A stretch of DNA of 64,000 nt from Microcaldota archaeon (GTDB taxonomy: Archaea > Micrarchaeota > Micrarchaeia > Micrarchaeales > Micrarchaeaceae), in the NCBI GenBank assembly GCA_021810105.1, contig JAJZJM010000004.1, forward strand, positions 62,001 through 126,000, read 5' to 3'. Below the pieces are notes generated by a model. The model was not told the origin of the DNA. It made no database searches and saw nothing but the letters and a program-made list of their open reading frames with translations. Made by a program: the position numbers and the translations under genes. Shown piece after piece: positions 1 to 64,000 of the stretch (position 1 is its first letter; the number at the start of each line of letters is the position of its first letter).

Positions 1-9
1 AGCAGATAT

Positions 10-84
10 GGGCCCGTAGTCGATCGGTAAGACGTCACGTTGACAACGTGAAGATACGGAGTTCGACTCTCCGCGGGCCCACCA
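10..84 (+). tRNA. tRNA-Val (anticodon GAC)
   Basis: The acceptor stem GGGCCCG (10-16) pairs with CGGGCCC (74-80), followed by discriminator A81 and an encoded CCA (82-84). The anticodon stem TCACG/CGTGA closes the loop TTGACAA, giving anticodon GAC (valine). The T-arm has GTTCGAC in its loop. No intron is visible. The 3' half (49-81) is repeated at 3900-3932, marking this gene as the integration site of the island that follows. Confidence 0.96.
49..81 (+). repeat. attL-like direct repeat inside tRNA-Val
   Basis: The 33 bases from the end of the anticodon stem through the discriminator base are identical to 3900-3932. A direct repeat of a tRNA 3' half on both sides of an accessory segment is the usual footprint of tyrosine-recombinase integration. 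The match stops at base 48 on one side and at the CCA on the other. Confidence 0.9.
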
Positions 85-130
85 AAAAGTAAGATATTAA
101 ACGTGATGACATAATTGGGCAACTGAGGTA

Positions 131-400
131 GTGGCAGCATTTGGCGTCTTTTTGGCTTTTTCTCATAGATTTTTAAAAGCCGTATTTAGTAAGCCAAGTC
201 ATAAGAAAGATTTAACTTTTGCATTCCTCGCACCAGTAATGCCTTCTAAATTTGCATATACGTTATCATTTGTTTCCGTATTATTTATAAAAAATTATGT
301 CAATTTAAGTTCTATATTTTATTTCGTTGCCGTGCTCTTTTTCTTTTTTATGGTCACTTCCTTAATTTTTCTTATTAAATACTTGTATAATACCTTGTGA
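131..400 (+). CDS. possible small membrane protein (doubtful)
   Basis: An 89-residue GTG-start frame with two or three strongly hydrophobic, Phe-rich stretches, mainly residues 45-85. A GAGGT motif lies only one base before the GTG, too close for a good ribosome binding site. No family is recognised. AT-rich non-coding DNA easily gives Phe/Leu/Ile-rich frames by chance, so it may not be a gene. If real, it would be the first gene of the island. Confidence 0.25.
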   Translation: MAAFGVFLAFSHRFLKAVFSKPSHKKDLTFAFLAPVMPSKFAYTLSFVSVLFIKNYVNLSSIFYFVAVLFFFFMVTSLIFLIKYLYNTL

Positions 401-493
401 TAGTCTATACGAGTGATTTGGATAAATAATTAGCCATATCTCATTTTTACGGTGGGATTGGAGACAGCACGGAAAGACTTAAATGAATAGATC

Positions 494-501
494 CAATATA
501 T
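494..501 (+). promoter_or_regulatory. TATA box for the island operon
   Basis: ATATATAA lies about 30 bases upstream of the ATG at 530. This is the spacing expected for an archaeal promoter with a very short or absent leader. Confidence 0.5.
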
Positions 502-529
502 AATTCATAACTATAATATCGATGATAAT

Positions 530-2296
530 ATGGCTTACGATGCACTTTTAGACAGTTTTAATAACTTCAGGAATGATCTAGATGTTAGCCAGTCAATCAA
601 AGATAATAAATCTGCAATATGGTCAATTTTTGCACTAACATTAAAATTTCCTAACGAAACTCCTGAAAGTCTGATAAATGAAAGTTTAGTAGATGGCACT
701 GACGATGGGAAAGTTGATCTCATATTTTTCAATGAGGAGGCTAAAAAAGCGATAATAATACAGACTACCTACTGTGCAGAAATAAAAGATGTTGCACCTA
801 CAAACAAGGCCGATGATTTAAATACAGCAGCAAGCTGGTTACTATCACGAAATATAGACGAAGTACCAGAAAGAATCAGGACTAAAACAGAAGAACTGAG
901 AAATTATTTAAGTAATAAGAATGTTGAAACTATCGAGTTTTGGTATGTTCATAATTGTAAGGATTCAGATGCTGTAAAAAGAAACCTCGTAAATGTAGAA
1001 TCAACTTCTAAGAATGCTCTGGAGAGCATGGGTAACAACACAGTGACTACATTTGCAAGAGAGGTAGGTATAGATACCATACTTAAATGGTATAAAGATT
1101 CCGAAACGCCTATTCTAGTTAGCGATGAGTTCAGAATAGATGTAAAATATGGGTATCCGTTAAGCGCCAGCAAGTGGAATGCGTATATGACTTCTGTTTC
1201 TGCGGGATGGTTGTATTCTCTCTATAGACAATATGGCGATGAGTTGTTTTATGCAAACATAAGAGGTTACATGGGAGGCGGAAGAAAAGATAAGAGCATA
1301 AATAATGGAATAAAGGCTACCTGTGAACAGGAGCCTGAGAATTTTTGGATCTATAATAATGGTATAACCTGCATGGTTAATGGATTAAATGTAGAGGATA
1401 AAGCAGATAGCACCGGAAAGGTTGTGATTATAAAAGGTATATCTATAGTAAACGGTGCACAAACAACAGGAGCTATAAGTGAATTGGCCAACGCGCCACA
1501 AAATGCGTATGTACCAATCAGATTTGTTAGATGTGAAAAAGATGTTATAGATAACATAATAGAATATAACAACACCCAAAACAGTATCAAATCTGCTGAT
1601 TTTAGGAGTAGAGATGCGATCCAGAAACGTTTAATGGAGCAGTTTAGCTATAGAACAGACGTTAAATATGAAGGTAGGAGAAGCATATTAGTTAGACCTA
1701 GTCGAACTGTTATTTTCCTTCAGAGAGACGAGGTTGCGCAGATAACAGCCGCATTCCATCAACATCCATTCATGGCATATCACCAAAAGACAAAAATATG
1801 GGAAGACGAATCAAAATACGACAAAATTTTTAATGACTCAATCTCTTGCATGCACATTATATTCGCAGAGACACTATACAGAGCGATATTATCGATAAAA
1901 GAGGAACTTATTATGGCAGATCCAGCGGTCTTAACCGACACCAAAAAGAAACAGCTGGATTTTTTCAGAAAAAGAGGTTCCACAATCATTCTTACAACAG
2001 CAATAGCGCATTGTTTAGAAATAGTAACAAGCAGACCAATACCTGACCTATTCAAGATAGCTTTCAAAGACAATATAAAATTTCTAGGAGCTGTGGATTT
2101 ATGGAAACCTTTAGTTAATATTATGTTGCCTTTCCATTCTAAATTAGATATTGCATTACAAAATGGTCGAATTATAGAAAAGTCAGAGGATAACATAGAT
2201 GATTTCAGGAGTGCCGTAGAAGCAACATCTGTAGAGGCTGACCAAATAAAACAGAAATTCAGTGCATTCTCTTCTAATTGCCAAATACTACAGTAG
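530..2296 (+). CDS. AIPR-family (abortive infection phage resistance) protein
   Basis: A 588-residue protein with the AIPR hallmarks: a conserved 'YNNGIT' stretch near residue 275 and an 'I-V-N-G-A-Q-T-T' stretch near residue 308. The family contains characterised and predicted phage-defence proteins and often sits beside restriction-modification genes. The N-terminus has a fold pattern like PD-(D/E)xK nucleases (D63, then a strand ending Q78-T79-T80), but the usual Q/E-x-K lysine is threonine, so nuclease activity through that site is questionable. The methyltransferase starts 53 bases downstream on the same strand, so all three island genes probably form one unit. The family call is firm; the activity is not. 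Confidence 0.8.
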   Translation: MAYDALLDSFNNFRNDLDVSQSIKDNKSAIWSIFALTLKFPNETPESLINESLVDGTDDGKVDLIFFNEEAKKAIIIQTTYCAEIKDVAPTNKADDLNTAASWLLSRNIDEVPERIRTKTEELRNYLSNKNVETIEFWYVHNCKDSDAVKRNLVNVESTSKNALESMGNNTVTTFAREVGIDTILKWYKDSETPILVSDEFRIDVKYGYPLSASKWNAYMTSVSAGWLYSLYRQYGDELFYANIRGYMGGGRKDKSINNGIKATCEQEPENFWIYNNGITCMVNGLNVEDKADSTGKVVIIKGISIVNGAQTTGAISELANAPQNAYVPIRFVRCEKDVIDNIIEYNNTQNSIKSADFRSRDAIQKRLMEQFSYRTDVKYEGRRSILVRPSRTVIFLQRDEVAQITAAFHQHPFMAYHQKTKIWEDESKYDKIFNDSISCMHIIFAETLYRAILSIKEELIMADPAVLTDTKKKQLDFFRKRGSTIILTTAIAHCLEIVTSRPIPDLFKIAFKDNIKFLGAVDLWKPLVNIMLPFHSKLDIALQNGRIIEKSEDNIDDFRSAVEATSVEADQIKQKFSAFSSNCQILQ

Positions 2297-2349
2297 TTAC
2301 TAGAAAGTGTTATAAATTATGATTTGCCTAATATATTGGAGGTGTGTGA

Positions 2350-3147
2350 ATGGTTGGGGACTTATTTCTTATTACGGATAAACTAAAGATAGTTAATGAT
2401 GATGTACTAAAGACGGATGAGCTTAAGCCAAATAGCGTAGATTTGATAGTAACTTCGCCACCTTATAACCTTGACATAAAGTATAATTCTCATAATGACA
2501 AGCTAACCTATGAACAATATCTAGAATTCAGCAAGAAATGGTTAAGTCGCTGTTTTGAATGGCTAAAGGAGGACGGGAGGCTATGCTTAAACATACCCTT
2601 AGACAAGAACAAGTACGGCCAGCAGAGTGTAGGTGCGGACATAACAGTCATAGCTAAGCAGGTGGGATTCAAATACCATTCAACAATAATATGGAATGAG
2701 GGCAATATATCACGAAGAACAGCATGGGGTTCTTATGCTAGTGCTTCTGCGCCTTATGTGATAGCACCTGTTGAGCTTATTGTAATTTTATATAAGAAAG
2801 ATTGGAAAAAAGTAAGTGGAAGTAAGAAGAACAGTATAACGCCAGAAGAGTTTATGGCATGGACTAATGGAGTATGGGTATTCAATGGAGAAAGTAAGAA
2901 GAAGATAGGACATCCTGCACCGTTTCCGCTAGAATTGCCTTCAAGGTGCATAAAATTATTTAGTTATGTAGGTGATACTATTTTAGATCCATTTATGGGC
3001 AGTGGCTCTACATTAATAGCTGCATATAAAAATGATAGGAAATCAATTGGGATAGATGTTGATACTGAATATTGTAAGTTAGCGAAAAAGAGATTATCAG
3101 AAGAAGCACATATATTCGAGAAGGAACTTGTAGCTGATATTGAGTGA
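2350..3147 (+). CDS. beta-class DNA methyltransferase (probable N4-cytosine/N6-adenine)
   Basis: A 265-residue SAM-dependent DNA methyltransferase. The catalytic motif IV T-S-P-P-Y-N is at residues 35-40 and the SAM-binding motif I D-P-F-M-G-S-G-S at 213-220. Motif IV before motif I defines the beta class, and S-P-P-Y favours N4-cytosine modification. A strong ribosome binding site GGAGGTG (2338-2344) sets the ATG at 2350. The stop overlaps the start of the HNH gene by four bases, indicating translational coupling. Its likely role is to protect host DNA from the partner nuclease. The sequence specificity cannot be read from the protein. Confidence 0.92.
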   Translation: MVGDLFLITDKLKIVNDDVLKTDELKPNSVDLIVTSPPYNLDIKYNSHNDKLTYEQYLEFSKKWLSRCFEWLKEDGRLCLNIPLDKNKYGQQSVGADITVIAKQVGFKYHSTIIWNEGNISRRTAWGSYASASAPYVIAPVELIVILYKKDWKKVSGSKKNSITPEEFMAWTNGVWVFNGESKKKIGHPAPFPLELPSRCIKLFSYVGDTILDPFMGSGSTLIAAYKNDRKSIGIDVDTEYCKLAKKRLSEEAHIFEKELVADIE

Positions 3148-3740
3148 ATGCTATGAAAGACGAAGAAGAAAGTCAATCTGAACTAATAATGGAGTTTTTC
3201 AAGAAACATCCAAAACGCAACATAAAACATCCTGAAGTCGTTGATTGGGCCGTTGCAATGTATAAGAAGAGAACTGGAAAGGTCTTTAGAGACCCGGACC
3301 GCGCTGTGAGAAAGCTAGCGCAGGAAGGAAACCTAATAAAGATGGCAAAAGGAATTTACAAGTATGATCCTAAAGCGTCAAAGAAACGAGTATTGAAGGA
3401 TTTTACAGAAGCGCAGAAGAAGGTGATAATGGAAAGAGATGGTTATCGTTGTGTTATTTGCGGCCGTGGTGTGAAAGACGGAGTAGAATTACAGGTAGAC
3501 CATATAAAACCAAAAGACCTTGGAGGAACTAACAGTATAGATAATGGAGAAACGCTTTGTGGACAACATAACTATCAGAAAAAGAACTACAAACAAACAG
3601 AGTCTGGAAAGAAATTTTTCATACGATTATATGATGCTGCTAAAGCCAATAATGATAAAGAAATGACTAGCTTCTGCGCTCAAATTCTCGAAGTTTATGA
3701 AAAGAATGGCGTTAACGGTCATATAGAATGGAGGAGATAA
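3144..3740 (+). CDS. HNH endonuclease, likely restriction partner
   Basis: A 198-residue protein. Residues 20-78 look like a winged-helix or other DNA-binding segment ending in G-I-Y-K-Y. Residues 95-150 form an HNH domain with a structural zinc site (C103, C106, C139, H142), the D119-H120 catalytic pair and N134. It overlaps the methyltransferase stop by four bases (GTGA); ATG 3153 is an alternative start. The close coupling suggests a type II-like restriction-modification pair. Cutting of unmodified DNA is inferred from context. Confidence 0.85.
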   Translation: MNAMKDEEESQSELIMEFFKKHPKRNIKHPEVVDWAVAMYKKRTGKVFRDPDRAVRKLAQEGNLIKMAKGIYKYDPKASKKRVLKDFTEAQKKVIMERDGYRCVICGRGVKDGVELQVDHIKPKDLGGTNSIDNGETLCGQHNYQKKNYKQTESGKKFFIRLYDAAKANNDKEMTSFCAQILEVYEKNGVNGHIEWRR

Positions 3741-3747
3741 TTGCGTA

Positions 3748-3766
3748 AAACTTTTTGGAAAAGTTT
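3748..3766 (+). terminator. hairpin after HNH gene
   Basis: Arms AAACTTTT (3748-3755) and AAAAGTTT (3759-3766) form a perfect 8-bp stem with a TGG loop, starting eight bases after the HNH stop. It is AT-only apart from one G-C pair per arm. It could terminate transcription or protect the 3' end. Confidence 0.4.
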
Positions 3767-3899
3767 AATCGAAAACAGATATTCGTTTAACCTAATCTTT
3801 TTGTTTGAATTCATGAAAAATTACTTTGGATTTTTTGCTTGAGATGAGTTTCTGGAATTAAAATATGAATACAAACGCTTGAAGATGCTGTCCTCACAT

Positions 3900-3932
3900 T
3901 GAAGATACGGAGTTCGACTCTCCGCGGGCCCA
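3900..3932 (+). repeat. attR-like direct repeat of tRNA-Val 3' half
   Basis: Identical over 33 bases to 49-81 in the tRNA gene. It is followed by GTTATCCC rather than CCA. This is the displaced original 3' end of the tRNA gene, or its remnant, and marks the right edge of the island. Confidence 0.88.
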
Positions 3933-4062
3933 GTTATCCCATAAAACCGTTTGCATCCAAATGGAGCATTTCATACCTTCAAATGCTCTTTTATTTTAAT
4001 ACAACAAATCTACATTAAAAAGCAATAGTTAACTTTTTATTTGTGTTTGCATACAAATTCTT

Positions 4063-4689
4063 ATGAACGGCGTGAAAGTACTGCAAAATTACAAATGGCT
4101 GATTATTGCAGTCACGCTGCTTGTGTTGCCAAGTATATTCATAATGTATGCCTACCCCGGCAGCATACAAAATGCCTGTTCTGTGTTGCCGTGTTCCTCA
4201 GGCTCCACGCCTTTAGGCGCAATTCTCTCCCTTTTCACATTCGACACATGGATCGACGTGATGTATGCAGCGGTTGGAGTTTTTCTCCTTTGGGCCATAA
4301 ACATGAAGATGAGCGACAAGGCTCAATCAAGGCGAAGCGTATTTACAGCGGTTTTCATGTATGTGCCTGCAATTTTTGTAAATTTAATATTTGTAGTTAT
4401 AGCTCCTTCAGGATCCTCATTTTACGGACCATCTGCAGTATACGGGCTTGCCGCGATTCTTATTGCATTTAACATTCTGAACATCATATCCTTTAGGCGC
4501 GTTTCGATTGGCAATGAAAAATATGCCAACGCATTTGTATTCATAATAATGATGATATGGCTATATTTCAACAGGCACAGTTTTGTCTCAGCTGCGCAGG
4601 GAATCCCAATGCCAATTCACGGAGTTGTATTTATAATTAGTTTTGTAGGAACGATAATATACTGGGGACTTGCAAGACATTCTCTTTAA
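4063..4689 (+). CDS. rhomboid-like intramembrane protease (divergent)
   Basis: A 208-residue polytopic membrane protein with about six hydrophobic segments. The segment at residues 120-140 contains G122-P123-S124-A125 followed by V-Y-G-L, close to the rhomboid GxSG-x-x-(Y/F)-G-L active-site helix. The last membrane segment begins with I-H186-G, the expected place for the catalytic histidine. The Ser-His spacing of 62 residues is compatible with the family. Rhomboids cleave membrane-anchored substrates within the bilayer. It lies just outside the island and 95 bases before the pilus operon. The call rests on two short motifs. Confidence 0.55.
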   Translation: MNGVKVLQNYKWLIIAVTLLVLPSIFIMYAYPGSIQNACSVLPCSSGSTPLGAILSLFTFDTWIDVMYAAVGVFLLWAINMKMSDKAQSRRSVFTAVFMYVPAIFVNLIFVVIAPSGSSFYGPSAVYGLAAILIAFNILNIISFRRVSIGNEKYANAFVFIIMMIWLYFNRHSFVSAAQGIPMPIHGVVFIISFVGTIIYWGLARHSL

Positions 4690-4733
4690 TTACCTCGTCA
4701 TTGCAATTTAAGGACTGCGAAGTGCATAAAACA

Positions 4734-4755
4734 TATTTATACAAAAGTATAAATA
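4734..4755 (+). promoter_or_regulatory. inverted-repeat operator/promoter of the pilus operon
   Basis: Arms TATTTATAC (4734-4742) and GTATAAATA (4747-4755) form a perfect 9-bp inverted repeat around AAAA. The right arm is also a good archaeal TATA box, about 30 bases before the ATPase start at 4784. A dimeric regulator bound here would block TBP, so this looks like a repressible promoter. Confidence 0.65.
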
Positions 4756-4783
4756 CTTTTACTTTAGTAAATATATTGGTGGA

Positions 4784-6187
4784 ATGGGTCTTGGGAAAAT
4801 CCTTAAGGAGATAATTCTCTCACCGCGGCAGCGTCAGGCAGCCATCTGCGCTGCCGCTTCCCCAATTTCTTTCAATATATCTGATGCACGGCTAGATACT
4901 ATTTTTGAATCTGATAAAAGCAAGTTTAAAGAAATAGGTTTAAGAGAAGGAAAGATGTGCTACTTTTATTATGGGGTAATAAGCTCAAGTGAAAAAGCAG
5001 CAATAGAATCTGCAAAAACTGCAATAATGAAGAGCTTTATTGAAAATACTCCAATTACAGACAGGAATCTCTTCGAGCAAGTGTATCTTAAAGCAAAGGC
5101 AGAAATAAGCCATGCTTTTGCTTCAGGAAAGACCGATCACCTTGCGTACATGTTAGCGCACGACATGGCAGGCTACGGTCCTATAAGCATGCTGCTAGAA
5201 GACAGTTCAGATATAGAGGAAATTGAAATAAATTCCCCATTTAGCATTGCAGTATATCATAGAAGGTATGGAAGGTGCAACACAAATCTTATTTTCAACT
5301 CAAAAGAGGATTTTAGATACACAATAAACAGGATGGCTGCAGAATGCGGAAAAGAGCTTGGCGAGGTAACTCCTATATTAGACTTTCAGATAGGAAATGC
5401 ACGCGTGCACGCACAGCTTCTCGGTGACTCCTCTTTAGCATCTGCAGTTGCAACTATACGTATAGGAGGCCACTATGGCTTTGATGCGGAAACTCTTTCA
5501 AAATCAAGATTTGCTGGAAAGGAGGTATTTACTTACATTTCCTCGTGCATTGCATCCGGAAAAAATATAGTTATATGCGGAGCTCCAGGGACTGGCAAAA
5601 CTACCCTACTTACCGCAATCTCATCATTTCTACCAAAGGATAAAAGAGTCATAGTTATAGAAGAGGAAATAAATGAAATAAAGTTGGACGCAGAGATAAC
5701 TAACTCAGTAACGCTGGTAAGCAGCGAAGCCAAAGGTATTGGTTTCAGGGAACAAATAAAAAATGCACTACATATGAGGCCAGAGTTTATAATCGTAGGC
5801 GAAATAAGGGGGCAGGAGGCAAATGACGCTTTTTCAGGGGCAAACATTGGCATCCCTTTTATAACTACAATGCACAGCAGCGGAAATGGGGGCCTTCTTC
5901 TTTCACGTCTTAGCGCAAACCCAATGCATTTAGAGCCTTGGTTGGTTAGTAACCTTGATGTTTCAATTTTCCTATCAAAAGATGCGAATGGGATTAGGAG
6001 AATAGAAAGCATAGTAGAATATCTATGGGATAAAAATGAGGTTAAGGCGGAAAAATGGGTTGTGAAGAATGGGCTAATCAGTGCTCCGGTTCAACAGCAA
6101 AGCCCTGGCGCTTTAGTTTACGCAAGCCCTCCTGAAACTGCCATTTCTACAAGAAGGAGTGCCAAAAAAATATTGTCAAATAAGTGA
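4784..6187 (+). CDS. type IV pilus-like secretion ATPase (VirB11/TadA/FlaI family)
   Basis: A 467-residue hexameric motor ATPase that would power pilin assembly at the inner face of the membrane. It has Walker A G-A-P-G-T-G-K-T-T (266-274), an acidic I-E-E-E stretch (292-295), Walker B with E-F-I-I-V-G-E (334-340) followed by I-R-G, and a His box T-T-M-H-S (361-365). The N-terminal 130 residues are a typical divergent N-domain. GGTGG just before ATG 4784 supports the start. It is the first gene of a run reaching 10887, with the next gene overlapping its stop. Confidence 0.92.
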   Translation: MGLGKILKEIILSPRQRQAAICAAASPISFNISDARLDTIFESDKSKFKEIGLREGKMCYFYYGVISSSEKAAIESAKTAIMKSFIENTPITDRNLFEQVYLKAKAEISHAFASGKTDHLAYMLAHDMAGYGPISMLLEDSSDIEEIEINSPFSIAVYHRRYGRCNTNLIFNSKEDFRYTINRMAAECGKELGEVTPILDFQIGNARVHAQLLGDSSLASAVATIRIGGHYGFDAETLSKSRFAGKEVFTYISSCIASGKNIVICGAPGTGKTTLLTAISSFLPKDKRVIVIEEEINEIKLDAEITNSVTLVSSEAKGIGFREQIKNALHMRPEFIIVGEIRGQEANDAFSGANIGIPFITTMHSSGNGGLLLSRLSANPMHLEPWLVSNLDVSIFLSKDANGIRRIESIVEYLWDKNEVKAEKWVVKNGLISAPVQQQSPGALVYASPPETAISTRRSAKKILSNK

Positions 6188-6909
6188 ATGGAATGCACGT
6201 ACTAACTGGCATCAAATGGTTTACAATGAACTCTTTGATCCAAATCGCTGCAGGAATTGCGCTATTTCTTGTTTTTGGTGATGCGGCCCTCCTTGCACTT
6301 CCGGTCCTTGTGCTTTCGTGGCTTTTAATATTTATCGTCAAACTACAAATAAAACAGGATAAAATTAGGGAGTATGAGCTTAAGGATGCAATATCTGCAT
6401 TGCATGTTATAGAATGGCGAGTAAATCAGGGTTCAAGCTTCATTAAATCTTTAGAGAGGTCCATTAACACGCTTCCGGAAAGAGAGTTTAAAAGATTCCT
6501 AAATAAGGTTTATGTTAGATCTCTTAGGGGAGAGCATCCCCATGCGGCAATTATTGCTCCTTTAAAAGAGCTTAAATCCAACGATGTAAGAGACGTAGTT
6601 TCAGGAATATCAAATGCATACTTAAATTCTGGTAGAGTTAAGGCCGCATTACGAAATTCAATAGTCAGGCTTGAAAATATTAGAGAAATAAAACAGACAT
6701 ATGAAACAGCCAGCATTAGCAGGTATTTGATAGCAATTATGGTCTCCGGAGCTATACTTCCCTCTATGGCTATCTTTGCTTTCGTAGGCTATTCACTGCT
6801 CTATTATTCCGCAAGTATGCTCATAATATTCAGTACATTTATCTTATCTGTAATTCCGTCTATTTACTCTGTATTAAACCTCAAGATGGTGAATCTTTAT
6901 GCGCATTAG
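6184..6909 (+). CDS. pilus membrane platform protein, T2SSF/TadB-like
   Basis: A 241-residue protein with a hydrophobic hairpin at about residues 15-55, a cytoplasmic helical region (60-170) and a second hydrophobic pair (180-235). This is the layout of a single T2SSF (GspF/TadC) domain. It would anchor the ATPase and guide pilins into the filament. GTG 6184 overlaps the ATPase stop; ATG 6193 is an alternative. Archaellar FlaJ carries two such domains in one protein, while here they are two successive genes, as in Tad systems. Confidence 0.72.
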   Translation: MNGMHVLTGIKWFTMNSLIQIAAGIALFLVFGDAALLALPVLVLSWLLIFIVKLQIKQDKIREYELKDAISALHVIEWRVNQGSSFIKSLERSINTLPEREFKRFLNKVYVRSLRGEHPHAAIIAPLKELKSNDVRDVVSGISNAYLNSGRVKAALRNSIVRLENIREIKQTYETASISRYLIAIMVSGAILPSMAIFAFVGYSLLYYSASMLIIFSTFILSVIPSIYSVLNLKMVNLYAH

Positions 6910-7666
6910 TCCAGTTAATATAGGTGCGGCTGCTGCAATTTTTGAAGCACTCGCATGTCTTTCAATACTGTTGAGTCGCGTTGTATTCGGAGTAGTTTTA
7001 TTCTTTACAGGACTCGGACTGCTGATTTTTTATAGGCTGAGCAAGGACCCGCTGATAGAAAAACCAGACGTCCTTGGGTTTATCAATGCGCTGATAAAAG
7101 CATACGACACGCTTCCAATGCAAAAGGCATTGGATGAGGCGCTGGCATCTTCCCCAAAACTACAGAAAATTATATCTCCAATAATGCGTGCATATAAACT
7201 CGGAGATAGGCAAGCCGCATCCAAATTGGAAAAGCTTGACGGCTGGCTCGGAAACATCGGAATGATAATAAACAGGGCTTTGTTAAACGGAGAGGATGTG
7301 CACAGAGACCTTCTAGAGCTTCATATAGATATGCTGGAAGATAAAAAAAGCAATGCTAAAGCATATTCTCACGCAAAGAATGCAAGCTTAATGAGCATAC
7401 TAGGAATGACTGTCTTCATACCTGTTTTTTCAGGAATCAGCATAGGGATCTTAACATATGCCCCTGCGATTGGCAATATCTCAAGAATAAGTATATCCAG
7501 CATAACCTTGACTTTCTCTGCTTTTATAATTATAGAAGCTATTGCAAGATTCACATATTCAAACACGGGCGATAGAAAGTTTTCGCGTATAGTTACGCCG
7601 TTTTACTGCGCAACAGGGCTTTTGGTTTTAAGGATGGTTTCCTTCCTCGCGATTAATGCTATATAG
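6899..7666 (+). CDS. pilus membrane platform protein, T2SSF/TadC-like
   Basis: A 255-residue protein with the same plan as the gene before it: two N-terminal membrane segments (about 8-45), a cytoplasmic helical domain (60-155) containing an L-L-N-G-E-D-V motif, and C-terminal membrane segments (165-255). It overlaps the upstream gene by 11 bases. Together the two proteins probably form a heteromeric platform for the ATPase at 4784. The assignment rests on topology, size and position. Confidence 0.72.
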   Translation: MRISPVNIGAAAAIFEALACLSILLSRVVFGVVLFFTGLGLLIFYRLSKDPLIEKPDVLGFINALIKAYDTLPMQKALDEALASSPKLQKIISPIMRAYKLGDRQAASKLEKLDGWLGNIGMIINRALLNGEDVHRDLLELHIDMLEDKKSNAKAYSHAKNASLMSILGMTVFIPVFSGISIGILTYAPAIGNISRISISSITLTFSAFIIIEAIARFTYSNTGDRKFSRIVTPFYCATGLLVLRMVSFLAINAI

Positions 7667-7674
7667 TTGATAAG

Positions 7675-7917
7675 ATGGAACTAGAAATACCATATATAAA
7701 TGAGGTAAGGGCTCTACTTTTAATAGGGCGGGCAAAAGGGCAGGGTTCTATAGAATACATACTGATGCTCTCTGCGGTTAGCATCATAATTGTTGTGGCG
7801 CTCGCCATGATAATACAGCTCAAGGGTACCGCTCTGCATGCATTTTCAAGCGGCTCTAACCAGAGCATATCCACAGAGCTTGGGAAGGAGCTCACAAACC
7901 TTACAAATAGTACGTGA
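7675..7917 (+). CDS. type IV pilin-like protein, class III signal
   Basis: An 80-residue prepilin with a 21-residue leader, then G-Q-G-S-I-E-Y-I-L-M-L and a hydrophobic helix. Q-x-S-x-E-x-x-x-L is the class III signal of euryarchaeal and DPANN pilins, cut between G and Q by an EppA-type peptidase. The mature protein would be only about 58 residues, mostly the assembly helix, so it is a candidate major subunit. It starts eight bases after the upstream stop. No EppA-like peptidase is visible in the window. Confidence 0.85.
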   Translation: MELEIPYINEVRALLLIGRAKGQGSIEYILMLSAVSIIIVVALAMIIQLKGTALHAFSSGSNQSISTELGKELTNLTNST

Positions 7918-7921
7918 TTGC

Positions 7922-8287
7922 TTGAGAGCACAACTTTCATTTGAGATGCTAGTATACCTTGGGATTTCGATTGCATCAATAGCTGCGTCGGCTGCAATAT
8001 ATCTGCAGTCAAATACAAGGCTTGATTTAATTTCAGGAGCCAGTATGGCAGAAGGGTTTGTTTCCGAAGTAAATTCAAATGCGAATATCTATTCAAGCAT
8101 ATTCTATTCATATATGCCCAAAGGGCTTTGCAACAAATCAGTCACTGGGAACTTGCTGAATTATCAAAATAGGACATACTATTTTATCAGGAACGTAAGT
8201 ATGAGCCTTCCATCAAATTGCGCAGGAGGAGGAATAGAAGTAATACATACAACCCTCCTCCAAAACGGCACATTAGAGGTGAATTAA
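7922..8287 (+). CDS. pilin-like protein with class III-type signal
   Basis: 121 residues from a TTG start at 7922, giving M-R-A then Q-L-S-F-E-M-L-V, a short leader and a class III signal. The frame is open upstream to 7838, but that part overlaps the preceding pilin in another frame, so the TTG four bases after that gene's stop is preferred. The rest is a hydrophobic helix and an extracellular domain with several N-x-S/T sequons and two cysteines. It is probably a minor pilin. Confidence 0.7.
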   Translation: MRAQLSFEMLVYLGISIASIAASAAIYLQSNTRLDLISGASMAEGFVSEVNSNANIYSSIFYSYMPKGLCNKSVTGNLLNYQNRTYYFIRNVSMSLPSNCAGGGIEVIHTTLLQNGTLEVN

Positions 8288-8478
8288 TGAAATCTCAATC
8301 AGGGATTGATTTTTTGGTTTCATTGGGCATGGCAATTGCCGTTGGAATACTTGTTTTATCATCATTCCTGCATTTTTCGATTAACAATTCAGGTTACCTG
8401 TCCAGAATATCAAATAAAGAAATCTCTGCAAAGGCGGCGGTAAGCTCCATGTTAAACGTAACAGGTGTATTTAGGTGA
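8287..8478 (+). CDS. small pilin-like protein
   Basis: A 63-residue protein starting M-K-S-Q-S-G-I-D-F-L-V. This is a class III-like signal in which the usual glutamate is aspartate. One hydrophobic helix follows, with a short polar tail. Its ATG overlaps the previous stop by one base (TAATG). The frame is open upstream but overlaps the preceding gene. Confidence 0.65.
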   Translation: MKSQSGIDFLVSLGMAIAVGILVLSSFLHFSINNSGYLSRISNKEISAKAAVSSMLNVTGVFR

Positions 8479-8846
8479 ATCGAGGCTGTAAGAATAACGG
8501 TTTCTCAGGAGTATTGTCAAGCCTGGATACTCTGGTCGGGGCTGCGGCATTTTTAACATTCTTCGCTGTATTTGCAGGGCAAATATCAATACTTTATAGC
8601 ATAATCAATAGCAACACATATTCTCTTATCTCTTCAATATCTGCAAACATCAAGGTTCAGGAAGGTATCGATGCGATAAGAGGGACAAATGCAAACGAGC
8701 CTGCCGCAGCGCTTATACTAGACCACTACGTAGGCTATGGTAATTACACGATTGCTAGGCTTCCCCTCCCCGAAAATATATCCTATAATGTTTTGAGGAT
8801 AATTGCGATACGTGGAGAAATCTATTATATAGGTGCAATAAAATGA
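8475..8846 (+). CDS. small pilus-operon protein with one N-terminal membrane helix
   Basis: 123 residues from a GTG that overlaps the upstream stop by four bases. A hydrophobic helix (about 12-42) is followed by a roughly 80-residue extracellular domain. The segment before the helix (S-G-V-L-S-S-L-D-T-L) resembles a degenerate pilin signal without the Q or E. It is probably a minor pilin or pilin-like subunit, a call based on size, topology and operon position. Confidence 0.6.
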   Translation: MNRGCKNNGFSGVLSSLDTLVGAAAFLTFFAVFAGQISILYSIINSNTYSLISSISANIKVQEGIDAIRGTNANEPAAALILDHYVGYGNYTIARLPLPENISYNVLRIIAIRGEIYYIGAIK

Positions 8847-10174
8847 AGACTAAACTGCAGTCCAGCACAGAATTCCTATTTATACTTGCGGCAATAGCAG
8901 CGCTTTCAATTTCAATTGTGTCAGTATATGTGCATTTTTCACATGAACAAAAGCAAAATTATCAAAACTTATTGTCTGCGCATTCTTATAATATTAGCCC
9001 ACAGATTCAACAGGGCGAAAGCAATCTATCCGCATATGCGGTTTTACCGAATCTAACAACAGTTAATAAGACTACTCCTGGATACTTGATAGTCGCAGGC
9101 CCTGGAAACATAACAGCCAACGTTAAAGTGTTTAGTGGTCAGGGGGTTTCAGAATACCCCGGCCAGATATCAAAAAAGCTAAATCAGTTTGGAATTATCC
9201 CTTTTAACATAATGCCCTTGAACTCTGGAGAAAAAACGCTTTCTCTGCAATTTACGCTAAGCTCATTGAATATTTCAATTACCAAAAATATAACAGAAGA
9301 GTTTGAAGCAGTAAGCCAAGGCCCACAGGAAAATCATACCGAAAATAACTTTACTTCAATTACTGCTCTTTCTGGACGCATATCTCCCGATCTGGAAGCA
9401 ACCGGGTATCGCGTTTCACAAGATAGCCCGGCTTATACGATTACATATTGGTCGCATTGCACATACCACAATTGGTGGACTGGCAATATTGAGCCTGAAA
9501 ATCAGCAATGCGGCGCAGGGACTTGGGGCTTTGATACAGGTGATCCCACATGTAACCCATATGTATGGAATGGCGATGACAGGTATTACTGTTTTGCAGA
9601 GCAGCAAAATAATGAAAACGTGGGCAGCATAGGGGAAAAGCCCTCTTATATTTATAACATAACACTGTACCTTTACAATTCAACCGTTTCTATGCAGGCA
9701 GGGCTTAGTTCAAGCTCTCAAACCGGCTCATTATTGGGAAAAAATAATAAAACTTATGGAACTGTCAGCGTAGAAAAGGTTTTTGGGCAGGAGGCGTACC
9801 CTCTTCCATACTCAAACTATGTGGTGCTTTATGCTGGCAGCACAGGAAAAATAATAAACATAAGCAAATACTCCTCTTATTCAGCCACGTGGTCTTCTTT
9901 GATGCAGCAGTTTAACGCATACAATAACACAGGAGGAGGAAATCTAGGTTATGCAGAGAGCCTCATATCTGCCCTAAACAATGAACAATCGGCAATCGAA
10001 AGCGCTCCTTCCATAAACAATTCCGGGTGTAAGCTGCAGAACTCTTCGTTACTTGTAGTGTGCAATGCAACCGAGCCACTCAGTTTTGTTATAAATGTGA
10101 CTCTAAACTCTACAATGTTTCAAAACGCTAATCAGATCATATACATGCAGGGATCTGAGGTAAATGTGGGATAA
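8843..10174 (+). CDS. large pilin-like surface protein, class III signal
   Basis: A 443-residue protein starting M-K-T-K-L then Q-S-S-T-E-F-L-F-I, a class III signal leading into the assembly helix. The remaining roughly 400 residues are extracellular, rich in N-x-S/T sequons, with a cysteine- and tryptophan-rich stretch at about residues 205-255 that may be a disulphide-stabilised module. It overlaps its upstream neighbour by four bases. The size suggests a tip or adhesive subunit, which is an inference; the module itself is not recognised. Confidence 0.72.
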   Translation: MKTKLQSSTEFLFILAAIAALSISIVSVYVHFSHEQKQNYQNLLSAHSYNISPQIQQGESNLSAYAVLPNLTTVNKTTPGYLIVAGPGNITANVKVFSGQGVSEYPGQISKKLNQFGIIPFNIMPLNSGEKTLSLQFTLSSLNISITKNITEEFEAVSQGPQENHTENNFTSITALSGRISPDLEATGYRVSQDSPAYTITYWSHCTYHNWWTGNIEPENQQCGAGTWGFDTGDPTCNPYVWNGDDRYYCFAEQQNNENVGSIGEKPSYIYNITLYLYNSTVSMQAGLSSSSQTGSLLGKNNKTYGTVSVEKVFGQEAYPLPYSNYVVLYAGSTGKIINISKYSSYSATWSSLMQQFNAYNNTGGGNLGYAESLISALNNEQSAIESAPSINNSGCKLQNSSLLVVCNATEPLSFVINVTLNSTMFQNANQIIYMQGSEVNVG

Positions 10175-10176
10175 AA

Positions 10177-10569
10177 ATGAAAGGTCAGGCTGCTGCCATA
10201 GAGGGCATCTTTGCAGGGATAATCCTTGTATCTGCATTAGCGATAATGTCTGAGCAGTTTTATCAGAACTCTCTGTCTTTAGGTGTAGAACCTATAAATA
10301 TTGAGAATTCTGTTCAGGACCTTCAAGCCATAGCTTATAATCATACAACATGGAGCTCCTGCATTGCATCTTCAAATACACAATGCATTGCAGGAATACT
10401 CAAAAACTTTTCAATCGCATACAAGCTTTCATATCTTAGTTTTACTATAGGGAATCAAACAATATCTTATGGCTCGGCAAACGAGTGCAAAGCCGATGAC
10501 TACTATTGTTTCCCTTACAATTCGGTTAGAGTCAGCAACGTTGCATGCTTATACGCATGCGGGGATTGA
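10177..10569 (+). CDS. pilin-like protein, class III-type signal
   Basis: A 130-residue protein beginning M-K-G then Q-A-A-A-I-E-G-I-F-A, a very short leader followed by Q at +1 and E at +6 and a hydrophobic helix. The extracellular part has six cysteines, several in its last 35 residues. It starts two bases after the previous stop. Confidence 0.68.
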   Translation: MKGQAAAIEGIFAGIILVSALAIMSEQFYQNSLSLGVEPINIENSVQDLQAIAYNHTTWSSCIASSNTQCIAGILKNFSIAYKLSYLSFTIGNQTISYGSANECKADDYYCFPYNSVRVSNVACLYACGD

Positions 10570-10887
10570 ATGCCTCTATACGGAATTGCAGCAATGATTG
10601 CGCTTTCGATTTCTATAGCTACGCTTGGGGTCTACAGCCAATACCTCACATATCAAAGTACTGCAAGCTCCCTAATAGGCTCTTACACTGCGGTTTCTAG
10701 GATGGAGTCTTTTTCGATAGCAACAAGCAATTACTATTCAAGCAGCTCAATAAACGCAACTGGAACGTTTTACAACGATTCATATTTTGGAGAGATAGAT
10801 GGATTCAATTTAGAGGAATTGAATTATTCAGTCATAATATACAGCAAAAACACAGAGCCAAAATACTACTTAATAGCAAATAAATAG
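10570..10887 (+). CDS. pilus-operon small membrane protein
   Basis: A 105-residue protein with an N-terminal hydrophobic helix (about 4-22) and a Ser/Tyr/Asn-rich extracellular domain. It starts immediately after the upstream stop and ends the operon. It has no clear class III signal, so it may be a pilin-like subunit or an anchored accessory protein. Confidence 0.6.
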   Translation: MPLYGIAAMIALSISIATLGVYSQYLTYQSTASSLIGSYTAVSRMESFSIATSNYYSSSSINATGTFYNDSYFGEIDGFNLEELNYSVIIYSKNTEPKYYLIANK

Positions 10888-10904
10888 CGCGAATGCATTC
10901 TTAT

Positions 10905-11477
10905 TCAGCTTCTTAATCTATGGGCTGCATTTTTAATAGGAGTTACTTTCACGTGCGTAGCTTCTGTTGCAATCCCTTCCTCTATTAGTTTTTTCACGAT
11001 TGCCAATATTTGCGGATCTTTTCCAGATTCTTGAACAAGGAATTTGCCAATTCTATCATTGGATATGACAGAAAATTTATTTATTCCAATCCCTATTTTG
11101 TTTAATTGTTCCTCAACCTCGTTAATTCTTTTAGAATTTAAGCCAAGGTCTTTAATTACTATTACACTGCATTCATCATAAAATACTGTTAACAGATAGT
11201 TGACATCTTCAGGCTTTCCACATAAACCTACCATGCCTCCTTCCTCGCGTATGGCATTAAGCAAGTCTTTATTGCGCAAAGCTTTTTCAATTTTTTGCCC
11301 TAGCTCTCCTCTAGCACCGTTCAGTGCGCTAACTTCTTTAGAAACAAAAACATATTCTCTCAATAGAGTTCTAAATCTAGAGGTCTCTTCTTCTACGCCT
11401 CTCTTTCCTCCCCAAACTTCCCATCTCCTATCCATTTTGGTTACTTCTTCCTGCGTTGTTTTATTTTTAATTACCAT
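10905..11477 (-). CDS. hypothetical protein, mixed alpha/beta
   Basis: A 190-residue soluble protein with charged helices (20-80) and a region with alternating hydrophobic beta-strands (110-190). No family is recognised. GGTGTGAT just before the ATG is a plausible ribosome binding site, and TTTATATATC at about 11510-11519 (on this strand) gives it its own promoter beyond the agmatinase stop. It converges with the pilus operon. Confidence 0.55.
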   Translation of the reverse strand: MVIKNKTTQEEVTKMDRRWEVWGGKRGVEEETSRFRTLLREYVFVSKEVSALNGARGELGQKIEKALRNKDLLNAIREEGGMVGLCGKPEDVNYLLTVFYDECSVIVIKDLGLNSKRINEVEEQLNKIGIGINKFSVISNDRIGKFLVQESGKDPQILAIVKKLIEEGIATEATHVKVTPIKNAAHRLRS

Positions 11478-11519
11478 AAAATCACACCACTAATGCAAAA
11501 AACTTTCAGATATATAAAG

Positions 11520-12392
11520 CTATCTAAAGAAGGCGCTAGCAAGAGTAAAATAAATCAGCTTTGCAGCCAGAACATTTGGTGCGTGGGCTTGCTGGATTGG
11601 GCACAGCTCGTTGAAATCCGCTCCTATAAGCTCCTTCTTTTTCATTACAATCCTTATAATCTCCTTGATGTCTCTAAACTTCATGCCTCCGGGTTCCGGA
11701 GTGCCTGTGCTTGGCATCTCTGACGGATCTATTACATCAAAGTCTACCGTCATATATATTTTCTTTTTTGTATTCTTGATTATGGCATCAGCAATCTCTT
11801 TTGGGGACATGTTTTCCATATCTTTCATGTAAAGTATGCTTTTAGAGTACTTTTTTGCACTATCTTCATCTATGCTTCTTACTCCCACACTGTAGCAGCT
11901 GCCGCACATCTCCCGTATCCTCGCCATCACGCATGCATGGCAATATTTTGTGCCAAAAAGTTCATCGCGTGAATCTGCATGCGCATCAAAATGAAGAACG
12001 CTGAAATCGTCATCCCTCTCCGAAAATGCCTTTACAGCCCCCACGGCTATAGTATGCTCGCCTCCCAACAGTATCGGAATCTTATTATCATCCATTAATA
12101 TTGAGACCTCTCTAGATATCCTCTCAACGGTTTTTTTGGGTGAGTCGAAATCTGGCTGCAACTCTTCTGTAGTGTATATCCCTATATCCCTAACATAACC
12201 ATCAATTTCCTCATTATATGGTTCTAGGCTTCTGCTTGCTTCTATTATTGCCCGCGGGCCCTCTCTAGACCCTACCTTATATGTTGATGTTGAATCATAA
12301 GGTATGGGTATAACTACCACTTTGGCTTTCTTGTAGTCCTGGTCATCTATTCCAAATAGATTGTATTCCGGCATTGAATTGAGTAGATTCAT
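11520..12392 (-). CDS. speB: agmatinase / ureohydrolase family
   Basis: A 290-residue binuclear Mn enzyme of the arginase/agmatinase family. The motifs are G-G-E-H-T, F-D-A-H-A-D and D-F-D-V-I-D-P, which supply the metal ligands. The likely reaction is agmatine to putrescine and urea, in polyamine synthesis; other guanidino substrates are possible. TTTATATC at 12413-12420 is 25 bases before ATG 12392, so that start is preferred over ATG 12410, which would abut the TATA box. Confidence 0.85.
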   Translation of the reverse strand: MNLLNSMPEYNLFGIDDQDYKKAKVVVIPIPYDSTSTYKVGSREGPRAIIEASRSLEPYNEEIDGYVRDIGIYTTEELQPDFDSPKKTVERISREVSILMDDNKIPILLGGEHTIAVGAVKAFSERDDDFSVLHFDAHADSRDELFGTKYCHACVMARIREMCGSCYSVGVRSIDEDSAKKYSKSILYMKDMENMSPKEIADAIIKNTKKKIYMTVDFDVIDPSEMPSTGTPEPGGMKFRDIKEIIRIVMKKKELIGADFNELCPIQQAHAPNVLAAKLIYFTLASAFFR

Positions 12393-12541
12393 AGTAATAC
12401 CTAAAGGCATAAGATATAAACACCTTTTGATTCAATATACTGTGTTGCATTTGTTATCAGCGGGGCATTGGTGAGCAAATAATAATAAATAAACCAAATT
12501 TTAATGTTTATCTCAGTAGCATATCCGAAGACGATGCAGAT

Positions 12542-13036
12542 ATGATTGCTGACGCTGCGAATGACTATGAAATCGCTTATAATGTTGCGCCTGCTGCAGA
12601 ATTCCCTTATCCTTATGGGCAAGAAGACGCTTTGAGGTTTATTGAAAATGCAAAGGCTGGCGAATCTTTTGGTGCAGAGCTTCATTTTGGCATACATTTG
12701 AGCAATAGCAATGAACTCGTAGGCGCGGCTGCGATATTCAATATAGACAAGGAAAGCAGGACGTGCAAGATAGGTTATTGGCTTGGAAGGGAGCATTGGG
12801 GAAGGGGTTATGCTAGGGAGGCTCTAATATCATTGATAGAATTTGCATTCAGGAAGGTTGGCGTCGATAAGGTATATGCCGACGTTTTCAACTTCAATTT
12901 AAGATCTATTAACCTGCTTGCAGGGCTTGGATTCAGGGAGAATCCAATGTATAGATCGATTGTAAGCCATTATGGAGGGTATGCTGAAGAGCTAAGGTAT
13001 GAACTATCTTTTGACGGAAGGCAAAATGCAGATTAG
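12542..13036 (+). CDS. GNAT acetyltransferase, RimJ/RimL-like
   Basis: A 164-residue N-acetyltransferase with the acetyl-CoA-binding stretch around G-Y-W-L-G-R-E-H-W-G-R-G-Y-A-R-E-A and the C-terminal N-x-R-S-I-N-L-L-A-G-L-G-F. RimJ/RimL relatives acetylate protein N-termini or small molecules. The frame stays open upstream and encodes N-V-Y-L-S-S-I-S-E-D-D-A-D before this ATG, which fits the missing first strand of the fold. The real start is therefore probably upstream at a non-standard codon (for example ATT 12467). Confidence 0.78.
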   Translation: MIADAANDYEIAYNVAPAAEFPYPYGQEDALRFIENAKAGESFGAELHFGIHLSNSNELVGAAAIFNIDKESRTCKIGYWLGREHWGRGYAREALISLIEFAFRKVGVDKVYADVFNFNLRSINLLAGLGFRENPMYRSIVSHYGGYAEELRYELSFDGRQNAD

Positions 13037-13047
13037 GGTTGCGTTTA

Positions 13048-15555
13048 ATGGGATCTGAAAAAGAGATTAGGTTAAAAGATTATATAACTCCTTTCAGATA
13101 CGAGCTCCTGATTGAGCCGAACATGAGCGGCAAGGAGTACGAGGGGAGCGAAATAATTTACGCAAATTCAAGTAAGCCGACTAAAGCCATAAGGCTGAAT
13201 TGCAAAAACATTACAATAAAAACCGCAACAGTTAGGTTTAATGAATCCGAGCAGACTGCAAAGATAAGATATCTTCCAGAAAGAGAGGAGGCGGAGCTTA
13301 GAATAGGCAAGGAGGTAAACGGCAACATAGCAATAAAGATCGGCTTTTCCGGCATTCATAATGAGAATCTATTTGGTTTCTATAGGAGTAATTACACCCA
13401 AAAAGGAGAGAATAGAAGCATGCTTACCACTCAATTCGAGCCTACAGGAGCCAGGCTTGCCTTCCCGTGCTTTGACGAGCCTGCAATGAAAGCCGTATTT
13501 GAGATAGCGTTATTGATAGACCCTGAGCTTGAGGCTGTCTCAAACATGCCTGTAAAGTCAGAAAGTGCAAAAGGCAAGAAGAAACTCGTTACCTTCATTC
13601 CTACTCCGAAGATGTCCACATACCTTGTCTATCTGGGAGTAGGAAAGTTTAATAGAATTAGCGGCATGGCTGGCAGGACCAAGTTGGGCTTAATTACAGT
13701 GCCAGGGAGAGCTGAGTGGGGGCGCCTTGCGTTTCAGTATGCCAAAAAATTTGTTAAGTTCTACGAGTCTTACTTTGGGATAAGATACCAATTGCCCAAA
13801 CTTGACCTAATTGCCATACCCGATTTTGCTGCAGGAGCAATGGAAAACTGGGGTGCAATAACCTTCAGGGAGGTTGAGCTGATTGCAGACCCTAAAGCAA
13901 CATCAACTTCTACCAGGCAAAGAATTGCCGAGGTTGTTGCACACGAGCTTGCACATCAGTGGTTTGGAGACCTTGTAACTTTATCATGGTGGGACGATAC
14001 CTGGCTCAATGAAAGCTTCGCAACATTTATGAGCTACAAAGCCATGGGAGAGGTATTTCCCGAATGGGATGCCGCTTCAAAATACCTTGATCAGGAAGTG
14101 TCACGTGGTTTTTCTAGTGATAATTTTGTTGCGTCGCACCCAGTAAACATGCACGTAGGGGATGCATCCCACGCGGCATCTATGTTCGATGACATAAGCT
14201 ATAGAAAAGGAGGTGCCCTCCTATTAATGTTCAACGACTACGTAGGCGAGAGCGTTTTTAGGGGAGGCCTTAAGAGATATCTGAAAAAGCACTCGTATTC
14301 AAATGCAGCAAAAGAAGACCTATGGAAAGCCATAGATGATTTTGCATTTAGCCATGGGAAACGCACAAGGCTGGCGGATATCGCATCCGAATGGATAGGA
14401 AGGGCCGGCCATCCAACAATATCTGCAATCCAGCACAAAACAGGCACGGTTTTAGAGCAACGGAGGCTGACCGTATCGAAAGTCCTAAATGAGAAGCCGT
14501 GGCCAGTTCCTATCAGGTATTCTTCAGGAAATGGTGCGCCGCAGTTATTAATGCTCAACAAAAAGAAAGCAAAATTAAATGGAAAGGCAAATGTGAAGTT
14601 GAATTACGGGCAATCTGGTTTCTATAAGGTACAATATTCTGATAAGCTTCTGGATTACGTAGGCGAGCTCTTAAAAGAGGATAAACTCTCCAGAAGAGAC
14701 GCTTGGGGTATAGAAAACGACCTTTTCTTTTTATTGAGATCCGGAAGGCTTCCGCTCAATAATTACCTTAATTATATAGCAAAATACATGACGAAATCAG
14801 GATACCCTGTAAGCTCTAACATATCTTCTCACCTATCATGGCTCTATTCTATAACCGATGGCGACATCCTTAATGAAAAAGTAAAGAAAGCGGGAATATC
14901 GTATCATCTGGGACTGCTCAAAAGCTTAGGATGGATCAAGAAACCAGGAGAGAAAACATACGATACCATAATGAGAAGCTCTGTAATCGCATGGCTCGGA
15001 TCCGCAGGAGAGCACGGTACGCTGAAAAGGCTTGTGGAGCTCTTCAATAGCAAGAGAATAGATCCAGATATAAGAAGCTCCGTTTACATTGCTGTAGCCT
15101 CCAATGGCGGCAAAAAGGAATTTGAAGAAATAAAAAAGAGATATATAGAATCCTCGTCTCCCGAAGAGAAAAGAATATTGCTTGCAGCATTAGGAAATTT
15201 CAAAGACAAGTCCCTAATAAAAGCCTCGCTGGACTTCTCAATGTCAAATAAGGTTAGACTTCAGGATTCGATATTCATACCCCTCCAAATGCCAAAAACA
15301 AATGTCGGAAGACAAATGCTTCTTGAATGGGAGATGGCAAATTGGAAAAGACTCATGGAGATTTATGACCCTTCTGCGAATATGCTTAGCAATCTTGCCA
15401 TAGCACTCTCCACAATTACGGATAAAAAAGCGAAGGATAGAATCAGCAAATTTTTCTCGGACTCTAATAATGTACGCGGAGACATAGAACGCGACATCAA
15501 AATAGCCATGGAAAGCATAGATGCAAATATAATGTTCTTGGCTTCCAACAGATAG
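13048..15555 (+). CDS. M1 family zinc aminopeptidase (tricorn factor F2/F3-like)
   Basis: An 835-residue gluzincin aminopeptidase that trims N-terminal residues from peptides, in archaea typically downstream of the proteasome or tricorn. It has the substrate-anchoring G-A-M-E-N (263-267) and the zinc site H299-E300-x-x-H303 with E322, 18 residues further. The C-terminal half is the helical ERAP1-like repeat domain. Length is normal for the family. TTG 13039 would add three residues. It starts 11 bases after the acetyltransferase, so both may be one unit. Confidence 0.93.
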   Translation: MGSEKEIRLKDYITPFRYELLIEPNMSGKEYEGSEIIYANSSKPTKAIRLNCKNITIKTATVRFNESEQTAKIRYLPEREEAELRIGKEVNGNIAIKIGFSGIHNENLFGFYRSNYTQKGENRSMLTTQFEPTGARLAFPCFDEPAMKAVFEIALLIDPELEAVSNMPVKSESAKGKKKLVTFIPTPKMSTYLVYLGVGKFNRISGMAGRTKLGLITVPGRAEWGRLAFQYAKKFVKFYESYFGIRYQLPKLDLIAIPDFAAGAMENWGAITFREVELIADPKATSTSTRQRIAEVVAHELAHQWFGDLVTLSWWDDTWLNESFATFMSYKAMGEVFPEWDAASKYLDQEVSRGFSSDNFVASHPVNMHVGDASHAASMFDDISYRKGGALLLMFNDYVGESVFRGGLKRYLKKHSYSNAAKEDLWKAIDDFAFSHGKRTRLADIASEWIGRAGHPTISAIQHKTGTVLEQRRLTVSKVLNEKPWPVPIRYSSGNGAPQLLMLNKKKAKLNGKANVKLNYGQSGFYKVQYSDKLLDYVGELLKEDKLSRRDAWGIENDLFFLLRSGRLPLNNYLNYIAKYMTKSGYPVSSNISSHLSWLYSITDGDILNEKVKKAGISYHLGLLKSLGWIKKPGEKTYDTIMRSSVIAWLGSAGEHGTLKRLVELFNSKRIDPDIRSSVYIAVASNGGKKEFEEIKKRYIESSSPEEKRILLAALGNFKDKSLIKASLDFSMSNKVRLQDSIFIPLQMPKTNVGRQMLLEWEMANWKRLMEIYDPSANMLSNLAIALSTITDKKAKDRISKFFSDSNNVRGDIERDIKIAMESIDANIMFLASNR

Positions 15556-15557
15556 GT

Positions 15558-16643
15558 GTGTATTTGGAGGCATTTTTACTTCTGCTAACAGCGTTCTTAT
15601 TTCTTATATGGACAGGGCTTCTTGGCATAGCTATCGCAGGAATAATCTTCAGGGAGAGGCAGCGGCAATACACATCATTTTACAAAAAAATTTTAGTCAT
15701 AGTTCCTTGCAAGGGGATTGACCTAACTCTACAAAAAAACCTTCTGGCTATAAAAAAAGAAGAGCATGGAAACGTCGGCGTTGTTGCTGTTGTAGATAAA
15801 AAAAACGATGAATCCATAAGTGCCATAAGGGAAGCAGGTCTAGATTTCATAGTTTCCTCAAAGCACTATAAGGATTGCAGCGGAAAGGTAGCTGCGATAT
15901 GTACGGCAATTGAGAGGTTTAGGGAGTATTCCGCATATGTTATAATTGACTCTGATGTGGAATGCTCAAGAGATCATGTAAAAAGCCTCGTTGCTCCATT
16001 ATCCGATTCGAAAATAGGGATATCCACAGCATATCCGTATTTTAATCCAACTGGTGGTTTCTGGTCGCATTTAAAGATGGCATGGGGTTTTGTAGGAAAT
16101 GGAATGATGGAATCCAAAACAACCCGCTTTGGGTGGGGAGGCTCCATAGCATTCAGGAAGGAGCTAATCGGAAAGAAAGAATTTGCGCTGCTTTCAAAGG
16201 CTATTTCCGATGATATGGCGCTTGTTCACATAGCAAAGAAGAAAGGGCTTGGAATCGCTTATGTAGATAAGGGTAAGATACGGGTCAACGTAAAAGAGGA
16301 TAGAAAAAGCTTTTTTGAGTGGTCTACAAGACAGACTGCGCTCTCGATTCTAGGCAACAGGAGACTTCTATATATGGGAATAATGCTTTATTCCGCGCAG
16401 GCGTTGCTTCTGGTTTTTGGCATATCCCTTGCAGTTGCGACCTCACCATACTACTTAATTCTTCTACTGCCGTTTGCTATAAATGTATTTAAGGCATTCA
16501 AACGGGCCCGCGGAAAGTTCAAATGGCTTCTGCCCATATCATTAATCATAAATTTTATATTTTTGTGGAACTTGGCAAAGGCATCAAGCATGAAGAGCAT
16601 ATGCTGGAGGGGTAGAATCTACCCTCTAAAGAATCCCTTCTGA
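15558..16643 (+). CDS. membrane glycosyltransferase, GT2/GT21-like
   Basis: A 361-residue protein with an N-terminal membrane helix (3-28), a GT-A domain (40-260) and two or three C-terminal membrane segments. Catalytic features are D-S-D-V (the DxD metal site), W-G-G-S-I-A-F-R, the S-D-D-M acid/base region and a R-Q motif near residue 255. The pattern matches ceramide glucosyltransferase-like GT21 enzymes that glycosylate membrane lipids. The GTG start follows the aminopeptidase stop by two bases. Confidence 0.82.
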   Translation: MYLEAFLLLLTAFLFLIWTGLLGIAIAGIIFRERQRQYTSFYKKILVIVPCKGIDLTLQKNLLAIKKEEHGNVGVVAVVDKKNDESISAIREAGLDFIVSSKHYKDCSGKVAAICTAIERFREYSAYVIIDSDVECSRDHVKSLVAPLSDSKIGISTAYPYFNPTGGFWSHLKMAWGFVGNGMMESKTTRFGWGGSIAFRKELIGKKEFALLSKAISDDMALVHIAKKKGLGIAYVDKGKIRVNVKEDRKSFFEWSTRQTALSILGNRRLLYMGIMLYSAQALLLVFGISLAVATSPYYLILLLPFAINVFKAFKRARGKFKWLLPISLIINFIFLWNLAKASSMKSICWRGRIYPLKNPF

Positions 16644-16704
16644 TTTGTTTCTGTAAGGTATTCGCAAACCCCTGTTTTAGGCAGATATGTGGGCCTGCGT
16701 ACCC

Positions 16705-16712
16705 TATAAATA
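16705..16712 (+). promoter_or_regulatory. TATA box
   Basis: TATAAATA 33 bases before ATG 16745, in the 101-base gap after the glycosyltransferase. It would drive the two following genes. Confidence 0.55.
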
Positions 16713-16744
16713 TCTTCATGGAGTAATAGATATCTGGTAATCAT

Positions 16745-16984
16745 ATGGTAGATTCCGATAAGGTTGTGTTAAAAATATTTGACAAAAAGATCAGCGGCGA
16801 GAAAAGAACACACAACTGCGATTTGTGCCAAGCCTACAAAAGGGAGGCTGCCAAAGGCGACCTTGATGCGATAAGGTTCTACAAGACGCACATAAATTAT
16901 ATTGTTAAAAAATATGGGGGCGTTACATTGGTTTTTGACGCCAAACAGAGCCTGCCGCTTCTATCAGTAACAAAAACAAAATAG
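16745..16984 (+). CDS. small conserved-looking protein with a CxxC motif
   Basis: A 79-residue charged, soluble protein containing C-D-L-C at about residues 26-29, which could be half of a zinc site. No family is recognised. It is followed eight bases later by the EF-Tu-like gene, so it is probably co-transcribed with it. Confidence 0.6.
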   Translation: MVDSDKVVLKIFDKKISGEKRTHNCDLCQAYKREAAKGDLDAIRFYKTHINYIVKKYGGVTLVFDAKQSLPLLSVTKTK

Positions 16985-16992
16985 GCTTTTTC

Positions 16993-17895
16993 TTGAAGCA
17001 CATACTAATAGGCATAGCCAACAGCCACGATATAGCGGCTACAATAGGGAAAATAAGTTCAAAGAACGGGATAACATTTTACAATAGGAAGAGCGATGAC
17101 TTCATACTTGTATCAATCGTACCTTCTGACCCGGAAAATAAGGCAATCTATCTTGCTGAGGTAATATCCGCCTCAAAGATAAACCTAGTTGATACAAGCA
17201 ATATAGGAAAGGTTTTTGGAGAATCCGTAATAGGGGCGTGGCTCATGGGAAACCGCCTTCTTATAACAGAAAATCCTGATGCATCGGCAATGCTAGATAA
17301 AGCTGGCGTTGCATACGAGAAGATAAAGAAGGAAGGCATACTAGAAGCGCTAAAATCCATGGATATTAAGGAAAGCGAGGGCCAGACCAGAATCCAGATA
17401 GACAAATCATTTAATGTAAAAGGCATAGGCACTGTGCTCCTTGGTTTAGTCACAGCTGGAAAGGTTCAGAAACATGATTTATTGAAAACTCCTGAAGGCA
17501 AGGAGGTCTTAGTAAGATCCATACAGGTGCAGGATGATGATGTAGATTTTGCTCTGGAAGGGGCGAGAGTCGGGCTTGCTGTAAAAGGCGTTGAAGAACA
17601 CGATATAGAAAAGGGAGACATATTGGCAAAGCAGCCTGTGCTGAGAGCATCGAGGCTTACCGCCTCCATAACCGTAAGCAAACTTGCAGGCAGCACAGAT
17701 CTCGGCTATAAGGAGATGTGGCTTGTCAGCGGGTTTAGGTCCTGCTTATGCAAAATAACTAATTTTGACGGAGCAAAAGGAAGCGTAGAACTGCTTGCCA
17801 AGCTCCCTATAGAGGCTGGAGAAAAATTCCTTCTAGTGCGAAACGACGCGCCAAGGATATTTGCAGGAGGGGTCGTAATAGAAGCGTCAGCCTAA
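16993..17895 (+). CDS. EF-Tu/SelB-like protein with degenerate G domain
   Basis: A 300-residue protein. Residues 135-210 match the beta-barrel domain II of translational GTPases (F-N-V-K-G-I-G-T-V-L-L-G through G-D-I-L), followed by a domain III-like barrel (215-300). The N-terminal 115 residues keep the alternating strand-helix pattern of a G domain but lack the P-loop GxxxxGK and the NKxD motif, so GTP binding is not expected. Archaea carry such GTPase-less EF-1A/SelB paralogues, whose function is unknown to me. It starts at TTG 16993 and overlaps the convergent gene by nine bases. Confidence 0.7.
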   Translation: MKHILIGIANSHDIAATIGKISSKNGITFYNRKSDDFILVSIVPSDPENKAIYLAEVISASKINLVDTSNIGKVFGESVIGAWLMGNRLLITENPDASAMLDKAGVAYEKIKKEGILEALKSMDIKESEGQTRIQIDKSFNVKGIGTVLLGLVTAGKVQKHDLLKTPEGKEVLVRSIQVQDDDVDFALEGARVGLAVKGVEEHDIEKGDILAKQPVLRASRLTASITVSKLAGSTDLGYKEMWLVSGFRSCLCKITNFDGAKGSVELLAKLPIEAGEKFLLVRNDAPRIFAGGVVIEASA

Positions 17896-18471
17896 TATTT
17901 TCCTTATAAAGTTGAGAAACTGGGCTATTAGATTAGAAACCGGATTTGACGATGAAGAGCTAGCATTGTAAGGCATCGATGTGGTCGTCCTCTCTATGGT
18001 GCTTGTAGAAGTTGTCGGCAGCACTGTAGTGGTATAAATGCTTGATGTTGTTGCCATTGTAGAAGTAGATGTCAAATTCTGTTCTTGAAGGCTTGCGTTT
18101 TGATACAAATTGAAGTCTACCATATGAAGGCTCGGTATATATAGGACTTTAACAAGCTCTACGTAAATGCCATTCTGGCCGTATACCCGCTGCGGCTTCC
18201 TGAGAGTAAGATAATATGCTCTTCCGTTAAGCGTAACTCCCGACTCGTTGGGTGTTATGTAGTTCTGCTCCAACGTTATGTTCGGATTTCCAATTGGCAA
18301 TGTGATCTTCCCGTAAGTAGATATGTTTACGATGCTGTATCCTGACTGGGTGCTGTTGCTGTACGGCGTCACTGTAAAGCCCAATGGCTGAATTACGCTA
18401 GGGTATATGGCGAATATCCACGCACTAAAAAGCATCAGCGCATACATCAAATCCAATATGCATTTCAACAC
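17887..18471 (-). CDS. secreted/membrane-anchored hypothetical protein with Ser/Thr-rich linker
   Basis: A 194-residue protein with an N-terminal membrane helix (5-25), a beta-rich extracellular domain with N-x-S/T sequons (30-125), a Ser/Thr-rich linker (about 130-172) and an amphipathic C-terminal tail. Such linkers are usual in glycosylated archaeal surface proteins. No family is recognised. It is divergent from the next gene, which is also exported. Confidence 0.6.
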   Translation of the reverse strand: MLKCILDLMYALMLFSAWIFAIYPSVIQPLGFTVTPYSNSTQSGYSIVNISTYGKITLPIGNPNITLEQNYITPNESGVTLNGRAYYLTLRKPQRVYGQNGIYVELVKVLYIPSLHMVDFNLYQNASLQEQNLTSTSTMATTSSIYTTTVLPTTSTSTIERTTTSMPYNASSSSSNPVSNLIAQFLNFIRKILG

Positions 18472-18554
18472 CGTCTTAAATATCTTATGTTTCTGCTGTC
18501 CGAGGCTATCAAGGAAACAGAAAAGCTTAATAAATCATATTTGATAGGACTAAT

Positions 18555-19112
18555 ATGGCATTAAACCATAGAAAATTAAGCGACGACCTGATCGCTTTTG
18601 CAATTGCGGTAAGCTTAGTTGCAATAGTCCTGAGCTCTGTTGCGATACTAAGTGTAAGAGGCTTATCTGGAAGCATCTTTGCCATTTCATCTATTAAAAA
18701 CCCGGTTATTTCTGCTCCAGCAGGGACAGCAACAATACAGCTGATATTTGTAATCCCCTCAGATAGAGCTCTAAACCTCCAGGCATCTCTGCAGGGGCAG
18801 GGGTTCAATATATCAGTCCCTGTCAAGACATATTATCCTTATGCGGTTTCAGGAAGCGGCTATACTAACAGCAGCCCGTTTATGAATGGTACTCGCGTTA
18901 TGACTTATAACAACAACTATGACCAGTATACCGTCATATTCCAGGGATTAAAACCCTACTCATCCTATAATGTAAGCTTATACGGAGTAAGTTCACCTTA
19001 CTGCCCTCCAGGAAGCGCATGCGCTCTTGGTTTGGCTCTTATAGAACAGCACGCTTCCGTAACCACAGGGGATAATGCAAGCGTTACCAATACCACATTC
19101 ATACTAGGCTAA
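18555..19112 (+). CDS. membrane-anchored extracellular hypothetical protein
   Basis: A 185-residue protein with one N-terminal membrane helix (about 12-35) and an extracellular beta-rich domain with sequons and two cysteines (C-P-P-G-S-A-C). No family is recognised. It has its own promoter in the 83-base divergent gap. Confidence 0.6.
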   Translation: MALNHRKLSDDLIAFAIAVSLVAIVLSSVAILSVRGLSGSIFAISSIKNPVISAPAGTATIQLIFVIPSDRALNLQASLQGQGFNISVPVKTYYPYAVSGSGYTNSSPFMNGTRVMTYNNNYDQYTVIFQGLKPYSSYNVSLYGVSSPYCPPGSACALGLALIEQHASVTTGDNASVTNTTFILG

Positions 19113-19163
19113 ATCAATCTAAAACTCATAAACAGAGGTTGCGTTTACACTAGCCGGGGAAGG

Positions 19164-19203
19164 TTTATATATCTAAAAATTTAGAGCAATACAATTGCTC
19201 TAA
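19164..19203 (+). promoter_or_regulatory. TATA box plus 10-bp-arm operator
   Basis: TTTATATA (19164-19171) is followed by a perfect inverted repeat, TTAGAGCAAT (19181-19190) and ATTGCTCTAA (19194-19203), around ACA. The repeat sits at the expected transcription start of the gene at 19231. This is the classic place for a repressor site; as RNA it would form a 5' hairpin. Confidence 0.65.
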
Positions 19204-19230
19204 TTTAAAAGGAATCTTGCGGATGTTTAA

Positions 19231-19947
19231 ATGGGAAAAATAGTGTCTGTACAAGAAACTGAAAAGCCAAAGGAGAATGATGCCAAACTCATTTATCCTT
19301 TAGATCCTAAGGTCATGGGCTCTGATGAAAAACAGAGGCTGGCAGCATATATGAGCAGCAGGCTGAACTCTCTTTCTAAGAAGGAATTGGAAGTTTTCTG
19401 CACATTTTTACGTACCAGCCCGAGCTTTAGGCATGGCACATATTTCAACAGGGAAAAAAAGCCGGATGAGATATACGATGCTATGATAGACATTGCATTA
19501 ATACACCCCTCTGCAAATGGGCGCAGTTTAGGAAAGGACATTGTAAGGAATTGCCATCTGATTAGGCCAGATGTGGTAGAGAGAGCATTGGAGCGCGCAG
19601 AATCAAACCTTACCTCTATGTTTAGCCTCGGCATGGTCTGGGGCTTTTTCGAAAGGTATGCGGATAGCAGGCAGAGAAACGAGGAAGTCGAGAAGATGCT
19701 TCTGAGGCTCTTTAAAAGCCACCTACTAATGATGAAGATACCCAGAAATAGGCTGGGCTATTCTGTTCTCCTTGACGCTACAGACACTACAAAAAAGGCA
19801 ATGGTAAAGATAATTACCGAATTACCCGACTCCGCAGTGGCAAAAGAGCTTGAAAAATCCCTGAGTCTGCTTAGGAAATATAGCAAAGACACCCATTTCA
19901 GTAGCTGGAGAGTTGAGGAACTGTTAAGGGAAATGGGCAAAAGTTGA
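19231..19947 (+). CDS. hypothetical helical cytosolic protein
   Basis: A 238-residue, highly charged, mostly helical protein without a membrane segment. It may be built of repeated helical pairs, suggested by regular Leu spacing in residues 85-235. No family is recognised. It stands alone behind a palindromic operator, so its expression is probably controlled. Confidence 0.6.
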   Translation: MGKIVSVQETEKPKENDAKLIYPLDPKVMGSDEKQRLAAYMSSRLNSLSKKELEVFCTFLRTSPSFRHGTYFNREKKPDEIYDAMIDIALIHPSANGRSLGKDIVRNCHLIRPDVVERALERAESNLTSMFSLGMVWGFFERYADSRQRNEEVEKMLLRLFKSHLLMMKIPRNRLGYSVLLDATDTTKKAMVKIITELPDSAVAKELEKSLSLLRKYSKDTHFSSWRVEELLREMGKS

Positions 19948-20017
19948 TATCATCCAGTTAAAGCAAGATCTGAATTATTCTGGCTAATAATAAGAAATAG
20001 CGCTACGGCTGTACTAA

Positions 20018-20055
20018 AAATTAAAATAAAAGAAAAAAAAGAAAAAGAAAAGGTC
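20018..20055 (-). terminator. T-rich terminator of the TRAM gene
   Basis: Read on the minus strand, the stretch just after the TRAM-protein stop is almost uninterrupted T runs, the usual archaeal intrinsic termination signal. Confidence 0.55.
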
Positions 20056-20058
20056 TAA

Positions 20059-20346
20059 TCAAGAGATTATTTCGCCTATTGCAAACCTTTCCTTTACTTC
20101 GGAGATTCTAGCCTTTACAGTCTCGCCCTCCTTTGCTCCTTTTATAAAGATTACGAATCCGTCCTTTTTGGCTATTCCATCTCCTTTCGATGCTACAGCT
20201 TCGACCTTCAATTCAACTTCGTCTCCGACTTTGACAGGTTTTGGAGCTCCGCCGAATCCTCCTCCGAATCCGCCGCCGAATCCTCCCCTTCCTCTTCTTC
20301 CACGACCCTCGTCAGAGTAGCCGCCATTTCCTTCTTCTTGGTCCAT
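20059..20346 (-). CDS. TRAM-domain RNA-binding protein with Gly-rich N-terminus
   Basis: A 95-residue protein. Residues 1-35 are Gly/Arg/Phe-rich with repeated G-G-G-F units. Residues 38-95 are a TRAM beta-barrel (V-G-D-E-V-E-L-K-V then G-D-G-I-A and a terminal G-E-I-I). Stand-alone TRAM proteins act as RNA chaperones in archaea, filling the role of bacterial cold-shock proteins. The Gly/Arg-rich extension, unlike the usual bare TRAM protein, would add non-specific RNA binding. Confidence 0.88.
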   Translation of the reverse strand: MDQEEGNGGYSDEGRGRRGRGGFGGGFGGGFGGAPKPVKVGDEVELKVEAVASKGDGIAKKDGFVIFIKGAKEGETVKARISEVKERFAIGEIIS

Positions 20347-20583
20347 ATATTCACTTTTTGTTTTTTCTTTTTACGTAAGAATTAGAGCCGTCAGAGATTC
20401 CATAAAAGATTCCTTCAGACCTTCCTTCTTCCGTGTTAATATAAGGAATCCCATAATATAAAAAGCTATGCCTGCATGGGTTGTTGCGGGAAATTCAACA
20501 GATTTTATAATAAAACTCATGAAACTGTATAAATCCTTTTCCATTAAATCTAATTCGTAATCTTTCAAAAAGGCGACTTTACA

Positions 20584-21978
20584 ATGGGCAACCAAAACCC
20601 CGCGTATCTAAGAAAGCGCAGTACAGCATGGATTTACTCCACCCTGCCGGCAAGCATAGCTTTAGGCCCAATATCAGGAATTATAACGCTTTACATACTC
20701 CAGCTCGGAGGAACCGTAATTGACGTTTCATACGCTATAGCGTTCGCAAGTGCCGTGGCAATACCTGCGGCTTTCTTCTGGGGCATTGTAAGCGACGTTT
20801 TTCAACGCAGAAAAGCCCAGATAGTGGTAGCCTACTCTGGGCTTGCCGCTTTGCTTGTTGCATTCGCATTAATGCGAAGCGTTGTAGGCATAATACTTAC
20901 ATACGGACTTTATGCATTCGTTACAGCTGCGAGCGCAACTCCGCAAAACCTACTTGTCATGGAAACAAGCCAGAGGCAGAAATGGCCTCGCGTCTTCTCT
21001 AGGCTCCAATACATGGCAAGCTTAGGCTCTGCAATAGGATTTACAATAGCTGTTGTAATAGCCAGCGTACTCTCACTCAGAGAGCTAATGCTTCTGCTGT
21101 CTGGCATGGCAATCGCATCATCGTTGCTTACAATACTGCTTGTCTATCAGCCACATGATAAGATATCCAGGGAGAGATTCGCAAATAATCTTTATGCATT
21201 CATGTCAAGAATTTTTGTAAGCCCTATAATGATACTAAAACCTCCTACACTATCAAGAATTAGGAGGATCTGGGCAAAGATAAATAATACCAACCCAAGT
21301 AGCGCAAAATTAACCATAATATATGAGGCCATCTTTGTATTCTCTCTTGGCTCTGGGCTTTTTAATACAGCATATCCTGCTGGACTTAACCAGGTTGGAT
21401 TGTCTCAGTCAAATGTGCTCCTCGTGCTTTTGGCTGGAATGGCAGTACAGGTAATCGCATTTTACGTTCTCGGAAAAAGGACAATGAAAGCAGGGTACAT
21501 CCCTTCCATTGTAAACTCCCTATCGTTGCGCTCAGCCTCATACATCATAATAGGAGTGGCATTTCTTTTCTTCAGTAAAATTGGCGCGTTGATAACGGGG
21601 CTTATTTTTTACCCGATAGCTAGCGGAATTGCATACGCTTTTTATTATATATCTTCCAACACACTTGTGTTTGATTCTTTGAAAGGCGCTGGCAGAGGAA
21701 GCGCCCTTGGTGCGTATACCGCATTGATGGGCGTTGGTACATTTTTAGGCGCACTAATATCCGGCTATTCGTCGTTCTATCTCGGATACTGGGTAACTTT
21801 TGTAATTGGGGGCATACTTATGCTTGGCAGCAGCATTATGTTTGGAAGGGCAAGGATGATGGGGCAGACTTCTTCTCGAAATAAAGGTTTAATTCCAGAA
21901 ACAAAAAATAATTTGATTGGCAACGTAGCAAAGACAAACCTCTCTTCGTTGATCACCGAAACCAAAGAGACTGCTTAA
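20584..21978 (+). CDS. major facilitator superfamily transporter
   Basis: A 464-residue protein with about 12 membrane segments in two halves. It has an MFS-type loop 2-3 (G-I-V-S-D-V-F-Q-R-R-K, residues about 62-72) and a short cytoplasmic tail. It is a secondary transporter or drug exporter of unknown substrate. TGTATAAATC at about 20526-20535 is the likely TATA box. Confidence 0.85.
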   Translation: MGNQNPAYLRKRSTAWIYSTLPASIALGPISGIITLYILQLGGTVIDVSYAIAFASAVAIPAAFFWGIVSDVFQRRKAQIVVAYSGLAALLVAFALMRSVVGIILTYGLYAFVTAASATPQNLLVMETSQRQKWPRVFSRLQYMASLGSAIGFTIAVVIASVLSLRELMLLLSGMAIASSLLTILLVYQPHDKISRERFANNLYAFMSRIFVSPIMILKPPTLSRIRRIWAKINNTNPSSAKLTIIYEAIFVFSLGSGLFNTAYPAGLNQVGLSQSNVLLVLLAGMAVQVIAFYVLGKRTMKAGYIPSIVNSLSLRSASYIIIGVAFLFFSKIGALITGLIFYPIASGIAYAFYYISSNTLVFDSLKGAGRGSALGAYTALMGVGTFLGALISGYSSFYLGYWVTFVIGGILMLGSSIMFGRARMMGQTSSRNKGLIPETKNNLIGNVAKTNLSSLITETKETA

Positions 21979-22006
21979 ATAACCATATTTAGATTCTCTA
22001 GTTATT

Positions 22007-22696
22007 ATGGCTGCAACACTGAGAAAAGATAATAAGTATCATGTGAATGGCATAGTAGATATAGGACTCGCACAACAATATGTATCTGCTCTCAGTTTTG
22101 GTGAGGACACATATCTTGCTTTTAGAAATTCCGGCAGCAGCATAATAACAATAAGCAATTCTGCGCTTTATGAAATGTTCGAAGACCTGTCCAAGGGGAA
22201 AACTGAAAAAATGGGATTCTTGCTAGGTAATTCATATGGCAATTCCGCTTTTTTTACCAGATATGAGGCGGTCAACTGGATCAGAAGAGATAAAGGCAGC
22301 ATAAGCTACAGGAAAAAAGACTATTTAGGATACCTAAGAAAAGCCAGATCCTTGGGTTTTGATGCTCAAGCAGACATCCACAACCACACATACGAAAACC
22401 TTTATAAATTGGATATTCAAGATGAGGAACGCACCCTCCCAATCGGGAATTTATTAAGACATGGGCTTTTCCCCTCTTTAGAAAGATCTTCAGGCTTCAC
22501 AAAATACGATATACACGATTCCAGGAAAAAGCACAGCCTGCTCAGAAAGATGGATATCTTTTCACATTCGTTTTCTGGAGTGTTTGAGCGCTTTAGTTTA
22601 GGGGGAAACAACACAAAGATAATGTTATTTCGCATTGCCTCTGGCCCGCGCATGGAAAATCATCATGGCATAAAGATCACAAATCTAAGCGAGTAA
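22007..22696 (+). CDS. hypothetical protein, possible JAB/MPN-like domain
   Basis: A 229-residue soluble protein. Residues 68-75 (M-G-F-L-L-G) and a later D-I-H-N-H followed within about ten residues by D resemble the JAB/MPN (JAMM) core, where H-x-H and D bind zinc. The serine usually between them is not obvious and the glutamate is uncertain. JAMM proteases in archaea can cleave ubiquitin-like SAMP conjugates. This is a motif-level suggestion only. Confidence 0.45.
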   Translation: MAATLRKDNKYHVNGIVDIGLAQQYVSALSFGEDTYLAFRNSGSSIITISNSALYEMFEDLSKGKTEKMGFLLGNSYGNSAFFTRYEAVNWIRRDKGSISYRKKDYLGYLRKARSLGFDAQADIHNHTYENLYKLDIQDEERTLPIGNLLRHGLFPSLERSSGFTKYDIHDSRKKHSLLRKMDIFSHSFSGVFERFSLGGNNTKIMLFRIASGPRMENHHGIKITNLSE

Positions 22697-22727
22697 AAAG
22701 GATTGATACAGATTAGGTAAAAACGGT

Positions 22728-22961
22728 TTGGTTATAGTTAACTGGTATCAACCTGTGACTCAAACAGCTTTGAGTAACAAGTTCGGAATCAACGCCAATG
22801 CAGCATTAGATGCGCTTTTTGATATGGGGGTAGTAAAAGAGGATTGGATAGAGGTGAATGGCAAGTTAACACGGCTGCTCCGCATTGCGCCAGAAGGCAA
22901 AAGGCTTGTTGAAACGGTAGTTAGCGCTACCACAAATTTGCCGCTGGAGCGGGGCATTTAG
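22728..22961 (+). CDS. small winged-helix-like protein
   Basis: A 77-residue protein from a TTG start. Residues 8-40 (Q-T-A-L-S-N-K-F-G-I-N-A-N-A-A-L-D-A-L) read as a helix-turn-helix, followed by a beta-wing (L-T-R-L-L-R-I-A-P-E-G) and a final helix. It is probably a DNA-binding regulator. No adjacent target stands out. Confidence 0.55.
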   Translation: MVIVNWYQPVTQTALSNKFGINANAALDALFDMGVVKEDWIEVNGKLTRLLRIAPEGKRLVETVVSATTNLPLERGI

Positions 22962-23057
22962 AACCAGCAGACCGTGGCAAAGCTTTTATTCTAGAAGTCT
23001 TATCCCATTGAAAGGGCCTTCCGGGAGGGAAGATGCTAGGAGAATGGTTTATATATT

Positions 23058-23073
23058 TATATGTATACATATA
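23058..23073 (+). promoter_or_regulatory. palindromic operator of vapBC
   Basis: TATATGTATACATATA is a perfect 16-bp palindrome between a TATA-like TTATATAT (about 23049-23056) and the antitoxin ATG at 23086. VapBC complexes normally repress their own promoter by binding such a site. Confidence 0.65.
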
Positions 23074-23085
23074 CATAGTGATTAT

Positions 23086-23307
23086 ATGCCAAAGCAAGTA
23101 ATGTTGTCGGATACCGCATACAGCATGTTGGCCCAGAGAAAAGGGAAGAGGAGTTTCTCAGAGGTCATCATTGAGTTAATGGTGGATAAAAAGGCAGCGG
23201 CAAAGGATCCCAGAAAGTTACTAAAGATAAAAGGTATAATTAAGACAAAGAAGCCGGTTTCTTGGAGTACACAGGTTGATGAAGTCTTGTATGGTGGTAA
23301 ACTATGA
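23086..23307 (+). CDS. vapB: VapB-type antitoxin
   Basis: A 73-residue protein. The N-terminal strand M-P-K-Q-V-M-L-S-D-T-A-Y and helix S-F-S-E-V-I-I-E-L-M fit a short DNA-binding dimer domain of the CopG/VapB kind. A basic, flexible C-terminus would wrap the toxin. The frame extends upstream to 23008, but the TATA box and palindrome place the start at 23086. The stop overlaps the toxin ATG (ATGA). Confidence 0.82.
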   Translation: MPKQVMLSDTAYSMLAQRKGKRSFSEVIIELMVDKKAAAKDPRKLLKIKGIIKTKKPVSWSTQVDEVLYGGKL

Positions 23308-23708
23308 TAATCTTAGACACCGGCGTGCTGTTTGGATTTGAAGTAGAATCAGATGATAAGCACGATGACGCAGTAAGAATTGTGAATGACGCGGTTACCG
23401 GGGTTTACGGTACCGCGGTTATCACAGATTATATCTTTGATGAAACTGTGACACTAACACTAGCTAGAACAAAGGACTTGTCTAAAGCAATTGCAGTTGG
23501 AGAGCACCTTAGTAACCTGGAAATCTTAAAAATAAGTCAAGCTGTCTTTGACGCTGCATGGGTTATATTTAAGGCACAAAAAGCCAGGAAGAAGCTTAGC
23601 TTTACTGATTGTACTACAATAGCAGCGATGAAATTTAATGGTATAGATAAGATAGCTGCCTTCGATTCGGGGTTTGGCTATACGAAGGGCATAGAAGTAA
23701 TCGAATAG
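23304..23708 (+). CDS. vapC: VapC-type PIN-domain toxin
   Basis: A 134-residue PIN-domain ribonuclease. The acidic metal-binding residues are visible as I-L-D-T-G (D5), the T-D-Y-I-F-D-E region (about D46/E51), F-T-D-C-T-T-I-A-A-M (about D103) and A-F-D-S-G-F (about D121). When free of VapB it would cleave RNA and stop growth. It is translationally coupled to the antitoxin. Confidence 0.9.
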   Translation: MIILDTGVLFGFEVESDDKHDDAVRIVNDAVTGVYGTAVITDYIFDETVTLTLARTKDLSKAIAVGEHLSNLEILKISQAVFDAAWVIFKAQKARKKLSFTDCTTIAAMKFNGIDKIAAFDSGFGYTKGIEVIE

Positions 23709-23829
23709 ATCAATAAGCCCAAGCCCCGGCACCCAGGGGTGCGAGAGAATGCTCTAGGAAGGTTTAAGTGAGCGTTTTAGGCGTGAGAATGGGAGGGGTA
23801 AAAGGTGCTTGGACATAGTTTCGAACACC

Positions 23830-24441
23830 TCATTTTCCCTTATCTCTAACGGATCCATATTTCTCCCTTATGTATTTGTATGCATATGAATATGCCTCAT
23901 TCTTTTTGGCTAATTTCTCTGTTTTTGATAAGCCAATTACCTTAAAACCACCCTTTTCAATAGATTGTAAGCTATCTACAGGTTTTATGATTACATATTC
24001 GCCTATTGTCGCACCCTCATTTATGTAGAAAGGTACATTGTTCTTGTTAAAAAATGCCCTCCAATATCTTAAGTCTTTCTTTAACACTTTAATAAAATAT
24101 GGGGATTTTTCTATGCCCCTTTGAACATATGAATAATCGCTCCAAATTTCTATAGCTGATAAATCCGTAAAAGCATATGGACGTTCAGAGGTTTTTATTA
24201 TATTAGGCACTTTAAAATCCAATAAACCCTTTACTGCCTTTTCCGGGCTTACGCATACATAAGTTCCTCTCGATCTCTTTTTTATCCAGCCAGATTTTAA
24301 CAATACTGAAAATATCTTCTTCTTCATGCTTTGCCTGACTAACCAATCTAAATCCGATTGGCCAAATTCCTCATGTGAACCGTGTCTTGTAAAAAACAAC
24401 GCATATGCCTTTAATCCGTACTGAGGTATCTCAATTGTCAT
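23830..24441 (-). CDS. AbiEi-like winged-helix antitoxin/regulator
   Basis: A 203-residue protein with an N-terminal winged helix (about 28-66, with the wing R-S-R-G-T-Y-V-C-V-S-P) and a larger C-terminal domain, as in AbiEi antitoxins of type IV toxin-antitoxin systems. No AbiEii nucleotidyltransferase is adjacent, so it is orphaned here. A 9-bp-arm palindrome touching its start codon indicates autoregulation. The family call rests on architecture. Confidence 0.55.
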   Translation of the reverse strand: MTIEIPQYGLKAYALFFTRHGSHEEFGQSDLDWLVRQSMKKKIFSVLLKSGWIKKRSRGTYVCVSPEKAVKGLLDFKVPNIIKTSERPYAFTDLSAIEIWSDYSYVQRGIEKSPYFIKVLKKDLRYWRAFFNKNNVPFYINEGATIGEYVIIKPVDSLQSIEKGGFKVIGLSKTEKLAKKNEAYSYAYKYIREKYGSVRDKGK

Positions 24442-24460
24442 AGTTACCTATTAGGTAACT
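24442..24460 (-). promoter_or_regulatory. palindromic operator abutting the AbiEi-like start
   Basis: AGTTACCTA and TAGGTAACT are perfect 9-bp arms around a single T, directly next to the start codon (24439-24441). An AT-rich TTAAATATC on the minus strand at about 24462-24472 is the likely TATA box. A protein bound here would cover the transcription start. Confidence 0.7.
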
Positions 24461-24582
24461 TATGATATTTAACCCTTTCAGTGCGCAATGCTTAAAGTTC
24501 CCTTCTTCAAGCTTCATGGGGCAGCAGGGGGTGTGTATATGGTTCTAAAGGAGTTTTAACGTGGAGGAGAGAGACTTTAACT

Positions 24583-24891
24583 TCAGATCTCTTTTATATA
24601 AGTAGCATTATACAGTTCATATCCTAACTTCTTGTAAAATCCATGAGCATTTTTGTTTGGCCAGAAAATCCTAATCCCTATATGCATGCATCCTTGCTTT
24701 TTTAGAAATGATTCTGTCTTAACCATCAGCATTGCACCAATATTATTGCCCCTATAGTGAGCATCAACATATAGAGAGGTTACTTCCTCAGATTTTATAT
24801 CGGACTTAGATACAAGTTTGCCCAATCTATCTTTCTTCAATATTTTAGCAACACTAAATCCAACAACTTTTCCTTCCATTGTCTCTGCCAA
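24583..24891 (-). pseudogene. GNAT acetyltransferase, N-terminally truncated
   Basis: 102 residues from a TTG start, with the core GNAT segment (S-L-Y-V-D-A-H-Y-R-G-N-N-I-G-A, then N-A-H-G-F-Y-K-K-L-G-Y). The first helix pair expected before G-K-V-V-G-F is missing. The frame continues upstream for about 14 family-like codons and then meets TAA, so the 5' part has been lost. It may be non-functional. Confidence 0.6.
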
Positions 24892-24976
24892 ATATACACC
24901 CTTATTCTCCTTGAAAAGGTTTTTGAAAAAAGCATTTTAAGCAATCAAGAGATTTTGTTGATTGGACGTTCCTGAA

Positions 24977-25588
24977 TCACTCTATGATTATGACTTCACC
25001 GTCTCTGACTGTTTTGAATGGAATATTGTTTTTCTTGCAATACTCAACTTCTTTGTCAATTGCAACGGATTCAGGATTATCAGACTTATAGTGCGGTAAG
25101 AAGGCGTAGTCAATTAACCCCAAACCCGTCCAAATCACTTCCTTTGATTTATACGGCGTAATTGTTGGATCATCCGCTATTTGCAAATACCTGAGGCTAG
25201 GGCTTAAGACACATGCCCCTGCGCTGTAGCCTCCATAGAGGAAGTCTTTCCTGCAGATTTTCTTGAGTATATTGTCCAAACCGCTCAGTCTCATTGCTTG
25301 CCTTAAGACAAATGTGTTACCACCACGTACCCAGATCCCGTTCAGGCTGTCTATTTTCTTCTTCAATGCCGCTTCCTTGCCAAAGTACCTCTTGAGGTCA
25401 AGCATTTCCACATCTATGCCAAGCCCGGATATCTCTTCAATACCCACTTTATTCCTTTCCTTTCTGACTTTGGGTTCAGCATAATCGAAGGCGTTCGGCA
25501 CGTACCCTATCCTTGCCATTTTCGGAAGCATCTTTTTAAGCCTCTTTGGCTCGTTTCCAATCTTGTATGAAGATAGATAGTATTTCAT
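24977..25588 (-). CDS. peptidase E-like (S51 family) protein
   Basis: A 203-residue protein of the class I glutamine amidotransferase-like fold. It has G-G-N-T-F at about residues 90-94 and the nucleophile elbow Y-G-G-Y-S-A-G-A at about 118-125, where the serine is the S51 nucleophile. The family includes Asp-specific dipeptidase E and cyanophycinase. Length is close to normal for the family. Confidence 0.82.
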   Translation of the reverse strand: MKYYLSSYKIGNEPKRLKKMLPKMARIGYVPNAFDYAEPKVRKERNKVGIEEISGLGIDVEMLDLKRYFGKEAALKKKIDSLNGIWVRGGNTFVLRQAMRLSGLDNILKKICRKDFLYGGYSAGACVLSPSLRYLQIADDPTITPYKSKEVIWTGLGLIDYAFLPHYKSDNPESVAIDKEVEYCKKNNIPFKTVRDGEVIIIE

Positions 25589-25626
25589 AATATTTATTCG
25601 AAATTAAGACTTATAAGCCTAATCTA

Positions 25627-25833
25627 TCAACGTTGACCATACTTACTTTCGTAGAAATCGTGAAGTAGTTTAGCATCCTTTTTTCCGAGTGGAGTCACGC
25701 TATGTGAAAGCAACAGTGCGTCATAATTTAACCTGGCAACCTCCTCAAGCGCGATTACCCTCTCAAGGACAGCGGTGCTATCAGTTCCAATCACGAATGC
25801 TCCGTGTTTTGCCACCAAAAATACATTTTCTGA
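25627..25833 (-). pseudogene. class II aldolase C-terminal fragment
   Basis: About 68 codons reading V-F-L-V-A-K-H-G-A-F-V-I-G then L-E-E-V-A-R, the C-terminal third of a class II (fuculose-phosphate-type) aldolase with its H-G motif. The N-terminal two thirds are absent. It lies directly after, and in frame with, the HAD gene's TGA. It is probably the end of a deleted gene; translation from TTG 25818 is possible but would give no active enzyme. Confidence 0.65.
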
Positions 25834-26508
25834 TCATTGTAGCCTGCTTACTGATTCTGGAATTTCAGAGAAGTTTTGGACAAGTACATCACCCATTGGA
25901 TCGCCTTTGTAAGAAATGGTCTTGATGCCCAGATTTTTCGCACCTACCAGCTCCTCTTCATCGTGCCCAACAAAAACAACCTCATCTGGCTTGTAAGAGA
26001 AATAGTCTATGACTGCTTGATATGATTCCTTATCCGGTTTCTTATGGTGTATTTCAGAAGAAACAAAAATTTTGTCAAACAGACCATCTATATCCAGATA
26101 CTTGAACATTACTTCAAAATCTGCTGTGGTTCTTCCGGTATCTGATAGGATGGCAAGTTTGTATCCATCATTTTTCAGTTTTGAAAGGGTTTCTCTTATA
26201 TTTGTATCTGTCAATTCGGCTTTTTTGAAAGCCTCACCATCAAGCTTTTCGTATTCGTTCAGATAGGTTTCTGGAATTCCTACTTTTGAAAGGTATTGCC
26301 TATGGGCCTCTTGGATGGACATTTTCCCGAGTTCGGTGGCCTTGCTAAATTCTCCCCATGATTTGGAGACATTTTCGATGTCTGTGACACCGTGCGACTT
26401 CAGGAAATTGGCAAATGCTGGATTGAAATATTGGAAGACGTTCTTAAGATCGTATATGACCTTGTTCGCATCAAAAATTATGAGTTTTATCCTCTTCCCA
26501 CTAGGCAT
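25834..26508 (-). CDS. HAD-superfamily hydrolase with altered motif I
   Basis: A 224-residue protein with motif II L-S-D-T-G, the lysine in H-H-K-K-P-D and motif IV F-V-G-H-D-E-E-E. Motif I reads D13-A-N15 rather than D-x-D: the nucleophile is present but the usual general acid/base aspartate is asparagine. It could be a weak phosphatase or have another activity. ATG 26508 is preferred over GTG 26517. A TATA-like TATTAAATA on the minus strand is shared with the divergent gene at 26577. Confidence 0.8.
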   Translation of the reverse strand: MPSGKRIKLIIFDANKVIYDLKNVFQYFNPAFANFLKSHGVTDIENVSKSWGEFSKATELGKMSIQEAHRQYLSKVGIPETYLNEYEKLDGEAFKKAELTDTNIRETLSKLKNDGYKLAILSDTGRTTADFEVMFKYLDIDGLFDKIFVSSEIHHKKPDKESYQAVIDYFSYKPDEVVFVGHDEEELVGAKNLGIKTISYKGDPMGDVLVQNFSEIPESVSRLQ

Positions 26509-26576
26509 ACCAATCACTAAAATATGGCATCTAAAAGTATTTAATAGTGAGACACAGAGAGACAGGCCATTGGGTC

Positions 26577-26837
26577 ATGGCAGATTGCTTATGGCCCAAC
26601 AGAAAGAGACAGCAGGCTCTAGTCCAGGCAATAGAAGTGAGTAAGCAGCCTGATGGAGCGACTGGTAGGGCGCAAGCCCTGCTGGCCGTCTCGGCCAGAC
26701 TTGATGCGGCTATGGATGTATTATGCAAAAAGTTCAATATACATCCAATAGAGATCGATCCTAGCAGCCATGTGCTAGCTGAGATAATGCGACAACTCTA
26801 TGGGCAGCAATGGCTTGATAAGGACTTTGGAAAATAG
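26577..26837 (+). CDS. hypothetical protein
   Basis: An 86-residue helical protein with no recognised family. An AT-rich ATTTAATA about 35 bases upstream suggests a leaderless or short-leader start at ATG 26577; the frame is open to 26547. It is followed within nine bases by the next small gene. Confidence 0.45.
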   Translation: MADCLWPNRKRQQALVQAIEVSKQPDGATGRAQALLAVSARLDAAMDVLCKKFNIHPIEIDPSSHVLAEIMRQLYGQQWLDKDFGK

Positions 26838-26845
26838 GTGATTGC

Positions 26846-27037
26846 ATGAAACTTTGTTATTTTGGACCGTGTCGTTTGAAGCGAGGACATAGGGGTTATT
26901 GTAAGAATTATAAAGGAGAGGTGATATGGGTGAGAAAGTGCATATCAGAGAAGACAATACGACCATTAGAATTGGCAACAGTATATGAGATAGCCTGGAA
27001 AGAGAGATCCATGACGCAAAAAGAAGGTTATGGATAG
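26846..27037 (+). CDS. small Cys/His protein overlapping a PLD gene
   Basis: A 63-residue frame with a good ribosome binding site (AGGTGAT) before ATG 26846. The first 30 residues contain C4, C9, H15, C19 and C30, which could bind zinc. The last 35 residues are merely the other-frame reading of the PLD gene that begins at 26926, so the protein may have been extended by loss of an earlier stop. Confidence 0.45.
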   Translation: MKLCYFGPCRLKRGHRGYCKNYKGEVIWVRKCISEKTIRPLELATVYEIAWKERSMTQKEGYG

Positions 27038-27498
27038 TCTCACCATGGATATCTGAGCGCTATGCCCTTCTTCTGGCTAAGAAATGTGATAATGGAGTAG
27101 ATGTTAGACTCATTACCACTAATGACTATACTAATAGAGGCCATGCCAGAGCCTTAAGAGCGATTTCACAGCGCAAGGATCATCTAATATCATTAGCTTT
27201 GGTAAGCACTGGCTTTGCTATCTTATTCAGAGAACCGTTAGGAATGCTTGTTGCAATTGTTCTAGTAGTAGTGCATTTTCTTCCTAAGCGCGATAATGCA
27301 AAGGTTAGGCTTACTATCAAGGACAAAGTAGCAAACCTCGTACACAGCAAAATCTACGTTGTAGATTCAAAGGCAATGATAAGCTATGCAAATTTAACTT
27401 ATTCTGGTATGAAGAAGAATTATGAAACATTAGTTATCTTTGAAAAAGAATCAGTAGTAGAAAGCATTGCTAAGACTTATGAAGAATTAGAAAGATAG
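26926..27498 (+). pseudogene. PLD-superfamily protein broken by an in-frame TGA
   Basis: A strong GGAGAGGTGAT ribosome binding site precedes ATG 26926. The frame encodes 20 residues, hits TGA at 26986-26988 and then continues open to 27498. After the stop come L-W-I-V-S-P-W-I-S (first strand of a PLD domain), a hydrophobic segment (about 27196-27288), then H-S-K-I-Y-V-V-D and S-Y-A-N-L-T-Y-S-G, the HKD motif and its serine. It resembles phosphatidyl-transfer or nuclease proteins with one HKD motif. A shortened product could start at TTG 27199, but it would lack the first half. Confidence 0.75.
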
Positions 27499-27522
27499 TT
27501 TTAGAATTTCTATGAAAGTATT
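27499..27522 (+). repeat. 24-bp upstream repeat, copy 1
   Basis: TTTTAGAATTTC, then TATGAAAGTATT. It begins one base after the PLD stop. It is near-identical to 27924-27947 and 28499-28522. Confidence 0.75.
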
Positions 27523-27532
27523 GGATGAGCGA

Positions 27533-27901
27533 ATGGTTAATCAAATTAATATGAATAGAAAGGACGTTGTACTATTAGGCACTGCATCGCGCCAAACTGC
27601 AATAACATTACAGGGAGAAAGCATTGGAAACAGCGCAAGCGAACTTCGCAGAAGCTACGATGCCCTATTAAGAGAGGGGATGATATGCGATCAACTACAT
27701 GATGGCGGAGACCACCCAAAAGTAGAGGGTACAGTTACTTTCCATCAAACAGAACTGGGAGAAGTGGTTATGGCTGCTTTTCTCATAGAGCAACCGATGG
27801 CGAAAGCTGTGAATGGCGAATTAGTCCCAATGTTTATAACATTGACAATTGTTGACGCTGATAATAATAGCGAGACCGAACATATTATAGACATGAAATA
27901 G
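27533..27901 (+). CDS. hypothetical protein after repeat copy 1
   Basis: A 122-residue soluble protein with an N-terminal helical half (L-R-R-S-Y-D-A-L-L-R-E-G-M resembles a winged-helix recognition region) and a beta-rich C-terminal half. No family is recognised. ATG 27512 lies inside the 24-bp repeat, and that ATG is not used in the other two copies, so ATG 27533 is preferred. Confidence 0.5.
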   Translation: MVNQINMNRKDVVLLGTASRQTAITLQGESIGNSASELRRSYDALLREGMICDQLHDGGDHPKVEGTVTFHQTELGEVVMAAFLIEQPMAKAVNGELVPMFITLTIVDADNNSETEHIIDMK

Positions 27902-27923
27902 CCTGGCATGAGAAAGCATAATC

Positions 27924-27947
27924 TTTTAGAATTTCCATGAAAGTGTT
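27924..27947 (+). repeat. 24-bp upstream repeat, copy 2
   Basis: TTTTAGAATTTC, then CATGAAAGTGTT. It is 22 bases after the previous stop and 17 bases before the acetyltransferase ATG. The ATG inside it leads to a stop after 11 codons. Confidence 0.8.
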
Positions 27948-27964
27948 ATGTAGGCATAGAGTTT

Positions 27965-28486
27965 ATGTATAAGATCAGAAAACTTAAACGAAGCGACTTC
28001 ACAGCTTATTGTGAAAACGAGGTATCGTATTACAAGGAGCTGAGGGAAAACCCTGCTTTTGGAACCGGAACTTATGGCAAGAAGATCAAAAAGAGAGACA
28101 TGCGAGTTGCCTTCACAAAACTTTACAAGGCAGCTGCAGCGCATAACGCCGTTGTGGTTGTTGCGGAAAATGAAGCAGGCAAAATGGTAGGGATTGGTGA
28201 ATTGAATGGGCACGCCTGGGTAGAGGCACCGCACATTGCAGATATGGGGATTTCCTTGATAAAAGGATATCGTGGCATGGGAATAGGCACAGCAATGGCC
28301 AAACGGCTTCTAAAGATGGCGAAGGGTAAATACGAGATAATTACTGCCGGAACATTTTCTCGTAATACTGCATCAAAGCGGCTACTGAAGAGGCTCGGCT
28401 TCAGGAGATGGGGCCTTGGCTCAAAGTTTGTCAAGCGAGGGAAACTGTATATGGACAGCGAGTTATTTTACCTAAGACTTAAGTGA
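27965..28486 (+). CDS. GNAT acetyltransferase
   Basis: A 173-residue protein with the GNAT core G-Y-R-G-M-G-I-G-T-A-M-A (acetyl-CoA pyrophosphate loop) and N-T-A-S-K-R-L-L-K-R-L-G-F. The substrate is unknown. It is the second of three genes preceded by the same repeat. Confidence 0.88.
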   Translation: MYKIRKLKRSDFTAYCENEVSYYKELRENPAFGTGTYGKKIKKRDMRVAFTKLYKAAAAHNAVVVVAENEAGKMVGIGELNGHAWVEAPHIADMGISLIKGYRGMGIGTAMAKRLLKMAKGKYEIITAGTFSRNTASKRLLKRLGFRRWGLGSKFVKRGKLYMDSELFYLRLK

Positions 28487-28498
28487 AGAGTGAAAGAC

Positions 28499-28522
28499 TT
28501 TTAGAATTTCCATGAAAGTGTT
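28499..28522 (+). repeat. 24-bp upstream repeat, copy 3
   Basis: Identical to copy 2 over 24 bases, with ACTTT just before and AAAGT within the right end as short inverted arms. It lies 12 bases after the acetyltransferase stop and five bases before ATG 28528. Confidence 0.8.
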
Positions 28523-28527
28523 AGCAT

Positions 28528-29052
28528 ATGGAATTAGAATCATTTGAAGTATTAATAGAAATGCCAAAAGATGAGGCTAGGAGGATTCATCTAGATTATT
28601 CGAGAACTTATTATATCGACTTAGGACCTATCAAAAATGTAATTCCTATTAATGAAGGCAAAATGCCGATTGCTTATGGATTCGTTATTGGCACATTAAT
28701 AAAAGATGAAGAAGAGGAATCTGAGCTTGATGCTATTGTATATTCAGAAAAAGAATATAAAATTGGTGATAGAGTAAACGCATATCCCGTAGCCTTAATA
28801 CACATAAAAAACGGAGATCATAAAATAGTTTTTGTTGATGACAGTACCAAAGGAAAACTATGGAACAACATTCCAAGTGGTGAAAGAGACACTATCTTGA
28901 AATACTTTGGTTATAAATCACCAATTGAAAGTGTTGGAGATAGAGATGATGGATTTAACTTGATAAAGAAGAGCCTCACTGATAAAGCATTACCTATACC
29001 AAGAGAAGCTATAGTTCGTAAACAAAATAATATGGAGGATAGAAACCCTTAG
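28528..29052 (+). CDS. divergent inorganic pyrophosphatase-like protein
   Basis: A 174-residue protein. It follows the soluble class I pyrophosphatase plan: E-V-L-I-E-M-P-K at the N-terminus, Y-G-F-V-I-G-T-L-I-K-D at about residues 51-61, L-D-A-I-V at about 70, K-I-G-D-R-V, then D-H-K-I-V-F-V-D. The family's D-G-D-P-L-D loop is E-E-S-E-L-D here, and the D-E-G-x-D-x-K stretch is reduced, so several metal-binding aspartates are missing. It is probably not a housekeeping pyrophosphatase and may act on another phosphoanhydride. It sits in an accessory region behind repeat copy 3. Confidence 0.6.
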   Translation: MELESFEVLIEMPKDEARRIHLDYSRTYYIDLGPIKNVIPINEGKMPIAYGFVIGTLIKDEEEESELDAIVYSEKEYKIGDRVNAYPVALIHIKNGDHKIVFVDDSTKGKLWNNIPSGERDTILKYFGYKSPIESVGDRDDGFNLIKKSLTDKALPIPREAIVRKQNNMEDRNP

Positions 29053-29483
29053 CCACCAAAATGGAATTTTTGGTTTTGCATGTTAACTTTATAGCATTCC
29101 ACCATAATGAAACAAAAATGCAATCTCAAAAACCTACTTACTCCACTAAAATGGAAAAGGCCAGGTTTTGGTGAACCCATCGGGCTTGTTGACAAAAAGA
29201 GGTTTTAAAAACAGAATTTCTTAATGAGGCATTATTTTAGCTCATACTTATGGAATAAGAAAGGCAATTTATCAAAATCATGAAAGCATCTCTTAAATAG
29301 GCTCTGTTCCGGTAATATCTGGGTTGTCGTCGAGAAAAATATGGTCTAAATTGCGCTATACAGCAAGATAATTTCCTTTTAGGTGATTTATACAGCTATG
29401 ATAATATTGCAGCACATTGCAAAATAAAGCGAAACTAAAATTAATTTAGTATTACTATAATAATTTTGGTATTTAGAGAGTTT
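29053..29483. other. non-coding stretch, no gene recognised
   Basis: 431 bases without a convincing frame. A short minus-strand reading around 29290-29345 (D-D-N-P-D-I-T-G-T-E-P) has a protein-like look and could be the decayed end of a gene, but no family can be assigned. Confidence 0.4.
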
Positions 29484-29870
29484 TTACTTTCTTACAAGTC
29501 TTGTCACTTCTGCCTTTACTTCAGGTATACCTAGCAAATGTGCTGTACAGACTCTTCTATTACCATCTTCAGATACATAGTACTCATCACCTATCTGAAC
29601 TAATTCGATCGGAGACCTTGTATCATGAAAAATTTCTACTTTTTCATATGCTCCAGATATTACGCGTAAAAATCTACTGTCAATTCCATTGCGTGTGGGA
29701 GTCCAGTTGTCTGAATAAAGATTATCTTTAAGTTTACTTGTTCCTACAATCGCCCAAGTTGGTACAGTTCTATTTCCTAAATGCTCCTGATGAAATTTCC
29801 TATACCAATCTGGATATCTGTCTTCTAATGTAGGGATCTTTCCAACATTTTCAGTTCTGCCAATTTCCAT
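29484..29870 (-). CDS. ParB/sulfiredoxin-like domain protein
   Basis: A 128-residue protein. The C-terminal half reads I-E-L-V-Q-I-G-D-E-Y-Y-V-S-E-D-G-N-R-R-V and then A-H-L-L-G-I-P-E-V-K-A-E-V, the D-G-x-R-R-x-x-A-A-x-x-L-G pattern of ParB N-terminal/sulfiredoxin-like domains, which bind nucleotides. The N-terminal half is not recognised. TTAGAGGAT just before the ATG is a plausible ribosome binding site. It stands alone in an accessory region. Confidence 0.6.
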   Translation of the reverse strand: MEIGRTENVGKIPTLEDRYPDWYRKFHQEHLGNRTVPTWAIVGTSKLKDNLYSDNWTPTRNGIDSRFLRVISGAYEKVEIFHDTRSPIELVQIGDEYYVSEDGNRRVCTAHLLGIPEVKAEVTRLVRK

Positions 29871-30062
29871 ATCCTCTAATTAATTTACTTTTTTCAGATA
29901 CTTATACTTTGCTTTCTGCCGGTCATATAAACAGTTCTTTTCAACTAAAAAGGCTTGGCATATGTTGTACAGTTACCAAACCTTCCTGGGTTAAATTAGC
30001 TAAATTAAAAAGAAGGATAAGATTTAATTAGAATTTCTAAAAGAATTATGCAAATACTCATT

Positions 30063-30482
30063 TTATGCTTTTCTTGTCTGCGTCTGAATTTTTCCGCGGG
30101 CTAGCGTAGACAATGCGTCACGATCCCGCGTTGACTTGTATGCTGGACTGGATGCTCCTCTGATGTTAAACAATTCTAATTGTTTTTCAAGTTCTCTTTT
30201 GGCACTGTCTATACTATATGGCATATTCCATGCCGGAGTTCTACGACGACAGTTCTTTCCATCAGCTAGAGAATTCGTACATTTTGTGTAAATATACCAT
30301 TTATTGCCATCTTCATCATTTAAACCGCCTTCAGATCCATCAGGAACTTTAAAACCTTTGAATGTTGTTGCTACGCTGAATCCGCAATGGCATAAGTAAA
30401 TTTTGCCCCTGACTGATTCTATAAAAAGACCAACTTCGCCTCCTGTTTTTTCTGTCAGATTTTTAATTATTCTCTCAACCAT
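30063..30482 (-). CDS. hypothetical protein with paired cysteines
   Basis: 139 residues from the internal ATG at 30482 (the frame is open to 30533). C-H-C and C-R-R-R-x-x-x near two further cysteines could form a zinc site. No family is recognised. The C-terminal 25 residues are basic and Thr-rich. Confidence 0.45.
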   Translation of the reverse strand: MVERIIKNLTEKTGGEVGLFIESVRGKIYLCHCGFSVATTFKGFKVPDGSEGGLNDEDGNKWYIYTKCTNSLADGKNCRRRTPAWNMPYSIDSAKRELEKQLELFNIRGASSPAYKSTRDRDALSTLARGKIQTQTRKA

Positions 30483-30618
30483 AAAACTCACGGCAGTATT
30501 TTTTATTTTCCATAGATTTGTACTTTCATGCATTCAAGAGGCCATGCTTTGCTTTATTCTGAAATTTGCACTTTACTAAAATAATTATAGAAAAGATAAT
30601 ATTATTTTAGTATTTATT

Positions 30619-31284
30619 TTAAACCTGGTCTTTCATTGTGTCAAAGGATATTACACCCTCCCATGGCAGCTTAAGCTCTCTCCTTGAAACTGCTAGTCTT
30701 AATCTATCAGCATATTCTTTAAGTATCACAGCTTTTTCCGGGTCGCTTTCTTCTGCGTATATCGAAGCTATATCGTATTTTGAGCTTGCTTCAGACAGGA
30801 ACTCGCATATTCGCTTAAGACGCATATCTTTAGTCTCATCTGGAGCACCAAAGCTTTTCCTTCCACCTCTTACAACATTTGCAATTGGAATCGGTTTGTA
30901 AGATTCTGCTACAGCATTGCTTAAAAGTATAAGCGCATCAAGTACATTTTTTCTGTCTTCAGAGCATTCTAAAATAGGATACTTAGCTGCTTCTTTTGAA
31001 ACTTTACCGGCTTCTAAAAATTTAACAGGAACGGGAACGTCTTTGGCAGAGCTTAAATTGAGCTCCGATGCGATAATCCAGTAATCTGCGCTTTTGTCAA
31101 TAAGCTCTTTTGCCATTTCGGTTTGTCCTTTTTCGACTGCGGCCCTTGCCCCTTTGGCATATTCCTCGGCTATTGCTTCAACAAAAACAGAGCGCTCAAG
31201 AGGTGATGCACCTTCACATGCCATTCTGTTTAGCCTTTCGGTAAGCTTTGATATTATGGGGTTTTGGTTTACTTTGTCAATCAT
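30619..31284 (-). CDS. hypothetical helical protein
   Basis: A 221-residue soluble protein, almost entirely helical and rich in Ala, Glu and Lys, perhaps made of helical-hairpin repeats (the segment E-M-A-K-E-L-I-D-K-S-A-D-Y-W looks repeat-like). No family is recognised. Confidence 0.55.
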   Translation of the reverse strand: MIDKVNQNPIISKLTERLNRMACEGASPLERSVFVEAIAEEYAKGARAAVEKGQTEMAKELIDKSADYWIIASELNLSSAKDVPVPVKFLEAGKVSKEAAKYPILECSEDRKNVLDALILLSNAVAESYKPIPIANVVRGGRKSFGAPDETKDMRLKRICEFLSEASSKYDIASIYAEESDPEKAVILKEYADRLRLAVSRRELKLPWEGVISFDTMKDQV

Positions 31285-31434
31285 TTTATCAATGCAATTA
31301 CTGTTTTTTTAGATATTTATGGATTTTGATGCATTGTTTCGATAGCTTTATCGCTTTTTATTTTAACTGCAACCGTAATATTATGGCGACTGATTGACAT
31401 AACATATAAATTCTTCTGGATTGCACCATATTGC

Positions 31435-32106
31435 ATGGCAGCAAAAAACAGAAGCAAAGACATTTTTCCTTCTATATACAACAAAGGGCTTTGGACCAAA
31501 GCCATAGCTCATTTATCAAAGAAAGACCGGGTTCTGGCAAGTCTCATAAAAAGAATGGGCAGGATAGAGGTAAATTGGGGAGGCGATTCGTACGAGTCGC
31601 TTATCAGCGCAATAATATATCAGCAGATATCAGGATCTGCCGGAGATTCTATAGAAAAAAAGTTTAAGTCCCTTTATAATGGGAAGATGCCTTCACCGAA
31701 AAAATTCCTTGAAACCCCTGAGAATAAGGTCAGAAGTGCAGGCATATCTCCTCAAAAATACTCCTACCTGAAGGACCTCTGCACACGAATAATAGACGGA
31801 AGGTTAGAGCTAAAGAAGTTTGACAGTATGGAAGACGAAGACATAATCGAGGAGCTTGATGAGGTTAGGGGAATAGGGCGGTGGACAGCTGAAATGTTTC
31901 TTATGTTTAGCCTTGGAAGGACGAATATTGTGCCAAGAGACGACTTGGGCATAAAGAAGGCGATTAAAAATACGTATTGCCTGCGGGACTATCCTACTGG
32001 GAGCAAGTTTTCTGAGCTTGCTGAGAAATGGGCACCGTACGGAACGATAGCATCGTTATACCTTTGGAGGAGCACCGACGTTAAAACCCCTAAGAAAATT
32101 GAGTGA
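31435..32106 (+). CDS. alkA: DNA-3-methyladenine glycosylase II (AlkA, HhH-GPD)
   Basis: A 223-residue base-excision repair glycosylase. The helix-hairpin-helix reads L-D-E-V-R-G-I-G-R-W-T-A-E-M (about 140-153) and the catalytic aspartate lies in V-P-R-D-D-L-G (about 166-171). It removes alkylated purines. It lacks the N-terminal domain of bacterial AlkA, which is usual for the shorter archaeal forms. CATATAAAT about 35 bases before ATG 31435 is the probable TATA box. Confidence 0.92.
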   Translation: MAAKNRSKDIFPSIYNKGLWTKAIAHLSKKDRVLASLIKRMGRIEVNWGGDSYESLISAIIYQQISGSAGDSIEKKFKSLYNGKMPSPKKFLETPENKVRSAGISPQKYSYLKDLCTRIIDGRLELKKFDSMEDEDIIEELDEVRGIGRWTAEMFLMFSLGRTNIVPRDDLGIKKAIKNTYCLRDYPTGSKFSELAEKWAPYGTIASLYLWRSTDVKTPKKIE

Positions 32107-32132
32107 TGTTATTAGACTGCCGCAGTGCAAAT

Positions 32133-33044
32133 CTATTTTTTGCCAGAGTTATTTATTTTTGTAGAATACTCTAAAATATCCTTAAGTAGCTTTGCTTTCA
32201 GGTTAGTGTTGATTTTGTCTATGCGCTTTGTCTTTATGGATATAGACACACTATAAGAATTCTCTGAAATGTGCCTTATTGCAACATTGCACTCATTATG
32301 AGCATTGTGCCTCTTTAGCATCGCCTTTATGTGCTTCTCCAACATATGATAAGGCACAGTTTTTTGTATTTCAACCATAAAAGAAAGGTTAAACGTGTCA
32401 GACCTCTTGTGATTTATCACCATGGCCTGGTTGAGAATTCCGTTCGGAACATAGAGGGGTGCATCTGATTCGCCAAATATCTCCGTATATAACAGCCCTA
32501 TCTTGCTTATAGTGCCGCTGTATCCTGGTATGAACTCGTCGTGCGGGTATGTCGATGGCATCTTATTGTATTGCCACGTCTGGACCGTTATGTAGTCCCC
32601 GGGTTCGAATGGTTTTGCTATTATCATAGAGACTCCCGAGAAGATGTTACCTAAAGTTGGCTGCGCAGCAAGTCCGAGGACTATGCCAAGGAATCCTGCG
32701 CTGATCAGAAGACCTGTAACGTTTACATTCAGCAATGAAAGAATGATTATGATAAGGACTATGTAAGCGATTATGCTGAAGAGCCTTGAGATTGTTCCGG
32801 CCTCCTGCCTTACGCCTTTTGTTTCTATATACTTGTTCAGTATGCTGGATAATAGTGTTATTATGCCGATTCCAAGTAGCAATGAGACTATAGAAAGCAT
32901 CAGTCTCATGTAATTTGCGTTTATATGAAAATAGGATAGCGCATAATACAGAATAATTATCAGGGCAATGCTCACGATCAATGTCGCAGCAATGCCTACG
33001 TTTGTATTTCTTTTTGTTGGATTGCTCTCCGCGGCTTTCTGCAT
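32133..33044 (-). CDS. MscS-family mechanosensitive channel
   Basis: A 303-residue protein. Three or four membrane helices (20-130) end in the pore helix A-G-F-L-G-I-V-L-G-L-A-A-Q, followed by the conserved N-I-F-S-G-V region and the beta domain starting P-F-E-P-G-D-Y-I. A short C-terminal alpha/beta domain follows. It would release osmolytes under hypo-osmotic stress. It is convergent with alkA. Confidence 0.92.
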   Translation of the reverse strand: MQKAAESNPTKRNTNVGIAATLIVSIALIIILYYALSYFHINANYMRLMLSIVSLLLGIGIITLLSSILNKYIETKGVRQEAGTISRLFSIIAYIVLIIIILSLLNVNVTGLLISAGFLGIVLGLAAQPTLGNIFSGVSMIIAKPFEPGDYITVQTWQYNKMPSTYPHDEFIPGYSGTISKIGLLYTEIFGESDAPLYVPNGILNQAMVINHKRSDTFNLSFMVEIQKTVPYHMLEKHIKAMLKRHNAHNECNVAIRHISENSYSVSISIKTKRIDKINTNLKAKLLKDILEYSTKINNSGKK

Positions 33045-33099
33045 AAATTATTCTTGAGAAATTGTTATTTAATACTTAGCGTGAATTTTGTAGTAAAAT

Positions 33100-33435
33100 T
33101 CAGCAAAGAGTTCTGTTTCTATCCTGTAGTTCCCCCTTTAGTCTCAGAGCGCGAATTCCACAAACCGTCGGAAATATTGTCAGGTCGTGGCCGTCTTTTG
33201 AATGCTCAAACTGTTTGGTGGTTATCAGGCCTTTCATTGCCATATCTCTTAGATAATTGTTCATATTGTCTTCGTCTGTTCCAGGTCTTATGCACTTCTC
33301 TTGCTCTGCAACTGCAAGTATGCTCCACAATGTTGCCTGTTCGCCGCGCTTATCCATTTCATATATTATCCTTAGCAGTGATAATTCATGACTGCTCTCT
33401 TTTCTTATTGAGATGTCCATGCCCAGCACCTGCAA
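33100..33435 (-). CDS. winged-helix protein paired with a nucleotidyltransferase
   Basis: A 111-residue protein whose central part (Y-L-R-D-M-A-M-K-G-L-I-T-T followed by a wing) looks like a winged helix. Its ATG lies two bases after the stop of the nucleotidyltransferase gene, so they are co-translated. The pair resembles a toxin-antitoxin module with the DNA-binding partner second. Confidence 0.55.
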   Translation of the reverse strand: MQVLGMDISIRKESSHELSLLRIIYEMDKRGEQATLWSILAVAEQEKCIRPGTDEDNMNNYLRDMAMKGLITTKQFEHSKDGHDLTIFPTVCGIRALRLKGELQDRNRTLC

Positions 33436-33436
33436 A

Positions 33437-34141
33437 TTATTCTATCCTACGAATCTTTTTAAATGCATCATCTATAACGTTATGCATCGATTCCTGCTCC
33501 GGATGCCTGATTCTGTACGAGGCTAGCCTGTCGCTCTCTGCCCTTCTAAAGAATGCGGGATTACCGTAGACTGACCTTATTATCTCTCTTATATCTCTTC
33601 TATCCGTTCCAATTTTCTCTAGGTCTTGCGAGCTTTTTGCATACATTACCCTTCTGCATTTTAATGCAACAAGGAATGCAGGGTGTATCACATACATTCT
33701 TTGATTTGTGGTATGTGCCATCGGTGAATCAATTAGCATTTTTTGATAAAGAAGCTGTGGAAACATAACCAGAGTGACGTGGTCACCAGATACTAGGTCA
33801 AGCATGTTGTACTGTGACATTGCCCCATCAGAATCCTGGTGTATCGCAAGCACTTTTATCCCTGCCGATTTCAAGCCAGTAACAGAAATGCATGCGGCTT
33901 CTGGTAGGACATAATCCAGGTCTGTTATCACACGCTTTCTTTCGGTAAATAAGTTGCTTGCTGCACTTCCAAAAAGTATGGGAGGAATGCTTTTACCTTC
34001 AAATGTCGAGGCATTCCTAATTCTCTCCGCAAGCCTTGCCTCTGGCATGCCTCTAAGCAGACAGAACTGCGCAGTTGAACTAACTGCATCTTTTTGCAAG
34101 CTTTCCATGTAGATAGTAGGATAACCCAGATATTTATCCAT
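33437..34141 (-). CDS. nucleotidyltransferase-like protein (AbiEii/MNT type)
   Basis: A 234-residue protein with F-G-S-A-A-S-N-L-F-T-E-R then T-D-L-D-Y-V at about residues 57-78, the GS-x-x-x-N...D-x-D signature of the DNA polymerase beta-like superfamily that includes AbiEii toxins. The C-terminal part is helical and basic. It is followed at once by the winged-helix gene at 33100 and preceded by a transposon remnant. Confidence 0.6.
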   Translation of the reverse strand: MDKYLGYPTIYMESLQKDAVSSTAQFCLLRGMPEARLAERIRNASTFEGKSIPPILFGSAASNLFTERKRVITDLDYVLPEAACISVTGLKSAGIKVLAIHQDSDGAMSQYNMLDLVSGDHVTLVMFPQLLYQKMLIDSPMAHTTNQRMYVIHPAFLVALKCRRVMYAKSSQDLEKIGTDRRDIREIIRSVYGNPAFFRRAESDRLASYRIRHPEQESMHNVIDDAFKKIRRIE

Positions 34142-34155
34142 TTAGGTGACATCCT

Positions 34156-34176
34156 CCCACCACTGAAGGTGGTGGG
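34156..34176 (-). repeat. right-end hairpin of the IS605-type element
   Basis: A perfect 8-bp GC-rich stem with a five-base loop, 26 bases beyond the tnpB stop. In intact elements this region ends the guide (omega) RNA made from the tnpB 3' end, so it may still be transcribed. Confidence 0.65.
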
Positions 34177-34201
34177 CTTCCAATGGCGGCTTTTTGATTG
34201 G

Positions 34202-34519
34202 TCATCTTGAACCACCAAATATAGTTCCTGATTCACAGACGGCTGCCTCCTGTAATTGAGGTCTTACAGCGTCTCCAGAGGCGTTACTTCCCGCAAGTCC
34301 TGCGGTAGTCAAGATATTTATTGAGGCATTCAAATCTCTGTCTATTCTCATCCCGCAATTTTGGCAGAGATATGTCCTTTCACCCAATCCTATATCCTGT
34401 ATGTTTCCACATCGAAGGTTGTAGAGTTGTTTCGAGAGATACATCTGACGGTTGAGTGTTGATTTCTGCAGCTGCGAAGGATACGCCCTGTATTTGTACG
34501 TCTTTTTCAAGATGAACAT
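34202..34519 (-). pseudogene. tnpB: TnpB with central in-frame deletion
   Basis: 105 codons. Residues 1-42 match the start of TnpB (F-I-L-K-K-T-Y-K-Y-R-A-Y-P). The frame then jumps to the C-terminal zinc finger (Y-L-C-Q-N-C-G) and the last RuvC segment (D-R-D-L-N-A-S-I-N-I-L). Most of the roughly 400-residue nuclease, including the other RuvC acidic residues and the first CxxC, is missing, so it cannot cut DNA. The reading frame has nevertheless stayed open across the deletion. Confidence 0.85.
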
Positions 34520-34643
34520 ATCCTTTTCACCATTAAATCTTATATGTGTTGCGGTTCGCTTTCATCCCACGATTGAAATCGTGAGTTTTCCCGCTCACAT
34601 TTATAAAATGATTTTCTTTGATTAAGTCAATTTTACTAAGCGT

Positions 34644-35891
34644 CTATGCAAATTTATCCTTAAATTCCTTGAATGCGAGTTCAAGCTTGTTCGGGTCTCC
34701 CACTGCTATCAATATAACTTCGCCCTTTTCATATCCTATTATCTTATTTAGGAATTCAATTTCATCTTTGCTTACGCCTTTGTACGGGTGCGTGCTTGTA
34801 AATGCAATACAGCCTCTTTTCCCAAATATACGCATATGCATTTTGTCATAGTGCTCGCCTTCATGCAGCTTTATTGCTAGCGCCCTTCCACCTCCTTTTA
34901 TGTGCGAGTATATATCCTTGGTATGATCTCCTGCAAAAGCACTGGTGACATCGTATATTTGCATATTCTTTGGAGTCTTATTTGTCTTAAGCCGCTCCGG
35001 GGCATGTAACGCATTTCTCTCTTGGAGGAATATTCCAGCGGTTAGTAGAGATGCTGCAAGAAAATACGATGGTAGTAGAGGCGTACCCAATATTAAAAAT
35101 GAGAAGATTATAGTCAGAAAAGGGATGACAAGAGTTGAGAGTCCTGCCAGAGACGTGGTGAATGTCTTGTATGAATAATAGAAAAGGAAGCTCCCTATGC
35201 CAAGATCAAGCCCTCCTATTAGAAATATTGACAATACGGCTGGTAATGAGAGGTTTACTGGTACGGAGATGTGAAAAATAAGAACAAGAAAGACAGCAAA
35301 AAAAGCCGAGGCTATGTTTGCGATTACCACAAATCCGCTGGTGCTTGCATTGTACTTCTTTATTACAATAGTAGTAGCAGCTACAGCCAGAGCGGATAGC
35401 AGAACTAATGCAATATAAGGCAATTCGGATAAGTTTATCGCTGTAATGCTGCCGTTTGCCATCACTATGCCTACGCTGACAAGCCCGATTAATAGGGCTA
35501 GGAACTGCCTGCCGCTTACCCTTTGCTTGAGAGTAAAAGGGGTAAGCAATGCGATAATAAGAGGATACGTCCTATAAACTATGGCGCTTACGCTTGGCGT
35601 AGTGCCCAGCGTTCCCCAAGTTAACAAAAGGGTAGAAACTGCGTATGCGAAGACCCCTGTTATGATTAGTATTAGCAGGCTTTTCCTATCTTTAAGGAGC
35701 AATGTGAGCCCCCGCCCTCTGTCTTGAAAATAGGCCACTATGAGCATAATTGCTGTGCCAAATAGCGACGAATAAAGCAGAAGAGGAATTGCACCAATGC
35801 TGCTCCCGCCCACCTGCAGCGCCACTGTAACTAGAGCTGAATACAGTACCACGAATATTAAAGCAAAAATGCCTTTGTGAATTATCTTCAT
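34644..35891 (-). CDS. EamA/DMT-family transporter with a C-terminal cytoplasmic domain
   Basis: A 415-residue protein. Residues 1-290 hold about ten membrane helices in two EamA repeats. Residues 300-415 are soluble (A-I-K-L-H-E-G-E-H-Y-D-K, then I-G-Y-E-K-G-E-V-I-L-I-A-V-G) and not part of a normal DMT transporter. Substrate unknown. The extension may regulate transport. It is divergent from the Lrp-like gene, which may control it. Confidence 0.8.
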   Translation of the reverse strand: MKIIHKGIFALIFVVLYSALVTVALQVGGSSIGAIPLLLYSSLFGTAIMLIVAYFQDRGRGLTLLLKDRKSLLILIITGVFAYAVSTLLLTWGTLGTTPSVSAIVYRTYPLIIALLTPFTLKQRVSGRQFLALLIGLVSVGIVMANGSITAINLSELPYIALVLLSALAVAATTIVIKKYNASTSGFVVIANIASAFFAVFLVLIFHISVPVNLSLPAVLSIFLIGGLDLGIGSFLFYYSYKTFTTSLAGLSTLVIPFLTIIFSFLILGTPLLPSYFLAASLLTAGIFLQERNALHAPERLKTNKTPKNMQIYDVTSAFAGDHTKDIYSHIKGGGRALAIKLHEGEHYDKMHMRIFGKRGCIAFTSTHPYKGVSKDEIEFLNKIIGYEKGEVILIAVGDPNKLELAFKEFKDKFA

Positions 35892-36005
35892 TGTCTCAAA
35901 AAGGTTTTTTATTATCTATATTAAAAGGGTTTTTATTTATTTAATTTTATTTGAAGTTTCTTGCGAAAATATAACTTTATAAAACTTGCCTCAGATATAA
36001 AAAAT

Positions 36006-37016
36006 ATGTATTTCAGCGCCAGGGAAAAAATTATACTCAGGGAGCTTAGCAACAACTCCAGAGTTAGCTTGGCTGCCATGGCAAAGAAGGCAAAATGCTC
36101 ATATGTAACAATAGGCAAGGTAATGTCGCAGCTAAAGGATAAGCTAGACCTTAAATTTACCCTGGAAATTGACCCTGTGAGTTTGGGCTTGCTTCAAAGG
36201 CATGTATTGATGATAAAATTCCGGGATAAACCCGATATTAAATGGCTGGAATCCATCCTTGCTGAGGAGAAGGAGGTAATCTCCGCCTATTTAACACAAG
36301 GACAATTTGACATTGTATTGTTTGCCGCTGCAGACGACCCGGCCAAGTACGTTCTTTGGGAATTCATTTTGACTCAAAAACTATCCAAGTATGGCGTGCT
36401 TGTAAAATCTTCTGACCTGCCATATTTCAGCTTCGGGTATTTGCCTGTTGACAATTACATTATAAAGAAATCGAAAGCAGGCATAAAAGATTACGACAAA
36501 CTTCTGCTCCAATTGCTAAACGAGAATTCGCGCCTTAGCTATAGCGAGCTTTCAAAGCGCATGAATTCCAGCGAAAGCACGATAAGGTATAGGCTGTTTA
36601 CCCTGGAAAGGAATGGCATCATAAAAAGATTTACGATTGCCGTGCAGAAGCCCCCGCAGCAGTACGCCATAAGCTTCTTTGAAAATTGGACCTCATACAC
36701 AGAGCAATTTGAGGAAAAGGCGGCCCTAGAAAGAAAGGTGACTATGAATATAGATGAGCAACTGCCAGTATTGAATACGTTCCAGATATCGATACCTTTA
36801 AGCGGAAGCTTTGGAAACTTCACCATTGCTCTGTTTGAAACTGAGAAAGAGGCATTCAGCAATACCGTAAAGAAGCGCAAAGAGATATACAGAAACGAAG
36901 GATACGAGGAGAGGCATGCAAGAATATTAAGGCCGCTCAAAGGTATTTTTCCCTTTAGAAACCTTGATATAAAGGAGAACTATAATCTTGTAAAGTGGGA
37001 ACAGGAAACTGAATAA
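36006..37016 (+). CDS. Lrp/AsnC-type regulator with two winged helices
   Basis: A 336-residue protein. A first helix-turn-helix (about 5-45, S-L-A-A-M-A-K-K-A-K-C-S-Y-V-T-I) is followed by an alpha/beta region with the RAM-like I-S-A-Y-L-T-Q-G-Q-F-D-I. A second helix-turn-helix (about 160-200, S-Y-S-E-L-S-K-R-M-N-S-S-E-S-T-I-R-Y-R-L) precedes another C-terminal domain. The tandem form is about twice the normal Lrp length. ATG 36006 is preferred to TTG 35961 because a TTTATAAA stretch lies about 30 bases before it. Confidence 0.75.
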   Translation: MYFSAREKIILRELSNNSRVSLAAMAKKAKCSYVTIGKVMSQLKDKLDLKFTLEIDPVSLGLLQRHVLMIKFRDKPDIKWLESILAEEKEVISAYLTQGQFDIVLFAAADDPAKYVLWEFILTQKLSKYGVLVKSSDLPYFSFGYLPVDNYIIKKSKAGIKDYDKLLLQLLNENSRLSYSELSKRMNSSESTIRYRLFTLERNGIIKRFTIAVQKPPQQYAISFFENWTSYTEQFEEKAALERKVTMNIDEQLPVLNTFQISIPLSGSFGNFTIALFETEKEAFSNTVKKRKEIYRNEGYEERHARILRPLKGIFPFRNLDIKENYNLVKWEQETE

Positions 37017-37125
37017 TTTTGTAAAACAGAGATGCTACGTCTAAGGCGATTATGAATCAGCAAAAATTAATAAATAAATTAACATAAATAATATAGTTTA
37101 AATATTAAAATGCGGCTAACGTATT

Positions 37126-37389
37126 ATGGCATTGGGATACAAGAACTGTTTATTCGTTAAGTACCAGACCCATGGTGCTACCGCCTCCGTTCACCCCCGG
37201 TATCCCTATGCTATTTTAATTGGTGTTGTTGTGAATATTCGTAAAATACTGCTAGGGAAAGATTCAGCGAAAGAGGCCAGAAAGTATGCATGCTGGATGT
37301 GCGACTACAGCACTAACTACCCTGTGGGATTTCTCTTGCATATAAGGGTATGTTCACACGATAAAATGACCAATCTGCATGCAAAATAG
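37126..37389 (+). CDS. small protein with C2H2-like zinc finger
   Basis: An 87-residue protein. Near the C-terminus Y-A-C-W-M-C-D-Y-S-T-N-Y-P then L-L-H-I-R-V-C-S-H gives C-x2-C-x12-H-x3-C-H, a classical zinc-finger spacing. The N-terminal half has no recognised domain. It is probably a nucleic-acid-binding protein. Confidence 0.55.
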   Translation: MALGYKNCLFVKYQTHGATASVHPRYPYAILIGVVVNIRKILLGKDSAKEARKYACWMCDYSTNYPVGFLLHIRVCSHDKMTNLHAK

Positions 37390-37425
37390 AAAGCGTAAGC
37401 GGGAATTGGATTCCATAGTTCTGCC

Positions 37426-38298
37426 TTAATCTGTTGCTCTGCTGTTTCCCGGATTATTATTCTTCTTGCCAGCAAGCGATTTCTCTACAAGAGACCTGTC
37501 TATTCCTGAAGGAAGGGTGCCCTGCCTCACGTAATCGTAAAGTATCAGCTTGAAAACATTAGAGGTCAGATAATTCATTATTACGCCGAAGACCATTATT
37601 GCAAACCCTATTATTATCAGAGGTATTGCAACAATTGAATAAATAGGCAGGATAATAGCTGCACTCAAAACAATGAGGATCATTCCTGATGCGATAAACA
37701 TAAGGTTATACAAATCGGAATATACTAGGCCCCCAAGAGTTCTGCCAAAATTCTTTAGGAAGAAGGAGGCGCTCTCCTTCATAGCGGATATGGGCCCAAG
37801 CTTGTTGTCGATTATTACGGGCACAACAAATGCCGCTGCTACAGACAATGCTATGCCAGCAGCAAGTCCAAGCACCAGCCTTCCAACATTGCCAAGCCTC
37901 TGCTCGAGTGCCCTTATGATCATAAGAACTATCGAGTAGAAGAGAGCCCATTCCAATATGTACTTTGAGTATTGGGATGCTGCGGAGAATGATTCTCCGA
38001 TGCTGATAGGCTTTCCGGATGCGTATGCCCTGAAGCCTATGAGCAAGGCTACAAGCACGTATGTTGAGGTAAATGTGCTTACAAGATAAAATATGAAAAG
38101 CGCAGCCATGTAAGAGATAGCCCCTAATGACCTGAGCCCTACAAACGGACCGAAAACCAGAGAGCCGAAAATCAGGAGCATCTCTGCAAATACAACAACA
38201 GCCATCAACACAGGGTATAGCAATAGCCGTCTGTCAGAGAATACTAGCTTTCTCACCTGCTTGCCAAGCGCCCATCCTGCCTTTATGTTTTGGAACAA
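37426..38298 (-). CDS. multi-pass membrane protein, DUF6159-like
   Basis: A 290-residue protein with about six membrane helices, a charged N-terminal region (F-S-D-R-R-L-L-L-Y-P) and a polar C-terminal tail. The N-terminal signature and size resemble the uncharacterised DUF6159 family. No function can be given. Confidence 0.6.
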   Translation of the reverse strand: MFQNIKAGWALGKQVRKLVFSDRRLLLYPVLMAVVVFAEMLLIFGSLVFGPFVGLRSLGAISYMAALFIFYLVSTFTSTYVLVALLIGFRAYASGKPISIGESFSAASQYSKYILEWALFYSIVLMIIRALEQRLGNVGRLVLGLAAGIALSVAAAFVVPVIIDNKLGPISAMKESASFFLKNFGRTLGGLVYSDLYNLMFIASGMILIVLSAAIILPIYSIVAIPLIIIGFAIMVFGVIMNYLTSNVFKLILYDYVRQGTLPSGIDRSLVEKSLAGKKNNNPGNSRATD

Positions 38299-38312
38299 GA
38301 GATTCTAACCCC

Positions 38313-39026
38313 TTAACCGTATGCGAACGTGGCTGTTACGCTTTCAGTGACTGATGCGGTTCCTGGGAATATCTCTGCGTTTGGAGTAAATTTCTGGGCG
38401 TATGCTCCCGGATAAATAATGCTTCCGCTGTTTATTACAAGGTTTGTAAGGCGTACAGGCGCGTATATTCCTGCAACAGCCTGCGCCTGGCTTGTAGCAT
38501 TCTGCATGGCCATAGAAAGGGCTATGCTCCTCATGCTTGCTGATTGTTGGCTCGATAAGCCTATTGCTATATTGCTTATGCTGATTCCCTTAACAGCAGA
38601 GATCGCAGAGAGGATGCTTGGAGTTGCATTGAGCGGAGCCATGACCTCTATGCCTTGCGAAGCAGCATATGCTGTACTGTTATAAACTCTGTATAAGGAG
38701 TATGATGTTGTTTTTATAGAAGTGCCGTTCATTACAATGAATTTCGACAATGTTGAATTAAGGCTGCTAGCATAAGCTGAGAGGTTTGCTGTTGCTGCCG
38801 ATGCTGTGCTGCCTGTTGCATTAATGTTTAGATATAATGTTGCTTGCATAGGTGCAGCTGAAACAGAGCCTGTAGCCGTCAATGTTATGTTGCCGCTTGC
38901 TGATGTTGCGCTTGCAGGTTTTAACATAGTCCTGTATGATAATGTGCTGAAAAGGAGTACAGCAGCCATAGCGATTATGGCTATTATGGCTACAGATGCT
39001 ATTATGCTGTCATTTTCTTTTGCCAT
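38313..39026 (-). CDS. SIMPL-domain (DUF541/YggE-like) secreted protein
   Basis: A 237-residue protein with an N-terminal membrane anchor (8-30) and an extracellular domain beginning I-T-L-T-A-T-G-S-V-S-A-A-P, the usual start of SIMPL domains, with the later Y-S-L-Y-R-V-Y and I-S-N-I-A-I strands. YggE relatives are linked to oxidative stress; the molecular role is unknown. It lies 15 bases upstream of the membrane protein gene at 37426. Confidence 0.78.
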   Translation of the reverse strand: MAKENDSIIASVAIIAIIAMAAVLLFSTLSYRTMLKPASATSASGNITLTATGSVSAAPMQATLYLNINATGSTASAATANLSAYASSLNSTLSKFIVMNGTSIKTTSYSLYRVYNSTAYAASQGIEVMAPLNATPSILSAISAVKGISISNIAIGLSSQQSASMRSIALSMAMQNATSQAQAVAGIYAPVRLTNLVINSGSIIYPGAYAQKFTPNAEIFPGTASVTESVTATFAYG

Positions 39027-39075
39027 AGAATCACATGTAAATACAATATTTCAATTTATATGTTTTTCTGTATGA

Positions 39076-39879
39076 TTACGAAGCGTTCAGCAGGGGGCCA
39101 GGCAGCGATGTGACTTCTGACAGGCTGGTTGCCTGTGTTATATTGGTTTCTGCAAGGCTTATGCTGTAGCTTCCGGTTTTTGTGCTGATGTTGGCTGTAA
39201 GCGTAAGGGGGAAGTAATATTGGGATGAGAAGCACGAATTGAAGTCAACAAGGGCGGTTCCGTTAAGCGGCTGGGACGAGCTTGATACCGTGAGGTTGCC
39301 GTTTGCCTGCCAGCATGGCATTCCATTATAAAATCCAGGCAGAACACTCCCGACTTTATAACCCTTAACTCCTGAGAAGTTGAATGCGCTAGATATATTG
39401 CTGAGTATCTGTGTTGGGCTTCCGCTTGATTTTACGCAGCTGTATTGGCCCCCGTTGTAGCCGTAGCATGCATAAACAGTACTGCCGTTGTTTATTGATA
39501 TTCCGACTGCTGAGATATTATGCATGCCAATTCCTGAAACGGTTCCAATCCCGCTCGTAGGAAGGCTGCCTATGGTAAACGAGACTCTTTCGTTATTCTG
39601 ATATTTAAGGTAGCTTACGTTTATAGGTATGTAAATTGTAGGATCGGTTCCTGAATAATTTACGCTTATGCCTATTTTTCCTGAGTAACTGACCCCGAGT
39701 TGCGGGTATGAGTTTATCTTCTGTAATATCGCAGATTTCAAAGAGGATGGGCTTGTTATTGCCGTGTATGCCAGGCTTCCAACGCCTCCAGAAAGGTACA
39801 GATAGTAGAAAGCGATTCCAAGTATTATTACCACAGCTATTATGCCAAGCCCTATGTTTCTAACCTTATGCCCTCCCAT
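39076..39879 (-). CDS. membrane-anchored extracellular hypothetical protein
   Basis: 267 residues from ATG 39879 (the frame is open to 39978, but the region upstream is not protein-like). An N-terminal membrane helix (7-27) is followed by a beta-rich extracellular domain with sequons and cysteines (C-Y-G-Y-N-G-G-Q-Y-S-C). No family is recognised. It lies in the same orientation and next to the SIMPL gene. Confidence 0.6.
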   Translation of the reverse strand: MGGHKVRNIGLGIIAVVIILGIAFYYLYLSGGVGSLAYTAITSPSSLKSAILQKINSYPQLGVSYSGKIGISVNYSGTDPTIYIPINVSYLKYQNNERVSFTIGSLPTSGIGTVSGIGMHNISAVGISINNGSTVYACYGYNGGQYSCVKSSGSPTQILSNISSAFNFSGVKGYKVGSVLPGFYNGMPCWQANGNLTVSSSSQPLNGTALVDFNSCFSSQYYFPLTLTANISTKTGSYSISLAETNITQATSLSEVTSLPGPLLNAS

Positions 39880-40187
39880 TTTATTCACGCAACATCTATT
39901 TTTTATTGTAGGTTTATAGCAGACAGGGTTTAAATGCTTTCCTAAATGCTTTTCCATCCAAGAAAAAAGCGTTTGCAAAATCTATGTTGGCGATTGAACT
40001 TTTTCCGGTGCGTTTTTCATTCCGGCATTTTTGCCGTATGTTTTTCTCAATAATCATTTACTTTGATTGTTGGAATGAAAAGCAAGAGATAAATACCTTT
40101 TTAATAGATTATCTGCAAGGGTTTACATTTATTTGAATAAAAGGGGTTGTGATCACATGGTTTATTTCATGCTTAACGCATGGTTAA

Positions 40188-43064
40188 ATGGGTGGAACAG
40201 AAAAACTATCACATAGCCTCAGAAAAGGGGCTGAAACTCTTTCAATAGACCCACCTACCGCTTCTGGAGAACCCAAAACTCTTACAAGAATCTGGAATAT
40301 AGGAGAGCTAGGGGGAGGAGTATCTTATTTTGGAGAGGATAACCTTCTAGGCATATACTCCCTTCTTAAGGACAGAATATCGCAGAATACTGCTCCTAAC
40401 CTTATTGTATTCAGGCAAATTCTTCCGGAGGTTCCAAAATACGGCACAAAGAGCTACAGGGCGAGAAACCTGCTGATTGCCGATGAGGTAGATGACCTTG
40501 ACCAGGCAACAGTTATGATGAAGCCCCATCTGAGCAGGATAACAGACCTTATAAAAAAGAGCGAGGCAGACACAAAGGTAGTATATGTCTGGGGCTACAA
40601 TGACGACCAGAATGAGAAGGCAGAATATGAAGCCCTTGGAGAGGCGTTCAACCACAACCCAAATCACTTGGCAAGAATGAGGATGACCTATAACCAGGTT
40701 GTAGCGGATATAGGAAGCAAGATAGACAATATAGACATAGAGCTTGCGCATATAAAAGATGAAATCAAAAATGTTGCAAAAAAGCAGGATCATGCTGGCA
40801 AAAGGAATAATAAGGCCGAGAAAGACCTCTCTATATTATCCTTAAAGCTGCCGGCCAAAATGTCCTATCTGGAGAAAAAGAGGGAGCAGCTGATGGATGA
40901 GCTGTCAGACAATCTGCAGATAAAAGACCTTTATACTAAACTTATTGAGATGTGGATCGGGGGCAGAAACGCTGAAGAGGTTTTCGAAGCCCTAGGAGAA
41001 GAATACATGGACTTGGAGCTCATCAATCTTATAAAGCCTAACGAGGGCCATACAATCGAGGAGCTAAGGAAAATTACAGAAAACGAATTCAATAGCGTAA
41101 AGAGACAGATTTCTACGCTGAAGGAAAAAAGCAGCGAAAAGGGATCCAAGCTTGAGATGCGTGCTAAGGAGCTCGCAAACAAGCTTACAAAGTTCTCGCA
41201 TATGATGATTGCCAACGAGAGAAGCAAGGCGGAAAGAGCCACAGAGGAGAGATTGTCGCGAGAACGCAGGTTTACAGGATTGGAGGCGGGCACTCCCAGT
41301 CAGACAAGAATCGAGAGCAGGCTCTCAAGGCTCATAATAGAAAGCAGCATAAAAGACGTGTTCGGAAGAAGGATGCATATATCAATAACATCAGGAAACC
41401 GCACGTATATCCAGATTGGAGACTTGAAAGTTGTTGCTGGAACTAAGGGGGATAACACGTCTCCGCATTTCATAAAAGACAGCAGCTATAAGGTCAGGCA
41501 GATGCTGCGCACACTTGAGAATGATGCGGACGTTATCCTGCTATCAGGCAGCCCGCGGGGGATGGATGAGCCGCTCCCTAAGTGCAACCGCGGCAGCGAG
41601 ATATTCTTTACAGATGTTGCACCTCCATGCATAAATGTGCAGAAACTTATGCAGGAGCATGCAAACGGCAGGAAGACCTGGTTTACAGAGATGCTAACAA
41701 AGGGAATGCCAGCATCTGGGTTCAATGAAATAGAGATATGCGAGGGAAGGGCAACAAACACCTTTATATCATCTGAAAAGCTTGCAATATTTGCTGCAAG
41801 AGAGAAGCGTGCCCAGGCCCGCGTGCTTGCCAAAATGATCGCAGAATCGTATAGCTATAATAGCTCCAAAGAGGAGCTTGACGCCAGGGACATGCTGCAG
41901 CTCAGGAACAAGCTGCCTAGCGAAATAACGGAGAAGAACAAATTTGCAAAGCTTCTTGATAATTTGGGAACAGACAGGAATGACAAGAAGAAACTGCTCA
42001 AAATCTCTTCCAAGATATTCAATCAGGACTTTAAGAGGGCTGGCGATGCGGAAGGGCTTATGAGTTGGGCTGAGAGCAAGCTCTCTTCAAACAGCGGCAG
42101 AGAAGAGTTCAACAGGATCCTATTCGTAGATATAACTGACACGCATTTCGGCAGCCCTGGAGAAGGCTACCCGAACAGGATAGTATTTGACAGAATGATA
42201 AAATGGATACTGGACAATGTCAAGGAGAAGGTCGTGCTCGTCCTTGATGGAGACAATATAGAGGGAAACTTAGGAAGCTTCAAAAACAGGGTAAACAAGG
42301 AGAATGATCTTAACAATGAATCCGCTTTCGGAGACTATCTTGTTAAAAATGGGATTGGGAAGCATAGTAGGGAGTATGAAGAGAGCATGAGAGATTACAG
42401 GGAATGGCTTTATTACAAGAGCCCGATACAGAGCCTGAACACACAGGCAGACCTTTTTGTAGAGGCTATAAAGCCGCTCGTGAAGAGCAATATTGTAACC
42501 AGCGTAATAGTAACTGATGGGAATCATGCGAACGGCACATTCCCTGGAGGGGACGTGACAGAATCCGGAGAGCTTGCTCAGAGAATCGTGGGAATAGCGC
42601 CTGATGCGCTCAAAGATAAGATAAGGAGAGTTTACGGCGGAAGGCACGGAGGCTATGGGGAGTTTGAAATCGGCTCTGGGCTTGGCATATCTGTAGGGCA
42701 TAGAACAGAAGCCAACACAATAGAGAGGCTCATGCCAAGAGCCACAGTGGCAGTAGGGGGAGACAGGCACAGGCATAGAAAGACCATAATGGGAGGCAGG
42801 GCTATACTGGAAGGCATTGCGCTGCAGGGCAACACAGGCCATCCAGATGTGATAGGCATAGCCACTACAGACTCTTTGAGAGGGGTTTCAATCTTCACGT
42901 TGGAATACGAAAATAGCGGAAAGCTGCTATCGGCTGCGGATACTTTCGTAAGCGTCGACTTCCTGAAAAGGAAAGGATACCTAAAGATCAACCCGCTCAT
43001 ATCTGGATTCGAGGCTGCGCAGCATAAGATAAATGTACTTCCGAAAAAGATGGTTGCATACTGA
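40188..43064 (+). CDS. giant tandem metallophosphoesterase with coiled-coil insert
   Basis: A 958-residue soluble protein. The C-terminal third (about 645-900) is a calcineurin-like phosphoesterase with all motifs: D-T-H (near 651), G-D-N-I-E-G-N (near 688), D-G-N-H (near 779), G-H-R, and G-G-D-R-H-R-H (near 858). The N-terminal half looks like a second, degenerate copy: N-I-G-E at 37-40, W-G-Y-N-D-D at 135-140, and I-L-L-S-G-S-P-R near 450. Charged coiled-coil segments (about 175-245 and 290-375) are inserted between the last two. This exceeds normal family size by more than two-fold. The substrate is unknown; DNA, nucleotide or phosphoprotein are all possible. Confidence 0.72.
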   Translation: MGGTEKLSHSLRKGAETLSIDPPTASGEPKTLTRIWNIGELGGGVSYFGEDNLLGIYSLLKDRISQNTAPNLIVFRQILPEVPKYGTKSYRARNLLIADEVDDLDQATVMMKPHLSRITDLIKKSEADTKVVYVWGYNDDQNEKAEYEALGEAFNHNPNHLARMRMTYNQVVADIGSKIDNIDIELAHIKDEIKNVAKKQDHAGKRNNKAEKDLSILSLKLPAKMSYLEKKREQLMDELSDNLQIKDLYTKLIEMWIGGRNAEEVFEALGEEYMDLELINLIKPNEGHTIEELRKITENEFNSVKRQISTLKEKSSEKGSKLEMRAKELANKLTKFSHMMIANERSKAERATEERLSRERRFTGLEAGTPSQTRIESRLSRLIIESSIKDVFGRRMHISITSGNRTYIQIGDLKVVAGTKGDNTSPHFIKDSSYKVRQMLRTLENDADVILLSGSPRGMDEPLPKCNRGSEIFFTDVAPPCINVQKLMQEHANGRKTWFTEMLTKGMPASGFNEIEICEGRATNTFISSEKLAIFAAREKRAQARVLAKMIAESYSYNSSKEELDARDMLQLRNKLPSEITEKNKFAKLLDNLGTDRNDKKKLLKISSKIFNQDFKRAGDAEGLMSWAESKLSSNSGREEFNRILFVDITDTHFGSPGEGYPNRIVFDRMIKWILDNVKEKVVLVLDGDNIEGNLGSFKNRVNKENDLNNESAFGDYLVKNGIGKHSREYEESMRDYREWLYYKSPIQSLNTQADLFVEAIKPLVKSNIVTSVIVTDGNHANGTFPGGDVTESGELAQRIVGIAPDALKDKIRRVYGGRHGGYGEFEIGSGLGISVGHRTEANTIERLMPRATVAVGGDRHRHRKTIMGGRAILEGIALQGNTGHPDVIGIATTDSLRGVSIFTLEYENSGKLLSAADTFVSVDFLKRKGYLKINPLISGFEAAQHKINVLPKKMVAY

Positions 43065-43168
43065 CGGCATTGATGTTTTTTAAAAATGGTTTTGCATATG
43101 AAGCAGCAGATTGAGTATAGAGAAGTATTAAATAATATATCGATTTGATAGTTTTATTGGAGGAGGAA

Positions 43169-44044
43169 ATGGTTGTTGCGGAAAGAGACTTGCCGGCAAA
43201 ATCCTGCGCGGGTTTTAAGGACGTTCGCGAGGATTTCATATCCAACGACTTATACTTAAGCACATTTAGGTGGGTGGCCAAAAGGCTAGGCATAGAAGAC
43301 GCAAAACCTCCCAAGATTACCTATTCTCCCGTTCCGGTTGCAATAGGGGCTTGCAGGAACATGGACTACGAGGGATTATACAAAAGCGCCCCTGCGCCGG
43401 AAATGATAGTATACTCTGGAAGCGCGAGAAGCTTGGGAGAAATTATGAAAACAGTTGCACACGAGTCTGCACACGCATGCCTATCTACGCCCAACACCGC
43501 GTCTAGCCAAGTTAGGCACGCTGAGGAGGGAGTTGCTAGAGTAATAGGCTGCACAGCATATGCAGCATTTACAAATGCTTGCGATGAGAATGCCTTTGTA
43601 GCCAATATGCTGATAGATGCCTCTTTATCAATTATACAGAGCTCTCTTGTGGAATTGAGCATGGTTAAAGGAAAGGGTGATATAAGGCCGGGAGTTTTAG
43701 TGAAACTGCCCACAATAGCAAACACATTGGAAAGCGTGGACTACATAATCGGCCTTGCCGTAGAGATAGGAGAAGATCTTACAAAAGACCCAGTTGCATA
43801 CTCTATGGAGAAACTCGCGGAGAGGATAAGGCATGACATGTTAAGAAAGGGGAGAGAAGGACCGGAGGCAGGAAAGGCGGTTGGCTACAACAATGAGGTA
43901 AAGGAGCTGTTTGACAGGTCTAACAGTGCATTGGAGAGCATAGGAATATCCCTGGCGCACATCCGTGGAGAGGATGTTTTTGCAGGATTGGAGAGGGCAG
44001 ACGATTTCATGCATTACATATGGTCATATTTGGGAAAAGAGTGA
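43169..44044 (+). CDS. HExxH putative zinc metalloprotease
   Basis: A 291-residue protein. GGAGG six bases before ATG 43169 fixes the start (the frame is open to TTG 43145). T-V-A-H98-E99-S-A-H102 is a zinc-protease motif, and E119/E120 (H-A-E-E-G) 16-17 residues further could be the third ligand. There is no signal peptide or membrane helix, so it acts in the cytosol. The family is not recognised. It follows the giant phosphoesterase and overlaps nothing; the next gene starts four bases after its stop. Confidence 0.65.
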   Translation: MVVAERDLPAKSCAGFKDVREDFISNDLYLSTFRWVAKRLGIEDAKPPKITYSPVPVAIGACRNMDYEGLYKSAPAPEMIVYSGSARSLGEIMKTVAHESAHACLSTPNTASSQVRHAEEGVARVIGCTAYAAFTNACDENAFVANMLIDASLSIIQSSLVELSMVKGKGDIRPGVLVKLPTIANTLESVDYIIGLAVEIGEDLTKDPVAYSMEKLAERIRHDMLRKGREGPEAGKAVGYNNEVKELFDRSNSALESIGISLAHIRGEDVFAGLERADDFMHYIWSYLGKE

Positions 44045-44048
44045 TAAA

Positions 44049-44690
44049 ATGCGCGCAACAATAACCCCGCATGCGGAAGGGGCAGAAAAGCCGGTAAGCA
44101 TAGAGCAGATTCCTAAATATGCTAGAACAGAGTTTAGGTCCTTTGAAAAACTGGCAAGATCCTCGGATATTTCTACGAAACTTCCGAAATACGACAGCGG
44201 CACGGGGTTCAAGAAGATACTTGGGCACTTTTACTGGGTATCTGTAATTCAGCCAAACGGGGCGAAACTGAGCAGAGAACTTTTGAGGCTTGAGGGAGGG
44301 CCCTGCGTTGTAAAGGTTTTCGGGCAATCCCAAAGGATAGTGCACGAATACGATGCGGAAAAATGCTTTGATGCTAACAGCATTCTTCTCCCAACCCCTG
44401 AAGAGTCTACCATATCTTCCAGGAAAAAATTCTGGCAGGCCAAGAGAAGTGCGGTTAAATGCATAAACGACCCTGAGTATTCAGCAGCATTTGATTTGAT
44501 AATGCTAGGCACGGGAATAAAAGACGGGACCCTCTACATGTATGTAGAAAACGCGCCCATTGCATTGGAGAGAAAGATATTAAGGGTGATGAACGTCATA
44601 GAGGGCATATACGGAAGCATCCAGCTAAACAGCTCGATTGAGACAATGCTCAGGTATGTCGCAAGGACGAATGTACAGCTCAGAAGATAG
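44049..44690 (+). CDS. hypothetical protein of the phosphoesterase/HExxH cluster
   Basis: 213 residues from ATG 44049, four bases after the preceding stop, indicating translational coupling with the HExxH gene. It is a mixed alpha/beta soluble protein with an N-terminal basic part and a central K-F-W-Q-A-K-R. No family is recognised. Confidence 0.6.
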   Translation: MRATITPHAEGAEKPVSIEQIPKYARTEFRSFEKLARSSDISTKLPKYDSGTGFKKILGHFYWVSVIQPNGAKLSRELLRLEGGPCVVKVFGQSQRIVHEYDAEKCFDANSILLPTPEESTISSRKKFWQAKRSAVKCINDPEYSAAFDLIMLGTGIKDGTLYMYVENAPIALERKILRVMNVIEGIYGSIQLNSSIETMLRYVARTNVQLRR

Positions 44691-44758
44691 CAGGTTTGCG
44701 CAACTATTGAGCTGCACGGAGAGTCTAAGTATTGAAGTGCAGAAACAGGATTGGTTTA

Positions 44759-45499
44759 ATGGTAAATTCTCACATAGTAACCGCTTATGGAATAGCCATA
44801 GTAATAGTCATACTTGGCGGGACGGGTGTTACATACCTTCTCGGGCATAACCAGCCGAATTTCAGCCAGAATATAGGGTCGTTCGTTACAGCCCTCTATT
44901 TTACAGTTACTACGCTAAGTACAGTAGGATACGGAGATATCGTTCCGATAACTCCGATAGCAAGGATCTTTGACATAATACTGATACTCGGAGGGCTGGG
45001 GGTTTTCTTCAGCGCAATAACGATAATATCGAGTGATTTTGTGAGCACGAGAGTTGAAAAATTGACAGGAAGGATAAGCAGGATCGAGAAGAGGTTCCTT
45101 AGGAACCATATTGTGCTCATTGGAGCGCACCTGACCAACATTACAATAGCAGAGCAGCTTAAGAACAGCAACAGCAGGTTCGTTATAGTAATGTCAGACA
45201 AGGTAAAATCGGACGAGTTCAAGGACAGGGGTTATCCCTCCTATGTTGCGGATTCCACTTCAGAGCACGATATGAAGGAGTTCAACCTGGATCTTTCTCA
45301 TAGGATAATTATTGACCTGAACGACACCTCCAGGGCGATGTACACAGCAATAGTCGCAAAAAGGTTTGCTGCGGCGGAAAAGATTGTAGTTGTCGCTACA
45401 ACGCAGGATCTTGAGGAGCATCTAAAGGAGATAGGCGTAAAAAACATAATCAACCCTGCAACAATGGCTGCAAAAAAGATAAACGATAGCTTCCTCTGA
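44759..45499 (+). CDS. two-TM potassium channel with RCK/TrkA-N domain
   Basis: A 246-residue protein with two membrane helices flanking a pore loop with T-V-G-Y-G-D (about 55-60), the K+ selectivity filter. A Rossmann-like RCK domain (about 100-246) follows. Its nucleotide loop reads I-G-A-H-L-T-N instead of G-x-G-x-x-G, so NAD binding may be lost. TTG 44732 is an alternative start. It belongs to the MthK/Kch type, with ligand or redox gating in the cytosol. Confidence 0.88.
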   Translation: MVNSHIVTAYGIAIVIVILGGTGVTYLLGHNQPNFSQNIGSFVTALYFTVTTLSTVGYGDIVPITPIARIFDIILILGGLGVFFSAITIISSDFVSTRVEKLTGRISRIEKRFLRNHIVLIGAHLTNITIAEQLKNSNSRFVIVMSDKVKSDEFKDRGYPSYVADSTSEHDMKEFNLDLSHRIIIDLNDTSRAMYTAIVAKRFAAAEKIVVVATTQDLEEHLKEIGVKNIINPATMAAKKINDSFL

Positions 45500-45550
45500 T
45501 TTGGATGTTTGGGGCTTTAAAGGATTGATACAAAAAGCCTGCGCATCCGC

Positions 45551-46243
45551 TTATTTAGGAGCCTGAGCCCCTTCCCTTCTAAGATTGCTAAAAGAGGCTG
45601 CAAGCAGCGTTTGAATAAAAGTGGTCATATCCTCCTTCTCAGGAAGCATTTCATAAAGCCTTACCCTCTCCTTATCCAGAAAATCCTTTATGCTGCCGTA
45701 ATGGTTTTGTATTATGTTTTTTATGTCATCGCCGTCCTTGCCTTCCCTGCTTCCTCTGCCGTTCCCATCGGAAAGGAAGACGTTGTATTTCATCATAATC
45801 ATGTGAAATGGAGATGCGACTCTCACTTTTGCAGCCTTGCTACCAGCGTGCAGGTTCATCTCCAACGAGCCCTTTATTATATCGTTTATTGGAATTCCGC
45901 TTACGTCCCTGCTGAAGTATACATCTACGCATATGCCGCTCTCCTTGTCTACAACATTGCTCAGAGGGCCTTTAGAGCTGTCTACAATGAAGCCGGAATC
46001 GAGGAGGCGCTCCCTAATATCATTGTATGCGGATGGCTGCCTTAGAAGGTTTTTGGTGAATACCGAAGGGTCTATTACAACATCTATGTCGTTCGTATTC
46101 CTCTTGCTGTGGAAGCAGAGGAGGTTTACCGCCCTGCCGCCTATTATTGTGGCAGAATCGCCGAATACAGAGCTAAGCCTTTCATATATGTCTATAAGCT
46201 GCCTTACAGGTATATCGACTCGTCTGCGCGCTTCCAATTCCAT
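45551..46243 (-). CDS. nucleotidyltransferase-like protein (AbiEii-like)
   Basis: A 230-residue protein with I-I-G-G-R-A-V-N-L-L at about residues 33-42 and T-N-D-I-D-V-V-I at about 50-57, the GG-x-A-x-N ... D-x-D signature of minimal and AbiEii-type nucleotidyltransferases. A further D-V-Y-F at about 106 could be the third acidic residue. No antitoxin is adjacent; the nearest AbiEi-like gene is at 47395 on the other strand. Confidence 0.65.
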   Translation of the reverse strand: MELEARRRVDIPVRQLIDIYERLSSVFGDSATIIGGRAVNLLCFHSKRNTNDIDVVIDPSVFTKNLLRQPSAYNDIRERLLDSGFIVDSSKGPLSNVVDKESGICVDVYFSRDVSGIPINDIIKGSLEMNLHAGSKAAKVRVASPFHMIMMKYNVFLSDGNGRGSREGKDGDDIKNIIQNHYGSIKDFLDKERVRLYEMLPEKEDMTTFIQTLLAASFSNLRREGAQAPK

Positions 46244-46318
46244 ATTAGATATTGCGCTTTTATGATATTTATAGCTTTTTGAAGAAGAGCGGGAGCTGTC
46301 GGCACGGCAGTTCGTTTA

Positions 46319-47206
46319 TTAATATATTGGGTCTGAGTTGAAAGGGCCGCCCCATCCCTCAGATGTGAATGGACGCATGTAGCCTTTCAGGTATTCCTTG
46401 TCAAAGAAGCTCAGGTCTTTTAGATGGCCGCATGACGGTGCAGAGCACCAGCAGTAATTTGCCGGGTCTATAAGAACAAGCGGCCTGTCGGGATTATCCG
46501 TAATAAATGCATTCATGCCATGCGGGTCCCCGTGCGCAACGTTTTTCGAATGAAGGTACGCAAGGGTTTTTTTCATCTCAAATAGTATTCTTTTATGCAT
46601 AACATCATAGCCGTAGCCCTTCATGATTCTGCGAAGTTTTTTTGACGCATCATTGTCTGGATCTAAAGAGTTTTCAGAATGCACTAGCACTGGTAGCTTT
46701 TTAAGAAGCCCTGCTATTCTGTTTTTGTCATCGCTTTCCATGCCTGAGCGCAGCATTCTTCTTAGGGCCGCTTCTCTGATTGCTTCAGCCTCTATGCCGA
46801 TTCCATCAAGGTTTTCCATTACCAGATAGTAGAACCCATTCGCAGATCCCTTTTCTTTAGGGTCTTCTATCCATCTCTCAAGCGCATATGTCAAGGTCCT
46901 TTCATTGAGAATACTTACGTAATTTTCCTTTGGGACTACATGCAGAACACAGTAGGGCTCTACAACCATTCCGCCTGCCACTTCCCTAAGGAAGCGAAGC
47001 CTGAAGAACTGTGATGCTACCTCGCCAGGCTTGTCTGAGCTTTTCAGGTAATAGTCATCGAACTTAGGATTAGACATGATTCCTGCAGAGATAATATTGG
47101 ACTCGTGCTCTTTTGTAAGCGAAAATCCTTTTGGCATGCATATTATTTGAAATTTCAGATATTTATATTTGCCTGGCCTGACTCCAGACGCCACGCCATT
47201 ATCCAT
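46319..47206 (-). CDS. protein-kinase-like / phosphotransferase-like protein
   Basis: A 295-residue protein. L-H-S-K-N-V-A-H-G-D-P-H-G-M-N and then V-L-I-D-P-A-N near residues 217-250 match the catalytic loop (H-G-D-x-x-x-x-N) and the metal-binding D of kinase-fold enzymes such as Bud32/RIO or aminoglycoside phosphotransferases. The N-lobe is poorly recognisable and no clear P-loop lysine was found. It may be a divergent or pseudo-kinase. Confidence 0.6.
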   Translation of the reverse strand: MDNGVASGVRPGKYKYLKFQIICMPKGFSLTKEHESNIISAGIMSNPKFDDYYLKSSDKPGEVASQFFRLRFLREVAGGMVVEPYCVLHVVPKENYVSILNERTLTYALERWIEDPKEKGSANGFYYLVMENLDGIGIEAEAIREAALRRMLRSGMESDDKNRIAGLLKKLPVLVHSENSLDPDNDASKKLRRIMKGYGYDVMHKRILFEMKKTLAYLHSKNVAHGDPHGMNAFITDNPDRPLVLIDPANYCWCSAPSCGHLKDLSFFDKEYLKGYMRPFTSEGWGGPFNSDPIY

Positions 47207-47348
47207 GAAGAATCTTCAAAGGGGATAGAATAACCCTCCAGGAGGTGTTGGTCTGAGCGGGAATTTGGACTGAAATGCAAGCATCCCTTTTTGTATTGCA
47301 GCGGTATACCACCCGGGGCTCGACAGTTAATAAATAAAGTACAGAGAT

Positions 47349-47392
47349 AGATATATATATCTGAATATCACATATATATGATATTGTGATAT
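47349..47392 (+). promoter_or_regulatory. palindromes before the AbiEi-like gene
   Basis: A perfect 14-bp palindrome AGATATATATATCT (47349-47362) is followed by inverted arms ATATCACA (47365-47372) and TGTGATAT (47385-47392) ending three bases before ATG 47395. The AT-rich centre can serve as a TATA box. The arrangement suggests autoregulation, as for the AbiEi-like gene at 23830. Confidence 0.6.
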
Positions 47393-47394
47393 GA

Positions 47395-48030
47395 ATGACA
47401 ATGAACGTTCTATTAAAAAAACTCTATTTAGAAAAAAAAGAGTTTGTAACAGCAGATGAACTATACTCATACGCTAAATCACTTAAAACCAGATATAGTA
47501 TCGGTATAAGGTATCTGCTTAGTAGAGGTTATTTAATAAGAATATTCAGGGGTATTTTTTATACAAGAACGCTTAATGAGGTCAATTTAGGAGAGGAACG
47601 TTATAGCTATATGGAGTTAATTGCAAAGGGAATCGAACTTAAAGGAGTTAAAGAATGGTACTATGGCTTACATAGTGCGCTAAAACTTAACAATATGACA
47701 CATGAAGAATTTGGAATAGATGAGGTAATTAGTGCGGAAATTTTCAGAGCCAAGCCTTTTGATATATATGGGCATAAAATTAAATTTAATAAGGTTTCTA
47801 AGAAGCTTCTCGGTTTTGGTATTATTAAAAAAGGGATTTTGAGATACTCTGATCGCGAAAAAACCATATTAGACTTTATATATTTCTGGAGATATAACGG
47901 AATTCCGGAAGAAAGAATACTGATTGATATAGCTGATTGGGCCAAGGATATAAAAAAGGAAACAATAATAAGATATGCTAAGAACTACCCAAATGTTGTC
48001 AAAGACACGATCGAAAAGGCGCTAATGTGA
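47395..48030 (+). CDS. AbiEi-like antitoxin/regulator
   Basis: A 211-residue protein. The N-terminal winged helix (F-V-T-A-D-E-L-Y-S-Y-A, then I-R-Y-L-L-S-R-G-Y-L-I-R-I-F-R-G-I-F-Y) and the following W-Y-Y-G-L-H-S-A-L stretch match AbiEi/transcriptional-regulator antitoxins. The C-terminal part (E-K-T-I-L-D-F-I-Y) also fits. It would bind its own promoter palindromes. No AbiEii toxin is co-directional here. Codon use is more AT-rich than its neighbours. Confidence 0.72.
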   Translation: MTMNVLLKKLYLEKKEFVTADELYSYAKSLKTRYSIGIRYLLSRGYLIRIFRGIFYTRTLNEVNLGEERYSYMELIAKGIELKGVKEWYYGLHSALKLNNMTHEEFGIDEVISAEIFRAKPFDIYGHKIKFNKVSKKLLGFGIIKKGILRYSDREKTILDFIYFWRYNGIPEERILIDIADWAKDIKKETIIRYAKNYPNVVKDTIEKALM

Positions 48031-48067
48031 ATATAAGCCTGATAAAGCATTATAAAGAGAGTACCAA

Positions 48068-49585
48068 TCAGAAGGACTGGTTAGCCGCGTATGCCTTTTC
48101 GCCCTGTATTGCGCGCGCAATAAGCGTGCCTACCACTACCACTATTATGTTGGCTAGCAATGCGAGCATTCCTATGAATACCGGACCTATGCCTGTTGCT
48201 ATAAGAGTTGTAGTCCATGTTGCATAGTTGTTTGCAGCAAGCATCATGTATATTCCTAGGACGATTCCAACAATAAGGCCTATGAAGACAGCCCACTTGT
48301 TGAGTTTTCTTGTTATCATGCTGAATACGAATGCGGGAAGTATCTGCAGTATTAATATTCCTCCAAAGAGCTGGAGCTGTATTGCGAATGTTGCAGGTAT
48401 TATGAACACGAAGCCAAGTGCAAGGAACTTGAATATCACAGCGAAGACCTGGGCCGTCCTTGTTTCGCCATTAGGAGTCATCTTTGGCTTGATCTCCTTT
48501 GCAATGTTCCTTGTGAAGAGGTTAGCTGCGGCTATCGCCATTATGGCAGCAGGGACTAGCCCTCCTATGAAGATTCCAAGAAGAGCCGCACCAGAGAGCC
48601 ATGATGGAAGGGTTGTAAGTATAAGACCTGGAACTATCTGTGTACCTTGGACTGAAGCAGGGAAGATCTTGACGTATTTCAGTGCTGCAGGTATTCCATA
48701 AACAAAGAAACCGAACATAGCGAGGAAGCCGAGCCCTATGCTGTAAAGCGGAAGCAGCGATGCCGTCTTCCTTACCCTTTCTGGACTGCTCTGCGCAAGA
48801 GTTGCATTTGTTACATGAGGATATAGGTAGAGTGCAAGCGCGCTTAGTATGAATAGGCTCCAGTATGCATTATACAGGCTTGAAGGCAGAGTGAAATAGT
48901 GTATGCTTGTACTTGATGCATTCAGTATGGCGGAATGAAGCCCTCCTACTGATGCTACTGAGATTACAACAACGGCTACAGTTACAAGTATAAGAGCATC
49001 TTTGAGTACCGCGCCAAGGGTTGCACCCCTAAGTCCGCTGGTCCATGTGAATGCGGCAAGTATTATGAATGAGAGTATCAATGCAACCTCTATTATTGTT
49101 GTGACTACTCCAAGGCCGCTCAGCAGCGCTATAAGAACAGCCTGCATGCCCACTATCTGAAGCGCTATGTACGGCAGTTCTGCGACTATTCCAACAATAG
49201 CTATTGATATTGCAAGGAGGCGGCTGCTGAAGACAGACCTGACAAAGTCTGCAACCGTGAGATGACCATGCTTATTTGCTATCCTCCAGAACTTCGGCAT
49301 CGCCCACATTGCAAATGCGTATGTTATTATGACATAAGGAGCTGCAAAGAAGTATATCGAGCCCTTTGCGAAGAGGGATGATGGAACTGCTATGAATGTG
49401 TAGGCAGTGTATATGTCCGCACCGAGAAGGAACCATCCTACGAATGTGCCAAGGCGCCCGCCTGCCATTCCCCATTCTTTGAGTTTCTTCAGATCTCCTT
49501 TCCTCCACCTGCTTCCGTAGAATCCAAGGAATATGAAGACTGCGAAGAGCGCAACGAAAACAGTTATAGAGACTGAGTTTATCAT
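48068..49585 (-). CDS. sodium:solute symporter (SSS family)
   Basis: A 505-residue protein with about 13 membrane helices. The SSS pattern is visible in W-F-L-L-G-A-D-I-Y-T-A-Y-T-F near the N-terminus, the R-S-V-F-S-S-R cytoplasmic loop and a later G-G-L-V-P-A-A-I-M-A-I-A-A-A-N-L-F-T-R-N-I. It transports an organic solute with Na+; the substrate is not readable. Its ATG overlaps the upstream gene's stop by one base. Confidence 0.9.
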   Translation of the reverse strand: MINSVSITVFVALFAVFIFLGFYGSRWRKGDLKKLKEWGMAGGRLGTFVGWFLLGADIYTAYTFIAVPSSLFAKGSIYFFAAPYVIITYAFAMWAMPKFWRIANKHGHLTVADFVRSVFSSRLLAISIAIVGIVAELPYIALQIVGMQAVLIALLSGLGVVTTIIEVALILSFIILAAFTWTSGLRGATLGAVLKDALILVTVAVVVISVASVGGLHSAILNASSTSIHYFTLPSSLYNAYWSLFILSALALYLYPHVTNATLAQSSPERVRKTASLLPLYSIGLGFLAMFGFFVYGIPAALKYVKIFPASVQGTQIVPGLILTTLPSWLSGAALLGIFIGGLVPAAIMAIAAANLFTRNIAKEIKPKMTPNGETRTAQVFAVIFKFLALGFVFIIPATFAIQLQLFGGILILQILPAFVFSMITRKLNKWAVFIGLIVGIVLGIYMMLAANNYATWTTTLIATGIGPVFIGMLALLANIIVVVVGTLIARAIQGEKAYAANQSF

Positions 49586-49842
49586 TACATCCTTCCTCTT
49601 CTGCGCCTAGATCCGGTTGACTTTGAACCTGTAAGTCCGTGGCTCTTGTCGCGTTTATTCCACAGCACTGCTGCGATATAGAAGAGCAGTGCTCCAAGAG
49701 GCATCCACATCATCTGATAGAAATAGAAGAAAGGAATTCCGAGTATTATCGGGTATTCTGAATTGTATGTAGGTATCAGAAGCAGAGCTATAAGAGGTAT
49801 TATGAGCAGGATAACAATTGATATGTCAGTGCCTCTTCCCAT
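49585..49842 (-). CDS. DUF3311 small membrane protein, symporter partner
   Basis: An 85-residue protein with two membrane helices and P-F-F-Y-F-Y-Q in between, the typical DUF3311 pattern. DUF3311 genes are regularly found just before SSS symporters and may form an accessory subunit. The C-terminus is strongly basic (R-R-R-R-G-R). The stop and the symporter ATG overlap (TAATG). Confidence 0.85.
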   Translation of the reverse strand: MGRGTDISIVILLIIPLIALLLIPTYNSEYPIILGIPFFYFYQMMWMPLGALLFYIAAVLWNKRDKSHGLTGSKSTGSRRRRGRM

Positions 49843-49905
49843 ACTATGCCCTATACAATGTTCACTATTCGATGGAAAGGTTTTTATTTATATGCTTGGT
49901 TGGTA

Positions 49906-51075
49906 TTAGCCGCTTGCATTGAACGGAGTGCCGAATGTCTCATTAAGATAGAGCCTTGAAAGATATGACAGGCTGCCTGGAAGGAACTCAGTACGGTTGC
50001 CAAGACCTGAGCTGTAAGAGGTACTCCTTGTGAAGTTGTTCAGAACAATTTTTTTGACAAAACGGAAATCCGCATTTATTGAGACATTGGAAGGATTGGA
50101 TGAGAGGAATGTTGCATAGATGCAGGAGCCAGGCATGGATGTGTTCAGGTGTACAATTCCGCTTATAGTTGCATTAGTAAACGAAAAAGTTGAGAATGCG
50201 ATAGAGTAGCCATAAAGATTAGAGCCGTAAGGGAACTGGGAAAGAGCATCGCTGTATGACGAGCTGCTGTTCATAAGAAATATTTCGGTTGTATTCCTGG
50301 ATTCTATGGCCATTGAGACTGTGCCATTGGTGCCTGGCCCGCATATTGGGTGCATTATGTATGGCGGCTTGGCAAAATAGACAGATATATTCTCTATTGT
50401 GCTGTTCTGCCTGTATATGGAATATGGACGATTGGTGTATATGTAGCTTATCTGCGGGGACGGCCATACAGGACCAGCAAGTATTATCACTGCGATTATT
50501 GTGGATATGGCAACGATTGCGGGCTTGTTTGACGAAAGGAATAAGAAGAGCCTCTTTATGTGCCTGCTCTTATGGAGGCCATTTGATTCGTAGAACGTTC
50601 GTATGAACAGCGCTATTACGCTGCTGATGAGGAGATAGTATCCAATGATTCCTATATTTATTACAAAGTCTGGCACAGTAGCTGCACCGCTTATATAAAG
50701 AAGAAGGGGAAGGAGGACAGCAATAAGGACTATGATGTTCTCTGTATGGTTGCGCATAAGCAAGAAGGCATATACAGCATATGCAACAAGCGCAACTGCA
50801 GCATACTGCAGAATAGGCACTCCAAAGTATGATATCGAACTGCCGAAGATGAGCGCCATTGAAAAGCCAATGCATACTGCAACATGCCTGCTGCTCTTTG
50901 ATATTAATATTCCAAGGAAAACAAACGCGATAAACGAGTAAAGGATAAATGCGCTATTGTTCAGAAAAACAAAGTAGGCAAGGAAAAGAACAAATATCCC
51001 TATATAGAGATAAAGCGCTAAGCTTCCCAGCCATTTGTATTTGAGAATCTTCTGCATGTTAATTTTATGATTCAT
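49906..51075 (-). CDS. multi-pass membrane protein with extracellular C-terminal domain
   Basis: A 389-residue protein. About eight membrane helices (1-205) are followed by an extracellular, sequon-rich, beta-type domain (210-389). No family is recognised. Its ATG overlaps the stop of the large upstream membrane protein by four bases (ATGA), so the two act together. Confidence 0.65.
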   Translation of the reverse strand: MNHKINMQKILKYKWLGSLALYLYIGIFVLFLAYFVFLNNSAFILYSFIAFVFLGILISKSSRHVAVCIGFSMALIFGSSISYFGVPILQYAAVALVAYAVYAFLLMRNHTENIIVLIAVLLPLLLYISGAATVPDFVINIGIIGYYLLISSVIALFIRTFYESNGLHKSRHIKRLFLFLSSNKPAIVAISTIIAVIILAGPVWPSPQISYIYTNRPYSIYRQNSTIENISVYFAKPPYIMHPICGPGTNGTVSMAIESRNTTEIFLMNSSSSYSDALSQFPYGSNLYGYSIAFSTFSFTNATISGIVHLNTSMPGSCIYATFLSSNPSNVSINADFRFVKKIVLNNFTRSTSYSSGLGNRTEFLPGSLSYLSRLYLNETFGTPFNASG

Positions 51076-53381
51076 GCTCTAACCGGTTTGTGTATATGCT
51101 TTGAATGCGCCTTAGACGCTTTCCATCCGTATACTCCTATTGAAACGGTGGCACCAAGCGCAATTAGGGAGATTGCCCATGATATCCATGCATATGTCTG
51201 CAGTGTATAATAGAGTGTAATGGTATAGTTGCCGGTCTTGTTCATGTACCATGCATTGGCAAATCCGTTGACTTGAATGTGGCGGCTTTGGTTTATTTCC
51301 GTGCCGTTAGAGTAAAAGGCAGCCCAGTGTGGGTCATAAGTTTCACGGAAGACAAGATAGTAAGGCGTTGTGGCATTGGTGATATGGGCCGTAACTTTTG
51401 TAGGAGAGTTCTGAACAAATAATACGTGCGGCTGCTTAAAATTAGATATTCCAGTAGGGTTTATCTTGTTAGTGTTGTTGAACAGACCTATGTTTTGTGC
51501 GCTGCATACCACCGTGTCTTGTATATTAAATGTTTCATTGCCAATAATGTTTAACAATCCCTTGTAAGATGCATTTTCAGAATTATCTATATTACTTGCA
51601 TAGACAAGCGGTACGTAATTCAAATTCTGATATAGTGCAGTTGTATTAAAATATTTGAGAAATGCAATATTTGATGTAGAATTTAGGTTTTTGTATATAG
51701 CATTAAAACTAAATATAGAAGGTACACATCCTCCACATTGAGAGTATTCAACTGCGTCGCCTTGAACGATTATATACTTTATTCCAAACACCCCTAAAAG
51801 ATTAGAGATGTTCGGCAAACTAGAAGCGTTTGTATCGATTATTTGGCTAATAATGTGATACTCTGAATCAGATGTGGGAAAGAAAAATTCGCTGTATCCG
51901 CTAAAACCACCTGTGTAAGTCGGTCTATTAATAAGTAAAGAATATACATTTACACCTACGTACCAATTAGTAAATTGCCATCCGGATATAAGAGGCAAGG
52001 TTGCAATAGAGTAATTGCCATGTTTATTATTTATAAAGTTAGACAGGTTAGACACATATGGCGGAATGCTTTGTACGTTAAAAAGCTTCTCAGACTGCGT
52101 AGGTTGCCCGTAATATTGCATATATGGCATGTATACAAATTGGTACAGATACGCACCTATCAGAATCAAAACAGACATTAGGAATAAGTACATATAGGTC
52201 TTTTTTTTATTCTGCAGTTGCTTATAAATAACAAAAATAGCCATTCCAAATAAAACAAAAATAAGAAATGTGAAAACGGGCTTGAGTGCGGATGGATATC
52301 TTAGGGACAGAAGCAAATTAAAACGGCCTAAAATAAATGAGAATGCTGGGCCAAACGGCTTATTTATTGTTGCCGAAAGGAAAAGCGTGATTATATATTC
52401 GGTCCACATCCCTACAAAAAGCACTTTTAAAATTTTATTTTTGTAGTTGATTACAATTACGGTTCCGATGATGGAAATTAATAGAAATAGAAGACCGATT
52501 AAGGACTGCGCCCAATTCATTGGGTATATGACAAAGCCGGTCAGTGACTGAATTATATTGAGTGTGGATGTTGCTAATATGGAATATGATACAGAGTTAA
52601 ATATAGAGTTAGTAAGCCCATCTCTATATAAAGAAAGAAAAGTCGAAACTACCATGGGTAAGCTTATGAGAATTGCCGCCAGAAATGCATAAAAGTAGTA
52701 CCTAAATTTGAGATACTTATTGGCACCGGAGAAAATTGTAAGGAAAACGAATAGAATTACAACAAAGATTCCAGTCTGAATTACGTCGCCAAAACCAAAA
52801 AGAATCGCAAGGGACAAAAAAAGAGCCAGAAGAGAAGTATATAAATAGAGTGGCCGCGCCTGTTTATTTCCATTGCTTAAAGAAGTTGCATTTATTGCAA
52901 TTTTATAAGAAAAAAATACAATATATGGTAAAAATACCATAGAGGTTTCAAGAGTCAAGTCTCCTAAACTCAAACCAAAATTTAAAATAAATAAAATTGA
53001 AATTATAAAAAATAGTGATTTTAGAATCAATGATCTCTGTTTTTTAAATAGCTCATTGAGCAAAATAAATAGGCCAAACGCACCAAACCACCCCAATAGT
53101 GAATAATATAAAAGAAAGGCAAACTTAATTCCTAAAACAGAATAAATAAAGGATATAAATAAATAAAAAATAAGTAATGGTGCACTATAAATCTCATTAA
53201 TGATACCAGAATAGATTAAAGGATTCCACATGAAGAAGCCCAGTTTGAAAATGGATCCAACCGTATATACCGGAATGCCTTGATCCCCTCCAAAGGAATA
53301 ACTAAAGTTAAAAAATATAGAAAAGCTTAGAATAACCACGAGAAAGAGGAGAACGCCAAAGCCAATTACTGGATGGTCCAT
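51072..53381 (-). CDS. large membrane glycosyltransferase-like protein (YfhO-like)
   Basis: A 769-residue protein with about 12 membrane helices (1-405), an extracellular domain (410-735) and a last helix. Near the end L-V-F-R-E-T-Y-D-P-H-W-A-A-F resembles the conserved C-terminal strand of YfhO-type GT-C membrane proteins, which add sugars from lipid carriers to surface polymers. The position at the edge of a glycan cluster fits. No catalytic residues can be named. Confidence 0.6.
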   Translation of the reverse strand: MDHPVIGFGVLLFLVVILSFSIFFNFSYSFGGDQGIPVYTVGSIFKLGFFMWNPLIYSGIINEIYSAPLLIFYLFISFIYSVLGIKFAFLLYYSLLGWFGAFGLFILLNELFKKQRSLILKSLFFIISILFILNFGLSLGDLTLETSMVFLPYIVFFSYKIAINATSLSNGNKQARPLYLYTSLLALFLSLAILFGFGDVIQTGIFVVILFVFLTIFSGANKYLKFRYYFYAFLAAILISLPMVVSTFLSLYRDGLTNSIFNSVSYSILATSTLNIIQSLTGFVIYPMNWAQSLIGLLFLLISIIGTVIVINYKNKILKVLFVGMWTEYIITLFLSATINKPFGPAFSFILGRFNLLLSLRYPSALKPVFTFLIFVLFGMAIFVIYKQLQNKKKTYMYLFLMSVLILIGAYLYQFVYMPYMQYYGQPTQSEKLFNVQSIPPYVSNLSNFINNKHGNYSIATLPLISGWQFTNWYVGVNVYSLLINRPTYTGGFSGYSEFFFPTSDSEYHIISQIIDTNASSLPNISNLLGVFGIKYIIVQGDAVEYSQCGGCVPSIFSFNAIYKNLNSTSNIAFLKYFNTTALYQNLNYVPLVYASNIDNSENASYKGLLNIIGNETFNIQDTVVCSAQNIGLFNNTNKINPTGISNFKQPHVLFVQNSPTKVTAHITNATTPYYLVFRETYDPHWAAFYSNGTEINQSRHIQVNGFANAWYMNKTGNYTITLYYTLQTYAWISWAISLIALGATVSIGVYGWKASKAHSKHIHKPVRA

Positions 53382-53729
53382 AATATGTTTTACTATCGAA
53401 ATAGAAATAATCTCACTTTTTATTGCAGGATTGCATAGTATACTTAAGGAATTAAATTCTTAAAAACTCTCCCTCTGAATGCGGATCAAACTGCCTAAAA
53501 GCAGGGCCCTCTCTCTTTCTACAGCAAAACCTGTCGATATTCTGCAAGGTATATAAAATAGTGGTGTATACAGACCCGAATAAATAAAGTTACAATCAAT
53601 ATCTACTCATGTTTGATTGCATATGTCCTCAAATATGGATGACGGGTGTGTAATGATGAAATGATTAGGAATTCCAGAAAGGTGATGAAACGATACTAAT
53701 ATAAAATTCAATTCCCTATTAATTATATA
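53382..53729. other. AT-rich non-coding gap
   Basis: 348 bases with no gene-like frame. The divergence in base composition starts here and continues to about 58.2 kb. Confidence 0.5.
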
Positions 53730-54593
53730 TTATGAATAATTAAAAAGGTATGAGTCACAGGCAATTAAATTTGGATTATACCTAGATAGTTTATTTTTAC
53801 GAGTTATTTTGTATCTATAAAAAGGACTATTGTATATTTTTCTAGTTAAATTTAAAAGTAGGTAGTGTTTGTATATAAAATTTATTGGCCATGAAGAAAC
53901 TGTGCCTTTGTTTTCTTTGTTCCATAAATGAACATAATCTGATTGTTGAATGTCATTATGAAAAAATTTACCAGTCTTGCGAACTGTTCTCACATATACA
54001 TTTATTTCATCTTTAGAATAGAGAGTTATCCGCTTGCCATTTTCAGGTTTAATAACTTTATAAAAACTATAGTTAGATTGGGATACTTTAGCTAAAAACA
54101 CTTCTGTATCTTTGTAACCATTTTTACTTGAATAAAGAGAAAAAAATAATTCTGGTGATATTTGATAAAATCCATGACCACATAAATTATTTGTAGGCAA
54201 TATGTGAATTATTTGCCCACCAGGCTTGCACAGATGCGATACATTTTCCAAAGCTTGGGCAATATCATATATGTGCTCTAAACTACCGCTATCTATAACA
54301 GTATCATACTTTTCTTTCACATTATCCGGTATTGGCATATTCATATCATGAATTATTGTTGCCTTTTCGTAATTACTTTTATCTATAGAATTAACAATAG
54401 TAGAATGAAAATAATCCTTTAGTAGTGATTCTGCGTATATTTCTTTCTTATATTGCATATTTGTTGGGATAGTCCTTTTTAAAGAACCTTCAGTTATGTT
54501 TAGGTTTTGCCTCCCTATTGTGATAGTTTTTTTGAAATGAGAATGTTTATGCGCATAACACAAAAACTTTAATATTTGTGCATCGATCCCCAT
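53730..54593 (-). CDS. class I SAM-dependent methyltransferase-like protein
   Basis: A 287-residue protein. Residues 95-155 contain D-T-V-I-D-S-G-S-L-E-H-I, then L-C-K-P-G-G-Q-I-I-H-I-L-P, which is motifs IV-VI of methyltransferase type 11/12 proteins (L-x-P-G-G). Motif I is not clear in the N-terminal part. It probably methylates a sugar or is part of glycan decoration. Strongly AT-rich codons. Confidence 0.7.
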   Translation of the reverse strand: MGIDAQILKFLCYAHKHSHFKKTITIGRQNLNITEGSLKRTIPTNMQYKKEIYAESLLKDYFHSTIVNSIDKSNYEKATIIHDMNMPIPDNVKEKYDTVIDSGSLEHIYDIAQALENVSHLCKPGGQIIHILPTNNLCGHGFYQISPELFFSLYSSKNGYKDTEVFLAKVSQSNYSFYKVIKPENGKRITLYSKDEINVYVRTVRKTGKFFHNDIQQSDYVHLWNKENKGTVSSWPINFIYKHYLLLNLTRKIYNSPFYRYKITRKNKLSRYNPNLIACDSYLFNYS

Positions 54594-54818
54594 AAAATCA
54601 TTTAAATAATATATTAGCTCTTAATCTAAGCAATTTTAGAAGTTTAGTTCTCGTATATAATCTCAACATCAAGTTTTAAATACATTGTTAGGCCCATTAT
54701 TAAAGCTTCTTCTAAATTAGTATAAAGTTAAATTTTCAGCTAGTTTTATTACCACTTTCTAAATCAGTTATTTGTATTAAAAGGAGCATATTTAAGGTTT
54801 AGGTCTTCTATATTTCAT

Positions 54819-55739
54819 ATGAAATTACAATTACATGCTAAGGTAGTTAACTTCATTCCATACATTATGGCATTAAAAAACTGGCCAAAAGCAGTAATGT
54901 TTAGATATGGTCTTCTTAAATCCGTGCTATTAAAATTCAGGAGTGGTATGACATACTATGTGAATCAGAACAATAAGTTTGCAGGTTTACAATTAGTACT
55001 TTTTGCAGGAAAACATGGTGTCCATTTAGATAATAAAAGAAAAGATAAATATACTTGGATTTTAAATGAAAAAAGGCAGATAATTAAATTGCCGAATGAT
55101 ATGAGATTTTACCTTTGTGGGTTTGATAGCGACATAATGGCGGAAACATTTATTTATGATATACATTTTGTTGATTTTGACCTCAGAGATAAGATTATAA
55201 TAGAAGGCGGTGCATATATAGGAGATACTGCATTATATTATGCGGATAAAGGTGCCATAGTTTATTCTTTTGAACCGGATAAAACAAATTATAATGCATT
55301 TATTAAAAATCTTAAATTAAATCAAAAATTAGCAAAAAGAATTACTGCATCTAATTTAGCGCTAGGTAAAGAGGGTGTTGTAGAATTCCCAGAAAATTTT
55401 TGGGGAGGGGGATCGACATTTTCTAGTACAAAAAAAACACAGAAAATACAGTCTGTTAGTTTATCTACGATATTAAAACGCCATAACATAAAAAAACCCT
55501 ATCTGTTGCATTTGGATATTAAAGGTGGAGAATTTGAAATAATAAAATCCAGAGATTTATCGTTATTTGATAGATGCCGCATTGAGTATACTACGAATTA
55601 TGAAGGTAAATATATTGGTAATGTTGATAAATTAATAAATGAATTAAAGAAAAAAGGATTTAACAATATACGAATTTTTAAGCATAATTACGGATTTTAT
55701 AGTTTAAACGAGCACGGAACTATAGATGCTTGTAAATAA
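54819..55739 (+). CDS. FkbM-family methyltransferase
   Basis: A 306-residue protein. I-I-I-E-G-G-A-Y-I-G-D-T-A (about 127-139) is SAM motif I, V-Y-S-F-E-P-D-K (about 148-155) is motif II, and L-L-H-L-D-I-K-G-G-E-F-E-I-I (about 228-241) is the FkbM signature D-x-x-G-x-E. FkbM enzymes O-methylate sugars and other small groups. AAAGGAG lies upstream but 35 bases off, so translation may be leaderless. Part of the AT-rich segment. Confidence 0.85.
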   Translation: MKLQLHAKVVNFIPYIMALKNWPKAVMFRYGLLKSVLLKFRSGMTYYVNQNNKFAGLQLVLFAGKHGVHLDNKRKDKYTWILNEKRQIIKLPNDMRFYLCGFDSDIMAETFIYDIHFVDFDLRDKIIIEGGAYIGDTALYYADKGAIVYSFEPDKTNYNAFIKNLKLNQKLAKRITASNLALGKEGVVEFPENFWGGGSTFSSTKKTQKIQSVSLSTILKRHNIKKPYLLHLDIKGGEFEIIKSRDLSLFDRCRIEYTTNYEGKYIGNVDKLINELKKKGFNNIRIFKHNYGFYSLNEHGTIDACK

Positions 55740-55768
55740 GAATATTTAAAGTATGAATTTGTGGTTAA

Positions 55769-56848
55769 ATGAAAGTAGGAATTATAGCAAGAAGAGGTAA
55801 TTTTAAATTATCTTCAAAGCTTACAGGATTGTGGGGATATAGCGTACAACGCTATATCTCTATTTTATGCGATAAGCTAATTAAAAACTCAGATAATTAT
55901 TTTTCAGTAGAAAAGATAGAGCTTGGAAAAGGGTCATCAACACTTAGTCGAAGGACAACATTATTTTTTGATCTTACATTTTATAATATGCGTAACTTTA
56001 ATATTTTGCATGCACCAACCCCTTTACCTATTAAACCAGTAAGAATTGGGGTAGATACAAAAGTGATTACCACAAGCCATGGGATGCACTCGGTAGACCG
56101 AGATGGTGCCTGCTACAATATAGAAAGAGAAAATCAACGCATTATAGACAAAATACTTGGGCATTTTGGTGAGCACGGGACCTTAAATTCAGATTACATA
56201 ATTGCGGTGTCCTCATTAACAAAAAAACGCGCAGTAGATTTGGGTTTTAGTTCAAAAAAAGTATTTGTTGTGAATATTGGAATTGATGATAAATTTATTA
56301 ATACTCCAAAAACGATTAGCAAAGTAAACAAAAATTTTGTTGTAGGTTATCTTGGGCCAATGTATAAAAGAAAAAATGTTATATTTGCGATAGATGCATT
56401 CAAAAAAATTAAAGATCAAGAGATTAGATTTAATGTTTGGGGCAAAAAAGCTTACGATTATCCTAATTTAATAAAAGCAAGAGGAGGTGATAAAAGGATT
56501 AGTTTTATGGGCATTGCACCTGAGCACTCTTTAGTTAGTACATACGATACCTTTGATGTATTTGTTTATCCTACACTTTGCGACCAATTTCCAGCATCTT
56601 TACTTGAAGCACAATCTAGAGGCATACCAGTAATAACATTTAAGCACGGAGAGATATCAAATGAGGCTCGAAAGTACTGTATTGAAGCTGAAGATGAATA
56701 TGATATGGCTAGAATTATAGAAAAAATAATGAGAAATGGTTATAGTAATAAAATAAGGCTTGATGCCATGAAATACGCTCGAAGCTTTACCGCAAATAAG
56801 TTAGCACTAGAAACTATGAAAGTTTATAAAAAGGTTTATAATAGTTAA
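55769..56848 (+). CDS. glycosyltransferase family 4
   Basis: A 359-residue protein with GT-B architecture. The C-terminal donor domain has V-G-Y-L-G-P-M-Y-K-R-K-N (about 190-201), F-M-G and the D-V-F-V-Y-P-T-L region leading to the P-x-S-L-L-E-A-Q-S-R-G-I-P-V-I motif. An unusual feature is the N-terminal W-G-Y-S-V-Q-R-Y region. It follows the FkbM gene by 29 bases and likely builds the same glycan. Confidence 0.85.
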   Translation: MKVGIIARRGNFKLSSKLTGLWGYSVQRYISILCDKLIKNSDNYFSVEKIELGKGSSTLSRRTTLFFDLTFYNMRNFNILHAPTPLPIKPVRIGVDTKVITTSHGMHSVDRDGACYNIERENQRIIDKILGHFGEHGTLNSDYIIAVSSLTKKRAVDLGFSSKKVFVVNIGIDDKFINTPKTISKVNKNFVVGYLGPMYKRKNVIFAIDAFKKIKDQEIRFNVWGKKAYDYPNLIKARGGDKRISFMGIAPEHSLVSTYDTFDVFVYPTLCDQFPASLLEAQSRGIPVITFKHGEISNEARKYCIEAEDEYDMARIIEKIMRNGYSNKIRLDAMKYARSFTANKLALETMKVYKKVYNS

Positions 56849-57088
56849 ATCTTTCTTAAATGCTATACAACAGTTTCTAAATAAAATTAATTCATATTAA
56901 TGATATTATCTAGCTATAATTTTTAAAGTCTTAAATTAATCGAATAAATTTTAAAAAATTAATCTGTAAAGTTTTTAGGATTAATTTTATTATCTAATTT
57001 CTTTCTTAATGTATATAAATATTTTTTAATTACTTTCTAGATGCGAAATTAATAGTTTTACTAAGCTTTTCCTAATTAGGGGTTGTGT

Positions 57089-58225
57089 TTATTTTTTAAA
57101 CATTTCAAATATTTTAAGTAGAATTACTTTTTTATCAAAATTCTTTATGGCAATTCTCCTATTATTCATTCTACATTTATCAAATAGATATTTGTCATTT
57201 GTTTTTTTAGAAGCGAGTGATAATAATATTGCAATATAACTCCATTTGCCCCCATTTTCTGATATTGTAGCATTTGCTCTGAGGTCTTTTAAATCCTTCC
57301 ATGCGGCATTCTTTTTGCTAGTTACAATGTATAAACCACTCGCAAGTCCTTCCAGCATCACTTTTGGGAATACCTCAAACGCAGGTATCAGCAATACATC
57401 TACTTCAGTAAGCTTCTTATTCTTCTCATTATCGCTTAATATTCCTAAAAAATGTATATTTTTTAATGCTGTAAACTGCTTCCTATGTTCAGTTGGTATA
57501 TCACCAATAAAATAAAATTCGAATTTATCAATTTCCCCTTTAATATTAAGTTCTTTAATTATATCCAAGACAGTTAGTGCGTCTTTTTCCATGCCACCTA
57601 TATGCAATATTCTTAGTCTATTTGACTTATTATGCGCAAGGTAAAAACTTTTAGCTTCAATCATTGGAGGTATGCAAAACACGTTTTGCCTCTTGAAATT
57701 GAAAACCTTAATCATGTAATTAGCTTGCTCTCTATTTAATGCGTGGCAGTATAGATTATCCATATTAGTATCGTTTATACGTATTAAAGCACGGATAATT
57801 GAGTTAAGTGTTGCTTCTAATATACGATGTCCATATACAAGCTGGCCCATTTTCAAGTGCATGCTATGGCAGCCAATTACGTATTTTTGATTTTTTGGTC
57901 GCATCAAAATATTAATTATGTAGTCGTACACGCTATATGGAAAGTATATTATACCACTTTTAGGCAGATTGCGATAGATGGTTAGATGCCAGCTGAATGG
58001 CAGCAGATATTTTTGGCATGATATTATAGATTTTGGTATCATTTTGTACCTTGCTTTAATGTATTTATAGTTAGATACCGCTTGCCGGTAACTATTATTT
58101 TCTGTAATTAATATCTCAGTATCTACTCCTGATTCATGCAAAAATTTGGCATACTCATACACATGCCATTCAGTTCCTCTGTAACTGTATTTTATGTCTA
58201 CAGGTGTTATAAGCGAAACCTTCAA
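57089..58225 (-). CDS. glycosyltransferase family 4 (GT-B)
   Basis: A 378-residue protein. The N-terminus (M-K-V-S-L-I-T-P-V) and the Y-R-G-T-E-W-H-V-Y-E-Y-A region fit the acceptor domain. L-R-I-L-H-I-G-G-M-E-K-D and V-D-V-L-L-I-P-A-F-E-V-F-P-K-V-M-L-E-G-L-A-S-G fit the GT4 donor domain with its E-x7-E motif. The gap 56849-57088 upstream of its end is AT-rich and empty. It lies four bases after the GT2 gene on the same strand. Confidence 0.85.
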   Translation of the reverse strand: MKVSLITPVDIKYSYRGTEWHVYEYAKFLHESGVDTEILITENNSYRQAVSNYKYIKARYKMIPKSIISCQKYLLPFSWHLTIYRNLPKSGIIYFPYSVYDYIINILMRPKNQKYVIGCHSMHLKMGQLVYGHRILEATLNSIIRALIRINDTNMDNLYCHALNREQANYMIKVFNFKRQNVFCIPPMIEAKSFYLAHNKSNRLRILHIGGMEKDALTVLDIIKELNIKGEIDKFEFYFIGDIPTEHRKQFTALKNIHFLGILSDNEKNKKLTEVDVLLIPAFEVFPKVMLEGLASGLYIVTSKKNAAWKDLKDLRANATISENGGKWSYIAILLSLASKKTNDKYLFDKCRMNNRRIAIKNFDKKVILLKIFEMFKK

Positions 58226-58229
58226 GAAA

Positions 58230-59222
58230 TCACGCAGCTAGCTTATCAATCAAAGTTTTCCTCACTTTCTGTGCGCCTAAATTATCTTCCATCGCACTTT
58301 TTGTTATCTCAAAACCCAGTGCGTATCCTAAGTCTCGGCCAATAAGCATATAGGATAAATATTTATCAACCGTGACCCTTCTTCTTAACACTTGTAAATC
58401 TGAGTCATAGATAGAATATTTATCAATATAATAAGAGAAAAGCACACTCTCAGCAATCAGCTCTATAGGGAGTGCAGTTATAGATATGTTCCTGCTATCA
58501 GATCTCTGAAGAGGATGGTCTACCTTGCCTTTATCAAACCATATTACATTAAAGCCTCTTTTTATGCTCTCAAGCGCAGCTGCTGCCTCGTTCCTTCCAC
58601 CTTGTTTGGTATAACCTGGCAGTTTAAACCCGTGCAGTGCATCTCTCTTCCAAGACATGTTAACTCCGTGCTGCTTGAATGTTTTTATCATGTTGTACCT
58701 TCTTCCTGTATCAACCAGCATGCCGCTTTTCCCTATGTACATTCCGTAATCCTTAAAATTGGTGTCTATTGGCTTATCTATTATAGTATGCTTGTTCATC
58801 CTCCATTGCTGCGACCTAATAAAACTCCTTAAAAAGGGCACCTTTGTGCCATCTGGATACATGCTTTCATCAACCATGCCTGTTGCCATTCCTACATCTT
58901 TATGCTTCTTATGAAGTTCTATATGATCTTTTACCCAGTTAATTGAGGCGTATGCATCATCATCTGTGTGTATTACAATGTCTGCGTCCGCCTTCCTGTA
59001 TATAGTATTTAGTGCTTCCTCAAAGAGCCCCCTATCCTGCTCTACGAACTCTATATCCAATTTATAATCTTTAATTTTATTTAATGTATCTTTATATCCG
59101 TCCCATTTCTTGTAAACAATCATAACATTGAACTTTTTGTATGACTGCTTTTCCAAGCTGTCAAGTAATTTGAATATTGTGCTCCTTGTCCTGTATGTTG
59201 GTATGGCTACATTTACATCCAA
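58230..59222 (-). CDS. glycosyltransferase family 2
   Basis: A 330-residue GT-A enzyme: N-V-A-I-P-T-Y-R-T-R-S-T-I at the start, I-V-I-H-T-D-D-D-A-Y (D-x-D metal site near 90-95), and a long C-terminal helical region. It transfers a sugar from an NDP-sugar. It forms a two-gene unit with the GT4 gene at 57089. Confidence 0.85.
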   Translation of the reverse strand: MDVNVAIPTYRTRSTIFKLLDSLEKQSYKKFNVMIVYKKWDGYKDTLNKIKDYKLDIEFVEQDRGLFEEALNTIYRKADADIVIHTDDDAYASINWVKDHIELHKKHKDVGMATGMVDESMYPDGTKVPFLRSFIRSQQWRMNKHTIIDKPIDTNFKDYGMYIGKSGMLVDTGRRYNMIKTFKQHGVNMSWKRDALHGFKLPGYTKQGGRNEAAAALESIKRGFNVIWFDKGKVDHPLQRSDSRNISITALPIELIAESVLFSYYIDKYSIYDSDLQVLRRRVTVDKYLSYMLIGRDLGYALGFEITKSAMEDNLGAQKVRKTLIDKLAA

Positions 59223-59302
59223 TAAATCATCCTAATTCAATTCCAAGAAACACATAAATATTTCTTACTTGTTAATTGCCTTTAATATGCTTTGGTAGTA
59301 TC

Positions 59303-60346
59303 ATGCAGACCGTTATTGCGAGCACTCCGCACAGAGTAAGCCTTGCAGGAGGCGCTACAGACCTTGAGGACTTCTACAAGCACCATGGATATGGCGCCAC
59401 TGTGGGCATTGCTATAGAGCCATTCAGCCATGTCATAGTAATGCCTAGGAGATGGGACGACAGCAACATAATGCTCAGGTATTCCAAGACTGTTGAAGTT
59501 TCTTCAGTTGATGACCTTGGTGGAGATCCTGCCCAGAGCGCGGTAAAGGCGGCGTGCAAGTTTGTCAGGATAGAGAATGGCTTTGAGCTTACTAGCCAAT
59601 CAGGCACATCCTACAAGAAGGGTGGGAGCGGCCTTGGTTCCAGCTCGTCCTTCTCCGTTTCACTGCTTCATTCGCTTCAGGTCTTCAGCGGCAGCATAAT
59701 GCCAACTGTTGAACTTACTTATGATCAAAGGATAAATGTTAAGTGCAAGCTTGCAGAGCAGGCATATTATCTTGAACGGGTACTGCTTGGCCAGAAATGC
59801 GGAAAGCAGGACCAATATACATCAGCATTGGGAGGAATAAACTACTTCAAGTATAATAGCGATGGCAGCGTTGAGATAGTTCCAATAAATCTGAGCCTAG
59901 AGAACAGGCTGAGAATTGAAGGGCAATTGCACCTTTTCTATACAGGGATACATAGGGATGCTAATTCATTGCTTACTGTTCAGGCAGCGCATGCGCAGGA
60001 CAATTCACAGTCCCTTCTGAAGATGCGCTCAATGGCAGACGATGCGCTGGCCAGGTTGCTCAGAGGAGAAGTAGATTTTATAGGCGAGCTGCTTGCCGCA
60101 GGCTGGGAGCTTAAGAAAACCCTCGATCCGAACATATCCAATGAGAGGATAGACCGTGCGTATAATGGCGCCATTAATAAGGGTGCGTCTGGAGGAAGGC
60201 TTGTAGGCGCTGGTGCTGGAGGATATCTTCTCTTTTCCATACCTCCTTCGAAATATAATGATGTGAAGAGGTTTCTTAGAGAAGAGGGGATGCAGGAACG
60301 TCCTGTAGTGATAGACTACGAAGGGAGCCGTGCTGTAAAGGTTTAG
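59303..60346 (+). CDS. GHMP sugar kinase, D-glycero-D-manno-heptose 7-phosphate kinase-like
   Basis: 347 residues from ATG 59303. The start S-T-P-H-R-V-S-L-A-G-G-A-T-D, the ATP-binding G-G-S-G-L-G-S-S-S-S and the C-terminal G-A-S-G-G-R-L-V-G-A-G-A-G-G-Y are those of HddA-type GHMP kinases, which make heptose 1,7-bisphosphate or phosphorylate fucose-like sugars. It supplies an activated sugar for the surrounding glycosyltransferases. Heptose as the substrate is an inference from family resemblance. Confidence 0.82.
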   Translation: MQTVIASTPHRVSLAGGATDLEDFYKHHGYGATVGIAIEPFSHVIVMPRRWDDSNIMLRYSKTVEVSSVDDLGGDPAQSAVKAACKFVRIENGFELTSQSGTSYKKGGSGLGSSSSFSVSLLHSLQVFSGSIMPTVELTYDQRINVKCKLAEQAYYLERVLLGQKCGKQDQYTSALGGINYFKYNSDGSVEIVPINLSLENRLRIEGQLHLFYTGIHRDANSLLTVQAAHAQDNSQSLLKMRSMADDALARLLRGEVDFIGELLAAGWELKKTLDPNISNERIDRAYNGAINKGASGGRLVGAGAGGYLLFSIPPSKYNDVKRFLREEGMQERPVVIDYEGSRAVKV

Positions 60347-60443
60347 CTGTAGATTGCATATCTAGCCTGCACCTCTTTACAATACCCATTGCGCAATTAA
60401 GTTATTCATAAGCTCTTTTAACCTTCTGCACAATTAATTCAGT

Positions 60444-61124
60444 ATGAAAATTAGCTTCGTAGTGCCAACAAAGAACGAGGGCACTACTCCTGGCATAATA
60501 CGCAACATATACAGGATATTCGGCAGAGGCGTAGAGGTCATTGTAGTGGACAAGAGTGATTCCGAATATAGGGCACCTCTTTACAAGACAGGGGCAAAAA
60601 TTGTTGTGCAGAAGCACGGAGTCTACGAGCATGCTTTAGTTGAGGGGCTCAGGCTTGCACATGGAGATATACTTGCATGTATAGATCCGGACGGCACATA
60701 TTCTGTGAGAGACCTGAAAAGAATCGTAGATTATCTTTCCAATCATAAAGAGTATGCTTATGTAGGAGGCGACAGAATGGATTGCTCCGGTGCTGCAATG
60801 CCTCCTCTGATCAAATTCGGCAACAGATGGTTTGGCTTTCTTGCAAGCGTTCTTACAGGTCAATGGATGCGCGACACTTTCAGCGGCTCTTTTGCAATGA
60901 GAAGGGCGGCCTATAACACCATAAAGAAGATGGATGCATATGTTGCTGGTCCGACTATATTTCAGATGGCTCTGGCCAGAAAGGGCTATAGAATACAAAT
61001 GATACCGATAACTTACAGGCCGAGACCCCACGGAACCAAGCCTAAAACAACATCGTTCAAACCCCTTTTCGGTTTCAGGCTGACGTGGAACATGATACTT
61101 GGGAGGCTCAGAACGCTGCAATAA
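60444..61124 (+). CDS. GT2 glycosyltransferase, dolichyl-phosphate sugar synthase-like (copy A)
   Basis: A 226-residue GT-A domain without membrane helices. It starts I-S-F-V-V-P-T-K-N-E, has I-D-P-D-G-T-Y (D-x-D, near 76-82) and F-S-G-S-F-A-M-R-R. It resembles the catalytic domain of DPM1-type enzymes that load a lipid carrier. It is a clear paralogue of the gene at 62830. Confidence 0.85.
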   Translation: MKISFVVPTKNEGTTPGIIRNIYRIFGRGVEVIVVDKSDSEYRAPLYKTGAKIVVQKHGVYEHALVEGLRLAHGDILACIDPDGTYSVRDLKRIVDYLSNHKEYAYVGGDRMDCSGAAMPPLIKFGNRWFGFLASVLTGQWMRDTFSGSFAMRRAAYNTIKKMDAYVAGPTIFQMALARKGYRIQMIPITYRPRPHGTKPKTTSFKPLFGFRLTWNMILGRLRTLQ

Positions 61125-61198
61125 TGATGCGCAGCGAAAGGGAAGCCATTTACATCTCTAGATACTTTTTATATTAAATGAGACAAAAAGTGTCCTAA

Positions 61199-61598
61199 AT
61201 GAAACAAATTTTATATCGCTATGCGGAACTTCCAGATCTATTTACAGCGGACAGCATTGCGCATGTGCTGCAGGAACTTAACGCACTCTTTGCCAGCGAA
61301 GGTCAGAAGGTAGCGCTTTTTAGCGGCGGCGCGCTAAACAAGATTTACTTTGGAAAGGACCAGCAGCTCTCTTACGGTATTGACATGGAAAGCTTCGCTT
61401 TCGAGAAGAGCATTGCGCTGCTACAAAGAGTTTCGGAAACCAAGATTGCACATCCGAAAAGCTCGAGGTATGTCTACAATGGGTAGTAGCGGAGGCATGA
61501 AGTATCTGAAAGCATAGATGTGACTATGCCAGTCGACTTTAAAATAATGATCGGAGATATACTATTAAAACTTAATAGTATCTTTATGTAGTGTTTCA
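61199..61598 (+). pseudogene. broken AbiEii-like nucleotidyltransferase
   Basis: A 95-codon frame (61199-61486) with A-L-F-S-G-G-A-L-N-K-I-Y-F-G and then L-S-Y-G-I-D-M-E, the GG-x-A-L-x-K-x-Y-F ... S-x-D-x-D region of AbiEii toxins with the first aspartate changed to glycine. Two TAG codons end it, but the same frame continues with V-T-M-P-V-D-F-K-I-M. The full protein should be about 250-300 residues. It is a decayed toxin gene without an antitoxin. Confidence 0.65.
61559..61581 (+). promoter_or_regulatory. 10-bp-arm inverted repeat before GT4 gene
   Basis: ATACTATTAA (61559-61568) and TTAATAGTAT (61572-61581) around AAC, ending 17 bases before ATG 61599. AT-rich, so it may double as the core promoter. 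It could be an operator left over from the decayed toxin locus. Confidence 0.5.
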
Positions 61599-62726
61599 AT
61601 GAGAATCGCGTTTGTGTCAGATGCAGCATCGCCGTGGCATGCAGGCGGAGTAGAATATACAGAAAGAATGGAGGCTGAGGCGCTTGCGAGGCGCCATGAT
61701 GTACACTTCTTCTCTTTTATGTGGAAGGGAATGGCGAAGGAGTTTACAGATAAAAAAATAAACTATCATTGCTCGCATTATCTTACGGATAACGAATTCT
61801 ACAGGCATAATAGAAGGTCTATAAGGGAGGCTTTTTATTTTTCATTGATATGCTTGAGGCTCTTCTCGGAAAGGTTCGATATAGTACAGGTGAACGCATT
61901 TCCCATACTGCACCTGCCTCTGGTAAAACTTTACTGCAAACTGACAAAGTGCAAATTGATAATGGATGTTGCGGACGTATGGGACAAAAAATACTGGAGG
62001 GAATACATAGGGCCTTTCTGGGGAACTTTTGCAAGCATTATGTCTGATTGGGCTCTTCGGGGCGCTGATCTCTATATAGCCAACCCTGGAGAAGTTTACA
62101 AGAGCCTTGTTGCGATAGGAGTGCAAAAAGAAAAGATCCATACATTTTCTCCTATAATAGACAGCTCTTTTGTATCAAGAATAAATGCAAAGGAAAGAAA
62201 GGGCCTTGTAGTATCTATAGGAAGGCTGGTAAACTACAAAAGATTCGACTCTGTTCTATACGCTGTGAAAGCCGCATCTGAGAGGTTCCCTGGAATAAAT
62301 TGCGCGGTTGTTGGGGAAGGTCCTGAAGAGAAAAACCTCAAGCGCCTTGTTAGGGAGCTTGGCATAGAATCTACGGCAAAGATAAGAGGGAGATATAGCG
62401 ACAAGTTGGGCCTCTACTCTCTTATCAAGTCTGCGTCTCTAATGCTGAATATGTCTGAGAGGGAAGGCCTCAGCGTAATAACTCTTGAGAGCCTTGCGCT
62501 TGGGACTCCTGTGGTGCTCCCAAGCTATTCGACAATACCGGATATTGTCAAAGAGATGTGCGTTGTCTGCGATGTTGACGACATACCATCAACAATTGCA
62601 AAAATCTGCAACTCCAAATCAAAGCGGGCTTTCATAAAAAACAGCAGAAACCTTGAACTTTTCAGCACGTCCAAGATAGACAGTTTCTATAACAAAATCT
62701 TTAGGCAGCTAGGATTACACAAGTAA
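61599..62726 (+). CDS. glycosyltransferase family 4 (GT-B)
   Basis: A 375-residue protein: M-R-I-A-F-V-S-D-A-A-S-P-W-H-A-G-G-V-E at the start (glycine-rich acceptor loop), V-V-S-I-G-R-L-V-N-Y-K-R-F at about 207-219, V-V-G-E-G-P-E and the C-terminal M-S-E-R-E-G-L-S-V-I-T-L-E-S-L-A-L-G-T-P-V-V (E-x7-E). A standard retaining GT4. Confidence 0.9.
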   Translation: MRIAFVSDAASPWHAGGVEYTERMEAEALARRHDVHFFSFMWKGMAKEFTDKKINYHCSHYLTDNEFYRHNRRSIREAFYFSLICLRLFSERFDIVQVNAFPILHLPLVKLYCKLTKCKLIMDVADVWDKKYWREYIGPFWGTFASIMSDWALRGADLYIANPGEVYKSLVAIGVQKEKIHTFSPIIDSSFVSRINAKERKGLVVSIGRLVNYKRFDSVLYAVKAASERFPGINCAVVGEGPEEKNLKRLVRELGIESTAKIRGRYSDKLGLYSLIKSASLMLNMSEREGLSVITLESLALGTPVVLPSYSTIPDIVKEMCVVCDVDDIPSTIAKICNSKSKRAFIKNSRNLELFSTSKIDSFYNKIFRQLGLHK

Positions 62727-62829
62727 TCGCATAGGTGCAGGCTATTTGTTTGCCAGACCTTTTTGCTGCAATTCCTGCTTATCGTATCTTATTTTATAAT
62801 GTTTGCTAAGAATAGAATAGCGTGTAATT

Positions 62830-63546
62830 ATGGTTGAGGTAAGCATAATTGCTCCGACAATGTATGAGGAGCGAGCGCCTGAGATTGCCAAAGAGATATT
62901 TGGTGTGTTTGGCAGAGGCGTAGAGGTCATAATAGTAGACAAGAGTAACCTCCCGTACAGGAAGCTGTTCAGGAATACCGGGGCAAAAGTAATCGTCCAG
63001 AAGACCAAAGGGTATGAAGGAGCTGTGATGGAAGGTTTCAGGGCAGCCAAAGGAACAAAGGTACTCGCCTCTATAGACCCTGACGGCACCTACTCTGTGA
63101 AAGACCTTAGGAGAGTAATAGATACCGTAATTAATGAGGGCTACGACTTTGTTTCAGGGGACAGGTCAGGCTGCTCTTCGGAAGCAATGCTGCCTCACCT
63201 GAAGCTAGGCAATTTTGTACTTGCGCTTATTTTCGACATGCTTTTCCTGCAGCGCATGCGCGACGTTTTTAGCGGCTCTTTTGCTATGAAAAGAGAGGCA
63301 TTCGACTCTATAAAAGATGTCAAGACCTACCATTCAGGCACTCTGCTATTCGAGATGGAGCTTGCAAAAAGGGGCTACAGGCTTAAAAACATACACATAT
63401 CGTATGAACCAAGAAGGGGGACAGAATCAAAACTGGCTAAGTCTAAAGTAGTATATGGATTTAAGACATTCAAGGAGATGCTGAAAGTTAGAGGCAGAGA
63501 GGCATCGCAGCTTATAGACGATATGCTAAAAGAGCGCTTCAAATGA
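62830..63546 (+). CDS. GT2 glycosyltransferase, dolichyl-phosphate sugar synthase-like (copy B)
   Basis: A 238-residue paralogue of 60444-61124. Shared stretches include G-R-G-V-E-V-I, V-D-K-S, I-D-P-D-G-T-Y-S-V and F-S-G-S-F-A-M. It also lacks membrane helices. The pair may use different sugar donors or act in sequence on a lipid-linked glycan. Confidence 0.85.
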   Translation: MVEVSIIAPTMYEERAPEIAKEIFGVFGRGVEVIIVDKSNLPYRKLFRNTGAKVIVQKTKGYEGAVMEGFRAAKGTKVLASIDPDGTYSVKDLRRVIDTVINEGYDFVSGDRSGCSSEAMLPHLKLGNFVLALIFDMLFLQRMRDVFSGSFAMKREAFDSIKDVKTYHSGTLLFEMELAKRGYRLKNIHISYEPRRGTESKLAKSKVVYGFKTFKEMLKVRGREASQLIDDMLKERFK

Positions 63547-63616
63547 TTGAGGTTTGCTTATTACCGAAAAGGCAGGGCATAAATATGTGAAATCTGCAAA
63601 AACTATTGGTGACAGC

Positions 63617-63940
63617 ATGAAAAAACCTAAGATTGCTGAAAAGACCGGAACTAAGACCGGAGTTGTGGAAATCTCTTCGTCAGGGATAGGCAGGCTTGGT
63701 ATGGATGTTTCTAATGGGAATTATATAGGGAGAATGTCGGACATAAGCATGGAGGTACTTAATCAGATTATTCATCTCCTTGGAGGGAATCCGACAGAAT
63801 TATGGAAAAAAACATGTGAAGGCGATGAAAGGATAAGGTATAAGTTAACTGGAAAAATTACTGTAGAGGCAGAGCTTATACATGCTCCTGAGGGGATCGG
63901 CATAAGAAAACCTCCTGATGAAGAGAAAGAAAAAAATTGA
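63617..63940 (+). CDS. hypothetical small protein
   Basis: 107 residues from ATG 63617 (open to TTG 63554). A Lys/Thr-rich N-terminus is followed by a compact domain with L-N-Q-I-I-H-L-L-G-G-N-P-T-E-L-W. The tail is acidic. No family is recognised. The following partial gene starts inside its 3' end. Confidence 0.5.
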   Translation: MKKPKIAEKTGTKTGVVEISSSGIGRLGMDVSNGNYIGRMSDISMEVLNQIIHLLGGNPTELWKKTCEGDERIRYKLTGKITVEAELIHAPEGIGIRKPPDEEKEKN

Positions 63941-64000
63941 CACCATACTCTTGTCCTACAATGAGATTATTGCTGCAGAAGAAAAACAGACCTATTCAGC
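63918..64000 (+). CDS. start of a gene running off the window
   Basis: From ATG 63918 an open frame reads M-K-R-K-K-K-I-D-T-I-L-L-S-Y-N-E-I and continues to the window end. It overlaps the upstream gene by 23 bases. Too short to assign; the V/I-L-L-S-Y-N-E pattern would suit the first strand of a GT2 enzyme. Confidence 0.4.
   Translation, partial: MKRKKKIDTILLSYNEIIAAEEKQTYS

Follow-up and report, generated by a model that had tools for sequence, protein, structure and literature searches.

Repeats bounding probable gene cassettes on either side of a conserved single-copy DNA element in the chromosomes of Micrarchaeota

The window analysed here is a 64,000-nucleotide stretch of contig JAJZJM010000004.1 from a Micrarchaeota archaeon. 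It contains a 24-bp element, TTTTAGAATTTCYATGAAAGTRTT, on the + strand at 27499-27522, 27924-27947 and 28499-28522, with zero mismatches to the degenerate pattern, and none appeared in 100 dinucleotide-shuffled versions of the window, even at 3 allowed mismatches. The repeat that an earlier note on this DNA had reported at 27499, 27924 and 28499 is therefore real. The three genes that follow the copies had been described there as unrelated, and Pfam agreed, returning no match for the first, a GNAT acetyltransferase for the second and the inorganic pyrophosphatase family for the third. The spacing given there, with a stop codon just before each element and the next gene 5-17 bases on, was nearly right, but the distances are slightly different. 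Element 1 lies directly 3' of a TAG (27496-27498) and carries an internal in-frame ATG at 27512, the next in-frame ATG being at 27533; element 2 begins 22 bases past the preceding stop and ends 17 bases ahead of the ATG at 27965; and element 3 begins 12 bases past a stop and ends 5 bases ahead of the ATG at 28528. Beyond the third gene lie a stretch of conserved non-coding DNA, which we call the hub, and a second series of sites and genes on the opposite strand. The features of the locus are as follows.

27001..27498, + strand: PLD-like gene upstream of copy 1 (Pfam PLDc_2, E 1.3e-15), its stop abutting the element
27499..27522, + strand: element copy 1 (putative cassette boundary), exact pattern, weight matrix 46.1 bits
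27533..27901, + strand: candidate cassette gene 1, no Pfam match; the ORF may start at 27512, inside the element
27924..27947, + strand: element copy 2, pattern matched, weight matrix 37.7 bits
27965..28486, + strand: candidate cassette gene 2, GNAT acetyltransferase (Pfam), common to the window and genomes G005 and G008
28499..28522, + strand: element copy 3, pattern matched, weight matrix 41.7 bits
28528..29052, + strand: candidate cassette gene 3, pyrophosphatase-family protein (Pfam PF00719, E 3.1e-7), absent from G008
about 29053..29430, no strand assigned: hub, a conserved non-coding stretch that separates the two arrays; its left end repeats an ATGGAA motif about every 45 bp
29112..29261, no strand assigned: hub core, 150 bp, gap-free alignment in 17 genomes, single copy in nearly all bearers
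29433..29471, - strand: right-hand site 1, palindromic, four TTAG-type half-sites, first after the hub
29484..29870, - strand: right-array gene, conserved in G008 (cluster 26)
30015..30053, - strand: right-hand site 2, weaker, 20.7 bits
30063..30533, - strand: right-array gene, no Pfam match
30574..30612, - strand: right-hand site 3, 20.8 bits
30619..31284, - strand: conserved flanking gene (cluster 5)

At about 34 bp, the conserved unit exceeds the 24-mer; it consists of an AAA-tag plus TTTTAGAATTTCYATGAAAGTRTTRG. Its architecture is an imperfect dyad, TTAG-N5-CTAT with an outer TTRG half-site. The whole 821-kb genome, in which the earlier note had proposed counting every copy, holds exactly three copies of the 24-mer; all are at this locus and no further ones lie elsewhere. 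A fourth, TTTTAGAT-like version that had been placed before a HAD gene (about 26530) did not hold up as a copy of the element, since the two have only TTTTAGA in common and the weight matrix, which was built from 43 copies, does not score it above 10 bits. An upstream ORF beginning MKVL was rejected as a leader peptide because the frame after the internal ATG differs between element copies. The PLD-like gene that precedes element 1 has possibly decayed or suffered a frameshift; its region, 26846-27498, is an open frame without a 5' ATG (first start TTG 27199) and overlaps another ORF.

Across 257 billion bases of named genomes, a 20-base version of the element was found in ten stretches, six of them from Candidatus Micrarchaeota; the relatives with named records are metagenome-assembled genomes. 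Within the same family, a search for the 24-mer with at most 3 mismatches recovered 43 copies in 21 of 85 genomes, against one match for the reversed-pattern control, and the weight matrix gave 70 matches on 22 loci against 0 with the reversed matrix. The element-bearing genomes carry 1-6 copies each, and the copies of one genome are grouped at essentially one locus and on one strand, with few exceptions (in G024 they lie on two contigs). G081 has six copies within 4 kb, and G063, G064, G080 and G094 have three each. In these left arrays the elements separate short same-direction genes, whose products include low-molecular-weight phosphatase, deaminase, NUDIX, alpha/beta hydrolase, kinase, GNAT acetyltransferase, HAD and glyoxalase-like proteins and the toxin-antitoxin pair VapBC; these names were read from the sequences, Pfam having been run for the window's own proteins alone. 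No site is recognisable between some neighbouring cassettes at locus L026. Most left arrays lead up to the hub.

The content of the arrays varies between relatives. Genome G008, at the same locus, has the acetyltransferase cassette alone between shared flanks where the window has two more cassettes; cassette gene 1, like gene 3, is missing from its matching region. The orthologous acetyltransferase genes of G005 and G008 are preceded by the same element as copy 2. On the right side G008 has one gene more than the window. Between genera the order varies as well: loci L066 and L026 have the hydrolase, phosphatase, cluster 39, NUDIX and deaminase genes in common, in a different order. One block of homology between these loci, at L066 4086-4592, extends from element to element, and another block shared between genera (L066 4566, L027 12376) begins exactly at an element. 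The cassettes have 80-90% DNA identity between genera, compared with about 71% for orc1 in those genera, which points to transfer between lineages; on this sequence comparison, cassettes have likely been transferred between genera. Two near-identities may reflect either recent transfer or mis-binning: a 124-residue stretch (L028 15218-15916, and L072) is identical between G024 and G094, which are assigned to different genera, and G024 and G093 have a transporter with 96% identity.

We then asked to which neighbouring gene the element belongs. Among 49 elements, 30 lie within -30 to +20 of a same-strand upstream stop, compared with 7.7% of random positions, and the 3' end of the upstream coding sequence extends into the element in kinase and NUDIX cassettes. 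Left flanks were more alike when the upstream gene was of the same family in another genus (0.59 versus 0.43, p=0.0004), and right flanks showed no link with the family of the downstream gene (p=0.10); the pairs in both tests are not independent. The location of the element at the 3' end of the upstream gene, together with the co-variation of the left flank, indicates that this gene carries the site along as its tail, much as in integrons with attC. Element score dropped with distance from the hub (rho -0.36, p=0.009 pooled; within loci p=0.06), as would be expected if new cassettes entered next to the hub and older sites decayed.

These observations bear on the reading that the earlier note had favoured, in which the element is a promoter or operator, the core promoter of each following gene, making one regulon. 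The element does lie 26-46 bp ahead of many start codons. It would have to be a special promoter, since TTTAGA occurs between -30 and -20 in 1 of 148 ordinary upstream regions; as an ordinary promoter consensus the element was rejected, because the motifs of those 148 other regions are TTTAAAT-type boxes at about -40 and, at the start site, GGTG. A regulon of this kind is however weakened by the confinement of all copies to one locus, by L029 and L071, where the hub comes next after an intact copy and no gene is called in the interval, and by flanks that follow the upstream gene and not the downstream one, with the element reaching into upstream coding sequence. Element-to-start distances are also not fixed (13-127 bp), and right-array sites lie about 10 to 145 bp from gene starts. 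We therefore regard a shared promoter as improbable as the main explanation, while it is quite possible, given the many starts 26-46 bp downstream, that the element doubles as a promoter.

The shuffled order, the element-bounded homology and the upstream-linked flank instead argue for mobile gene cassettes rather than a shared promoter regulon, and the repeats are probably the boundary sites of an exchangeable gene-cassette array. A cassette boundary was the other reading that had been offered for the repeat, and the evidence favours it: copies lie at gene boundaries, array content and order vary between relatives, and the comparison of intervening genes that had been suggested found them to differ.

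Past the hub a second array runs in the opposite direction, with related 37-39-bp palindromes that carry four TTAG-type half-sites (for example ACCTAACATAATATTAGATATTCTAATAATTAGTTAGGT). A matrix of these right-hand sites found no match above 12 bits in the readable parts of 240 kb sampled elsewhere on the chromosome of one relative. The first right-hand site lies at about +340 to +404 from the start of the hub core in most relatives. The hub of the order's second family also has such palindromes on its flanks, the first right-hand site usually falling at +340 to +404.

The hub is apparently a previously undescribed single-copy chromosomal DNA element. Of the order's 164 genomes, a sequence model detected it in 87, nearly always as one copy, and among the 51 good ones in 40; matches in a second order of the class were weak. 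Coding potential was rejected, as the hub has no codon periodicity and has stops in all frames, and so was a structured RNA, with 4 pairs, none of them showing a compensatory change, and no Rfam match at gathering score. The left end of the hub in the window (29053-29156) holds three copies of CCACYAAAATGGAA spaced 46 and 44 bp apart, and similarly spaced TTCC-N8-GGAA-type repeats occur in relatives, a pattern suggestive of protein-binding sites in a phased array. Exceptions to the single copy were seen at L249 (G014:C21), where two inverted hub copies lie 5 kb apart (7636-7783 on the + strand and 12714-12857 on the - strand), and in G024 and G073, which have two hubs each on different contigs, at least some of them near contig ends.

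Such conservation could also mean that the locus is primarily a cis-acting complex of the chromosome with the hub at its centre, be it a replication terminus or fork trap, a centromere or an origin, with a protein bound to the hub and the flanking sites, and with genes that vary since the region tolerates insertions. The nearly always single-copy, ungapped hub, conserved across the order and weakly in a second one, speaks for such a complex, as do palindromic sites at a nearly fixed offset in two families. The position of the hub fits as well: in five single-contig genomes it lies on the far side of the chromosome from orc1, at fractions of 0.335, 0.372, 0.390, 0.420 and 0.444 of its length. 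A peak of cumulative skew coincides with the hub in G043 (GC) and G016 (AT), and skew is unclear in G015, G027 and G093, the profile of the last having gaps of all N at C1:500000-512000 (L090) and 950000-962000 (L099). GC skew was thus set aside as an arbiter between origin and terminus, being not clear in three of the five genomes, and we suggest with low confidence that the hub has a role near the replication terminus. A cis-acting complex alone leaves unexplained the single site between each two genes, the site-bounded shuffling between genera and the upstream-linked flank, and we consider it rather unlikely as the whole account of the locus.

Cassette arrays around a conserved chromosomal hub are well supported, both as anatomy and as evolution. 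At the level of sequence, comparison of the genomes documents the arrays, their restriction to one locus, the conserved hub, the turnover of cassettes, their shuffled order and the joining of the site to the 3' end of the upstream gene. In the mechanism we propose, a cassette would consist of one gene or a short gene pair with one site of about 34 bp; the arrays on both sides of the single-copy hub run toward it. Recombination within the sites, carried out by a putative protein acting in trans, would add, remove and reorder cassettes; insertion would be favoured near the hub, and the element may additionally serve the following gene as a promoter. On these patterns, site-specific recombination at the elements is likely.

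Candidate enzymes for such recombination were sought among known recombinases. The window's own genome encodes four PF00589 (tyrosine recombinase) proteins, on contigs C2, C3 and C4, and the array lies on C5. No PF00589 match was found in 6 of 16 relatives checked, including the single-contig genomes G093 and G016, and a tyrosine recombinase was rejected as universal driver on this ground; other genomes do have members of integrase type. The tyrosine recombinases of the relatives form two families, at least one of which, as we partly infer, reads in from tRNA-like sequence, as tRNA-integrating elements do. A serine recombinase was also rejected as driver, being present in one and absent from 13 of 14 genomes. 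A viral or plasmid origin of the locus was set aside, with no exact match in viral contigs and no similar DNA in phages or plasmids.

Among the systems that come closest are integrons, including those of archaea (PMC9668308), which also have tandem single-gene cassettes in one orientation, each gene with one site. They too carry accessory enzymes and toxin-antitoxin genes, exchange cassettes between genera and have a fixed chromosomal platform. Unlike integrons, the arrays here have no adjoining intI, their sites of about 34-39 bp lack the attC fold (no significant attC-like single-strand fold was found for the three elements on both strands, z -1.7 to +0.6), the genes run toward the platform, and a second array lies on the platform's other side. 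The label integron-type given in the earlier note is thus apt as an analogy, but membership among integrons is not borne out, with neither an adjacent integrase nor an attC-like fold. The main text of the archaeal integron survey (PMC9668308) does not mention Micrarchaeota, and a 2025 paper on gene transfer in Micrarchaeota makes no mention of cassettes or integrons.

Likeness also exists to Xer/dif systems. In the dif modules of Acinetobacter, pdif sites occur as pairs in inverse orientation, whereas here the sites on one side of the hub share one orientation (strand). Short dyad sites bound the gene modules in both cases; those of Acinetobacter, which often carry toxin-antitoxin pairs, are shuffled between replicons, and their arrays form islands (PMC12907356, PMC6449649, PMC13141974). 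The sites described here are on Micrarchaeota chromosomes and not recognisably dif, and no XerA-type gene was identified. Archaeal XerA acts with dif, an inverted-repeat site with conserved AT-rich flanks that is thought to lie near the terminus and is mostly a single 11-6-11 site per chromosome (PMC2958812), unlike the many four-half-site elements (TTAG-N5-CTAA plus outer half-sites) and the 150-bp ungapped core seen here. That the array is nonetheless of a known type, integron or Xer/dif module, with an integrase that was lost or escaped notice in the draft genome, would agree with the layout, the type of cassette content and the four PF00589 proteins elsewhere in the genome; the foldless sites, the uniform site orientation, the tRNA-integrating character suggested for at least one recombinase family and the several genomes without a tyrosine recombinase make this very improbable. 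The cassette arrays may, more tentatively, represent a DPANN gene-capture system of a new kind, with two convergent arrays, a dedicated single-copy element probably at the replication terminus, boundaries of about 34-39 bp with four half-sites, and a recombinase unrelated to integron and Xer enzymes.

Micrarchaeota are reduced, mostly host-dependent archaea, and how they acquire genes is under debate. With a fixed platform on which small accessory genes are gathered and reshuffled, they would have a concrete route of acquisition; the platform would also be a ready place to read the history of acquisition. The hub itself is a deeply conserved single-copy DNA element, its lineage has a poorly known chromosome cycle, and what the hub does can be tested directly. 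Outside the arrays, the window holds at 34202-34519 (- strand) a fragment that by eye resembles the C-terminal part of an IS200/IS605-type TnpB protein. The GC content of 52000-58000 is about 0.29-0.32, compared with about 0.40-0.45 around it, and this low-GC stretch is possibly a further acquired region.
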